This document shows positions 1 through 64,000 of a stretch of 64,000 bases of DNA, piece after piece; the stretch's first letter is position 1; every line of letters starts with the position of its first letter. The DNA lies in the NCBI GenBank assembly GCA_963924555.1, contig OZ004591.1, forward strand, positions 1,984,001 through 2,048,000, given 5' to 3'. The notes beneath the pieces are model-generated. The model was given only the letters and a program-made list of their open reading frames with translations, was not told where the DNA came from and searched no databases. The DNA comes from Crambe crambe. Its lineage: Eukaryota; Porifera; Demospongiae; Poecilosclerida; Crambeidae. The position numbers and the translations under genes are program-made.

Positions 1-3000
1 TCACTTGATCACTGTACAGAGACCGTATATGACCTCATCTTCACTGACTACATCGGCCTCTTTGCTCTGCGAGACTCTCAGCACTTCTACATGTATAAGG
101 TACTAACAAACTTTGAAGCTGCTAAAAGAAGTCCTCCAGGGTGGTTAGATTGGTTGCTAAGGATATAATCCCTGGCTTCAATGTGAATGGATCCCATGAA
201 ATACAGAACTCACAATGACTGCTTTTTGCAGATGAAATAAACTCTACTCAACAAACTCTCTCCCAAAAGTGTCCCTATCGAAGTTCTGCTGTAATAATCA
301 CAGTGTCCCCCACTTATAAATGCAGGGCGGGCCATCCTGTTTTGGATATAGAAACTACACTAATAATATTATAAGCATCCTGTTGAAAGTACAGTTAGGG
401 AAGATCACATGTAATATGTTAGGATCTGAGTGCTAGTAATTTCATAATTATGTCTCGTGTGTTATGCATACAGTGTAGGATCCGAGTGCTGGATTCTTTT
501 GGGACTGAACCGATATGTAAGTCTTTCATTTCAGAAATACACAGCACTAAAGTTCTAACCCTTACGTACGTAGCACTGCACACATGCATGTGCCAGTAGC
601 TTCACATTAAATGAAGGTGATGCTTCCACTGGCATTAATTTGCTATTGAATATCCATGTACGCCATGCCACCAGTCAACCCAGCTGAAAATAGGTTCGTA
701 CCTGGAATTTCCAGGGTAGAAATCAAACTCTCCAATATCAGTTGTGGTCCAGGTTGGACTTCGGGGTGCCCACTTGCTGCGAGGAGATAGTCAGTCCTCC
801 TGTGAGTTCCTAGCCCGGGCTCCAGGTGATTGCCAGCAAGTGCACAGGCATCCTGGTGCATGTGACTCTCAGCTGGCAGCTAGCTAGCTAGTGTTACGAT
901 TATATGTCCCCTCCCCAAGTTATAACAATATTGAGGTCATTCTTCTCTTCCAGACAACTTTCGGACTAAGAACTTCCAAGTGAATGATGCCATGGGGATG
1001 TTTAGTAACTGGAACTTTGAGGAACCCCGACAGTTCTGGACCCTCTTCCCTCACACCCCTGACAATTCCTTCCTGGGTTTCGTGGTGGAGGTCCCTTCCC
1101 TTTCCCCCTCCAACCAGACAAGAGAGAACCAGGGAGTCGTGTACGGGAAAGAGGCGTGGTACACATTCGGAAAAGAGGACTACCTCAATACGATTGGAGA
1201 AGTGATACAGCTCCATGCCACCTTTAGGGTATGTCGTTTGTAATAAAATTGATTACCCACGCATGTACAAACAGGCTAGGCTGTAACGATTATAATGATG
1301 AAATTGTAAACACAGTTTTCTCCAAATAAAGTCTATTCGCGTTTTAATATGATTATTCATTACCAAATTTCAAATTTGGTTGGTCAGCTCTCTGCTAATA
1401 TTTAAATATGGAAAGTCAGAGCATGCAGATTATTATAGTGGGATCACATGACTGCAAATACATTATTCAGTCGTGATTATAACCATGTATGTACAAACTG
1501 GAATCTATTCTAAATTTTTTACAAGTGAGATGAGATGCATTACTGTAGCACAGAAAAATAAAGTATAGCTTGCTGATTTATTATCATAGGCCCTTCCAGG
1601 GTTCTCCCCACGGTGCTTGAATACCACCATTTATTGGCTATTAATTTAAATACAGTTTTAACCACATGAAAGAAAAATGGGCCCCTCTAACACCCTTTGG
1701 GGAGAACCTAGCCTCGTACCCAGGCCCGCTTTTCCACCGCCCCGCGAAAAAAGCGGGCCTGGGTACAAGGCTAGGGAGAACCTTCCCTTCTTGGTTGAAG
1801 TTTGACTATAAAAGGACTAGTCTACTGTTGCCTTAACACTTTATGACAAAACATTATTTTGTCATCCCAACAATATTTTTGTTATTATGTTATTATTGTT
1901 GATATTATTGTTATTTTGTTAACTATAATTATATTATCGTTGATATTATTGTTATTATTATTGTTATTATTGTTGATATTATTGTTGTTTGATGTTATTT
2001 TGTTATCCCTACATTAACTAACAATGTATTGATTGTTTACTAAAGAAGTTGCTTTGCTATGAGTTATTTTTCAACTTCTCTGTGCTTCTAAACAGTGTAT
2101 ATGCTCTCTGATCATTATCTTGAATCTCGTAATACTTCAAGTCTTGTTGCTCTTGACTTACTGTTTCCTTGCTGCCCATGCTTTGACAGTGCTAGTGGCA
2201 GAGAAAGATGAGGAATTAGTAATTGAAAAAGAAATCAATCCAGCTAGGTTGTCAATGTCGATTTCTGCTATACTAGTACTAAGCTTCCTTATACATACCA
2301 TATCCATAAATGTAGCTAGCAGTGAAATGTCTCACATTTTTGCTTTGGGAAAGTTGAAATGCTTTCCAGCCAACTCAGAAATTGCTTGAAGGAAGGAAAA
2401 ATTAATTAGTTTGTATGTAGGTAAGGCCACCAGAAGGCATTGCGATTAGCTTAGTAACAACATACGTAGAACGTTTATGTTGTAGCTGTCGCAGTCAGTG
2501 CCATAATCTCAGGCATAAGGATCGATCCACAAGTGTGCTGTGTTGTAGGTATGATTGGTAGTAAGCAATAATCATACCTACTTGCCATACCTGGTAGGCA
2601 TGGATCACTGCCTGCATTGACGGCTTTTCTTTGTAGCTATATGCGACCCTTTACCAGGTTTCAGGAACGGTTAACAATAAAAAAGGTGGGTGTGGCTGGG
2701 CAAGTTGCTAATGTGTGCAGGACCTGGTGTGTGTGCAGTCAATGACTCTTCTACTCTTACGAACACCATAGGCCCCAGAGATCGGTCTTGGTGCCCTCTC
2801 TGGTCAAAATCTTGGGCCAGATCCCATATTATTTTCAGCCAACTGGTGTTTGTTGCAATCAGTGTAGGTTTATTGCTGTCTCTGGTGCTTTGCTTGTTGC
2901 TCTTTATGACTCAGTGCTATTACGTCATGCGTCACAGACGATTACTGAGAGATTATAAACCCCACCGAATTCTGGGGGGTTTTAGTGCTTGCGTGAACAG

Positions 3001-6000
3001 TGGGTACTGAGCCTAACCCCCGCATAACTGGGGGGTTTTAGTGCTTGTGTGAACAGTGGGTACTGGGCCTAACCCCCGCATAACTGGGGGGTTTTAGTGC
3101 TTGTGTGAACAGTGGGTACTGGGCCTAACCCCCGCATAACTGGGGGGTTTTAGTGCTTGCGTGAACAGTGGGTACTGGGCCTAACCCCCGCATAACTGGG
3201 GGGTTTTAGTGCTTGTGTGAACAGTGGGTACTGGGCCTAACCCCCCGCATAACTGGGGGGTTTTAGTGCTTGTGTGAACAGTGGGTACTGGGCCTAACCC
3301 CCGCATAACTTTAGAGCCTGGTACAAGGCTAGTGAGTGTGTCTTGGGTTTACCCAATGGTGTTGCAAAAGAAGCTGAGATAGTATTACCTCCCTAGTGTG
3401 GGGTGAGTGTAGCAATCATTAATTTCAATCCATTAAATAAGTTTTCATTTCCTTGTAGGAGACAAGCAAGTCCTTCCCCACACACATAGTGAACCATGGC
3501 ATCTTGCCTGCTGAGAAGCTTCACAGGTGAGAGTGTTACTTAGTAATCACCAGCTGTTACTTCCTGTAGCGATAACCTTTAGTGGTGGCTGGCTTACTCC
3601 TTTAGTGGTTGCTGGCTTAATAACCTTTAGTGGTTGCTGTCTTACTTCTTTTAATGGCCTCTTCTTGTTTATGATAACAGTCATACATAGATACAGAGTT
3701 TTGCAGGTTGCTTGTCATATTGCAAAATGCTAATACAAAAGTTGTGACAACTAAATCAACAATGTAGTAAAGCTGAATAGAAATAGATCTGTGAATCTCA
3801 TGCATAATCAGGGTTATAATTTTATGTTGGAACTTGTTTAATAATTATCATGGTCCCCATGGCCTAGATTTACATCGTATAATTATAAGAAACTATGTTT
3901 CTTTATGCCCAGGACTTCTAACCCAGGAACCCAAGACTTCTACTTGTAGTGCATGATCTGGTTTTCGGCAGCTAAAATCTGCACTTTGCAGAAATTCCCA
4001 TTCCATTCAGTAGCAATTTAATGAAACAAGAATGAATTTTTAAGATACTAATATATAGTGTAGTGAAATTCAGTAGTACTATAGCACTGTACTATCTAAT
4101 TTAATTAGCTAGCAGACACAGGTGAGCATGCTCAGAATTCAAATTCAAAATAGCTACAAGAAGCAGTCAAAATGCCAAAAGGGTACTCAAAAGACCTTAG
4201 ATGGCGGATAATTTGGAAGTATCTTCTACAAAAGAAGACAATAAAAGAGATTTCTAGGGAACTGTATGTAAACATCAGGTCAATTGAGAGATACATCTAT
4301 CTTTTTTATACAACTGAGGATGTATCACCTAAACGCCAAAGGCACGGTCCATTACCACAAATGAGTGAGTTTGAGGAAATCACCATTTTAGAGACGCTGC
4401 TGAGTACATCCAGCATGTATCTTCGTGAGATACAACAAAAGCTGTTACATATAACAGGATCCCGGTATGATTGTGCTACTATTTGCCGTACCATCAAAAG
4501 ACTGGGTATGACTAGACAGAAAATGCGTCTAGTAGCAAGACAAAGGTGTGATGTTCAGAGAGCAAAATTTATCTCTGAAATAATGGAATTTAACCCCAAA
4601 ACTTTAATTTTCATCGATGAAACTGGATCAAACCACCGTAATACAATACGTAAATATGGATATGGTCTTCAAGGCATGACACCTGTTTCCCACAAATTTA
4701 CTGTATATGGTAAGAGGTTGTCAGCCATAGGGATACTGACTTTTCGGGGAATAGAAGATGTTTATATTGCAGAAGGAAATGTGAACTCTGACATTTTTAT
4801 GAATTTTGTACAACGGTGCTTACTTCCTATACTACTTCCATTCGATGGTGGCGATAATCCCTGTTCTGTAGTCATACTTGACAATGCATCTATCCACCAT
4901 GTAGAAGCAGTAACTCAATTGATTTCAGCCACTGGTGCTTTAGTACGATTTTTACCACCTTACTCCCCTGACTTGAATCCCATCGAGGAAGCATTTAGTC
5001 AAGTGAAGTCATACCTTAGAGATAATGAACTAAGTTATCAATCCACAAACACACCTAGAATCATATTCGCTGAAGCATTTGCTTCAATTACTCCACTAGA
5101 TTGTGCAAATTATATTAAACATGCAGGTTATATGTAATTTTTCATATATTTTTTAGAGACTGATATTCTGAGAAAGTTTTATGACCAGACTGAAGTTGCA
5201 GGATCATTTCATATTATAGCTAGTCTAGATCTTATGGCCATGGGTTAGTTTTAGGTAACCAAAGCAGTTCTTAAATAGAATAGTGCATAACAAATTAAGA
5301 CCCCTAATGCTTGCTCCATAATCTTAGTGGGTGCTAAGATCAGAATGTATGGTAATATTAGCCTTACAATTTATCCATCAGCTCTAAAATACTACTCTTT
5401 TGTTTTTGAAAGTCACTATCTGTTATAGCCCCAACCTCGAGCAACGAATAGAGTTCTTTAATTTGAGATATATAAATTGTCTTCAATTCAGCAGCTTTAA
5501 CAGGGGTAATCACAGTAGGGTTTCCTCTCTCTAAATTTACTGGTGAAAGATCACGTGATGGTAGAATTTTGGATTTCTTGAAATATGACCCTCTTGGAGG
5601 ATTTTCCATAGATGCATGCCTGCCTCCAACAATTGTTTCAGCCCATACACGATACTGTAGGTTACTGTATGTATGCCCATGTTTTTCTCTCAAGTTATCT
5701 GTTATATCATCAACTCTTGACATTCTGTCATCACTAGATCCTTTTTTTTTCTTTTTTGTTCCGTTAGATTCATCTTCAGAGCCTGAGGAGTCCTTCTTTC
5801 GTTTCTTGCTGCGTCCTTCACACCATACAGTTATAGTATTAGATTTTGTTTGAAGCGACTGGATCAGTTCATCAAAATCGTGATCGTTTCTAACCCATAT
5901 TCGCTTAGTTCCTTTGTAGAATCCAAAATCAAAATTGCAATCACTGTCAATAAGTCCATCACCAAATTGGGCAAGTATCTCTTTTCTAAAAGCCAATATT

Positions 6001-9000
6001 GAGCTCACTTCCCCCATATCAAGGTCACGCAACATGAATGTCTTGTGGTCAGCCCTTTTTTCATTGGGACAAATTATTTTCACACTAACTGATATAAGTG
6101 TAGGCTCAGTTACACTTGAGTCATGATCAGAATCTTCAACTGTACTCTTTGATGGACTAATGAGAATAGGGCTGTTACCACAGTCTTGTAGAGTATTCTG
6201 ACTCACACCTGCCCATTCTTGTTGATAAGGAGGCTGTGGCCAAGGGTAGTGATGGGGAGTCATCTGGCCATTACCAAAGAAGTAATTAGAATGCTGGTAG
6301 TAGGACATAGTTAGCTACACAGACTTGTACCTAGTACCTGGCTATTTTTTTTTTCAAATCTGGCTGATGCATAACAGTCACATGATGGTAAATTTACATG
6401 GAAATGCCCTGAAAATACCTTTCTATTCAGCTTTACTACATTGCTGATTTAGTTGTCATAACTTTTGTATTAGCATTTTGCAATGTGACAAGCAACCTGC
6501 AAAACTCTGTAGATACCTTCCTGATTTTGATTCTTGTCTGTGTGTACGGTACATACAGGTTGCTGCAGCAGTCAAAGGTATTTGTTGGTCTTGGCTTTCC
6601 CTATGATGGTATGTATGTATGTATGTATTATGTCAAATCACTGTGGACCCTTTACCAGATATTTTTCTATTAATTATACATAGGTCCTGGTCCATTTGAA
6701 GCTCTGGCTAGTGGTTGCTCCTTTATCCAGCCTCGGTTCCATCCACCTCATAGTGGGAAAAACACTGTAAGAACTCTACTGGGGTGGTACAGGAGATATA
6801 ATATTGCCCTCACTTATAATGGTTGGTCTGTTGCTCCTCTAAGTTTCGACCGGTCAAGTTGACCAGTACTTAGTTAAACAATGGCTGTTAGGTGTAATCC
6901 TGATAACACTATATCCCACAAGAGCAACTGCCAAATGTACTCCTGAGTGTATTCCTTTCACTCTTATTCAAATAATGACAACACTGAAGGTATCCCACAA
7001 GAGCACTACCACTACCAGGTGTACTCTTCCTTTCACCCTTACATGTATCCTTATAATGACCACATTGAAGGTATCCCACAAGAAATCTGCATAACCAGGT
7101 GTGCCTTATGAATGTACCATGTCACCCCCAATAATGGCAACACTGAATTGGTCCCATGAGAGCAGTACTGGGTGTAGCCCATCAGTCTCTTCCCTCGTCA
7201 CCATTTACATCTCTCCTTCGTGAACTTGTAGGAATTTTTTAAGAATAAACCAACGACACGAGAACTCAGTTCACAGGTAGAATACTTGGAAAACTTTGTC
7301 GGGGAACCTTATGTAAGTCTCTTTAAAACTAACCAATCAAGTTATAGTTAGCAGTCACATGACTTGTTGTATGCAGGTGTTTACTGTGGACATCAAGAAC
7401 CACACAGCTATTAAGAATGCTGTGTACAAGGCCATTCACAGGAAGGAGAGCACATCTTTCATCCCTCATGAATTCACTCAGAGGGTATGTTCCTAGGGTT
7501 ACCTTACTGCTTAGAGCATGGTGTTAAAGGTGTATGGAAGACGTACCCCCTCAAATTATCTAAGAGTTTCAGTGTAACGGTCAAGTTACGACACACATCT
7601 CTCAAGTAGCACTTGGTAGAGACTGCCTCTCTATTCAGACCACTTCCCAATATTTATTGTAATGTGATGATATCATGCTTATGTAATTATTTGATACATG
7701 TAGCAGTCACATGTACATGTATGAAATGTGTGTGAACACTTTCAATTGGAACCATCATGTCATGTTTATGTACATACATGTGTATAATGTTTGACATGAT
7801 TGGGTACTCGTGCTTACATAATGTATGTGTCCACGCACACACGCGCGCACACACACACATAATTGCAGGGAATGCTTGAACGAGTTGGAGCGTACTTATC
7901 GCACCAGAACTTTTGTGATGGGACGGATCTGGCACTCAAACGACCAGCCACTGCAAGCAGTACTTACGAACACCACACCCCCGGGGAGGCTGTGGACGGC
8001 ATCTTCACCAAGGACACCTGCTATTGGTCAGCTCCTGACGATAGTCATTGGTGGATGGTCGACTTAGGACAAGATTATTCTCTAAACAAGATTAGGATCA
8101 CTAATGCAGTGAGTGTGAAGTCAGATGCTCAATCACTACCTCAACCTGTGATCCTATGGATAGATCCTATGGGTAGAACCTTTTAGATCCTATGGGTAGA
8201 GCCTTTTAGATCCTATGGGTAGAGCCTTTGGTAGATCCTATGGGTAGAGCCTTTTAGATCCTATGGGTAGAGCCTTTGGTAGATCCTATGGGTAGAGCCT
8301 TTTAGATCCTATGGGTAGATCCTATGGATAAAGCCTATGGGTAGAGCCTTTTAGATCCTATGGGTAGATCCTATGGATAGATCCTATGGGTAGAGCCTTT
8401 TAGATCCTATGGGTAGAGCCTTTTAGATCCTATGGGTGGAGCCTTTTAGATCCTATGGGTAGAGCCTTTTAGATCCTATGGGTGGAGCCTTTTAGATCCT
8501 ATGGGTAGAGCCTTTGGTAGATCCTTGGGTAGAATCATGTCCCAGAATACTTGCATTACCAAAGGAAGAAAAGCGTCTAATGTTGCCCTAAGGGCCAATC
8601 ACATGAAGTGAGCCATCCAATGAAATACCTTCACAGAAGCATGACTGTATCGTCCACAATGAATCACATTCTAGCTCAATCAATCAGGGATGCTACTGCA
8701 GAGCTTATGTAACGGCCTGACACCTGATATTTTCTGGCCAACTATTGGCATAATTATGTCTGGTCATTATTTGTTTGTCAGGACAAAAGTATTGGTCAAA
8801 ATGCACACTGATGCAATATCCAGTTAAATGTAGGGACATCATGTCCAGTTAATATCAATTTCTTATCATAAGCACTGCAACTGCTACTATGAGTCTCATG
8901 AATCGTATTGGGAGGTTTGTATAGTGGATATTTTGGGACTAGCTTATTGTCCTTTAAAATGAGCATTGTGTGGTTGGTCAAATTTAATCATGACAATCTT

Positions 9001-9076
9001 TAAAGCACAAATTTGTTATTAATGTGTGTTCCACTAGCAAAGTTTGCATAGGTTGACCCACGACCCACTTATTTCT

Positions 9077-9132
<56 letters not shown>

Positions 9133-10767
9133 ACAATGACTTGTTTAGGTTCAGAGGTTCAATTTGTATCAGCTTTGGTTCCTTGAAAAACGTCACTATT
9201 GCATCCTGAATTCACTAAGGGTCCCATGTTCCACTGTATTTGTTATGGGATGAATTCATTGTGCACTGTTATGAGATGGATTGTTAATGTTGTGATTATG
9301 CATGGCATGTTACGTACTTTGTTGCAGAAACAGTCTTCACAAAAACGAAATTTTATGGCGTCATAATGATAATTATGATGTTGTAACACTGAAAGAACTT
9401 TCTGAACATGTTGTTCTGTTGAATATACTCAATATTGAAAGCATCTCATAGGGAGGTTTTTTGTATAGTGTCATAAAGAGGGTTGACTAAGAGAGGCTCC
9501 ACTGTATGTCACGCTGTTCCTTTATTACAGCTCTCACAAACACTTTACGGTCTTGAAATTATGTGCACTGGGAGGTTCCAATGTGATTCCTCCCCTTGGG
9601 AATAAGTCAGTGTATCCATCACTCTATTCCATACAGTTTGAGTGGGTCCTTGCCAAGAGCTGGGGTGTGGTCTTCATGGATCCTTTCACTGTCACTCTGA
9701 GCAACTCCAAGGGGAAACAGGTGGCCAGCAAGACCTTCACTGATAGTAGAACGTTTTACCTCTGGGAGGATATTAATGTCAGGGCTCGTTTTGTCAGGCT
9801 CGACTCCCTCAACTATGAAACTCCTCGCTACTTTGTGATTTGTGGCGTCGAGGTCTTTGGGAGTTCCAGCAAGCATCCCATTTGGCCGGATTTGACCTTA
9901 TTGTGGGTTCAGAGGTCGAAGGTGGGTTGGTCGTGCAAGAAGACCTGCAAGTCTAAAGGGATGATATGTGAACCGGCTCACTTTAGAGTCCTCAATCACC
10001 CCAGAGTCCTCACAGAGGAGTTCAACTGCTCCACTACAAAGACAATCAGCACTCAGTAGGTGTTTGTGTGCCTTTCGTCCTTTCTGTCAGTCTGTTTGCC
10101 TCTTTGTCAGTCAGTCTGTCTGTCAGTCAGTCTGTGTGCCTTTCTGTCAGTCAGTCTATATGTCTGTCTTTCTTTCTTTCTGTCAGTCAGTCAGTCAGTC
10201 TGTCTGTCTGTCTGTCTGTCGGTCTGTGGGCCTTTCTGTCAGTCTGTCTGCCTTGCTGTCAGTCAGTCAGTGTGTGTGCCTCTCTGTCAGTAAGTCAGTG
10301 TGTCTGCTTTTGCCTTTCTGTCAGTCAGTCTACTGTAGTGTAAATGTTGTATGATGGATACCTCTAGGTATGCTGATTTCATACCTGCATGGAGTGTAGG
10401 AGATGATGAGGAGCTTGGCATATCCAAAGGATCTTGTGTCATGAATGGGAACACAATGTTACTATCATGTGCAGGTCAGTCAGTACAATGTAGACAATAG
10501 ATCCTGAAAGGTCTTAGAAACAGATGCACAACACTGCTTGTGGGTGTGGTAGGTTCCCTGTTTCCATGGATATAATAGTTGACCTCTGAGATGGGGGTGC
10601 ATGACCTTTCTACTACAGTGTCTCTTGTCCCTGTTTGACAGGTGTCCCTGTATCCATGACATTGATATGATGTACTTTATTGCACAGGTCATAATGACAA
10701 TTACCAAAGACTCTGCCCATGTCGAAAGTTCACTAAAGGTCAAATCGCAGTACCTCCTCCATCATAG
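1..10767 (+). CDS. MGAT5: MGAT5-type alpha-1,6-mannosylglycoprotein 6-beta-N-acetylglucosaminyltransferase with inserted F5/8C domain (5' end outside window)
   Basis: This is a Golgi GT18 enzyme family that adds beta-1,6 GlcNAc to N-glycans. Twelve exons join in phase to 550 residues: 1-99, 474-516, 954-1228, 3459-3526, 6559-6608, 6684-6766, 7232-7312, 7377-7484, 7869-8108, 9637-10055, 10368-10474 and 10688-10767. Conserved blocks seen are RVLDSFGTEP, LFPHTPDNSFLGFVVE, VFVGLGFPYDG followed by GPGPFEALASGC, and the C-terminal Cys-rich tail (WSCKKTCKSKGMICEP, then LLSCAGHNDNYQRLCPCR). Between FCDG and WPDLTLLWVQ, where vertebrate MGAT5 runs straight on, about 150 residues form an F5/8C domain: ALKRPATASSTY, AVDGIF, WWMVDLG, then FVRLDSLNYETPRYFVICGVEVFG-like text. 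That domain is split by the 8109-9636 intron. The N-terminal cytoplasmic, TM and stem parts lie left of the window. Whether the enzyme is active cannot be judged from sequence alone. Confidence 0.9.
1709..1773. repeat. Short foldback element flanked by direct repeats
   Basis: The two arms, TAGCCTCGTACCCAGGCCCG and its near-perfect inverse, surround a GC-rich loop. GGGAGAACC occurs immediately on both sides (1700-1708 and 1774-1782), which looks like an 8-9 bp target duplication. Related half or whole copies occur at 3312-3332, 19892-19925, 24252-24314 and near 44868. It lies in an MGAT5 intron. Confidence 0.65.
1855..2010. repeat. GTTATTATT-rich low-complexity tract
   Basis: Imperfect TTATTGTTGATATTATTG units repeat across an MGAT5 intron. 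The rest of this intron (1229-3458) holds no gene I can recognise. Confidence 0.6.
2961..3310. repeat. Minisatellite, about 56-bp unit, six copies
   Basis: Units read ACCCCCGCATAACTGGGGGG, then TTTTAGTGCTTGTGTGAACA, then GTGGGTACTGGGCCTA. They are repeated almost without change, so the array is young. Each unit contains a small palindrome (CCCCC...GGGGG) that could form a hairpin. It lies in an MGAT5 intron just upstream of the exon at 3459. Confidence 0.85.
3694..3783 (+). repeat. Left terminal inverted repeat of the Tc1/mariner element
   Basis: Ninety bases, inverted match to 6420-6509 with about three mismatches. The outermost bases are CAGAG after a TA. Confidence 0.9.
4172..5137 (+). 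CDS. IS630/Tc1-like DDE transposase
   Basis: This is the cut-and-paste transposase, 321 residues, with no internal stops. The N-terminal helix-turn-helix begins YSKDLRWRIIWKYLL and contains TIKEISRELYVNIRSIERY. The DDE_3-type catalytic core has the first Asp in FIDETG (about residue 150), the second in VILDNASIHH (about 237) and the Glu in PPYSPDLNPIEEAF (about 272). That gives the DD34E spacing typical of Tc1-like enzymes. The closest relatives I recall are full-length copies in corals, anemones and sponges. The start ATG follows an A-rich leader, and the next in-frame stop is at 5135-5137. It is convergent with the accessory ORF, 226 bp away. All three catalytic residues are present, so it could be active. 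Confidence 0.93.
   Translation: MPKGYSKDLRWRIIWKYLLQKKTIKEISRELYVNIRSIERYIYLFYTTEDVSPKRQRHGPLPQMSEFEEITILETLLSTSSMYLREIQQKLLHITGSRYDCATICRTIKRLGMTRQKMRLVARQRCDVQRAKFISEIMEFNPKTLIFIDETGSNHRNTIRKYGYGLQGMTPVSHKFTVYGKRLSAIGILTFRGIEDVYIAEGNVNSDIFMNFVQRCLLPILLPFDGGDNPCSVVILDNASIHHVEAVTQLISATGALVRFLPPYSPDLNPIEEAFSQVKSYLRDNELSYQSTNTPRIIFAEAFASITPLDCANYIKHAGYM
5364..6308 (-). CDS. Transposon accessory protein: PB1/ubiquitin-like N-terminal half, basic linker, HG/QYR-WA block, SHOCT-like tail
   Basis: A 314-residue ORF lies wholly inside the transposon on the opposite strand. Residues 1-70 are low-complexity (Pro, Tyr, Gln, Ser). Residues 71-165 look like a PB1 or ubiquitin-like fold: ISVSVKIICPNEKRADHKTF, then a region ending KGTKRIWVRNDHDFDELIQS. 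Residues 167-195 are Lys/Ser/Glu rich (RSKKRKKD, GTKKKKKG), a likely nuclear signal. Next comes a block with EKHGHTYSNLQYRVWAETIV. The last 40 residues (YISQIKELYSLLEVGAITDS followed by DFQKQKSSILELMDKL) resemble a SHOCT oligomerisation motif. I recall similar uncharacterised proteins in coral and sponge gene models. Its role in transposition is unknown. A regulatory, nuclear or oligomerising partner of the transposase is inference. Confidence 0.75.
   Translation of the reverse strand: MSYYQHSNYFFGNGQMTPHHYPWPQPPYQQEWAGVSQNTLQDCGNSPILISPSKSTVEDSDHDSSVTEPTLISVSVKIICPNEKRADHKTFMLRDLDMGEVSSILAFRKEILAQFGDGLIDSDCNFDFGFYKGTKRIWVRNDHDFDELIQSLQTKSNTITVWCEGRSKKRKKDSSGSEDESNGTKKKKKGSSDDRMSRVDDITDNLREKHGHTYSNLQYRVWAETIVGGRHASMENPPRGSYFKKSKILPSRDLSPVNLERGNPTVITPVKAAELKTIYISQIKELYSLLEVGAITDSDFQKQKSSILELMDKL
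6420..6509 (-). repeat. Right terminal inverted repeat of the Tc1/mariner element
   Basis: Inverse of 3694-3783. It ends CTCTG followed by the TA duplication at 6510-6511. Confidence 0.9.
6905..7165. repeat. Degenerate tandem repeat (TATCCCACAAGAGCACTACC-like units)
   Basis: About four diverged 60-80 bp units share 'atcccacaagagca', 'aggtgtactc' and 'aataatgacaacactgaa'. They fill the MGAT5 intron between 6767 and 7231. Confidence 0.6.
8148..8540. repeat. Minisatellite GATCCTATGGGTAGAGCCTT
   Basis: Units of roughly 25 bp (GATCCTATGGGTAGAGCC plus TTTTA or TTTGGTA) repeat about 15 times in the long intron that splits the F5/8C domain of the MGAT5 gene. The rest of this intron (8541-9636) has a GA run and no recognisable gene. 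Confidence 0.85.
9080..9129. repeat. (GA)n microsatellite
   Basis: About 24 uninterrupted AG dinucleotides in the MGAT5 intron. Confidence 0.95.
10075..10335. repeat. TCTGTCAGTCAG-type tandem repeat
   Basis: TCTG/TCAG tetranucleotide mixtures fill the MGAT5 intron 10056-10367. The array is open in all three forward frames, which creates spurious Ser/Val/Cys-rich ORFs. Confidence 0.9.
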
Positions 10768-11055
10768 TGGCAATACAGTAATATACCTTCTTTCTTTTTT
10801 TTGTATAGAAGTTTCAATCATCATCATTATAAGATCTCAATCAACACTCACTTTTTTTATAATTCAATTTCCATTTAATTCAAAAAATCATCCACCCATG
10901 ACCAAATGTTTTTGCTAGCATTTTGTGTCCAGTCAAAATTACTCTAGACAGAACAGGAAGTTGTCCATCAAATTAATATCATCATCCAAACTGCCACATA
11001 CAGAAATTAAAATTAAATAGCTACAATTTTAGAAGAAGAAGCAAAATTTAAATTT
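10768..11055. other. 3' flank of MGAT5; no gene seen
   Basis: AT-rich sequence between the MGAT5 stop and the LRRC58 fragment. It is expected to hold the two convergent 3' UTRs. No RNA gene or ORF is supported. Confidence 0.5.
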
Positions 11056-11240
11056 CACCTTAAGTGAGACCACACAGTTGTGGCCATAGCAACTGAACAA
11101 TTGCCAGCAATTTCTACAGGGACATGATTGGGCAACTCGTGGATTACCTTGCACCTGTAAGTTTGTGAGTTGAACCAGATTTTGTGGGTGTTTATAGAGT
11201 TTACATGTGTAGTCCGAGTGCCCTGAGCCATCTCACACAT
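11056..11240 (-). pseudogene. Partial, internally deleted copy of LRRC58 exon 2
   Basis: Plus-strand text GTTGTGGCCATAGCAAC at 11077 repeats the same words at 11549. GTAAGTTTGTGAGTTGAAC at 11158 repeats 11876. The pieces between are shortened and rearranged (TTGCCAGCAATTTCTA, GGGCAACTCGTGGATTACCT). It therefore looks like a tandem duplicate of the second LRRC58 exon that has lost most of its middle. It lies about 230 bp downstream of the real gene's stop and has no usable reading frame. Confidence 0.7.
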
Positions 11241-11470
11241 GGGTGTATTCATGACACTGAAACACTAGCTAGCTTTGCCATGTTGAAAGATCAAACCTCC
11301 CAATATATAACATAATACATTACAATGGATCAATGAAGAGGTTGAATACAGTCACTCCACATATTGTTTTGAGGTTCATATTTAGCTAGAATTGAATGCA
11401 ATGCCAAAATATTCAAAAAACAAACAAACAAACAGATGATATCCTATAGGTATACATATAATTCTGGGTT

Positions 11471-12980
11471 CTAGCCGAGAAGGACCTTCTTCATCTTGTA
11501 TTTAGCAGCTTCTTCTTCCTCCTCGCTACCCGAGTGAGACCCCCCACAGTTGTGGCCATAGCAACAGGACTCCTCGTGCACACACATGGGGGAACACAGA
11601 TACTGCAGGAGGGGCACACGGTACTTCCCACAAAAGTCCACAAACTTTACCCTCTGAAAGTGAGGGTTGAAATAGACACCCTTACACTTTGGGTTGTCAC
11701 ATTGCTGGGATCCATTCAGATACTCCACTAGAACTTGAGGGATGGTCTTGCCACTGTAAGGAATCTGATTCTTTTTCACACAATTGCCAGCTATTTCTAA
11801 CAGCGAGGGGACGTGATTGGGCCACTCCTTGATGAAACGTATCACCAGTGGATTACCTCGCAGGCTAAGTTCCTGTAAGTTTGTGAGTTGAACAAGATTC
11901 TGTGGGAGTGTCTGGAGCTGATTCTGGTGCAGTCTAAGTGACCTGAGTTGGGTTAGATTAGTAAGCTGCTTGGGTAGGTAGGTGAGCTTGTTATCACAGA
12001 GTATGAGAGCGGTGAGGTTCTCGAGCTCTCCAATTTCGATGGGAAGTTCTTGCAATCGATTTCCTCCAAGGTACAAATAGTCCAGTCTGGAGAGGAACAA
12101 CAGAACACCATAAATTATCACTGGTAAACTGCACACACCCACCATCAAAAGCTGTAAGGTACTATCTCATGAATATCTTATGAGGTTTGCTTATTGTACT
12201 TCACACCAATGAATACAATAATGAGTCAATGAATAACTTGATAACATGTGACTTTACTGGAGTACACCATTATTCCACCCATATTCACCACTTGTGAACA
12301 TTTATGGAACATTTAATGACTTGATAAAAGCATCCTATATTCATTGCTATGAAAATGGTCAAGTGACCACAAGTTTTGAGCTATCCACAAGTCCCAAAGA
12401 ATTAAACACATAAAACCCTCCTCTGCATAATTTATACAGCAGCCACATTGTTCAGTCCCAAGGGTGACCATTATAACAAGGCTCCACTGCACTCACAACA
12501 AAACCAAGTCTACATACACAAATATACCAACCTTTTTAATCTTTTGATGGAGGGGGGTATATACGAGATGAAATTTCCACCGAGATGGAGGAATTCCAGT
12601 CCCTCCATCTCACACAGCTGAAGAGAAAACTGATCAAAACGGTTTCCACTGAGATTCAACTCTCTTAAGCCCTTCAACCCTCCAAAACCTTCTGGCAGAC
12701 TCTTCATGCTGTTGTGCTTCATGTTCAAGATTTTCAACTTGTGAAGCGAGCAGAATTCCAACGGGAGCTCAGTGAGTCCATTCGAGGAGATGTCTAAACT
12801 AAGGAGGTTTGAAAAAGCAGTCGCCACGGAGGGTGGTAGAGAATTCAGCCTGTTTGAAGAGAGGTTCAGTATCGTGACCTTTGCTCTTACAATCTCCTCC
12901 TCCAGTTCATCTGAAAGGTCACTCAGGGAGTTGTTAGAGAGATCTTTCTTGAGGTCGTCCATATCAGCTACGCTGGACAT
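11471..12980 (-). CDS. LRRC58: Leucine-rich repeat protein LRRC58
   Basis: Two exons (12980-12532 and 12086-11471) join in phase 2 to 354 residues; human LRRC58 is about 370. An N-terminal segment is followed by about nine leucine-rich repeats, for example LKILNMKHNSMKSLPEGF and LEFLHLGGNFISYIPPSI. The diagnostic C-terminal module is CDNPKCKGVYF, KFVDFCGKYRVPLLQYLCSP, an acidic Ser/Glu stretch and the final KMKKVLLG. LRRC58 is known as a substrate receptor linked to cullin ubiquitin ligases in mammals. Nothing here tests that. The start ATG faces PEX19 across 182 bp. A fragment copy lies downstream. Confidence 0.93.
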
Positions 12981-13162
12981 AGCTATCTATAATCCCTACC
13001 AGTTAGATAGCTTGGTTAAAATCACTAGCTGCCAGCAGCTAGCTTCCTTTTTAAAGTAGTATCGATAGTAGTATACACTCAGCAATTACTTTGTAACCAC
13101 GCCCCTTCGTGTTTGACACGTGGTGGGAGGTATAGCTAGCGAAGCCTTTCGTAGAATCGAAT
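12981..13162. promoter_or_regulatory. Shared divergent promoter, LRRC58 / PEX19
   Basis: Only 182 bp separate the two start codons, so both promoters must lie here or overlap the 5' UTRs. I see no clear TATA box. A GCTAGC/AGCTAGCT-rich stretch and CACGCCCCTTCGTG (13097-13110) are notable. Confidence 0.6.
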
Positions 13163-14361
13163 ATGGATACGGATGAGCCGGAGGTGGAGGTAGTGACCCT
13201 CAAGCCAGCAGAGGAGAATGGACTGAAAGTAGCTGAAGGTGATGTTACTGCACCCCAAGTAGCAGGGGGAGAAACCTGTTCATCTTCTAAGAATCCTATG
13301 GAGGAGGCTGAAGATGATGCAAGTGATCCAGAGTTGGATGAGCTATTAGACAGTATGTACTAACACTTTTTGATTGAATTGACCCTTGATCACAGTGTCA
13401 CTAACCTTAGAAAGGGGATCATAGTGGCGGGTGGGGTTTGACCTTTGGCAAGAGTCCTCTTTTGTAGCGACCATTCCAAATGCCATAGAGCAAACTTGGT
13501 TACTTCGATCATAATTATTTGTGGATCTTTAATCCTTCCTAAAGGTCAAACCCTACTCTCTCTTGACTACAAATACCTGGTGTAGGGTTCGTACTTTTTT
13601 TTTTGGTGGGGAGGGAAAACCAAATGTGTGCTGAAAAATTTTTTCCTGACTACACCCACTTTACAACTCTCAGCCAACAGAGAGAAAGTGGCATGGGGAA
13701 ATCCTGGGATGTCCCTACCTGTATGAGTTCTCTTTGTGACCAAAAACACCTGTTCCAAAGTACACCTTTATCCTTCCACAGAATCACTTGGAGAATTTGG
13801 AAAGTATGTCCCGCCCACTCTAAAGCCAGCACCAAATTCCCCTTCGTCTGTAATGCCTAAAGCTGCATCCTCTAAGGCCAGCCCGGCTGCTGGAGCCAAA
13901 CTCCCGTCTGGCGATCCGTACCCAGACTCTTCAGACTTTGAAGACATCTTTAATGCCGCAGAGGCTGAGGCACAGCTGGATGAAGTCATGAAGATGTTTT
14001 CCAGTGAGAACCCTGAACTTTGGAAGCAGTTGGAAAGCTTCAGCAAGTCTGTGGGATTGGACGATTTGGGGAAGGGACCCATCCCCCCACCTTCCAGTGC
14101 TGCTACCAAGGGGGAGTCGTCAGTGGATGCACGCATGGGGGCTGAAGGGACGGAGAGGACAACAAGTGGACAATCTGAAAGCAGTGGAGATAGCTCACTG
14201 GCTCAAAAGCTGGATGAAACCATGAAGAAAATGCAGGAAAATGCCTCCAAACTGACAGTAAGTTCTTAGTTGAAGCTTTTGAATTTAGCTCAGGTTTAAC
14301 TAGTTGGAGACTTATGAAAGCTCTTTTTATTTCTTCCTTCACCAGTCTCTAGGACAAAACT

Positions 14362-14454
<93 letters not shown>

Positions 14455-15402
14455 CCTCCTCTCTCTCTCCCTCCCTCTCTCTCTCTGCCATTTTTCTTAG
14501 TGTTATGTTTTGCCCTTTGTAGCCTGATCCTAAATTAGAAGGCTTGGGTGGCATGCTGAATCAGCTAGATCTCGGCTCAGAGGAAGGGGAGGATCAATTG
14601 ATGAAGATGATGCAGGGAATGATGTCCACACTTCTCTCCAAGGATGTCCTGTACCCATCTCTCATGGAGCTATGCAAACAGGTATGCTGTACAGAAAAGC
14701 TAACAGAAGATCAGTTAGTTGAGCAGTGAAATCTGGAGGAAGCACTCTCGCGGCAGACCCACGAACTCGCAATACATCATCATTAGCTGTTTGGACAGGC
14801 TCTATCGCCCATAGACACCATGCAGCAACAATTAATTAAGGGATTAAGGGGGTTATCTCATATATAGACCTTCTGGGAAGAGCATATTCACTCTACGATG
14901 TGTGTTTGACCTGGGGACAAAATTCTATCATGCCCCTCCCCCCTCCCCCAATTGATGATTACTTGCAAGGGGTGACCCTCTTTTATTATACCACTAGTAC
15001 CCTGACTGGCTTACCAGTCACCGTGGATCTGTATCTGAAGAGGACTACCAACGCTACTGCAAGCAACTTGAGGTCATGACTACCATCTGTAGAGAGTTTG
15101 AAAAGCCATTGGAAGGGGCGGAGCCAAGTCAAGCCAGCTCAGAAAAGATTCTTCAACTCATGCAGCAACTGCAGCAATATGGGCAGCCCCCAGAAGACCT
15201 TGCCGGGGGAGAAAATGTAGGTTGAAAAGTGCTGCATTGCAATCTCTCAGTGCACGATAGGTATCTTGTACACGATAGGTATCTTGTACATTGAGGATTC
15301 CACTGTGCATATATATTTTTTCAATAGATGCCACAAGCAGGAGTACCATCTGGACTACAGAATTTGATGGGCAGTGATCCTCAAAATTGTACTGTTATGT
15401 AA
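13163..15402 (+). CDS. PEX19: Peroxisomal biogenesis factor 19 (PEX19)
   Basis: PEX19 is the farnesylated chaperone and import receptor for peroxisomal membrane proteins. Five exons (13163-13352, 13782-14257, 14523-14681, 14998-15216, 15328-15402) join in phase to 372 residues; human PEX19 has 299. The N-terminus is acidic with DPELDELLD, the PEX3-binding type helix. Then come FGKYVPPTLKP, the middle FEDIFNAAEAEAQLDEVMKMF, the helical core MMQGMMSTLLSKDVLYPSLM and YPDWLTSHRGSVSEEDYQRY. The last four residues are CTVM, a CaaX box fitting farnesylation. The extra length lies in a Ser/Gly/Glu-rich linker. A long CT microsatellite fills part of intron 2. Confidence 0.96.
14366..14487. repeat. (CT)n microsatellite
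   Basis: An almost pure CT run with a CCTCC interruption in PEX19 intron 2. It gives a spurious Arg-Glu ORF on the minus strand. Confidence 0.95.
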
Positions 15403-15611
15403 TCAATCAAAATTAATTTATTTTTTGTGCACTTAAATTTCTTGACAATGTATGACGTCATTGAGCAATGTTTGCTGATTCAGCACAATATTCAATATTG
15501 CAAGGCGCACTTTTTTTTTGTTTTTGACTTCGAGTAGCTAGCCAGCCACCTGCAATAAAGAAGTTTGCCTGTGACTTCCGAGTCCATATCCTACGAGGAG
15601 GGTAGGCGATT

Positions 15612-18600
15612 ATGGCTTATAGGGTCCCTGCTGGAGCTGCAACTTTGGTGGAGGGTACGTTGTTTTATAGCTGCTGCCTAGCTAGCTGTAGTCACTTTTA
15701 GCTAGTTATGCAGCTGTACTTACTTGTATGTAGCCGAAGAAGTTATTCAAAACTGGTTGAGAGGAGTGGAGAATGCTAGGAACAGTGACGAAAGCAGTGG
15801 TGCAGAATCCAAACTTAGTAGACAGTATGGTAACACCCCACCCCCTCCAAACACCAAAGAAAACAATGACTTCCTCAGTCTGCTGGACTGGGAGCAAGGC
15901 AGCATTGTTGACAATGCTAAGAGTGTGGTGGAAGGACTTCTCAGGAAAGATTTAGGCACTGCTAATCTTGGATATAATGTACCAGAGTCACATGATCCCC
16001 GTATTGCCATGGAGATGAGACACAAAAAGGTACTTCACAAGCTAGATAGGGTGGAGAAAGCATGGAAGCATAACTAGTGACTTCTGTGTATGCGTATAGT
16101 AATCTTGTTCCTCTCCCCACAACAACAACAACAACAACAACAACAATCAATAACACCAACAACAACAACCTTGGGATCTTAATTCTGTGGTGGGTTTAGA
16201 ACTTGGAGACAGTAGCTAGGGGATTAGTTGCTGTACATCTGATAGTTGAACACAACTTTCATTTTACTGTTGCTCCTATAATTATTATACACTGATAGGT
16301 GAGAGAAAGACGCAAACTGAGAGATGAGAAGCACCAGCAACGCATTGAGAGTGAATTATTACTGAAGCAAGCGCAGAAAGAAGCTGAAGAAGTGGTCAAG
16401 AGGGAGGAAAAACTAGCCAGGGAGAGAGCGGTGCAGGAAGAGAAATTGCTAAATCAGCAGATAATGCTTATTCGTAACCAGATGAAGGAGCAGCAAAAGG
16501 CCAGAAATCAGCTTGCCATACAGCAGAAGACTGCTTTAGAGAGAGAGTTGAAGAAAAAGAAGAAAAATTATATGCAAGGAAGTAAAAAAGAAAGTGGGTG
16601 GAGTGTCAACTTGCTTGGGGCCAGTCCTATCGTACTACAAGCAGAAGAACTTATCAAAAGTGAGAAGAAAAGACAGCAGACAAGATCGGAGTTGATCAAG
16701 CAGCTAGAAGAGGCTACAGCATATGAAACTATGGAGAATATCAAGTTGATTCACCGATGTTTCTTTGCTTGGTACGAGACAGTGATGAAACAAAGGACTA
16801 AGTTGGCGAAGGCAGTGGTAGTGAGAGAGTGGAAACTAGTAGTGAGGGTGTGGGGGGCATGGAAGAGATTTGTGGCCCAGAGGAGAATGAGGAGGGAGAA
16901 GGATATGGTCACAAGGGAGATGATAATAATGAAGAGGTAAGTACAATTATGTGACCACACAAAAATAGAAAGTATGAAGAAGTGGACATATATGTTCTAG
17001 TACATAAATCATGTTTGAAAAGCTATTGAAGACAAGATTGGAGAGAGAGCAAAAAATTATTTTTCCTCTGAAAAAACCACCTCTCCAATAAGATCAGTGT
17101 ACCATAAGCCATTTTTTATTGGGTGTGGTACTTGGGACTGAAATCGGTGCGGAGATATAGTCACGCATGACAGGATGATTTCATGGCCCTACAGTTCTGA
17201 TCAGTTATGTACATATAGCACAGGGCAAATTCATAGCAGTGTTATAATTGCCCCTGTGATACAGGACCACCATTACAGTAATACAGCAGGTGTTTTAAAT
17301 CAATGCGAACTCATCAATTGTTAGGTCATAATTTGTTTCTGCAAATATGCATTTCAATCTAGGGAATATGAAGTGGCATCAGAGCACTATGAGAAACAAT
17401 TACTCCTCCGGGCACTTGGTGCGTGGAGGTTGGAGGTGAGACTGGCCAAGGCACAACAACAGCAGTTGGAACAACAGGAATTGCGTCGAATGAAAATGGA
17501 GGCCCTACTCAAAGTGGCAGCAAAAAAAGCTGAACATCAAAGGTATGTATATATCAGGTAGACCAAGGAAATGACTGATCAATTGTTGTAAGTTATTAAT
17601 ACTCAATTCTTCTAACTAGAGCTGGTGCATGCATGTTTAGTATTATGATGAGACCTATCTATATAGTGACCACCCTCTCTTTACAGAGGTCAAATCAATG
17701 GTAAATGCACTTATTGAAGTGATCTTTAAAGAGAGGTGGCCTCTAAATGGGGTGTCTCTTAATGCAGGTTTCACTGTATGTGTATAGAATTTAAGATGAT
17801 ATTGTCGATTATGAGACATAATTTTTCGTACAATGCATAATTCTATTGCAGTGAAGTACAGCATATTTCCAAATCTCCTTCACTGCCTTCACGTAAGGTC
17901 ATTCAACAGCCAAGACAGATTAGTAATCCACCAATTGAGGGCAAGAAGCCTCCAGTCCCCAAGGCACCACACACTCCAGAACCTGCTGTGTGGCAAATAG
18001 CCAAGGAACAGTTGGTAAGCTTGTAGTTAGTACAAGAATAAAGAATAACAAGGAGCAAGTCTTAAGCTAATTTCTGCATCTATTATGATTGCTAATAGGT
18101 CTGGGTCCAATAAGAATGTGCCTGATGAGTATAATGCTTTATTGTGTGTTGAAAATGAGAATACCTCACTTTCCCCCAGTTCATACTTTGAGCTACAGGA
18201 CACAAAAAAATTACATGTTTTGGGGTGATACAATTATACTATGATTTAGGAGGCTCAACAAGCTTTGAATACTTTGGGTGAGTCCACACTGAGTGGTTAT
18301 GCTCTGGTCTTTTAAAATGAGAATCTCTGCTGTAATTAATCCATACTGTATGATTATTATCTATAGGCACAGTTGATTAGTGACGTGGATCAGATTTCAG
18401 TGCAAAAGAATACATCTGGTGGAGCTCAACGAGAGAGTTTGAGTAGCTACAAAGACAATATCGAGAAACTAGAACCAACAGAGCGACACATGTCTGTGGA
18501 ACGAGAGGAAATTGGTTCCAACTGGACCTCCCTGCATCGTATGGCATCGGGTCTTCAAAATAAGGAGATCAAAAAGCCAAAACCTAAGCCAGTGACCAAA

Positions 18601-20368
18601 CCACTCCCCATGAAAGGTAGGGAAATTTAAATGACCTTTTTAACTGATATTTTTGAAATGCTGTTATACCCATCAGAATAATCCATCCCAATGGGCACAC
18701 ATTATTGTGCTGGGGCCCATATTATACCGGTTGGTTGACTGTCAGACCAAAATTATGACACCATTTCTATACACATGGGGTAACTCCTCAAATTTTTATC
18801 CCATTTGGTGCTCTGTAGTGGAACTCTCCCCTCCTACACACTCAAAAGGACACTTTTTTGTGTGTGTGTTCCACTAATCAGGATATCTTTATACTGTAGT
18901 CACCTTCCACTATGATAAAGTAGTGGAAAAGTTAAGCTGTGATCATGAAAATGAAATGTTAATTTCCCCTCTTCTATCAGGAATGGATAAAAGATCGATT
19001 GCCATTGCTGAGCGCAGAGCAGCTAGGGAGCAGCGAAAGGAAACTCTGTTGAAGGAAAAGGAAGAGCAAATGGCTAGAGAAGAACAGGAAAAGCAACAAG
19101 CGGAACTGGCTGCTAAAGAAGCCCTAATCCAACAGAGAAAAGAGAAAAGGAGATTAGCTAAGCAGGTGAGCAGTCCCATGTTACTCTCATTCATGCATAA
19201 TAGTTTTCATTCATGTGTATTCGTTATACATTATGTCTCTATACTTGCTTCTAATTATAACCTTCATTCCTTACTTGTTAAAGTTGCTAGGATCTGAAAA
19301 TTGAACACACAAATTTGACTTCTAAATCAGTACATGTGTTCTATATTTCTGTTTTTATCCAGAAAGAGATGGAGAGATTGGAAACACAACGGCTGCAGGA
19401 AGAGCTGAACAACAAGGCTTCAAACCATTACAGAATCGCACTGTTGCAGAGAAGAGGACTGCACCCATGGTGGAAATTTGTTCAGCAATGTAACGCAAAC
19501 AAGAAAGCAGCTGATAAATTGAGTGTCTACCTACTGCAGAGAACTATGTTTAGAAAATGGAAGAATTGCTGGTGTTCAGTGATGGCTGAGAAGGAAGTAA
19601 AAGCTCAGACGCTCCGCAGCAAAATATTGTTGAGAAGGCTATGGAGAGCTTGGATCAGAGTAAGGATGCATGGACAGTATATCCTTAATTATTTACTAGG
19701 CCTAGAATGTGACTATTAATCATTGTTAAGAGTCACACCTCTAATAAGGTACGACTTAACTATGGAGTTGAATCCTGAACTCATGCATGAACTCAATCTA
19801 CATAATGCTAAGGTTGCTTTCCAAAAATTAATAACTAGGGAAAGTAGGTGCTTGTATATTAATTTTATCCTTCTTCCGTATCTGTTCCACTCTTTTCCTA
19901 AAAAGACGGGCCTGGGTACGAGGCTACTCATTTCTTATGACTGTTGCATGTTTAGAGTGTAAAATTGAGTCGAGAGCAAGAGGACATAGCGATGAGAGCA
20001 TACCCTCACCTTGTGGTGAAGTGTGCGTTCCATGGATGGCAGAGGGTGACCAGAAAAGAACAGGCAGAGCAATGGGAGAAACTTGCACGTGCACGACGCT
20101 TCAGACAAAGGTATGTCAGAAAGAAGCTTGCCACAGACCACATGTGTACAAAAAAAAAAAAAAAAAAAAAAAAAAAGGCTGGTAAAAAATGAATGCTTTG
20201 TGGCTGCATAACTTTTGCAGGTTTCTCCAGCAACAAGTGTTGAGGGCTTGGCGTGGCTATATCCCCATAGCAAAAGAAGAGAGATCTAAGGAGGCTCGCA
20301 GGGCTGAACTGAGACGCAAGGTATCCTCATGGCTCACTGACTTTCATCCACAACCTCAGCCACCTTAA
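15612..20368 (+). CDS. CCDC191: CCDC191-like coiled-coil protein
   Basis: Ten exons (15612-15654, 15734-16029, 16299-16936, 17363-17542, 17852-18014, 18367-18616, 18981-19165, 19363-19659, 19956-20110, 20221-20368) join in phase to 784 residues. The N-terminal region has EEVIQNWLRGVENARN and DPRIAMEMRHKKVRERRKLR. Long Glu/Lys/Arg/Gln-rich coiled coils are interleaved with repeated Trp motifs: FFAWYETVMKQR, VWGAWKRF, ALGAWRLEV, HPWWKFVQQ, FRKWKNCW, LWRAWIRV, FHGWQRVTR and LRAWRGYI. The repeated 'W..' helix pattern resembles Sfi1/CCDC191-type calmodulin or centrin binding repeats. The end, RRKVSSWLTDFHPQ, is like the family's C-terminus. Its function is poorly known; a centrosomal or ciliary role is inference. 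Its stop is 160 bp from the PDE9A stop. Confidence 0.75.
16117..16170. repeat. (CAA)n microsatellite
   Basis: Repeated CAACAACAA in a CCDC191-like intron. Confidence 0.9.
20150..20176. repeat. Poly-A tract
   Basis: About 27 A bases in the CCDC191-like intron between exons 19956-20110 and 20221-20368. Confidence 0.95.
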
Positions 20369-20527
20369 CAATATTAAGTTTTACATTGAAATGAAAACTA
20401 TAACGCCAGACTCTCTCTCTGTACAAATGTTTGAGATGATATTGTTCAAAAAAAAAACAAAAAAACACAACAGATTACAATTATAACTTGATATTTGCAT
20501 TACTTGTTAACTGTACTGGAGCAGCTA

Positions 20528-23500
20528 TCATTTCTTTTGAAGAATCACACTGGCTTTTTGATACAGACTGTGACAACAAAGAATACCATAATGCTGGGCT
20601 GTAGCCAACTACACAAGAGAAGCCCTTACCGCATTGCTTTTTTCCTCTACAATTATGTCTTCCATCATCTTGAGGTGTTCATAATGATCAAGGGAAGATT
20701 TCAAGGGTTGAATCATGGCTTCTTCCACTTGAGGAAATAGCTAATGGTTGGATTAGTGAATTCTTGAAGGTTCTGCTGCATAACACCTACCTGTTTCATC
20801 AATTCAAAGAGAGGGATGAGCACAAATCTAATGAAACCGATCTGAGCAGTTGGCTTTGTGACTTTATCTCTGTCCATAAAGGGAGCCACTGGTAGTCCCT
20901 GTGCCTTTTCTCTGTCACTTTGCATAAAGTATTCTTCAAGCAGACAGTCTACCCATGGCTCTGAGACTTCCATTGGTCTCACTTCATTGGAGATATCACA
21001 ACATTTGATCAGTATCATCTTCAGCTGTGACGTATAATAGTTTACATACTAAGTACATAGTCAACGCAAATGTGGAAGGTACAAGTCAAATTCAAAATGT
21101 TTGCACCATAAATTTCGCTTAAAGTTCACACATAACAATCGGTAGAACAACTGAATCTGCATGACATGACTTGCATTTTTGCAGAAATAGCCAGCTGCAA
21201 ATCTTAGTTACTTGACGTGCATGTGATTTAATTGCACGAACTTTAAACAAGTATTTTGCGAAATTTACAAACAGTTTGAGTATCCTTCACAAATTAAATT
21301 CATTAAAATAGCTTTGGAAAGTGCAAACCATTCTTGTATGTGTACGACCATGAAATCCATGAAAATATGTAACTTTAATAATAGCATCCCATAATAGTCG
21401 TCTATAATTACCTTTGTCCGATGATTTTCGTCTTCGTGATCAAATCCCTTTACTAATACTTGCTTAAAATTCTCAATGATTTCACCATGTTTGGCCATAT
21501 CAGTTGCTAGAATCAGATCAATCATACCCTGTGTGCAATGATGTTAATTTCTATTCAAAATTAATGTTAAGTACTCTGTGTATTAACACCCCCCACCTAT
21601 ACATTTATATAGCATGCATGTAGTGAGGAAATTAAGCTTACTTGTCTGATCTTCTTGAAGCATTCTGGACTGACATATGCGAAAATGTTTGTTTCAGGCT
21701 ATAATTAATAATAATGTTTTTATGAATCAATTAATCATGTCACATGCTATGTCTATATCCTAAGTCATTGTTAGGTTGTGAGGAGGAGCTAAAGTATAAT
21801 ATGATGAATATATTAAATATCTAGCTCATTACAATGTCTCAACATGCTTCGTTGAAGTTCTCCTTATAATTATGGTGATACGGACCAAGCTTAAATAGTA
21901 TAACATTTCGACTATTATACCTGTGGGACTGTCGCATGGCTACACTTACATTTTCAAGGATTTCAAAGGCAACAGCACAGTGGTGGTTTTCTAATGGTGA
22001 TTTATCATTGTATCGGATGGCTAACTCTGTTCTTGCATTGATTTGGTAGCTTCAGAAAATACAGCAATGTGAAAAAAAAATACATATATGGACTCTTATG
22101 GAGTAGATAGCTTTTACCTAACTATAGAGTAGTGTATGCCATGTAGCATGTCTAGTCTCAAGTCTAACTATCTACTGCACCAGTTGTTCAAACAGTTTAG
22201 GGTGAAAGACAACAGAGAACACTTTTCTGCTCATGGTGGTGGCTTTACTATAGCTACAACTAAGAAATTGAGGTTGAACTGCTTAACTGACTTGGAAATC
22301 AAATCAAGAGGTAGCTAGCTCTTTAGCAGAGATAGTTTCTTTTGGAGTTAGTGCATCATGCCATGTAGCATGTCTAACTACATCATAACTACCTCATTAA
22401 GGCTATACACATGAACTCTAAAGAATTAAAATAGGAATCGAATAAGTTGAGAAAATTATAATAACAGTACCTGTTGGTGAAACCAGGATGATCAAGGTCA
22501 TGGCAAACTGCTGAAGTTATTAGAATTGCTATCTCCAATTTGGTAAAGACTTTCAAGAGGCCACATAGATGAATCATTCCATACATCTGTGTATGTGCAT
22601 TTGTATAAGATAGGAGTATACTGAAAATAATAGTTATACTGAATATGCCATTTGGTGTTGCTATTATTTTGGTGTCATTCTCGCATATGGATTGATTGTT
22701 AGATAATTTAATGATGAACACATAATAAGAGTACTCCATGCATAAGGCTATTTTGAACGGTGGGTAAATAGCTAGAGCTCATAAGCTCCACTTTGCCTTA
22801 TCTATAAGACTATACTCATTTCCAGCAGCTGGAATAGAATAGCTAATGTAGTAGCTTTAAAACATACCATTTGAGTAACACAAAAGCAGTGTCTGAAGTT
22901 ATGAAAAGGGTTATCTCTGTAATTCTCCTGAATGGAAAGCTGAAATATTCATAGATAATGAATGTAGCTACATCCAATTAAGGGATTATTATATCAGTGG
23001 ATTCAGTTTTCATCCTAGATCTGGGGGAGGGGGAGGATGTGAGGGAAATTGTAGGCCAATGCAGGACAGAAAATGGTGCTGCTTAGATAATTGTTTCTAC
23101 AATGGAAAGATTCTCTGATAAAGGACAGCGAAAGGGACAACACTTTCCATGTCAACTTTATACATTTTAGATGAAAACTGCTGGTCCCAATGTGTCCTTC
23201 ATTCAGAGGCTTTGCTATAGTTAGTAGGCTGAAGTATCATAGGAGCACGACTATAATATTGTGCTAATAATAATTATAGCTACTCTTCTTACCAGCCATC
23301 TCCTGAGGGTTATTGGATTGATCTTAAGTTCACTTAGCAGGCCCAATTCATGGTACATGTGTTCCATCAGAGAGAGCATTTCGTTCTGCTCCCAGTGCCA
23401 AATGTCAAATGTTGGTTTTTTCAAGTAGTTGATAGTTTCTTGAGTGAGGATGTACTTGGGATAGTGAGTGATGCCTCTGCTTCGTAACGCTTGCTGTTCA

Positions 23501-23916
23501 AGCTCGAGACTGCGCATTGTTGTCCTATGATGACATTCATGTACCTCATGTGTATGCATGCCATGTGTAGTAGTTAGCGCTTCCATTCATGTGTGTGCAT
23601 GCATGTAATAATAATGTACCAATCAGAAAATTAAAAATTTGTTCCACATAAAATTATACAGATATGCAGTTATAAGTGACATGACTTTAAAAGAATAGCT
23701 AGCTGAAGAAACCATCTGTGTATCTGCCTGAACACAGGAAACTTTGATATTAAGGATGATGAATATAATAACTCTTATAGCTACATGTAAAGGGTAATTG
23801 GTAGCTAACTGTGACATAGCCCTGGCTCTGTGGCAAGGAAATCAGGTGGTGGTGTCCTGTTACTATTATATTTTCCCTAAGCTAAAGGTATAAATTCTCA
23901 CCACGCACGCGCACGT

Positions 23917-23981
<65 letters not shown>

Positions 23982-25053
23982 CACATGCATGCCCTAAAAA
24001 GATTTCATGCTATTATAATGGACTCACTGTTTTATGAATAGGGAACCAGTCAGCTTCTGTAGTTCTTGCTTGCATTTATCAATTTCCACAGTTCTATTTC
24101 CTTCAACTAAAATCAGTATTCAAAATCACAAGCTATACAGTATAATAACCTCCTAATGAGGGACAAAAGAAAGTGCTGATCCTATAATTATTTGCAGAAG
24201 TTTTTCTGCATGTATATGCATTTCAGGGAGTGCATCATTGAGGGATTTCACGTCCCCCCAGGCCCTCTTTTTAGTTATGAATAATTAAAAAGGAGGGCCT
24301 GGGGATGAGGCTAGTTAGCTATCACATAAAACTGAAAAGAACACCTTCAAATCTCCTCTCCAAAGCATCTAGTCTTTCTGAAAATTGACTAATAAATTGC
24401 TCAATCTTGAAAGCCTTGCTGAATTCTTCACTTAGTTTCATCATCACTTCGTTCATCTTGTCATCATCTGGAGTAGTAGCAACATTATGATGTAGTAGTT
24501 AAGAGTTCTGTTGAAGACTAGATTCAATTTTAACTGTACCTCTTCTCTCATTGATGTGACTCAGTTCATAGCATGTACTGAAACAAGAAAGAGGATAGCC
24601 ACTTGTACTATGCTAGCTATCGAGTGACATACATTGGAGTATTTGCTGGAAGGGCAGAAGTAATTGGAATTAGGCAGCCATCCTTATTCATTAGGGTGAT
24701 AGTAGACCATCTGTGTTTAAATATTTCTGTCCTTATAATTAGCATCATAAAAACTAGCTAGAGCAAGTTATAGCTAACCAAGAAAGAGATTAGCTATAGA
24801 TGCACAGAAAATATGAGACCAATAGATAGTATTTATCACACAAAGAAACCTGCCTGTTAACTCCAGCTGCTGATGTTAACAACTCCTTCAAATCTTGTGT
24901 GGTACAACTTGTTGAAAGTTCAGCCTATAATAATTATCATAGTAATGCAACACTAGCAAGCTTAGGTCTCATGCTTACAGTAATCTGCTTTCCATTGAAA
25001 CACAAGTATATTCTTTTAGTCTGTGGTCTTCTAACGCTGGCTCCAGATCCCAT
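20528..25053 (-). CDS. PDE9A: High-affinity cGMP phosphodiesterase, PDE9A-like
   Basis: PDE9A hydrolyses cGMP to GMP in the cytosol. Fifteen exons read from 25053 to 20528 join in phase to 522 residues (human about 593): 25053-24979, 24924-24854, 24710-24633, 24577-24540, 24467-24345, 24106-24028, 23524-23293, 22939-22868, 22586-22471, 22049-21950, 21698-21642, 21528-21412, 21024-20791, 20740-20630 and 20593-20528. The N-terminus MGSGAS matches the human MGSGSS start. Then come a short coiled-coil region, [20 protein letters not shown], and the HD-type metal site: [13 protein letters not shown] and [18 protein letters not shown]. Gln in AQIGF is the purine-binding glutamine. The second intron needs a GC donor. 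The last exon, after VEEKSNA, is less certain. Confidence 0.92.
23912..23988. repeat. (CA)n microsatellite
   Basis: CA dinucleotides, one CAAACA interruption, in a PDE9A intron. Confidence 0.95.
24252..24314. repeat. Foldback copy of the CCAGGCCC / GGGCCTGGG family
   Basis: Arms CCCCCCAGGCCCTCTTTTT and AAAAAGGAGGGCCTGGGGAT surround an AT-rich loop and end in GAGGCTAG. It resembles the element at 1709 and lies in a PDE9A intron. Confidence 0.6.
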
Positions 25054-25209
25054 TGTACATTGTGGTATAATAGCTATACTTACTGCGTCATGCTCATGCG
25101 CAATGCGGATACATGCCACGCACGCGCGAACGCCTAGATTGCATATTATTGCGAATTGCATAATTAATTGCTGTGTCAGCACACACAAGTAATGGTGAAA
25201 TGATGGGTG
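25054..25209. promoter_or_regulatory. Shared divergent promoter, PDE9A / RABAC1
   Basis: 156 bp lie between the two start codons. The stretch contains GCATGCGCAATGCGG-like and CACGCACGCGCG text, fitting an NRF1-like GCATGCGC palindrome, but I cannot confirm a binding site. No TATA box is evident. Confidence 0.55.
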
Positions 25210-27973
25210 ATGGCTTCGCTTTCTGATCTCCTATCGTCCCAATATCACTCTCCAGGCTCGGCCGGTAGTTCCGAGAAACAGGATCCTTTATCAGTACTTA
25301 TTCAGGGACAGGGCAGCGCAGGCAACGCCATGTCTGGCGATACTTTTAACGAACCTTTCACCCTCATCTCTTCTACAGCAGAGTCTCTAGGATCAACAGC
25401 TGCAGGTCATGCCAGCTCCAAGACCTTCCTCGGACATATTTCAGCCGGGAAGGATTGGATAGCTTCAAAGCATTCCAAAGTCCAGCCTTGGTCAGAGTTT
25501 TTCAACCCTCGTCATATATCTCGCCCCAGCGGTGCTGGAGAGGTTACTTCTAGAATTCTGGGCAACCTCCAGCGTTTTCAGACCAACTATCTATTTGTCT
25601 TTTTAGGACTGTTGATTTACTGCATGTAGGTTTGTTCGACAAAATAATTACTTTAGCATTACTGGCTACATATTAAAGTGCACCAAGTTAATCCACTCTT
25701 TGTTTGTGCAGAATCAGTAACCCCACTCTCCTGTTGGCTCTAGCCTTCTGCTTCGGAGCTTGGTGGTTCATTGCTATCAAGAATAACTCTGAAAACATCA
25801 GATTGTTTGGTGAGGATTAAATACTGTACAATTGATGCACGACGTTCTGCCATAGATTTTTGTTACAACACCTCCTGACCTTGGATTGGGAAGAAATAGA
25901 GTATAGCAAGTAGTCTCATGGAGCCTGTCCTTTTTCCCTACAGGGTGGGCTCCGCAGGAGGTAGGTATCTTTCAGCTGCGTGATCAGAACTATGACTACA
26001 CTCAAGTACCAAAATTAGATCTCTTTCTTCAGCTTGAAATTGGGGGATGTTGAAATTGCTTTATCATTGCCTATAATTATAATTTTAGTGGGTCATCCAA
26101 TAAGGATCCTTGAAAGCTAGAATGCTATCTTTGAGAACAAAAATATAGACCATGCTTTTCAGCTTTACGATTACAAATGATGCCATTGTTATAGTTTGTA
26201 TTGTGTGTAGGTCGTGACACAAGCGCCAAGGAATTGTATTTGGCACTGGGTCTCATAGGTGTCCCTCTGTTTTACATTGCTGGTGCTGGAAGTACTGTTT
26301 TCTGGATCATTGGTAGGTTATACTCTCAGTGAGGATTACAACACTCTTTTGAAAATGTCAGACCATGATCAGCCATATGGCCTTCAAATAGAAGTGCAAT
26401 GGGATGTATTATGCCAATATGATGTTGGACCAAAGCAAATCTTGTAACCTTTTGACCCAGTAAATGGCCTATGGCAGACTGTTATAATCCTCACTATAAC
26501 TCTCAGTTTAAAATTAGTCACAAGGAAGTATTCAAAAACCCTGGTTTGCCATCTCCTCCAGTTAATTTCTGTTATCAGAGAGTGCGGTAGCACTCTCTAT
26601 GTAGGGATGACTCGGACGGCCGTGTGCGCCGCCTATAGACTAATACAAAAGTGAAATTCTAGTTCGCCCACTTAGACCTAACAAAAGCTACTGTGAATGA
26701 TTATCCAGCCTACTAGAGCCTACTACAATGTGCAGACCAAGTTTCAGGACCAGGGAGCTTACCGTTTCAGAAATACGGCAACCAGGTAAATCGCTGGATT
26801 CTTCTTCTTCTCTATTGTTGTTATTCTTCTTCTTAGACAACCATATCTCTTGAACCACTCAAGCTACAGCTATGATTTCTGGATAAATCCACTCCAAATT
26901 CTACCAGCTATGATCTTTTCTACTCGTTGATCCTCGAAAGAGTGGATGAAAAAGGAGACACTACGGAGCACAGCACTCGACTAATTCAATTAGGAAGCCA
27001 TCTTTTTCTATAATACGCATGCGCATGTATTTGATATCCAATTATTCGAAATTATAATATTACTCAGCTATCTAGCTAGCTAGCTCTAGATAACGATGAT
27101 AGACTACTGCATCAACTCGGGGATTTAGATTCACCAATCCATCTACCGGTAGACTCTATTTCAGCATCTTCGACCTCCAAGTATAGCTCACAACACCTTG
27201 ATTCGTGGGCTGGTATGCTATTGGAGAACTATTCTTCTTTCATCTGTCCCTGCATACGCATAGAAGAATGAACTCTATACATAGCTAAAACCATAAAAAA
27301 GAAGAAAAAAGATCAGGAACAAGTAAGGGAAAAATCATTTCCTGAAATGAAAAAAAGATGTAGGGATGACCACTGCTCAAAAAAGTAAGGAAACAAGGAT
27401 GGAAATGGGATCAATCTTTGTGCTGTATATCCAGCCAACAATCCCTACATATATGTCGGGTAGCTTCAGATTATAGTGTAGTAATGTAGGGATTCAGTGT
27501 TGGCTGGATATACAGCACAAAGATTGATCCCATTTCCATCCTTGTTTCCTTACTTTTTTGAGCAGTGGTCATCCCTACATCTTTTTTTCATTTCAGGAAA
27601 TGATTTTTCCCTTACTTGTATATACATGTATACATATATACAGCCTGGGTTATTTCAAAGTCATCACCTTACTTCTGAGGCATTTAATTAAAGTGTATTT
27701 AGACCTGATAATAATTATTGAGTTTTCTTTATAAGGCTGAGCTATTAATAGATTTTAAGCTATTTTTGGACATGGAACCAATAATAATACGTATAATATA
27801 GATGGCATGTATGCTAACAAGCAGAGTAATTTGATGACTGATTTCTCGTTTACTCAGGGGCAAGTGTGGTGCTCATTCTAGCCCATGCAATTCTGATGGC
27901 ACCACCACCAACCCCACACAGGACAGTTGATGAAGAGATGGGCCTTGTCATGGAGGAAGTCACCATCTCTTAA
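25210..27973 (+). CDS. RABAC1: PRA1 family protein (Rab acceptor 1)
   Basis: This is a Golgi/ER membrane protein that binds prenylated Rab GTPases. Four exons (25210-25625, 25712-25809, 26211-26312, 27858-27973) join in phase to 243 residues; human RABAC1 has 185. The extra length is a Ser/Gly-rich N-terminus. The PRA1 domain follows: QPWSEFFNPRHISRP, NYLFVFLGLLIYCMI as the first hydrophobic pair, NPTLLLALAFCFGAWW, then after RLFGRDTSAKE a second pair ending AGAGSTVFWIIGASVVLILA. The tail is acidic (DEEMGLVMEEVTIS). Another ATG at 25200-25203 is out of frame, so I chose 25210. The third intron (26313-27857) is long and filled by foldback repeats. Confidence 0.93.
26577..26598. repeat. Perfect 9-bp hairpin
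   Basis: AGAGAGTGC, a 4-base loop, then GCACTCTCT. It is followed at once by ATGTAGGGATGA, the word that also borders the large foldback at 27319-27619. This may be an end of the same or a related element. Confidence 0.55.
27319..27619. repeat. Large foldback (inverted repeat) with 132-bp arms
   Basis: 27319-27450 and 27484-27619 are inverted copies that differ by one 4-base insertion, with a 33-base spacer. The arms contain ATGTAGGGATGACCACTGCT and end in ATCCCTACAT. This suggests a recent foldback MITE or an inverted duplication, in the last RABAC1 intron. No ORF of substance lies inside. Confidence 0.85.
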
Positions 27974-28204
27974 CAAACATGCTCTGGCTCCACACTCTGG
28001 CTGCACATAGCAGCTACATGTACTCCAAAAGAAAAAAAAATTCGTGTATGTACTGAAACCTCACACAGACAATTAGCACAACAAAAACATGTCAATGATG
28101 TTGCAGTTTAGTCACAACAGTACTCAGATCATTATGCATCTCACTTCAATTATGATAGTCACATGCTCTTTCTTTTTTCAGCAGAATAATATGATTTTTC
28201 AAAG

Positions 28205-29384
28205 TTACTTATTTCGATTGTGCAACAACTCTTTATATTTCTTGAGTGTCTGTCCCAGTTGCATTAAGTGGTAGTCCCTGATTTGCTCCTTTGTTTCCTT
28301 AGTTACCCATGAAGGTTTATCCTCTAGGTATACCAGTCGATTCTCGTGAAACTGGTCTTGGGGATTGGCACTGCTGCTACTGATAGGTTGAGAGTCTATG
28401 AAATTACCAGTGTTATTGTCAGTGATTTGACCATTCACAGCTGGAGTGAACAGAGGTGGAGGTTCGGGTAAGTCATTGATGGTGTTTTTCTCAACAACTT
28501 CTCTATTATAAGGTGGGAGAGGGGGAGAAGGGAGGCAAGGGGGCAGTGGCGAGGACAAGTGAGGAAAAGGAGGCGGAGGAAGTCCAAAAGTGTGATTTTG
28601 ATTTCTGAAATGATTTGAGTCAAAGAGAGGGGTAGGATTGGTTGCATTTGAATGCTGAATTGACAGAGGGGGAACATTGTTGGTAACCAATGGAGATAAC
28701 CTTTGCCCTAAATGATGTTGTGGATCAAATGGAGTGTAGGGCATGTTGATACTGCCACTGGATAGCCTTTGATCTAATGTAGGATGCTGTGCTTCACTTG
28801 GAAAATTGAGTGGAATGTCATTTGAGGGCATCAATAACCTTTCACCTCCTGAGGTGCGATGCTGATGCTGTGCTTCATTTAGCAATGGAGGAATGAGTGG
28901 AGGAATCATACCGTTACTCTTAAGTGGAGCTAGTCTTTTACCCAGTGTGGGATGCTCAGCTCCATGCTGAGCTTCATTTGGAATGATAGCAGGGGTGGAT
29001 TTTGAATTTGTCAAGGGCACTAGCCCTGAAGTGCTGCCATTTTTGCCAGTGGTTCTGACCTTTAGTGGACGTCCATTGAGACAGATTCCATTCAACAGCT
29101 GTATTGAATACAGTACTGATTCTTGATGTTCAAACTCCACAAACCCATAACACTTATGCCACCCTGTAGTCTGGTCACTAGGAAAGTAAACCTGTTCAAC
29201 TGGGCCAGCCTGCATATGAAGTTAGAAGGATAATGATCTGTTAATATAATTATTATGCAAGTATGAAAAGCACCTGAAGAAAAAGTTCATACACGAGCTC
29301 TTCTAGGTCAGCCAGCGGTAGCTTGACGTCCAAGTTCCCAACATATACGGAGTAGGCTTCATTCTCAACACTCGTCACATTCAT
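28205..29384 (-). CDS. RBM7: RBM7/RBM11-like RNA-recognition-motif protein
   Basis: Two exons (29384-29274 and 29209-28205) join in phase 0 to 371 residues. The N-terminal RRM has RNP2 as VYVGNLDVKL and RNP1 as CYGFVEFEH. It reads LVYELFLQAGPVEQVYFP and LLNGICLNGRPLKVR, close to the RBM7 RRM. RBM7 belongs to the NEXT complex that hands nuclear RNAs to the exosome. The rest is Pro/Asn/His-rich, with repeated EAQHP-type words (about residues 90-190). A basic and acidic C-terminal helix (KEQIRDYHLMQLGQTLKKYK) follows. A four-codon upstream ORF (29395-29384) ends in the UGA that overlaps the start AUG. RBM7 versus RBM11 cannot be decided. Confidence 0.75.
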
Positions 29385-29510
29385 CACCAAGCCATTAGTT
29401 ACGCCACGTGGGTACCCGGGGGTTGCCAAGCAGAGTCACGTGGTGATCAAACGTCGATCACATGTCTATGTCAGATCGAGCTGGCTAGCTAGCTAGCGCT
29501 GAAGCTAGCG
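29385..29510. promoter_or_regulatory. Shared divergent promoter, RBM7-like / dysbindin
   Basis: 126 bp separate the two start codons. The interval holds two CACGTGG/CACGTGGT E-box-like words (29404-29410 and 29438-29444) and a TAGCTAGCTAGC stretch. Confidence 0.55.
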
Positions 29511-30458
29511 ATGGCCAAGATAGCAGCAAGCGTTAAGGCTGTGTGGGAGGCAGCCAAGAAAGATTTCTCGGAGAATTCTCACACAGAACTGTTGAAGCAA
29601 GATGTGCTGGACGTCTTGGAGATGGCCAAGAACACAGCTACGAGGGTGAAGCGCGCCCCTCCCCCTTCAGATTTCACTGATATCCAGGGAGGTGGAACCA
29701 TAGAGCCGAAGGTGAACCAAGACGTAGGTGCTGAGTTGCTTAGTCATTTCAAGGAGGAATGGGCGGGGATTCATCAGAGAACTGAAGAAGCTTCAGCAGT
29801 CGCCAACAGTATGGATGTTGACCTTAGAAACCTCAACCAAGCTATCACTAGGAGTCATTTGATAATCAGCAGGTGTAGAGATGAATTCAGTCACCTGAGA
29901 GATATAGTGGAGGGGTTGGATGATGCACAGAGCAAAGTGGAAGCCATTGGAGATTTGCTTAGACAGGTTGAAGAGGACATTCGCAGTTACAGTCTTGCCA
30001 AGGCCGAGTTAACAACAGAAAGGCGGAAGCATTCCATCCAGAAACAGCAGGAGAAGGTACTAATGGATAGTAGTGCCCAAGTCGATCAGCTTAGGAAAGT
30101 GCTTCTGAATGAGCAGCAGAAATCGCTGGACCTGAAGCATGACATTGAGAATAAAGAGCTGAGGGAGCGACAGAATGCCTTTCAGGAGATGTTCGATAAA
30201 CAAATGGCGGATTATCGGAAGAAGGGTCAAGTGGATCGGCCCATAGATGAGATCAGGGGGCGGAGTCAGTCTCAGTTGGAAGAGGTGGTGTTGGAGGATG
30301 AAGATGGAACGGCTTCACTCCACGAGTTTCTCAGTGACGTTAATGATGTAGTGTTAGAGAATACAGACCCACCTGCTGAACCAGGGGACACTGTGGTGAA
30401 GGACACACCCACAAAATCACTTGCGGAGGAGTCCTCCCCTCCACTTTCAAATGACTAA
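29511..30458 (+). CDS. DTNBP1: Dysbindin (DTNBP1), BLOC-1 subunit
   Basis: Dysbindin is a subunit of BLOC-1, which makes lysosome-related organelles. It is a single uninterrupted exon of 315 residues; the human protein has about 351. The early block GAELLSHFKEEWAGIHQRTE matches the family's GLELLSRYEDTWAALHRRAK. A long coiled coil runs from about residue 95 to 245 (NKELRERQNAFQEMFDKQMA matches LKERQKFFEEAFQQDMEQY). The acidic C-terminus contains LEEVVLEDEDGTASLHEFL, like the dysbindin domain end. The start ATG follows an in-frame-free GCTAGCGATGG context. A lack of introns is unusual beside its multi-exon neighbours; retroposition is possible, but the promoter pairing argues for an old locus. 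Confidence 0.9.
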   Translation: MAKIAASVKAVWEAAKKDFSENSHTELLKQDVLDVLEMAKNTATRVKRAPPPSDFTDIQGGGTIEPKVNQDVGAELLSHFKEEWAGIHQRTEEASAVANSMDVDLRNLNQAITRSHLIISRCRDEFSHLRDIVEGLDDAQSKVEAIGDLLRQVEEDIRSYSLAKAELTTERRKHSIQKQQEKVLMDSSAQVDQLRKVLLNEQQKSLDLKHDIENKELRERQNAFQEMFDKQMADYRKKGQVDRPIDEIRGRSQSQLEEVVLEDEDGTASLHEFLSDVNDVVLENTDPPAEPGDTVVKDTPTKSLAEESSPPLSND

Positions 30459-31064
30459 GCGGAAGTGGTGCGTCTGTCTATTTTGTACTGGAGACATTTT
30501 GTGTTGGCAATTGTCAATAGTGTGTTATTATGATCATGCAATTATTTTCTGGTGTGTGCATTATATACTGCAAGAGGTCTCAGTCTGGGACAAAGTGTAT
30601 GTTATGGACATCTGCAAAAGCATTATATACTTTCTCCTAACTGTGTCCCCCAGATCTGTTTTCAGGTGCACGTAGCAAAAACATTTCCTCCATCCAAAGA
30701 TTTCCTTCTTAAAAGGTCGTACTTGGTGTTCACTCTTATAACCAGCCCTTGGTGTTTTTTCCCCCAGGATAAGTAATGTTATGAGAGTGACTGTCCTGAT
30801 GCACCTATATACAGCATATCTTCCTGACATACTGAGTCATGTGACGATGTAGCTGGGTACCAGTGCATCAATGTGTCCTTCTGGTCCAGTAATCTTGCTC
30901 TACATTCCCTGGTTATTGTGTGGTGGAATGGTGGAGTTATATGTTAACAAGAAGTCTGGATGATGGTACATGTATGAGTGTGTCCTTCTGGTCTTTTAAA
31001 GCAAGTCATCTTGGCCTACATGCCGTGTTATGATAACAATGCAAGAAGTCTGGATACACAATTC
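30459..31064. other. Convergent 3' regions of dysbindin and ITPA
   Basis: Two related stretches share GTGTCCTTCTGGTC (30869 and 30979) and CAAGAAGTCTGGAT (30948 and 31042), a diverged direct duplication of about 100 bp. No gene is seen. Confidence 0.55.
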
Positions 31065-32404
31065 CTACAATTCTCCCTTCAGTTTCTTAGTGTCTGGTGG
31101 TTTGTGTTCAGTGTTCTCCTTCAAGTACTCACTGAGAGCCTTCACTGCCTTGAAGCGGTGAGATATTGTGTTCTTGACTTCAGAGTCTAATTCTGCATAG
31201 GTCTTATCAAACCCCTCGGGTTGGAATATGGGGTCCCAGCCAAAGTCAGGAGGTCCCCGAGCTTGAACTATTTGTCCCTGTATCACCAAATAAACAAAAC
31301 AAAAAAAAAAAAAAAAAAAAATGAAATAAAATAACAATCACTTCCATTTCGATATGTATGTGTCAATGGGTTCTTTTGGGGTCATGGGCATGTTATAGTG
31401 CAGACAGAATGTTCGTGACAAATGGAGTAGATAGTGTAATTCAAGGTTGGAGAGGGGCTATCCTTATAAGGACACCATTAGCGCACTCACATCAGTTCTT
31501 CCAGTAAATAGGATCACTTCTTCTCCAATTCCTGCCGAGTATGCAAAGGTACACTGGGCATATGCAGACTTGTCTGGGTAGGCTGCTAACAGGTTATTCA
31601 GACCTATGGTCACATAAGTTCACAATCCAAAAATGTAGAGGTTTAAATCACTCTTGAGTATTATACATTCTCACCTTGATGACCCAGTTTCTTTAAAAAC
31701 CATTTTCTGAAAATAATCATTGCGAAAAAGATGACGGGGAATAGGAATAACTTCTCTACAAGGACAACCATCAAGATCCCAAATGTTCACTTTCCAATGG
31801 TGCTAATACATTTTTAGAGGACAAAGAGACAAAATGTCTGTCCCCAGTGAGTGTGTCTTTATTCAGAGGATCCCACTGTATACAAATGTGGGAGGTTCCA
31901 CTGTAATCCTTGCACAGAGTTAAGACAGGAGAGGTACGTGGCCCCATTTCAGTGGTCCCAGTACATGCATAGATCATACATACATACATACATACATGTA
32001 TGGACCAGGGAGACCATTCAGAGCATTGAAACACAAACAGGTGTCTTCTGTGATGACAGGACCCTCTATCTGCCATTGTAACACAATAATCAATGCAAAT
32101 GGCATGATGGAATGATTACCGATTGAGCAGCTATTTTGCACTTTTCTTTGGCAATGTCCTCTGGCTCACCTTGGAGCTCAGGTACTGCAGTCAAGTTGAG
32201 CTCAATGAACATAGCATAAGCATTAATAGCTACTTACAGTCCACATCTTTACTGATGAGTTGCCAAGGGAACTTCTCACCTAGAATGGCTTTGACCTACA
32301 GAGGAATAGTTGCATGACTTCAAATATTACACACCGTATTTACTCACTTCTTCAAGCTTTTTAGGGTTACTCGTGACAAATGTCAACCTCTTTGCTACAC
32401 TCAT
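31065..32404 (-). CDS. ITPA: Inosine triphosphate pyrophosphatase (ITPA)
   Basis: ITPA hydrolyses ITP, dITP and XTP to monophosphates, clearing deaminated purines. Seven exons (32404-32348, 32295-32238, 32184-32120, 32069-31996, 31706-31675, 31603-31491, 31277-31065) join in phase to 203 residues; human has 194. Motifs in order are [11 protein letters not shown] (the nucleotide-binding SNxxK type), [36 protein letters not shown] with the catalytic Asp/Glu pair, [18 protein letters not shown], and [26 protein letters not shown] follows and gives the purine-contacting SHR. All canonical residues are present. It is divergent from RRP1 across 164 bp. Confidence 0.97.
31297..31321. repeat. Poly-A tract in ITPA intron
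   Basis: AAACAAAAC then a pure A run of about 20, just upstream (minus sense) of the last ITPA exon, where it reads as a T-rich pre-acceptor stretch. Confidence 0.9.
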
Positions 32405-32568
32405 GATTTTTGACATGAGTGATCCCTTTACCAATGCAGATCAAGGAATATGGAAAAGGTCGTCTAGCTAGCCAGTACTTGCAGCATACAGCGCAGATAT
32501 GATGCGCGCGCAGAGCATGTAATTGTGATGTGGTTTTAATTATAGCGACCTTTACCTAAGAGTTGGCC
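32405..32568. promoter_or_regulatory. Shared divergent promoter, ITPA / RRP1
   Basis: 164 bp lie between start codons. Contains GATGCGCGCGCAGAGC (32500-32515), the only strongly CpG-rich word in the interval. Confidence 0.55.
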
Positions 32569-33593
32569 ATGAGTACCGTAGAGGAAAAATTTGCTCAAAA
32601 ACTTGCTAGTAACGACTTATCAGTCCGGAACAGAGCCCTAAAAAGATTAAGCAAGTGGATAAAGGCTAGATCAGCTCTAGAAGATGGTAAATCCTTATAA
32701 CTTCTTTAAAAAGCACGTGTCAAGTGTCTCTTTGTGCACGTAGGATTTACGGAGATGGAACTGCTAAAATTGTGGAAGGGTTTGCACGTTTGTATGTGGC
32801 ACTCAGACAAACCATTAGTTCAGGTATATGCACCCCCAGTAGTCATGTGATTACTATTGACCCCATTATCTGGTCATATGACTCCAAAAGGAGGAACTTG
32901 CAGTGAATATTGCGAAAATCATTCATATCTTCGAAATCAAGGAAAGAGGTAAGTAAGTCCCCTCCTACACTATATTTGTATCTTCTGTTTGTTCTTGCTC
33001 TGATCCTCTTGTCTTCCCATGTACTCCCACACCCCTCCCTCTCTCACCATCACCTCCATTATCTAGCTCCCATCCATATTATATCCTCTTCCCTTCCCCC
33101 TCTCACCTTTTCATCATGTGGGAAAGGAGGGAGGATGATTTTATAATTATTATCACTATCACAGCTCTCCAATTTGTGTTGACTTTCTTCACTACAATAT
33201 CTCGGGAGTGGCTTGGAATAGATCGTCTCAGATTGGACAAGTTCTACATGGTGTGATAACAAATGCTATTGTTGACCCCAAACCCCTCTGTTTTATCCCA
33301 TGTGACCCCGAACTCCTCTGTTTTATCCCATGTGATCCTGAACCCCTCTGTTTTATCCCACATGACACCAAGCCTCTCTGTTTTATCCCTTCACAGTTGA
33401 TCCGTAAAGTGGTGCACCACTGCTTCAAATTCTTACAAGAAGAAAAGTGGAGTGAAGAGTAAGCAAAAGCCTAATAACAATTCTAATAAGCTTTATTAAT
33501 GATTATCACTTTGTGTGATATTATTTAGACTTGTGAAGAATTTCTTAAGATTGATGTCAGAAAGTCCTCTTGGGCAGGAGGTAATAATTTTGA

Positions 33594-33656
<63 letters not shown>

Positions 33657-34470
33657 TATTATTAATTTTAAAAAAAAATTTTTTTTTTTTTTTGGGGGGG
33701 GGGGGGGGTGGACGGGAAGCAGGTTCATGCTGCATAATTAACTTTTCTAATTAATGCCCAGGCATGTCTTGGAGTTCAGCTGCATGTGTTGGAAGTGTAC
33801 TTATCAGAGCTACTGTCAGTGGTTGCTACTAGCAACTGTCCTGGGACCGATTTACTTGGACCATGTTTCACTCTGTTGGCTAACACCACCAAGTAAGACT
33901 TCTGAGTGTTGCATGTGTAAGTGAGGGTACAAACCCTCTTGCAACTCCAGTGACCCAGAACCCACAATGCTGGTATCATACATGTTTTCACATGTAGAGT
34001 GTGATACAATTATGAGTATACATGTACCTTGTGTATACACTTCAATGCAGTAATTATAATAGTGTTTTATACAGTACCAGTATTATTGAATGTATTGAGG
34101 TCAACATCATACAACCTCTGGACAACCAGCAAGTTCTACAGAAACTCCATGTACGTAAGTATGTAGGTCCTAAACCTTCTTCATTGTGTATATCAAAGAA
34201 TGAAGCTTTAGAAAGAGTTTTCTCCTCTCTGTAAAGGTTGATTGTGACTCACTGTCTGAGAAGCTGAGAAATTTAGCCATCAATAGAAACACAGTTGGAA
34301 AGAACAGGAAAAGACTCTACACACTTTGCAAGAGGTTAATTACATACCAAAATAATGTTGAGTAGCTGGTTAACTATCTCTTCAGATTTTCAGACATGAA
34401 TGAAGAGGTGATGGAAGATCTACCTCCACCAAGAAAGAAAGCAAAAAGGAAGAAACAATCAAGACAGTGA
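32569..34470 (+). CDS. RRP1: RRP1 / Nop52 ribosomal RNA processing protein
   Basis: RRP1 is a nucleolar protein needed to process pre-rRNA in the large-subunit pathway. Ten exons (32569-32686, 32744-32823, 32894-32948, 33165-33250, 33397-33458, 33529-33580, 33762-33892, 34075-34150, 34237-34334, 34386-34470) join in phase to 280 residues. Matches in order are FAQKLASNDLSVRNRALKRL, GFTEMELLKLWKGLHVCMW followed by SDKPLVQ, REWLGIDRLRLDKFYML, the helical repeats, then NRKRLYTLCKRFSD-like text. It ends in a basic nucleolar tail (PPPRKKAKRKKQSRQ). Human RRP1A/B are longer because of a large C-terminal extension that is absent here, as in yeast. Confidence 0.93.
33288..33395. repeat. Tandem repeat CTCTGTTTTATCCCATGTGA
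   Basis: Four units of about 29 bp in an RRP1 intron. The last unit abuts the TTCACAG acceptor at 33396, so the repeat supplies that intron's polypyrimidine tract. Confidence 0.8.
33597..33710. repeat. (TTA)n followed by poly-A/T and poly-G
   Basis: About 20 ATT trinucleotides, then A8T19G17-like homopolymers in an RRP1 intron. They create spurious Leu-, Ile- and Asn-only ORFs. Homopolymer length is likely unreliable. Confidence 0.95.
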
Positions 34471-36352
34471 CTATGAGAACACCTCGCAACTTTCTATTTC
34501 ACTCTACCATTTGTACTTATGATTTCACAATTAGACAAATACATTGGGAGGGTCATTTAGTTGAAATCCAGTACCCAGATCCACCCACGTATGTGTAAGT
34601 GCAAACATGGACCTGCAAATAGGTCCCCACACTATTATAACAATTATGCAGTGAGACCTGTAGGGGTGGTAATGCCATGGTGGTATTGAGACTGGTGGTA
34701 AGGGTGGTAATATAATGGCACATTGGGACTGGCAGACTTTCTAGCACATTGAAAGGTGTCCCTTGGAAGTTCTTTGTCTTGTGTCCTTATTTAGAGGATC
34801 CATAATCACACTAGCTATGAAATTGAATGTCTTGGAAACTACATAGTTCTCTGTGATCTGTGTCTTGGTCTGTGGGACTGCTTGAGACTGCAAGAATATC
34901 TTCACCACACTGGTAATGAATAGCACCTGCAATGTACTGATGACACCTGAAATGTACAATATGCATATGCATGCTAGATCCACCATCAATAATTTTGTTT
35001 GAGAAACAGCTATTTTTGGACAGTTGTGATTGGAACGTCGTCCAGGTGACAGTGATACATCAATAAAGATTAGCAGATTATCCTAGTGTAAAGACACTAC
35101 AGTTAATAGTCTCTCCTTTGATGACATTCTGTTTCAGAGGTAAAAAATAGCCAGTAATTAACAGTCCAGCTACGCTTGAGCACATTCTTATTACTTCAGC
35201 TTTCCAGGATGTCTTCCCATTATGCTCGTGATTATGAGTGCACAATATCAAACTAGTCTGTGTGCTGGTTGAAGCGTTATGCTTCAAAATTATGAAGTCA
35301 TAATACCACTGTGCTGGTTATTGAGCACTATATCTCCCCATACACAAAATATAAAACACCACATAACACAAATCATTGTCATGTGTCACAGTAAACAACA
35401 CCAAATAAGGGCATGTGGCATGTAGACACAAGTGTATTCATATACCACATAAGAGGTTTGTGGTATTGTGTGCTGTAAAGTGCAGGACACACACACAACA
35501 ATAGAGGAGATATAACAAGACTTCAAGATATATTTGAATGGCATAAATATATTTCAAACTAATTAGGTTGCCCAATTCTGTGAGTTGTTCCTGCTCTGCA
35601 TATTATGTCCATGTGTGAAGAGGTTAAACTTCTCACACATGCAAACTATTAGAGGATGGCAGCCACCACATATCTAGTAGCTCTGAAAAGCCAGCAAATA
35701 ACAATGGACAGGCAGTTTGTCAGGATTAATCTGTTAGGACTTTAGAGCTGATGTCTAAAATTTGACAGATTAATGGACACCTCAACCATCCCTTGGACCC
35801 TAAATTTCATTGAGTTGACCATGTACATCTATCATAAATTTATGGCCCCTCCCCCAAACAAGGCAAGTCATCTTCCTACACCACTATAAGAGTGTCACTG
35901 TGTACTCTACCTCAGAGCAAGCATTATGTAGAAGTAGAGATGATATACAACAAGAGCGAGACAAGGTACCTGATTGAGATCCAGTTGTACAAATGGTGTG
36001 TGGTAAATGCTGCACAGCAGACATGTTTTTTCAGTCACCACTTGAATATTCTTGCAGCATGCTTAGCTCAGCTTTATAGGATTTTCTTTTCTCTATTGGT
36101 TGACTGCCACCTCATCAACACTGCAACAGGTAGGACTCTACCTCAAAACAATACAGTAACCACTATTAACTAGGAACACAATTCAACAGCTGATTACATG
36201 AAGTCTACCTAGCAAGACTTTCACTACATTATTTTTTGAGTTTAAACGCACATTTCATTAGTCTTCCTTGCTGTTCCATTTAGAACGCAGGGGATGGGCG
36301 TGGCTCGTTTTTGCGGTGAGGCGTGGCTTGTTTTATTTACCTTTCTACAAGT
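34471..36352. other. Gene-poor interval between RRP1 and the Kelch gene
   Basis: I see no convincing exon chain, RNA gene or repeat family here. Short open stretches (for example minus 34741-34989) lack domain similarity and splice-supported neighbours. The 36290-36350 stretch carries GGGCGTGGCTCG and GGCGTGGCTTG words (GC-box-like) just before the Kelch start, probably its promoter. Confidence 0.5.
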
Positions 36353-39300
36353 ATGGCATCTCCTCTATATGAGCCTCCCCCTCGCTGGGGTCACTTTTCA
36401 TCCATCGTAGAAGGAAACCTCTTAATGTATGGAGGAAGAACTAAAGATTTCTACAACCAAGTAGAGAACACCATCAACTTATTTAATCCCTACGAGGAAA
36501 AATGGACCACACATAAGACTACAGGTACTGATCTGATTAGAATATATGATGCTGCAAGTGCGGCACTAGGCAAAAATTTCTATCTTTTCGGAGGATTTAA
36601 TGGTCAAGAGTATATAGGATATATGTACCATCTGGATTCGACTTGGAACATCACAACAATGGACGACTTGGAACATCACAATAATGCACCAATGAGAAAG
36701 CGTGGCTCTAAGATGATATGCCACAAAGAAAATCTAATCTGCTTTGGAGGTCGCGGAATCCCCTCCGCACCACACCAACTTCAATCTCAATTCATCTTGG
36801 ATAAGTACTATGATGATGGAAGGGGGTGGACAAATGAGTTACACAGCTTTAACCTCAAAGAAGGTGAGGTAGAATATTAGGGGTGGTTAATGAGGTGTGT
36901 ACACACCACTCTACTTCCTTCACTCTAAATTGACCCTATAAATGTGGGAGTGGTTAGCTATGTTGTACTGTGCAAAGCACAAAATAGCAGTCTGTCATTA
37001 TTTTATGGCAATTCAATGATGGTCAAGTTGACTGGACAGAAGCAACTATGTGCATATAAGTGACCTAGTAAACTGATATCATAAAAATATTCAATCTGAC
37101 ATGTGAATGACCATAATGTGGATGTTATTTCAGCTTTGACATGTGTAGCACACAGTTCCTCCTATATTATACCATCCTCACCATCTTTGCTGAAACTGGA
37201 TCTATAGGCTGCCTTTCTTGCAGGTTTATTTGTTGCAAGTCAGAAGTAAATTAGAGCTCAATTTGGTATTTTAGTGCTAACCACTTCCCTTACAAAGCAG
37301 TAGATGTGACAATAGTGATTTAACTAGCTACTGGTAACTGGCTAGCTAGTAGCTCTATTAATACTGAAGCTAGCTGTCATAGATAAGATGATGAAGGCAC
37401 TGGCAGAGACTGACTGAAGCTTTTTAGTGGATGGATTGCATCCTCTCCAATAAATTAAAAAATGGGAGTGACTTTATTTGGACGTAGTACCTATCTCAGA
37501 GGTCAACCATTATTAATTTTACACCACCATTTTTTCTTAACTCATTCAGGGAAGGTGGTTAATGTCCATGTCATCAATTGAGGATGTCAATAATATTTAC
37601 TTCCAGATTTGTTTGTGACTCAGTGTTAAGTGTGACAACTATACAGTATTTGTGTGGGTGTCTATGGTATCAAAATGGACCCCTTTCCCATAAAAACTAT
37701 AATTACTATTAATCAAAACACAGACATAATAAAGATTCATAGAGTCCACTGAAGATGACTAGGGGCATGGAAATTATGCCAGCATAGTTTTGGGCATAAT
37801 GGGTTGAACTTTAATGCCAGCACAATGCTGGCATAATATGGGATTTTTACTTCCAGGGGTTGGCAGATATGGAGGTATTGATGTCGACTCTTGAGTTCCT
37901 TTGTATAAACTGCTGAATTAGAGTAGTAACAAAAACAACAACAATAACAACAACAACAACAAACTGTCTTCTGCTGTTTTTGATGATTAAAAGAGGCTAC
38001 AATTATGGCTAGTGGCGGAGTTAGGGAGTTTCTTAGAAGTACCTATCCTAATTCACATCTTAAAATTTAGCACAGCCAGGGCCGGATCCAGGATTTTTAG
38101 ATAGCTAGGTGGACTACACACTAGGCCATGGGGAAGGCTGCAAGAAAGAGCAAGTTATTTGGAGGATCCATTTTGGCTTGCAGGCTGCCACTTTTTGAGC
38201 ATTTAGCATTTTTGCTTCACAATGCACAAATTGGATCCAAGAAGTCCAAAATTTTCCCCAAATCTCCCTAGCACATATTTGTGTGCATTATATGACAGCA
38301 TGAGTATAGGCAAAGGTGTGAACCATCTCGAAAATTGCTAGCTAGCTATTACACTCAAACTCTGAAGTGTCACATACAAGGTCACTGAAGGAAATCACAG
38401 TTAGCAGGGGTGGCTGAGGACCCAAAAAATGGGGGGGCTCAAAATTGCGCATCGATGACTACTCCCGATGAGCTGTAATGATATTCATGAAGGTTTTGAT
38501 TCTATACATGTTGTGGCCAAACAACAATGCAGTCACTAATGTGCAACATCATTTGTGACTTGAAACAATGCAGTCACTAATATGCAGTGACTAGACAGTA
38601 GACTTTACTGCTGCAGTTAGTCAATTATATAATGGGTCAAAAAAGTGGGGGGGGGGGGGGCTCTAGCCCCTCTCGCCCCCACCCTCAGCCGCCACTGGTT
38701 AGTATGTCTAATGTGTGACCTTGAAAATGAAAGCCAAAGTGTTCCAAAAGATATCTTTAAAGTGACACATGCAAGATCACAGGTGTAATTGTTAAGGAAG
38801 TCTCAGTTAGTATGCACTGAGTTATCTAATGTGTGACCTTGAAAGTGCAAGCCAAAATGGATGCATCATGTATACATAGACCATTTCTTTCCAGACCATA
38901 GCCTTATATGATGATGGCTGTAGTATCTACATTGGTTAAGTTAGCTCATATATTATGTGTTCCTACTTTAGAGCAGAAACACAAGAAAAATAGATACGGC
39001 TAAGCAAATTGCAATATTATCTACAGGCTTAGCTTGGGAACAAAAGAGAGGGGGGGCCCTCAACCCCACCCCTGGATCCAGCCCTGACAGCATTTGCAAT
39101 GAAAATATAAAAATGGGAGTGGTAGTGGGACACCCACTAATAAGTACTCTTTTAATAGAAAATCTTGGATCCGCCACTGTATGCTACACTTTTAAATTTT
39201 CTTACCAAATTTTTAAAGCATAATAGGCATTTTTGTTGAGCATAATAGGGCAGGGGTTCTGGCATTGGAGCATAGCATAATAGGGAAGAAAAAAAGCATA

Positions 39301-42300
39301 ATTTGCATGTCTCTAAAGATGACACCATATTTGTATACAGAACTTTGAGACTATACATACTTTATACAGTCACATGTAGCTACACTGACATGCAACACAT
39401 AATACACATCATTATGTACAGACATTCCCATCACCTTCACAGGATTACCAATCTTTATCTTACTTTCCCCTAACTCCCTCAGGGACATGGTCCTCTCCCA
39501 CTGTCACTGGAACAAGGCCCCCTCCCTGTGCTTACTTCACACTAACGGAGATAAATGCAAACACAGCTGTGATGTTTGGAGGTCACCTACCTGGTAATAA
39601 GACAACCAATGATGTGTACATCCTTGATCTGACAAAAATGGTGAGATGTAAAGTGTGGTATTAAAATATAGTGTCTGTTTCCATTGTACATTAATGAAGT
39701 AGATATTTCAGTATATGCTCTGACAGATGTGATGTACTGACTGGATGTTATCATTGTAGCTGGTCCATTATGTCCCCATAGGTAGAGTGCCACCACACTC
39801 AGATAAGATATTCATCTATCAAGGTGAATATCCAAGAAATGGGAGGTCAAGTATGATCATGTGACTTGAGGACCACCAGGACCAATTATGACCATTGTTT
39901 ATTTAGTAGTAAAAAATGAAACCATGAAACTTTTAGGTCATTGATTTTATGATCATATTATATTGTGTTCAGCATGAAGTGAGTTCCATTAGGGAAATAT
40001 AATAATTATGACCACTGATGAAAGAAGTTATTTAGAATTGTGAATGTAGCAATCATTTAGGTTGATAGTTCACAAACCATGTGTCTTCATTTCTCATTCA
40101 TATAGTAGCTAGTAGGAAAGTATTAAATGGTCCAAATTTCATATAATTTGTACAGCAGCAGAAATGATAATTTATAGTTGGACTTATTAAGCATGTGTGC
40201 ATAAGCCTAACAGCTAGCTGGCATGCTTGATTGGTAGCAGCTGCAGTATTGATTTTCAGCAAGCAAGCTTCATCTCTCCCTGACTGCAAGGTGCTAATAA
40301 AGCTGTAACAGAAGTACGGAATTCCCTGAAATGAACGAGCTACAGCAAGTTCATAACTGAACGACAACTTTTCTTTTCTTTATAGCAACCATTGTTACAT
40401 CCCATGGTTTCAATAGATCTGATCTCTCCATTGCTGTGGCAGCGATTAGTCTTTTGAGTTGAGCATAAGAAATTTTAACCAACCCGCCATACAGTAAGTA
40501 CCAACCTAATAATCTTTCTGTTAATTTGTAAATTGTGAAGAAGGGGCTAAGTGATAGTGTTTGTCCATGTGTACATGTGTTTATATCATTTGATTGCAAT
40601 TAATTTTATAACAAATTTATACTTCTTTTTTCCGTCATATCTCTTCCCTTGTTTTAACTACCTTAAAATCTAACCCCCGTTATTGAACTCTATAGGTTGC
40701 CTAGAAATTCATTTGACAGTATTAGTCATCTGTTCTTCTACTGAGTATTATAGCTCCTTGAATATCAATGAATACCTAATTACTGATGGAGACACACTTC
40801 ACAGCTTGGTAATTGTAATTGTAACCTTTTTGTAGCACTGGAGAAAACTGGCCCATCAGGAGGGAGAACCCTGTCCAGTGGCTAGAAGTGGCCATGCTTC
40901 TGTCTGTCTGGGTTATGATGGAGATCACCCCCAGATTGTTGTGATTGGGGGGATTGATGATGACCTGAAGGTCCTAAGTGACATGTGGCTACTTGATGTA
41001 GTGTCTGGGATTTGGAGGGAGGTGAGTGATAAATTAGAATAAATAATAACAATGGTGGGCACTGAATCATTTAAAATTAAAATCTCCCTTGTTGTTCTTC
41101 ACCTCCCATGTGGTGTTATTGTTACTGTTTGTGTTGAAGACACTCTCTAGTGGCATCATATCAGAGCACTCTACCATAGTAGCATATCATCAGTTTAATA
41201 AGTGTCATGCAGATATTGACAATGTGTGGGTTTCAGTTGAGATATAATGTTATGTCCTTACTGCATCACACTCAGTTGGTAGTGTTTCATTATAGGCAAT
41301 TCTTTCACTTTTGCTGTGAGTAAAAAGTGTGCATTGTTTTAGTTGTAGCTACAAGGAAGTGCTTTTCTACCAATTATAATGTTTGTAGTTAATAGAATTT
41401 TCCTTTATCTTCATAATTGGAGTGAGCATAGCAGCACATTAAGAGTTACAGAGGGTAATTAAATTTAGTCTGGGTATGGAGTAATCTGTCAGGTGTTTGG
41501 AAAAATGGTTGGCATTCCCTAGAATAGTTTTAAAATGACCACTGACCAAGTAGTTATTATAATTATTTTTATGATGTGTGAGTAATAACTTAGTAACATT
41601 TGTCACATAAATCATTGATAATCACTGCACACATTATCCACAACATGCTGTGTACCTCTCCATCTGCTAATAGGCAGGTGCTGCATGTATGAGTGTTTCT
41701 AATTACCCTCTTCATGTGTGCACAGCAAGTGTTAATCTGGACTTAAAATTGCTTGTTCATTTCCACTTGGACAGCTATACAAACTTCTATTTCCTCTAAT
41801 AGCTCAAAACTGTCAAGTATTTCTTCAGCTCTGGAGTCCTAGTCTTCAGTTAGCTATTTAATTATTCCATTCCTAATTTGCACGTGAATGTGAAATTCAT
41901 TGCCATGTCCATATACATGCTTGGGGTGTGAAATGTGAGGTTACCACATATTAGAGTAATGTGATCCATTTTGCTATTTTAAGTATGTATGTATGTTGCT
42001 ATGTACTGTGCTATCTTCAAAGTTCTAATGCAGTGGTACCTGATGACCTTTTTATTAGCCAGTACTAACACCAATTATTGGCACCATGTAGTTTAGTATT
42101 AGAGGTCAAAACTAACAGTGCTGGAATTAACCATCTAGCACTTATTGGATTATTATTTGTAGTCTAAAGTACAAATTATCATGAAATGACCTCCTTACTC
42201 CCTCTAGTTATGTGTGATATTTGCATGACATTGTCTTGATGAGGATGTATTTCACAATGGCATAATATGGAGGTTTTTTAGTCTTGTGGTGTGGAGACTA

Positions 42301-44561
42301 GTGATGATGTGTGTATTGAAATGGAGGATGATGTCATGGTAATTGTGAGAGGAATGTTATGTGTCCATGTGCAGATCAAAGTTCCAAGTCTCCAGTCAAG
42401 AAGCAGCCACACTGCTGATGTGTTCCATTTCAATGCAAGATTGGCAGACGTCATTCTATTTGGTGGGGTTCCTGAAGTGCCAAGGAATGCCAAGTCCAAT
42501 GCTGACCTTCCAATGATAGCCCAGACCACTGTGCTACGATTTGGTGAGTGTGATTTAACTGATGCTAGTCATACTATACTTCATTCCTCCATAATATAAG
42601 TACAGTAGAAAGTCACTGGAGGTCTTTATTTCCATGTATTATGAATACTTACATTTTAAGTGTGCATATTTTAATGTCTCTATTATCCACTGACTTAACA
42701 TCTCTGTACAGTGGGACCTCTAAATAAGCAGACATGTCTGGAAGAGCATAATAGTCTCTTTATTTGGAGACATAGTGACATTACTGTAAATCTTCTATTT
42801 AGTGTGTTACTCTAATATAGTGTCACAATCACATTTAGACCCATTCTTATAATCATGGCACTAAATGAAGTTTTAGTATGACATTGCACTAAGCACCACT
42901 CTATAATGCAGTCAATGTAGTCTAATAATAAACTCTCATTCTGTTAATGTGCCAGTCATGATTTTTTCTGGCATGTTAATTGGAAGATTTATGGTATTGG
43001 ATGTTCTATAGTAACTGTTGTTGTTTGTTGCACTTGTTAGGAAGTTGTGTTTGTGGTTTGTGCATGTCTTGTGTTGTTGTGCATGACTTATGTGGTTATA
43101 CAAGTACAAGCTATTCACAAGATTAAAGACAGACAAGTGTGATAGTTTGCTTTAGAATGATTATTTCATTCCAATTCCCTCATTTTTACTCATGCTTTTT
43201 AAACACCCTATCATTCTGGAGGTGAAACATACTTCACTTTCATTGTACCACCACACATCCAAACTCAATCCCTCTTCCAATGTGCCATAAATTTTAAACT
43301 AAATTATGCAGAAACTGAGTTGCTTCAATCCAGTTTTCAGCATGTAGCTAACTTCTTAATGGGTGACTTCCTTTTCAAATCATTCATTATTTTCCTAACT
43401 CCATTAGCTGATGATCTAAATTGTTCATGTAATAATTAAGGTTTCAATATGCAAGGGTCAGCACCCTCATAATCTTGTATCATTATATTTGGAGGTCAAA
43501 TTGAGCAGTATTTCAGTGAGAGTTTCACTGGAGCATGTGAAGCTAGCTTTTTACTTCTTCTGACAGTTTTGCTGCTACAAAAATATTCTGAGTTAAATGT
43601 TCTTTAAGTATCATTCGACACTTAACATGTTTAGATATTGAAATTGAACAGATTGCAGCTGGCAAGCTTGTAGTTCATGGTCTTCTCTTCGCAATCTGCA
43701 TCAGGAGTGAAAGTACACATCCTTGTTTCTTGTCCTTGATTTACTGCTAGATAGTTATAACAGAAGATACTTTACTGTGGATGTGGTTCCATTTTATATG
43801 CTGTGTACAGCTACTCGATTACTATTTCATCAAGTGACCTCCACTTAACTTACCAACCACTCATTGATAATTGATACTTCAAATAACTACATCCATCATA
43901 CTTTTCCATTTCTTCTCCACCATCTTGTGATATGAAGAATATCACTATAACTTAATGGTTAAAAAATGGATATCACTTCTATTTCTCATCTAGTTTCTAG
44001 TTACTAGATAGTTTCCATGCAGTAACTAGTTACCATATGGTGGAAATTTTTCATTGAGTAAACGTTCATGGATTCAGTTGTTTTACTCCAGCCTATGGTT
44101 CACACTTCACAACACATTATTACAGTATTTCCCAACCAATTAGCTAAGATTGATTCCTGTCAAAAGCTGGTCTAAACCTCCACCATAAATCTCACTATCA
44201 TTTAATAACATACAAAGACACTCTTCAAACCTGAGGTCAACCATAACATAATTATTACTAATGCTAATTAGAATGTGTTGATGATGAGTGGAGTCTGATT
44301 GATGTTTGCAAATTTCCTGACCTCGGGAGTCCAGAGAGAGTGAAGATGAAAGAAGAACTGAAGAAGAATTCCAGTAAGTGTGCATATGTAATTATAGAGT
44401 TAGTATCATATTAACCCTCAGTGCATGCACGAAGGTCACAGTACTCAGTTGTGTATGTATTAATGTATCTGTTACATCCACCATGAAGCCATGCAGTAGT
44501 GGTGACCTCAACTATGTCCAAATAATACTCTCCAGTGTGTTCTTTATTCCCAGAAAGATGA
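36353..44561 (+). CDS. Kelch-repeat protein
   Basis: Six exons (36353-36863, 39483-39640, 40836-41021, 42375-42543, 44272-44373, 44554-44561) join in phase to 377 residues. Kelch blades show as RWGHFSSIVEGNLLMYGGRT, FYLFGGFNGQEYIG, LICFGGRG, CAYFTLTEINANTAVMFGGH, SGHASVCLG with QIVVIGGIDD, and SSHTADVFHFN with ADVILFGGVP, so a six-blade propeller is plausible. After the propeller the text is ECVDDEWSLIDVCKFPDLGS, then a short basic tail. The last tiny exon (SKR, stop at 44559-44561) rests only on a good acceptor. The gene may instead continue. Introns are much longer than those to the left and full of repeats. The partner and function are unknown; Kelch propellers usually bind other proteins. 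Confidence 0.75.
38077..39086. mobile_element. MITE-like element, CAGGGCCGGATCCAGG ends, 5-bp flanking repeat
   Basis: The left end CAGGGCCGGATCCAGG (38077) is the inverse of CCTGGATCCAGCCCTG (ending 39086). ACAGC flanks both sides (38072-38076 and 39087-39091). The element is non-coding and lies in the second-largest Kelch intron. Another related end, GGATCCGCCACTG, lies at 39164-39176, so older relatives may surround it. I cannot assign a superfamily: CAG...CTG ends recall hAT, but the flanking repeat is 5 rather than 8 bp. Confidence 0.6.
38405..38697. mobile_element. Short MITE nested in the previous element
   Basis: Ends CAGGGGTGGCTGAGG and CCTCAGCCGCCACTG are inverted partners. GTTAG flanks both sides (38400-38404 and 38698-38702). 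It has a G-rich interior with a 14-18 base G run near the right end and no ORF. It lies wholly inside 38077-39086, so it inserted later. Confidence 0.7.
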
Positions 44562-45864
44562 CAAGATTTGTAGTTGAGCTTCCCTACATGAAATGTTTAA
44601 ATCTAATATTGTCTCTATGATACTTAATAGCTTGCTTTACTAAGAAAGAAGGTAAATTGTAGTTAACTTCTATACTATATAAGTCATAGTGTATGTTTGT
44701 CAGCCTAGACTGTGTACTTAATACCTCCAACTGATCAACGATCTCCTGCTCAGTATCTGAAATGTAATGCAAACATCTACTTCAACACACTTTATGTAGC
44801 TATGTGACTTCTCTCAGGTGACGCGATCAAAATATATCTTTTATGGTACCTCAGTCCAAACATTAGCCTTGTCCCCAGGCTCTATTGAAAATAGAACCTT
44901 GTATCAATTGTTTGCGCATGTGTGTAGTTTACAGGCCAATAACCTGAAAGTTTACTGGGTGAGACTTCTTTCTCTTTTTCTTTATTGTTTCGTCCAGTTT
45001 TTCCATACCATTCGCTATACTGCAGTACTTATGCTCAACAAGACTCTGGCTTTATTATTTGGTGCTCAGATTATTTTTTCACAAGTAAACGTCCATTTAC
45101 AGAGAGCGTAGAATGAATATACGGAAGCCTCGGAATTCCGAGGCTAATGCATACAATTGATACCAGGCTCTCTTTTAGACAGGTCGCAAAAGAATACCTT
45201 GGGCCAAGGCTACTAAAGAAATCACAGTACAGAATAACTGTTATTATTTTTTAGAGTAATTCAGGTGAGCCTAAGTTGGCTTTCTACTATATATGTAGCT
45301 ATCTTAGGAACGTTTTAAGATTGTAGTTTTCATTTGCGGTAGAGCGTACGCATGTCATGCATCTTATATCCTTACCTTGCTGTAGAGCAGCATTTTCTTA
45401 TGCAACGACCACAAGTATAACATGCACTCAGAGCATCATTAATACATCACAAATAACATCCACACAGGGCACAGAATCTTCTCTTTACCTACAGAGTTTA
45501 TTGAATATAACAATATACACAGCAGACCTTATAACTCATCACCTTCAAAGATAAAAACTGTTCACTTAAACTCTCAGTAAATCAAAACACACACAAATAC
45601 ACATATCAAGCAATCCACCAAATATCTAACCACATCGATTCAGATTATCAGACTCACCCCACAATGCCCTGCATTTCTCTAATGGAAAAAAGCATATAAA
45701 AGAAAATCAGCCCCAAAAGTCAAACAATTGCTGAGATTCCTTATCACGTGTAGTAAGATCGTCTGTAGCTGCTTTGAATTGCCTTTTCTTGTGTTTCCAC
45801 TTTGCTGTGTGTAGTACTGCACTGAGGGCTAGTACTTCAGAGCTTTTAATAGTAGCAGTAATGG
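44562..45864. other. Interval between Kelch gene and COR/ZU5/Death gene
   Basis: No supported exon. A GCCTTGTCCCCAGGCT word near 44868 resembles the dispersed foldback family. ATCACGTGTA lies at 45744, and the last 60 bp should hold the downstream promoter. A four-codon upstream ORF, ATGGATGAGTGA at 45861, overlaps the next start out of frame. Confidence 0.45.
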
Positions 45865-48800
45865 ATGAGTGATCGTGATGGAACCCTTCACTTTATGTCT
45901 GATCCATTGAATTTAGTGATAGAGCAACACTTGAAGGAAGGCATCCAGTATGGCTTCATTCCATCAGAAGTTACCAACTGCCTAGCTTATGGAGTTCCGG
46001 GATCAGGGAAGACGTCTCTCCACTATTCTCTCTATGACCTCCCTGCACCGGAACTTCGCATCAGTACTGCATGCATCGAGCAAGCACAGAGAGCAGTGCT
46101 GGTCACAAGAAGCAGTGAAGATTCTTCATCTGAAATTGTGATATGCAAACCAGTGGAAGAACAGGATCTCAAAGAAATGCTTGCGAAAGAGATGACTGAA
46201 GAAAGGATAACCGAGCAAAAGAAAGAAGTATTTTCACAAATCGAGAAGACACTGAAGGAATATTTTCCAGTGGAAGATCGCTCGACTCGACCCGTGTCAC
46301 CTTCCACTCAAGAGCCGACTCCAGTGGAAGATCATCCACTGCAACACTTACTTCAGCCTGTTTCAATTCCAAGGCCTTCCCCCACACCTGATGAAGAAGC
46401 TACTTCGCACTTAGTCATATCACCTCAAGTGAAATTGCAAGGAATGGATGAAATCCTGTATTTGATGCTCCACCCCACCCCAGCCAACCTACCACGACTG
46501 AGAAACCGCTTGGTGCAATTCATCGACAGTGGTGGACAGCCCAAGTTATTGGAGATGTTACCTGCATATCTCCGAAATCTCTCTGGTGTGATGCTTGTGC
46601 ATCGTCTCTTGGAAAGCCTCAGCACCATGCCCAAGGCAGAATACTGCGATAAAGATGGCAAGCTGTTCGAGTTGGGTCACTTCAACCTGACCAATCTGGA
46701 AATGTTGGTGAAGTGTGCACAGCTCTCTCGTTACCACCAGTCTCATCTGGCACTGCCTCATGTGGAGTACGATGATTCTCCTCCCGACATTGTAGTGGTG
46801 GGCACCTTCAAAGACCAGGAAGGCAAATGCAAGCAAACCAGGGAGGAGAAAAATGCTAAACTGGAGGTGGCATTTGAGCAGTTCGGCAAGAGCATCATCA
46901 GGCAATCGAATGGGGAGATCATTTTTGGTGTGGATGCCACCTCTCGCAGCGATCCTATAATCTCAGAGCTAAGAGCTGCCTTGAAGCATGTGAAATGCCT
47001 GCACTACAAGTGCCCGATCCTGTGGTACCTCCTTGAAGTGGAGCTGAGGAAGCTGGGGAAGAAAGTTATTCCCAAAGAGTATGTCATGTCAATAGCCTAA
47101 GAGTTGCATATCGAAATCACAGAATCGATAGAAGCTGCATTGCTGTTTTGGCATGAAATTAATCTCATTATGTATTTTCCAAGTATCCTTCCTGAAGTTG
47201 TCATATTCCAGCCAGATGCCATGATTGGAATGATCAGTCAACTCTACGAGCAGCACATCAAGATCAGCGACACTGCTGAATGCGATATTTCCTCCGAAGA
47301 AGATTTACGTTTTCGAGACAAAGCTGTCTTTAGTGATGATTATGCCTACAACATCAAAAATGAGACCATCCTGTCTGTGGACGAGCTCCTCCTTATCCTT
47401 CAGGACAGGAAGACCATTGCAAAATTGCCTTCCAGCTCCTCCCTGTATTTCATGCCCAGCCTTTTAGAAGAGTTGACTGAAGAAGAGCTTGCTGGTTCTC
47501 ATTCTCAACTTGCCTCTCAACGTCCAGTTGCTTCATCTCTGCTGGTCTCTTTCCCCACTCCTGAAGTTCCTTCAGGTCTCTTTTGCACTTTCATATCTGA
47601 TATAGTCTCTTCCAGTGAGTGCAAGATCCCTCACCTCGATAGTACCACCAGGTTGTATAGGAACTTCATCTCTGTCACTCTTAGTTTTAGCTCAGTCTCT
47701 TTCGGTACACTCACTCTGCACAACACGGGAAAGGTTTTCTCCATCACTCCTTACTCCCTCTCCTCTTCTTCTTTCTTGCCAAAAGTAAAGAAGCTTGTAG
47801 CTAAAGCTCTTGATGCTTCTTGTAGGGTGTTGTCTTACAGAAAGCTTCACCAGTTCTCCTTCCAGTGTGAGTGTGGTCAATCTCCTCCTCATGTTGCTCA
47901 TGTTTCACCTGACAAGAAGGTAACCACCTGCTCCATGGATGCTGATAAAGCAGGCATTGATCTCACCAGGAAGCAGCTCATGTGGACGAGTAAGTTTTCA
48001 CTTCATTCACTAATCTTTTTTCTCTTTATTTAGATCAGTCCATTGGAGTCACTCCTGAACCTTTCGACTCTTTATCTCAAGGTACATTGACTGCCAAACT
48101 AATGACTACTAGATCATGACTACATCACATGCACATGATTTTCTTGCATATTATGTCTATCATGTTTGTATACATAACATATTAGAGTATGTGAGAGGAC
48201 TCGATGTCATTGGATCGACCTCATTCATTTACAGTGGAGAAGCTGTGAGCTTCACCTGGAAGGACTATGGCTTCAAGCTCCACCTTCCTGAGAATGCCTT
48301 ACCTCCTGATGTCACAGAGTGTTCTGTTCGAATCAGGGCATCTCTCTGTGGCCAGTTCCAGTTTCCTGATGGTGCTGAGTTGGTGAGTGGAATCTACTCC
48401 ATTCACAGCTCTCACTCCTTCACTCGGCCAGCAACAGTGGAAATTGAGCATTTCAGCACCACTGACACTCCCAAAGAAGCTGAAGAGCTTTCCTTCGTCG
48501 TCAGCACTGGAGACCTACTGCTCTCTCAATTCCGCCCACTTAATGATGGGATTTTCCCTGTTCACAGTAGATATGGAGCCATTGAAGTGCCACATTTTTG
48601 CAAGTATGGTGTCACGAGGACTAGAAAGTCAAGATGTGAACAAGTGGATCAGGAGCAGGGTTATAGCCTCGAGTCTCGCAATTTATACAAAGGCTATCTT
48701 CTATTAAACGAGGCAAATCATGGTGATGATTGGGAAGTGATATTCAGTATTACTCCAGACTCAAAAATCCACTCTAAAGTGAGTTAGCTTTGATAATTAT

Positions 48801-49949
48801 GCAGACCATAATAATTATTACTGGCTTATTTTTCTTCATAGAATCTTCTGGAGAAATATCCCACTAACTCTGTGATTGAGCAACCTGTTGCGTTCAAAGA
48901 GAACAAGATAGAGTTGAATATTCCTAAGGGAGGTCTTGATTTGGAAGGAGGTTGGAAGATTCATCCACCGGCAGCACCCATTGTAAGTGCACAGAGCTAT
49001 ATAGCTGTCCACAATTAAGGCATTTCCCTTTGGACTCACTCACTTCTTTATCATACAGATTCTCAAGTCTCATGTGGACACTTACCAACTTCATAAGCGA
49101 TTTTCTTTCTGCAAATTGAAAGTACGATACAGAGGTGTGGCACCCACTAGATCTGACCTGACATACAGCATTGACCTTCTTGGTGCTGAAGAACCTTACA
49201 CTTATTTCACATTGTGCATTTCATCTCAAGGTAAAGTTGCCATAATTTATAACTAGCTATCCAGTTGTAGTCAATACAATTGTCTTGTAGTATCTCCTCC
49301 AGTACAATCTCTGTCATCATCTGGAAATGAATCAGGGATTTCCTCAGTAGCATCAGCAAGCAATGTAAGTCACTTCAAGACCTCACGATCACACCTAACT
49401 CTTAACTGACAATAATGTCCATTATAGGTGAGAGCCAGCACTAGTCCACAAGTTCTATTTCCAGAAAAGTCTTGTGAGTATGGTGGTACTTACAACACAA
49501 TATTTAATTTCATTTAACTGAGTATCTTCTTTTCCATTTACAGACCAGAACATACTGGCAACAGTAGATGACACAGACCTTGGTAAGCAAGCTATACACA
49601 TACTTGTAGTTTGCAGTTACTGTTCATTCTTCCTTCTTTCTAAGGTATTGATGATATTGGAGATGTCTTTGATGGAGTGGAGAAGTTATCTCCAAAATGG
49701 GACTTGTTAGCTATGAAGCTACGTCTGAGAAATCATGCAGTTGAAAACATCCAGGAAAATTGCAGTGATGTCATGAGTAGCCTTAGTAAAGCCTTAAAAG
49801 AGTGGCTGAAGTTGAACTACAATCACCAAAAATATGGAAGACCAAGCTGGCGGAGGTTAGCAGAGGCTGTGCGGAGTCTTGATTATGGACTCTTTGAGGA
49901 GATAGCCACTAATCATAAAGGTAAGAAAAAGCAGGTTCCTTTACACTGA
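45865..49949 (+). CDS. P-loop GTPase-like / COR / ZU5 / Death-domain protein with one in-frame stop
   Basis: Nine exons (45865-47989, 48034-48081, 48186-48778, 48842-48982, 49059-49230, 49291-49364, 49428-49473, 49544-49582, 49645-49949) keep phase for 1180 codons. Order: Walker A AYGVPGSGKTSLHY (about residue 43), a Glu/Pro-rich insert (100-195), a G3-like QFIDSGGQPKLLE (about 217), a G4-like VVVGTFKD (about 312), and a COR-like winged-helix region (ALLFWHEINLIMYFPSILPE). Then come a Cys-rich block, a ZU5 domain (YGFKLHLPENALPPDVTECS), a UPA-like segment (LTYSIDLLGAEEPY), a Ser-rich linker, and a C-terminal Death domain (LSPKWDLLAMKLRLRNHAVE, then PSWRRLAEAVRSLD). One TAA (47098-47100) lies between YVMSIA and ELHIEITE in the COR region, with no shift of frame. 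It could be an inactivated allele, readthrough or an assembly error. The architecture suggests a ROCO-like signalling receptor for death or immunity. Confidence 0.8.
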
Positions 49950-50122
49950 TTATTAATAATTATTTCATTCCCTTTGATCATAGCACTCAAGAGACAAAAA
50001 CTTGACACTTCACATGCACACTAACATTGATTTTTTATAAGATCACATACAAGGATATTTTACAAATTATATTTCAATACTTATTGTAATTTCACATGAA
50101 AAAAATTAATGAAATAACAATA

Positions 50123-50425
50123 GACTAGTGATGATGTGTGTATTGAAATGGAGGATGATGTCATGGTAATTGTGACAGTGATGATACAATTTTTTGTGTC
50201 ATGTGTTAGATCAAACTTCCAAGTCTCCAGTCAAGAAACAGGCACACTGCTGATGTGTTTCATTTCAATGCAAGTCCTTATTTCCATGTATTGTGAATAC
50301 TTACATTTTAAGTGCATATTTTAATGTCTCTATTATCCACTGACTTAACATCTCTGTACAGTGGGACCTCTAAATAAGCAGACATGTCTGGAAGAGCATA
50401 ATAGTCTCTTTATTTGGAGACAGAG
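50123..50425 (+). pseudogene. Captured fragment of the Kelch gene (exon 4 start and flanking introns)
   Basis: 50123-50174 repeats 42296-42347, 50210-50275 repeats the first 69 bases of the Kelch exon at 42375, and 50276-50425 repeats intron text from 42627-42774. The exon's second half is missing. It is a deleted copy moved 8 kb downstream, just behind the Death exon. Confidence 0.85.
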
Positions 50426-50461
50426 TGATTCCATTTTTAGATCAAAGTTACGATTATCCTC

Positions 50462-52618
50462 TTTTTTAGATCACAAAAAATGATGTAATACTGGCAAGCA
50501 GTTATCATATTGTGTACAAAAGCCCTGAAGATGTCGGGTCTCTAAAATATCATATTGATCTCCTTGGAGCCAAGAAACCTCACGACTTCTTTATTTTGAA
50601 TGTATCACCTCATTATGGTAGGCTTCATGCACCTTCCTTCGTATTGTTTATTATATTTTTATTTATCAATAGATATCCATGTGAACAACTCGGACTGTAG
50701 TCCCCACTAATACTTCAGTGAAAGGTGTGTGTCATTATTATTGCTAGAAACTATTTGTAATAATTATTATTACTGAGTACAAACATGGAGTGGATGTTGT
50801 AGGAACCACATCCTTCAATTACAGAAGAAAGGCTACTAGTTTTTCCTTGGAAAAAAAATGGCCTTAAGCTCTACTTTCCAGAGGAAAAATCATGGCTTTA
50901 AGCTACACTTTCCAGAAAGTGGTTTACCTCCTGGGATCACTGAGTGTGCTATTCAAGTTAATGATGCTCTCTGTGGTCATTTTGAATTCTCCAGTGATAC
51001 TGAGTTGGTTAGTGGAGTTTACTACATTCGTTGCCATCACTCATTCACTAAGCCAGTGACTATGGAGATACAGCACTATTCTGCCAAAGAAGATATTGAA
51101 GAACTCAGTTTTGCCATCAGCACTGGAGACGAGTTACCCTGTCAGTTCAACTTGTGTGAGAATGGAGTATTTGCTGCTCATTCTCAATTTGGGGCCATCG
51201 AGAGAAGAGAAATGCTTCACATGTTCTCTACCAAGCATATCTACTCAATATTCTGCAGGATAGTTGGATGTATATAATATTCAGGATTCTGAACTCCATG
51301 CTAAGGTATAGTTGATTATAGTTTGAATTCCTCTATGACACTGGCTATTTTTCATAGGTATTGTTTGAGCACTATCAAATCGTTAGTACTTAGAATGTAC
51401 TTGATCAGGAAATTATCTTCCTGGAAGGAGAGATTAAACTCAACATTCCAATATCTGGTGTGACTGTGTATGATTCTTGGAGAATACAACCTTTAACAGC
51501 ACCTGTGGTCAGTTCTACAACAATTTCATTGCTCCAATAGAATTAGTTCTCATAAAATTAGCTTATAAAACAAACCACCAGCGTTTCGACCAGAATAGTC
51601 TTGTTTCATAAGCTAATTTTATGAGAACTAGAATTTTTATCATGTTAGCTGAGAAAAATAAGCAGAATTTCATTGCTGTTAATAATAACTTGCTATCTGC
51701 ATGAGTATTTGTATCATTCCAGTTAGTAATTGGTACCATATGTTAGGTCCTTACATAGAATACTTACATTCTAGATCCAAAAGGAGAGTGTGGATGCATT
51801 TCAGAAGAACAGGCAGCTGTCATGTCGTAAACTGCGTGTGTATAGGACCTCTGAAAAAGCAGACCCTCGTCTAACTCATCAAATCACATTCTTGGTGCCA
51901 AAGAGCCCAATAATGCTGTCTATTGTATCCTGGTATGTTAATTCATAATACTAACATTAAGTAGGTAGTATACATGTTAACATGTGCAATAGCTATGAAA
52001 ATGAATGAGAGTTGATTTTTGTTTTGCAGTGTCTCCTCCAGCGCAATCTCTGCCATCATCTGGAAATGAACTAGGGATTTCCCCAGTAGCATCAGCAACC
52101 AATGTAAGTCACTAAAAGATATCATGGATGTGACTCATAAATATTGTAGGTGAGAGCCAGCACTACAGAAAAGTCTTGTGAGTATGGTTGATCCTTATAC
52201 AATTAATTTTATCTTCTTTTCCTTTTACAGACCAGAACATACTGGTAGCAGTAGATGACACAGACCTTGGTAAGCGTATTTTAGCTGGCTATGCATATGA
52301 TATTTGTAGTCTGTAGTTACTGTTCAGTCTTCCTTCTTTCCAAAGAGATGTCTTGGATGAAGTGGAGAACTTATCTCCTAAATGGCTATTAAGCTAGGTC
52401 TGAGAAATCATGCAGTTGAAAATATCCAGGAAAATTGCAGTGATGTCATGAGTAGACTGTTTAAAGCCTTGAAAGAGTGGCTGAAGTTGAACTACAATCA
52501 CCAAAAATATGGAAGACCAAGCTGGCGGAGGTTAGCAGAGGCTGTGCGGAGTCTCGATTATGGACTCTTTGAGGAGATAGCCAGGAATCATGCAGGTGAG
52601 ATGATACAGTTTCTCTAG
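50462..52618 (+). pseudogene. Decayed tandem copies of the ZU5-UPA-Death half of the upstream gene
   Basis: 50470-50620 repeats the UPA-like exon (LKYHIDLLGAKKPHDFFILN). Then a second set follows in the original order: ZU5 at about 50815-51240 (GFKLHFPESGLPPGITECAI), the next exon at 51355-51510 (FLEGEIKLNIPISGVTVYDS), UPA-like at 51775-51930, and linker exons at 52030-52105, 52150-52180 and 52230-52272 (DQNILVAVDDTDL). A Death exon follows at 52347-52618 (GRPSWRRLAEAVRSLDYGLF almost unchanged). There is no GTPase/COR part. The ZU5 copy has a duplicated, frame-shifted start. The third segment carries a stop (HYQIVST then TAG). The Death copy has lost a few codons after LSPKW. So it is probably non-functional, although the Death part stays long and open (MAIKLGLRNHAVENIQENCS). 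Confidence 0.8.
51544..51630. repeat. Short foldback, 30-bp arms
   Basis: TAGTTCTCATAAAATTAGCT at 51544 and its inverse AGCTAATTTTATGAGAACTA ending at 51630, one mismatch over 30 bp, 27-base loop. It is probably a small MITE in the decayed copy. Confidence 0.75.
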
Positions 52619-53451
52619 ATTGTTTATCATTTCCTTTGATGTGCAGCTCAAGATATGTCACAGAGTTGATATGCTCAGTGAATTGAGGCAAATATGAACA
52701 AACACTTGACACTCACCATGCATAATACCCACACACTTTGTAGCACACTCCATTATGCATTTATTGTATTCTATGATGCACTTTTCTATAGTTTCTATAA
52801 TAACTGTATTAATTTTTTTCACTAACTTCCTTATGAAAATATCCACTAGCTTGACTTTTCTGTGCGACTCTATGAAATTATCTTTACCAAATCAGATCAT
52901 AATTGCAATACATGTAGACCTTTAATGTTTCAGCTGTGACTCTGAGGATCTTTTATTGGAAGACTAAGCAGTAGCTAGGACTATTATATGTTGTATTATG
53001 TTTAAACTGTGCGTATGAGCAGTAAAATTATTATTTCCTCAATCCCAGCCCTTGGGAAGATTGTTGCAGAAAGCTTAGCCTACATAAGGTAAAGATTGTG
53101 AATTCGATATTGTAATCTTGCTGGTTTACTGATGTTGTTTTCATTATAATGTCCCCTACCTAATAGCTAGAAGCATCGATTAAGAAGTTGAAGTTACTGC
53201 TGGTGAAGACCTGTTAGCAAAGAAATGCAGGGATCGGAGAAAAGATGATATCTCTACCAGTCCAGTGAAGATGGTAAGTTCTGCCAAAAGTCCGCGTGTC
53301 TCTAGATCATAGATATACTATGATTAGATCGTAAGTTAGTAAGGTGGTGTTGTGCTAGTTCCTGAGGTCAATGAATAGGGGAAGTTTGGAGTATTCTTCC
53401 TTTCCCTTTTGTGTTTTTGTGATCACAGCATTTTTTCTAAGTTTCAATCAT
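52619..53451. other. Interval behind the duplicate Death exon
   Basis: Short open, splice-framed stretches occur: CTTGGGAAGATTGTTGCAGA at about 53052, and GACCTGTTAGCAAAGAAATG at 53209 followed by CAGGGATCGGAGAAAAGATG at 53228. I cannot assign them to a family. They could be leftover exons of either duplicated gene. Confidence 0.35.
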
Positions 53452-53454
53452 TAA

Positions 53455-55152
53455 GGCCAGACCAACACGAGTATAGGCTTCCAGAAAAGTGACCCGGGTG
53501 GCAGGGATAATTTTATAAACATTATACACAAAGTGACCTAAGGCCACACCAAATTAATTACTTGTTTATCATCCTAATTTCTTCAAAAAATAGGAGAGGG
53601 GGGGAGGCTTTTATTTTTATTTTTTATTGGTTTCCATGGCAACTATTTATACAGGATCTAAAAAGCAAACGAGTATAAACATGGATATCATTATGGAAAT
53701 ATGCATAAAAAGCTGAATTTTAATAAAAAAAAGAAGTTGAAGTTCCTGCACACTTTATTATATTTGAGAATAACAAACCATAATTTAATAGCCACCAAAA
53801 CTAAAATCACATGAAAATCACACCTGAACTTCAAATAGAGCACACCATGCGCATGCTCAGTAGAAATAAAATTAAAAGTCCAGAAGAGCAAAAATTAGGA
53901 GAGGGAGGGGATGATAAACAAGTAATTAAGTTGATGTGGCCTAAGGAACAATTTTTTTATACATACACAGAAAGCATTAATTTTCAGTCAAGAAAAAAAC
54001 CAAAAAAACAATAAAATACTAGTCCAGAGTCTTTCGTTTTTTTGAAATATTACTGACAGCTCCCCATGTGTGGAGTTCCTTTCCATCGCGGCACAGGAAA
54101 CATATTGGCCTTACAACCTGTTTTCGTTGTTTCAAATCACGAACCACTTCAGGGTTCTCCCCAGGATTTATTAAAGGCATAGGGGCAAGACTGACAAGAC
54201 CATATAATTATCATGAAGAGTGTTCTGAGAAGCCACCAGTAAGGCACAGTGGCAAGATATAAGGCATAGCTGAAGGCATAGTGGCAAGACAGAAGGTATG
54301 AAAAGAACTGAAGGCATAGTGGCAAGACATAAGGCATAGGGGGAAGAACTGAAGGCATAGGGGCCCATTATACCTTAAGATGCCTGGGGAGAACCCTGCA
54401 CTTCATCTTCCACTAGTGTTTCTTCGGGACCACCACAATGTGAACGAACTGATGGAAAGTTTGCTGTACAAGTACTGTAATACTGAGGTTCAACAGGATC
54501 TTGGCAAGTATCTTGGAATCTCTCACCAACAGTACTGACAATGTCTGAAGTCCAACCTATTCATAGCAGCTAGAACTTCAAGGCATATCTCAACCTCTGG
54601 TCTCCATGAAGTTTATCTCCTTCAATCTTAGCAGGTAATCTTTTCTCACGTTGAGATGCCATGAGAACAGTGAAGGCATTCCTTGATTGTGGTTGTTCTT
54701 CATATTTTACTGATGAACAAGAAAATTGCTGATAAATCCATAAAGATATAATTATGGGTTTGAAACGTTCTACAAGACCAGTTAACTATATATAGCTAAT
54801 GACCTGCATAATTGGAGCACTCAATGGCACCATATGGTTCTGAGATGCATCACTATTATAAATTAGTCAACCTGAGCTTCACAACTTTCACCAGATAACG
54901 TTCTTTCTAAAACAGATCCAAACGTATCTACAGAGCTAGCAAGTATTACAGTAGAGGGAAGCAAAAGTGTGTTACCCCTTCTCGCCTCGACACTCAACCA
55001 GCAACTATAAACAGCCATTTTCGAAATTTCACACATATACATGCATTCCTTTTGATCACGTGACTAAAATGATGATGTCATTTTTACATTTATAAATGAA
55101 AAATAATTAAACCCGGCGGACTCGTGAAGCAACATTTCAAGTTGGTCTGACC
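53455..55152. mobile_element. PIF/Harbinger-like DNA element, degenerate or non-autonomous
   Basis: The ends GGCCAGACCAAC (53455) and GTTGGTCTGACC (ending 55152) are inverted, one mismatch in 12. TAA flanks both sides (53452-53454 and 55153-55155), the TWA target typical of PIF/Harbinger. The interior contains an inverted repeat (about 53546-53578 versus 53912-53945) and minus-strand text that translates to short zinc-finger-like peptide (CFLCRDGKELHTWGAV) without a long ORF. It stops 37 bp before the first succinyl-CoA ligase-like exon. Confidence 0.6.
54149..54400. repeat. Foldback-bounded GGCATAGNGGCAAGAC tandem repeat
   Basis: CAGGGTTCTCCCCAGG (54152) and its inverse CCTGGGGAGAACCCTG (ending 54399) bracket about eight copies of AAGGCATAGTGGCAAGAC. 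The bracket words also occur around 1597 and 1697 in the MGAT5 intron, so this is a small repeat family. Confidence 0.7.
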
Positions 55153-55189
55153 TAAGTGGCTAATAATGATATTTCAATTTCGTTTGCAG

Positions 55190-56748
55190 AACAAATGCTG
55201 AGTCTGTATGAAATATGAAATGATGTTGAAGAAGGATGCCACGATGATGGAGATTAATCCCATAGTAGAGACACTGGACACCTCATGGAAGAAAAGAGGT
55301 TAGTAAGAAAGATGTATGTAGGATGAGAGGGTGAGAGAGGGGAGTATGGGAGTAGGAAAGAGACGACTGTGTAACTATGGAGAGGGTGAAGAGGGAAGAG
55401 GGTTGGAAAAGAAGTGGGATGTGTGTGTGCAAATGAGAGTGAGGGAGAGAGGAGTGTGTGGGATGGATAAGAACAGAGGATGTGAGGTGTGTAGAAAGAA
55501 AAATCCTATGGCTGGAAAAAAATAATTTTTTATGACCAAAAAATGATTAAGTGTATAACTGTGGATAGGCTTGATTCTATTATGCTGGCATAAATGTGGC
55601 ATAAGAGGTACTCCCTAGCATCAGGCTTAATGAGGTGAATATTAGGGCATGATTGGCGAGGTCAAGGAAGCTAGCATGTAATATATGCGAAGAGATGATT
55701 ATGAACAGTAAATTTAAAATTTCCCACTAATCACTCCACCCCTTTATTGTCTAGAGCCCTGATTTTTCCCATCCTTAAGAAAGTGTTCTAAATGGAGCCC
55801 TGAATGGGATTCCCTCTTTTGTTCTTTTTCAAGTCCACTTTTAGTCTGGTGTATGTATCCTGTATGAGTGGATCAATTCCATGTGTATGATTTGTGACAA
55901 ATTTAATGATGATCTGTGTACAATATCTAAACCCACTTTCTGTACTCTATGCTCCTCTTGTGTCTAGACCAGCTTCGTGGCTTCTATGACATATTACCCT
56001 CTTATGAAGCCAGTTTTAATCTCCTATATCCCTCTTGTGGAACCAGTATTATGACACTACAATTGTATTATCCTCATATGAAACCAGTTCCATCATGTAT
56101 TATTCTAACCCATTTGTGAAACCAACATAGTCAGTTACACTAATGTGGTTTCTTCATGCAAGCTCTACCATTAGAGTACTGGGTGTGTAATCTTTTTAGT
56201 ATGCTTGTAACAAGATTACACATTCAACACTCTTTTCTAGTCTCCTGAAAATAATCTCCTGTAGGGTGATTGCAGAAGTGCCTGGGGCTGGCTGTGCCAG
56301 ACTAGGCTGGCTCATGAGACTAGGATTAGAGATGGAGTAACAGTGGTGGCAGCAAACCACTATGTATTCTCCCAGTCATGTCACTGATCATGTAACTCAT
56401 ACCCACTACTGGACTGGGCTTTATTTGGAGTCTGATTTTATGTATCAATCTTGCTGGTACAGTGCATCACAGATGGTAGAGCACTCTACTATCTATGGTG
56501 TTCAATCAGCCATATCTTAAACATGCTGATGAAATGACTTCAAATTTCTATCATGTGTTCTATATATTATTTCACCCTCAAGGCAACTAGTTATGAGTCC
56601 TGGAGAGCTGAAGTGGGTACATCTTTTCTCTGAGGGATTGGTCTCTGGAAGATGATCGTGTCAGTATTCCAGGGTCACCATGGTGATATTTATATAAAAG
56701 AGGACATTCCATCAGAGATGTGCAAGGAAGGAGTGGATATAGTAAATG
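55190..56748 (+). pseudogene. Succinyl-CoA ligase beta-subunit-like decayed copy 1
   Basis: Exon 55190-55298 carries KKDATMMEINPIVETLDTSW, the conserved EINP block of the ATP-grasp beta subunit. Its 5' part is shifted out of frame and holds a TGA. At 56612-56640 CATCTTTTCTCTGAGGGATT encodes IFSLRDW of the next exon. Directly after it, 56662-56748 encodes GHHGDIYIKEDIP, then CKEGVDIVN, the upstream SSHGGVNIEDVA-like block. That order means a deletion has joined two tandem units. Intron text is rich in TATCCCTCTTGTGAAACCAG repeats. Confidence 0.65.
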
Positions 56749-57500
56749 GTGAGTGATTTTATCATCCTTGTGGAGATCACTACCATAATTGTAGGCACAC
56801 AGTGCACATGTCAATGGATAGACACTGAAGGTCCATTCATACTGTATACCGTATGGCTGGATATTTCCAAGGTAGATTTGGTTTGATTTCTTATTCATCA
56901 TAAAATTATCAGTTATGGATGAACACATTCCTTTAATTATGGCCGTACTTCTTGTAGTGTTCCGGCCATTGTTGGTTTGGTATCTCCTACCTACTCTGTT
57001 TATCTACTGAGTGATGACCTTAGAAAGTGTTATAAATATAGCCCTGAATGTGATTCCCTCTTTCGGTCTTTTTCAAGTCCATTTTTAGTCTGGTGTATGT
57101 ATCTTGCTTGTATGTGTGGATCAGTTCCATGTATATGATGTGTTCAGCATTGGACAAATGCTCTTACTACAATATCTGAACCCCATTTCTGTCTTTCTTG
57201 GTTACTGTGTTTCCATGGAGCTTTGAAGGAATCAGCTGTTCTTTCACATAGTCTTGTGTGAAATCCCATGGTCATAGAGATAGCATTAACAGTTTATATG
57301 TTGCATGCATGAAGTCTTTATCTTCTGTCACTTTCATGTGAAACAACTCCTCTTGTGAGACCATCTTTGTGGGTTCTATATTACCTTCTTGTGAAGCCAG
57401 TTTCATTAACTATTAATTGCCTATATCCCTCTTGTGGAACCAGTGTTATCTAGAATCGTATTATCCTCTTATGAATCCAGTTCTCTCACACAGGTCTATT
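55975..57500. repeat. Dispersed CCCTCTTGTGAAACCAG repeat
   Basis: The word CTCTTGTGAAACCAGTTT and variants recur at 55994-56120 and 57340-57490. They recur again at 57835-57870 and 61330-61860, always in the introns of the succinyl-CoA ligase-like copies. Copies are 40-70 bp apart and diverged. Confidence 0.65.
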
Positions 57501-58019
57501 GAAAAACTTTCCAGACATTATGTTTTCGTTCATCTCTCTCTTGGTCAATGGCACATTCTTCAGCTTTGCGGTCATGAATTTGTGCCTGGAAGGAGGTCAG
57601 CTGCTGTTTACGCACCATTCATAGTGTCTCTGTAGGCATCATAATTGAGATGACTACATTTCAGCCCAAGCAAAATACCAAAAGGATCTGAGCATGCAAT
57701 TTGCTTCAGTAGTTCATGATAAGGAGAAAGAATTAGACTTGCTCAGTAAGCAAGAAAAAACTTTTGACTGCTAAGCAACAAAATATCATTAGAAGTGTAG
57801 TACAAAGTGGCTGTTGGGTTACACTAATGTGGTATCACCCTCTTGTGAAACCAGTTTCTTGGTGCAAGCTCTGCCACTGGAGTACTGTAGTCAAGTGTGC
57901 AATGGTGCCAGTGGAAAGACTGTTATCAGGGGGGTGTGTAATCTTTTAAGAATGTGTTGTGATAGGGTTACACACTCGACACTCTATTCTAGTCTCCTGA
58001 AATGCAATCTCCTCTGAAC

Positions 58020-60582
58020 TCCTGTAGGGTGATTGTGTGGACCTGGTGGTGGACTACATACGTGCACTTGATGTTGTTATTATTCCAGGGTCACATGTCA
58101 GTCACCATGGTGATGGTTTTATAGAAGAAGATGTTAGAGACTCCCTCAGAAGGAGTGGACATTGTAGTGATTTTGTGGAGATGGTTGGCACAGTGAGCAT
58201 GTCAATGGGCAGGCACTGAAGGTCCATTCATACTGTATGCAGTAGGGCTGGATATTTCCAAGGATTAAAACTTGCTTATTCATGTGCAGAGATTATGGAA
58301 TGAGCTGTACTTCCTGTAAATGACTGTAGTGTTCCTTTGTGTGTGGCCATCACTATATTTGGTATCTTTACTGAGCAATGAGCATGCCCACTGCTGGACT
58401 GGGCTTTATTGATTTAACCTACATATATCTTGCTGCTAGATTCTGGCTATGCTTTCTGGAATTGTATCAGTGTGCTGGGTCTATATTGAAAGTGATACTT
58501 GTATGGTAAGGTGTGGCAGTTCATGCAAGTGTATATGCCACTGTACACTGACTCAGTTTGGTGGTCATGTTCATGTTTGCTCGCTGGACATTCACATCCA
58601 CACAAACAAATCAAGGCATAGTCACTGGATGTCAGGTTTATTCCAAGGAATTCACATTTTGATAATGCATCACAAATCAATGCTAACACTTATGGACCAG
58701 GAAATATGCCCCAGGGTTGAGGGAGATGTTAGGGGAGATGTTTGTACAAGTAGTAAGTGGATATTCTACTGATTCAGTTCCTGATCAATTTTAATCAGCT
58801 TAATAAATTAGTCACTTCTCAAACAAAACATGTTGATAAAACAATTATTACTTCAAACTCCTTTCACATGTTGTATGTATAATGGTTGGACTATCTCCTC
58901 ACCAATTTCCAGTCTCAAGGCTACTAGTAATCATGAGTTAAAGTGGTCATATTTGATTCCTGTCATATTTATTGTCTTTCAGGTTGTAGAACAATCCCGA
59001 GTCTGTATAAAATGGAGAAGTATGCCATGATGATGGAGATTAATCCCATGAAAAGAGGTACGCATGTAGCTAACATGACATCACATGTACTTGGACAACT
59101 AATGGGAACAAGATAAGAGGTGTGGCAGGGGGTGGGGATGATGTCATGTGATAGGTACATGTATGCAGTGGAATCCAGTTACCCTTGGGACTGAACAAAA
59201 TGGTTGCTCTACAGAGGTGGCCCTTTTACACTGTATGTCTGTCTTTGAGACTATTCATTTGGACATCAAATACTAACTCATGAGTGACCTGCTAAGTTGG
59301 GTTCCACTGTACTGAGGGTTTTTACTACATGAATTGCAACTTTTGCAAGCTTAATCATTGTCACATTTAATCACATGCAAAATGCTCCCCACACTCCCCC
59401 TTCATTGTTCAGAGTCCTGATTTTGCCCCCTCCTTAGAAACATCTCTCCATACGTACATCCCTGATTATGTTTGTCTTCATGATTGCAGTGGTGTTCTTT
59501 TCTCCGATGGACTGGTCTCATGAAGATTCACACTGGCATCAGGTACATCATAGGCTGTCTTTGTGAGCATTTCTTTATCGTACATATAAAATTACATACA
59601 TACATACATACATACATACACTGTACAATGGAACCTCACACTTTTCTCCTTGTCCCATTACAATGCACATCTCTATATATGTCGCTGTGTGTCCACCCTT
59701 AAGTAAGGACACCTCTCTAATCTGTATGCTCCCAAAGGTGTCTACATTGAGAATGTGATGCAAGTGTGTTATGTAACATTAGGCCCACCAGGCACATGTC
59801 CATGTGGTCATGATTCAGTGACCCTTTACCATATATGCCATTTCTGGCTAGCTGCCCAATGAGTATTAACCTAACACTGGAAGATAATGTAAACCTCTGA
59901 AGTCCTAACCCTCAGCAAACAGCTTAGTATCAATAAAATTGTGTATCAGATGCGTAATATGGAGCAGATCACCAGCAGGAGGTAGTCAGCCTAAAGCCTT
60001 ATAGATGAGTAGTAGGTAATGGTTGGCATCACAGTGTGCATTGTATGGAGTGTTATGGTGTTGGAAATCTTGTCCTTCTTTCTGGAATAAAACCTTTTCC
60101 AAAATTGGCTAATGTAACAGATACACTGAGGGTTAATGAGTCTGGACATTGTCTGTTGCACTGACTATCACAAGGTGCTATATCACTGCCCATAACTTAA
60201 GTTGACTGCACAAGCTTCAGCTTTCACATAGAAACATGTAACTGCACTGTTACTCCTTGTGAACTAACAATACAGTGGAACCTGACTTAGTGTCTACACA
60301 GAGTCAACAAGTCATCTACGTTCACCTCATACCGGTCAAGATGAAAAGTCCAACCTAATATAAATCTGGTGACTTTGTAAAGGGACACCTCTGTATAGCA
60401 ACCACTTTATTGAGTCCCATTATAGCCAGGTTCTGCTCTATGTGAAATTATATGTGTACATAAAATGCTTATCTATTTCTACACTTCCAACAGGTCAATG
60501 CTGTATTTATTAGGGGAAGGGATCATTGCAGCTGCTCAGGAGAGGAACCTCAGAATACCCATAGTAGTCGGACTCCAAGGTA
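58020..60582 (+). pseudogene. Succinyl-CoA ligase beta-subunit-like decayed copy 2
   Basis: Pieces in native order are 58088-58200 (SHHGDGFIEEDVRDSLR), 58983-59057 (MEKYA then MMMEINPM, with the following TLDSSG part lost), 59490-59560 (remnant of the DAK/IFSLRDW exon), and 60512-60581. The last reads GEGIIAAAQERNLRIPIVVG, matching the [20 protein letters not shown] block of SUCLA2. Splice sites are mostly kept, but reading frames are broken in at least two pieces. Flanking introns align with copy 3. Confidence 0.65.
59596..59622. repeat. (ATAC)n microsatellite
   Basis: Six or seven ACAT units. The same repeat lies at the equivalent place in copy 3 (63281-63352). Confidence 0.9.
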
Positions 60583-61860
60583 AGGAAATCACTCTACCAG
60601 TCACGAAAGTTCCCCTCTGCATGCTTATGATAAGAAATTGATATTGACCGAACTCCCAGATTGTCCTAACATTTAACTGGACATTGCATCAGTGTGCATT
60701 TGACTTACTCTTGACAAGCCCTTTTGTCCTGATAAACAAATAATGACCAGGCATATGCCAATATTGACCAGAAAGTGTCAGGTGTCAGGCTGTTATCATA
60801 AGCTGTGCTCTGAAGTATCCTGTGTGTATCACTTGAGGAGTTTATACGTATTCCTCAATCCCTTACTAGACATGTTCATAACACTATGCCAGCTGTAATC
60901 CTGGTCTCTGAACCCCTTGATCCCCACCAAAATTTACAAGCGGTTATCCCCACCAGATAGGTATGTAGTCCTACTCAGAAGAATTCCTGGAAGTCTACTT
61001 GTCCCCATTATAATCCTGCCCTCATATGATCATCTCCTTTTGAATCTTCTCCTTACCAGATACGGAATCCCTTCTCCACATCGTTTGACATTGTTTTTGT
61101 TGACTACAAAATTCATTAAATGTCCCTCACCAATATCCCCACTAATCCAGGCTACTATGCACCATGTGAAAGCAGAATTGGTTAAAGAGAGCTGAATAAG
61201 GCATCGGGCTCACCCCACAATGCACTGCATTCGTCTAGTATATTTTGAGGATTGTGCAACATAACGCACACAGTGGTTAAGTCGTTGTGAGACTTTTGTA
61301 TTACTCTCTTGTATACCAGTTATGTATGTATAATCTCTCTATGTACCCATTTTGTGAAACCATCATTGTGGGTTCTTCTATACTAGTGTTGTATCAGCAT
61401 CCTCTGTATACCCCTATTGTGAAACCAGCATTGTGAATTCTCTCACTAGTCTAGTGTTGTATCATCCTCTTATGAAACCAGTTATAATGCATAAATATTC
61501 TTTCTAGACTCCTCTTGTGAGACCACCATTGTGGGTTCACTAGTTATGTCATCCTCTGTGAAGCAAGTTTCATTAAATATCTATATCCTCTTGTGTTATG
61601 ACATTAACATTGTATCACCCTCTAATATCACCCTCCAGTTATATGAATTCTTTCTATGCTCCTTTTGTTAGACTAACGTTGTGGGTTACATTCTGTGACG
61701 TTACCCTCTTGTGGGTCCAGTTTCATTAAGCATCATTTATTCTATACCCCTCTTGTGAAACCACCAGTGTTATTTGGTTAGCATTGTAATGAAATTAGCA
61801 TTCACTCTATATGAACCAGCAGTGTGAGTTTAATAAACCATACAATCTCTGCCAATGCAG
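60583..61860. other. Intron-like spacer between copies 2 and 3
   Basis: 60620-60800 is an inverted relative of 8690-8880: GATAAGAAATTGATATTGAC, TTAACTGGACAT and GCATCAGTGTGCATTTGAC occur in reverse orientation there. So it is a dispersed repeat. The remainder holds the CTCTTGTGAAACCAG repeats. No gene is supported. Confidence 0.5.
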
Positions 61861-62059
61861 TACTGTAGGCAAGTGTAGAATGGTTCTAGTGGAAAGACTG
61901 TTATCAGGGGGTGTGTAATCTTTTGAAGTGTGCGTGTGATAGGGTTACACACTCAACACTCTCGTCTCCTGAAAATGCGATCTCCTCTGAATTCCTGTAG
62001 GATGATTATGTGGACAGAACTTGAACCTGGTGGTGGACTACATTCACTTGATTGTGTCA

Positions 62060-63252
62060 TTATTTCAGAGACACTCTCTCAGAGATGAACAAGGAAGGAG
62101 TGGACACAGTAATTGGTGAGTGATTTTCATCATCTCACTGCCATGCTTGTTGGCACACAGTGAACATGTCAATGGACAGTCCATTCATACTGTATACCAT
62201 ATAGTCAATGTCTTACTTATTCATGTGCATAGCTTTCAAAATGAGCATATTGGCCGTACTTCCTGTAAATGACTGCAATGTTCCTTTGTCATCACTAATA
62301 ATATTACTTTTGGTCTGGTATCCCTTTATTTTTACTGAGCATGCCCACTGCTGGACTGGGCTTTATTTAGAAGTCTGCTTGTGACACTTGTATGGTAAGG
62401 TGTGGTAGTTCATGCAAGTGTATAATGTACAACAAGTTCCACTGTACACTGACTCACTTCATCACTGTATTCTCCAGTTTAGTGATCATGTTCAGTGCTT
62501 GCTTGCTGGACATTCACATCCACACAAACAACATAGTCACTAGATTGTCAATGCTGTCACCAAATTTCAGCCAAGTATTTGATTTCTAGGGTGCAGAACA
62601 AATGCTGGGTCTGTATGAAATGGAGAAGGATGCTACGTACAATGATGGAGATTAATCCCATGGTGGAGACACTGGACTCCTCAGGGAAGAAAAGAGGTAT
62701 GCATGTAGCTAGCATGACATCACATGTACTTGGACAACTGATGAGAAAGAGATAAGAGATGGGGCAGGGGATAGGGATGATAAAAATATTTTTGTGATAA
62801 AAGTCACCCTTGAGGCTGAACAAAGTGGCTGCTATACAGAGGTGGCCCCTTTGCACAGTAACTTCCAATATATCAGGTTTTGTCTTTGAGACTTTTCATT
62901 TGACTTGACCTACGTAATTGCTGACTCACAGTCAGGGGTTGTATTATTATGTAGTACAGTTACTATAGGGGGAAAGTGTTTTCCCAACCCCCTTACTTCT
63001 CCGTCTGAATTGACATGCAAAATGCTCCCTACACTCCCTTCATTGTTTAGAGCTCTAATTTTGCCCCTCCTTAGAAATGTCTCTCCATACAGCCCTGATT
63101 GTTTGTCTTCATGATTGCAGTGGTGTGTGTGGATGCCAAAGGATTACAGACAGAACATCTTTTCTCTGAGGGACTGGTCTCAGGAAGATCCACACCATGT
63201 AGAAGCTGTCCATATGCTGGCATCAATTACATCATCCTCACTGGTTGTCTCA
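62060..63252 (+). pseudogene. Succinyl-CoA ligase beta-subunit-like decayed copy 3 (may continue past the window)
   Basis: 62068-62115 retains only the end of the HHGD exon (EMNKEGVDTVI). Exon 62590-62696 reads AEQMLGLYEMEKDAT, then a four-base insertion, then MMEINPMVETLDSSGKKR. Exon 63121-63252 reads VCVDAK, then one extra G, then DYRQNIFSLRDWSQEDPHHV. The family text is EINPMIEDSDG, CFDAKI and RQKKIFDLQDWTQEDERD. All three exons have good splice sites. SUCLA2/SUCLG2 are mitochondrial TCA-cycle enzymes. The working gene is presumably elsewhere. Confidence 0.7.
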
Positions 63253-63280
63253 GTGAGTCTCTCTTTATTGTACATACATA

Positions 63281-63352
63281 CACACATACATGCATACATA
63301 CATCCATCCATCCATACATACATACATACATACATACATACATACACACACT
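63281..63352. repeat. (ATAC)n / (CATC)n microsatellite
   Basis: ACATACATACAT with CCATCCATCC in the middle. It produces spurious Ile-His-Thr-Tyr ORFs. Confidence 0.95.
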
Positions 63353-64000
63353 GTACAATGGAACCTCTCAATGTGGACTCCCTGAAACACTTGTGTCATC
63401 AGGACACTTTTCTCCTTGTCCCATTACAATACACATCTCTACATACGTAAGTAGCTACTAAGCCACCAGGCACATGTCCACATGGTTTCAGTGACCCTTT
63501 ACCATATAGGTTTTTTGTTATAGGACTGTAGTTCTCAAGTATCACTTCATAAGTTTGAGTATGTATCCCTACCAGATACAGTATGTAGTGTGTTATGATC
63601 CTACTCAGAAAAGTCCTGCCCTCATCTCCTTATGAATCTTCTCCTTACCAGATACATAGTAATATAGTCCTCCTACTAACTTATGACAATTCCTTTGTAT
63701 GACTGCTCACATGGACTTGTTGACCTTTATAGCGTAGCAGATGTCTGACTCATAATTACTACATCCACACACTTCCTGGGGGAGAACCCCCTGCATGCAT
63801 AGAGTACTATGGCCACCTAATGATTTACACCTGCCTTGAACCAGTGTAGGACTCTTACATACTTAATTTTTACTGGGCCATATGAAATGCCCCTCCCCTC
63901 CCCCTCCCCTTTTGTCCACTTTTAGTGTGTATGTGGCTCCTCTAGGACATAATGCTCATTCTCTGTAGAGAGAAATTTGTGCTTTTCTATGTAAGTACGA
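63353..64000. other. Right edge, no supported gene
   Basis: Continuation of the copy 3 intron. ACCATATAGG and CTACTCAGAA words repeat text near 59820 and 60973, showing that the duplicated unit extends at least to about 63650. Confidence 0.45.

Follow-up and report, generated by a model that had tools for sequence, protein, structure and literature searches.

The element at positions 3694 to 6509 of the window, i.e., the whole 64,000-nucleotide stretch of Crambe crambe DNA that was analysed, is best explained as an autonomous element with two genes, belonging to a large DD34E clade of Tc1/mariner transposons. The two genes, a transposase gene (ORF1) and a second, convergent gene (ORF2), lie between the same TA-flanked ends, they move together, they diverge together, and both were constrained. 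Since the pair stayed together across many distantly related elements of the same genome, it is very probable that the second protein serves the element in some way.

The TA target-site duplication was read directly from the sequence at 3692..3693 on the left and at 6510..6511 on the right side. Inside of it lie the terminal inverted repeats of 90 bp each, at 3694..3783 (forward strand) and 6420..6509 (reverse strand). Comparison of the arms 3692-3783 and 6420-6511, which are 92 nt long with the flanking TA included, revealed that they are 97% complementary. ORF1 (4172..5137, forward strand) encodes a Tc1-like transposase of 321 aa, which matched the DDE_3-type catalytic domain at 6.7e-29. Its catalytic residues are D149, D237 and E272, and the last two are 34 residues apart. 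ORF2 (5364..6308, reverse strand) encodes 314 aa, and its assignment is based on the ORF list, the genome matches and the family alignment. The precise TA-flanked 90-bp ends, the intact DD34E transposase and the intact 314-residue frame on the other strand, all claimed by the sequence-only reading, were thus confirmed.

The assignment of ORF1 was also analyzed at the family level. The DDE_3 domain was found in 17 of 17 family members, and the spacing between the second D and the E was 34 in the window and in 12 of 14 elements (it was 35 in L054, and L059 was missed by the pattern). HTH_23 was detected in 15 of the 17 members (E up to 0.01), revealing an N-terminal helix-turn-helix region for the family; in the window ORF1 alone it stayed below the Pfam cut-offs. 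The family profile matched Pax-type structures and, at 3e-5, the SB100X structure. No PB1 domain was found in any ORF1 family member at E 0.01 or better.

The surroundings of the element contain a 56-bp tandem repeat to its left (2972-3310, six copies, 97% matches) and, at 9553-10331, an ORF with a glycosyltransferase 18 match (4.4e-12) and a TCTG tandem array shortly behind it. ORFs near the element match the F5/8 type C, glycosyltransferase 18 and leucine-rich repeat families.

The structure of ORF2 was predicted with a single-chain AF2 model built from 17 family members (mean pLDDT 72, pTM 0.38). It comprises a domain at residues 71-165, two helices at residues 191-227 and a hairpin at residues 269-313, while residues 1-61 were mostly of low confidence. 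The domain (5814..6098, reverse strand; AF2 model, Foldseek, residue count) has the predicted order β-β-α-β-β-α-β, which is that of the PB1 fold. In the Foldseek ranking the top 22 chains had Z values of 10.2 to 8.0, and PB1 is named in 17 of their titles; the remaining five (9ejl, 2npt, 2c60, 2o2v and 2dyb) are PB1-bearing proteins as well. Other ubiquitin-like and unrelated chains appeared from Z ~7.8 downward. The Pfam PB1 model matched three of the 17 family members (best 1.7e-4) and did not match the window ORF2 at E up to 1. A basic residue in strand 1, K77 in the window ORF2, which we take to be the mark of a type II PB1 domain, was present in 14 of the 14 proteins having this position (11 Lys and 3 Arg), some of which are close copies. 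The loop between strands 3 and 4 contains zero or one acidic residue in the four columns counted (15 of the 17 members have letters there). Acidic residues are also present at the start of helix 2 in the family alignment, outside the scored OPCA columns, and, thus, the type II label is only tentative. The conservation of the basic residue in strand 1 suggests an acidic partner for ORF2.

The PB1-like domain is followed by two basic clusters (residues 166-189; 5742..5813, reverse strand), which may act as nuclear localisation signals, judged from the sequence and the family alignment. The two helices downstream carry a conserved LxxxHG..Y...QxRxWAE block (residues 191-241; 5586..5738, reverse strand; family alignment and models). 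At the C-terminus a SHOCT-like helical hairpin is predicted from Pfam matches and models (residues 269-313; 5370..5504, reverse strand). When the C-terminal half was modelled separately, it was again helical, and no diagnostic structure match was obtained for it. The PB1/ubiquitin-like half that had been proposed from the sequence is therefore supported by the predicted fold and the Foldseek ranking, and the proposed basic patch and HG...QYRVWAE block recur across the family alignment. For the proposed SHOCT-like tail, Pfam SHOCT was matched by 13 of the 17 family members (best 2e-6, counting hits up to E 0.5), whereas the tail of the window ORF2 itself (residues 282-308, E 0.0031) reached 17.6 bits and stayed under the Pfam cut-off of 27.

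Further copies of the element were found in the 143-Mb assembly, in which the window lies on contig C14. One copy is on C3, older ones are on C10 and C1, and a cluster is on C11. The copy on C3 shares 99.74% identity with the window element over 2,696 nt and is about 150 bp longer near the left end; its inverted ends and flanking TA were read directly, and its flanks are unrelated. The flanks of the C10, C1, C3 and window copies are unrelated to the C11 flanks and to each other. Among 20 copies examined, ORF2 is open to 314 aa only in the window and on C3. In these two copies both frames are open, and an origin of the pair purely as an artefact of decay was rejected.

On C11, about 25 places between ~1.6 and 3.8 Mb match the element. 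The 16 C11 copies examined have flanking DNA in common. Most of them therefore arose by segmental duplication of a single old insertion and do not count as independent transposition events; the C11 stretch has multiplied as a large segmental repeat. In L016-L020, five of these copies, the match ends at element position 1854; the right end and the greater part of ORF2 are absent there or have been displaced. The decayed copies L003-L020 have an unusual deletion spectrum: compared with the window it peaks at 8-10 nt, a range that takes in 37 of the 78 distinct deletions (22 are exactly 10 nt long), and 34 of these 37 show microhomology of at most 2 nt. Because the C11 flanks have the same peak, e.g., 8 of 23 minority gaps in the left flank are exactly 10 nt, it belongs to the region or the genome rather than to the element.

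The window ORF2 and ORF1 were also used, in this order, as queries to search for more distant relatives. At least 133 matches each were obtained (126 of 205 and 124 of 338 candidates were scored), and the window's own subfamily was left out (65 and 47 rows). This left at least 68 diverged ORF2 matches and at least 86 diverged ORF1 matches, the latter making 78 places after merging of pieces. Fifty of the 68 listed ORF2 matches are convergent to an ORF1, four lie close to one in a different orientation, and 14 lack an ORF1 match within 5 kb. By our own arithmetic, less than one such neighbour pair is expected by chance. Because some of the pairs are recent copies of each other, the 50 pairs are not 50 independent families. 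Among the matches listed, 24 of the 78 ORF1 places have no ORF2 match.

Nineteen diverged loci (L047 and L051-L068) were examined; they were picked from paired places and are thus uninformative about the frequency of pairing. In 12 of them both ORFs are open, with at least 320 aa for ORF1 and at least 276 aa for ORF2, and one of the 12, L060, has lost the C-terminal tail of ORF2. TA-flanked inverted ends around both ORF regions, above the best of 20 shuffles, were found in 11 of the 19 loci, and these elements are 2,182 to 2,413 bp long. The other eight (L047, L053, L058, L059, L060, L062, L063 and L066) stayed below this threshold; in the window element itself the scan settled on an internal register of its terminal repeat. 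L055 and L056, which sit at unrelated sites, show no difference over 2,282 nt, a stretch that runs precisely from one TA to the other, and L061 and L062 have 99.5% identity over 2,317 nt. In L056 and L058 an apparent second Tc1-like end lies directly beside the TA, which suggests insertion into or next to related elements. Identities to the window are 33-47% for ORF1 and 24-32% for ORF2 (16 others in each case). The pairwise distances of ORF1 and ORF2 among 14 elements are correlated with r=0.82, with some ORF2s being partial, and none of 10,000 permutations was as high. Diverged elements thus carry both frames, and the window copy is not a chance nested insertion among copies lacking ORF2.

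Constraint was analyzed by comparing the window with 18 decayed copies (L003-L020), using columns with at least eight copies and regarding a difference as fixed if at least 90% had the same base. Fixed differences were seen at 53 of 911 non-coding sites, at 15 of 963 sites in ORF1 and at 18 of 942 sites in ORF2; the effective sample is small, because the decayed copies stand for about three insertions. Before decay, ORF1 and ORF2 thus evolved more slowly than the non-coding part (p 7.2e-7 and 9.7e-6). Changes private to one decayed copy numbered 57 in the non-coding part, 80 in ORF1 and 72 in ORF2, and after decay the two genes were not slower than the non-coding part (p 0.09 and 0.27). Among the fixed changes, 10 of 15 in ORF1 were synonymous, a clear excess (p 0.001), and 8 of 18 in ORF2, a marginal one (p 0.06). 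In six chosen diverged pairs, 60-64% of the third and 27-37% of the second codon positions of ORF2 are different, and ORF1 shows the same pattern. The recent pair L059/L060 gave ratios of 0.73 for ORF2 and 0.92 for ORF1, without a sign of constraint in either. The conserved convergent pairing, the correlated divergence, the shared ends, the recent two-gene copies and the constraint on both genes thus support the view of the sequence-only reading that ORF2 is part of the element and has been retained by selection. Regarding dN/dS of ORF2, the slower change and the codon pattern of the diverged pairs are in line with selection, the synonymous excess is marginal, and the L059/L060 ratio shows little constraint.

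A derivative without a functional ORF2 has also spread. In ORF2, a 5-nt deletion is common to all 13 decayed copies aligned over the respective region (L003-L015; on C11, C10 and C1), and a 7-nt deletion to 12 of them. When read from the ATG, ORF2 stops at 69 aa or earlier in these copies. The two shared frameshifts point to an ORF2-defective founder. ORF1 is still open in the C11 copies L009, L016 and L018, and in the latter two the match ends before most of ORF2. On C10 and C1 the ends are bordered by TA and the flanks are unrelated, but ORF1 of these copies is broken. The defective derivative reached at least three unlinked, TA-flanked sites (C11, C10 and C1), and, thus, ORF2 is not strictly needed in cis. 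The derivative may have used ORF2 from intact copies, or the reaction itself may do without it.

How ORF2 might serve the element can be outlined as follows. ORF1 would bind the ends and would cut and paste at TA, and ORF2 would be made from the opposite end of the element. The basic clusters would take ORF2 into the nucleus, the basic PB1 face would dock onto an acidic partner, either a host PB1 protein or another acidic surface, and the C-terminal helical modules would contact the transposase, the ends or chromatin. We see about an even chance that ORF2 is such a nuclear, PB1-docked accessory protein, which promotes or regulates transposition and also works when provided in trans. Against this reading stand the spread of the ORF2-defective derivative, the 24 listed ORF1 places lacking an ORF2 match, the low constraint in L059/L060, the marginal synonymous excess of ORF2 and the ambiguous type of the PB1 domain. 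A more specific version, in which a clade-wide, element-borne PB1 adaptor, perhaps of type II, connects the machinery of transposition to a PB1 scaffold or signalling protein of the host, is rather doubtful. If true, it would mean that a eukaryotic DNA transposon controls by docking where or when movement happens.

Less probable than the accessory role, but a serious candidate, is a protein that is encoded by the element and directed at the host, e.g., against silencing or at PB1-based signalling, and acts outside of the transposition reaction. The PB1 fold is a host-type docking module, the conserved basic residue points to an acidic partner, no ORF1 family member matched PB1 at E 0.01 or better, and the ORF2-defective derivative was still able to spread; however, a direct partner would explain the close parallel divergence of ORF2 and the transposase no less well. 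It is quite unlikely that ORF2 limits transposition as a brake or titrator instead of helping it. The derivative without a working ORF2 did reach several sites, although the C11 copies mostly stem from segmental duplication, but the intact two-gene form also moved recently, as the pairs L055/L056 and window/C3 show. A chance nested ORF or a host gene captured by the window copy only was rejected as next to impossible, in view of the diverged convergent pairs, the ends shared around both genes and the co-divergence.

Typical Tc1/mariner members encode only a transposase, and to our knowledge these transposases serve as single-protein tools that need no element-encoded partner. The accessory protein of PIF/Harbinger elements is Myb-like and not of the PB1 type. 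The window element resembles Sleeping Beauty and other DD34E members of the Tc1/mariner (IS630-Tc1-mariner) group in the DDE_3 domain, the 34-residue D-E spacing, the TA target and the inverted ends, and differs from typical members in the extra convergent gene. That ORF2 stayed paired with transposases of only 33-47% identity to the window ORF1 suggests a need, or an advantage, for which single-gene elements have another solution. No description of a PB1 protein within a Tc1/mariner element was found in the literature searched, with Repbase outside its scope.

The IS630-Tc1-mariner transposons of Paramecium, as portrayed in the consulted part of PMC5405496, also contain a transposase and an ORF2 of unknown function, which is common to all described elements. 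The likeness is one of description, and they differ in their ciliate hosts, in the mostly D32E spacing and in the tyrosine recombinase of the larger ones (PMC5405496). Tec and TBE of ciliates are likewise of the DD34E Tc1/mariner type with extra ORFs, one of which is in the complement in Tec; they differ in having three ORFs each, a recombinase (Tec) or a zinc finger protein (TBE), and, in Tec, very long inverted ends, and the consulted part of this source mentions no PB1 protein (PMC7325037). MUSTANG-B genes of plants join PB1 to transposon-derived machinery, but, going by the sections consulted, they are domesticated MULE genes with PB1 fused to the transposase, and not a separate gene of a mobile element (PMC3435246, PMC8616336). 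PIF/Harbinger belongs to another superfamily and is a working analogue of the window element, because its mobilisation, according to the consulted part of PMC2836001, requires two element-encoded proteins. For the window element, docking of the PB1 type would allow a connection between a DNA transposon and host proteins to be tested by standard transposition assays.
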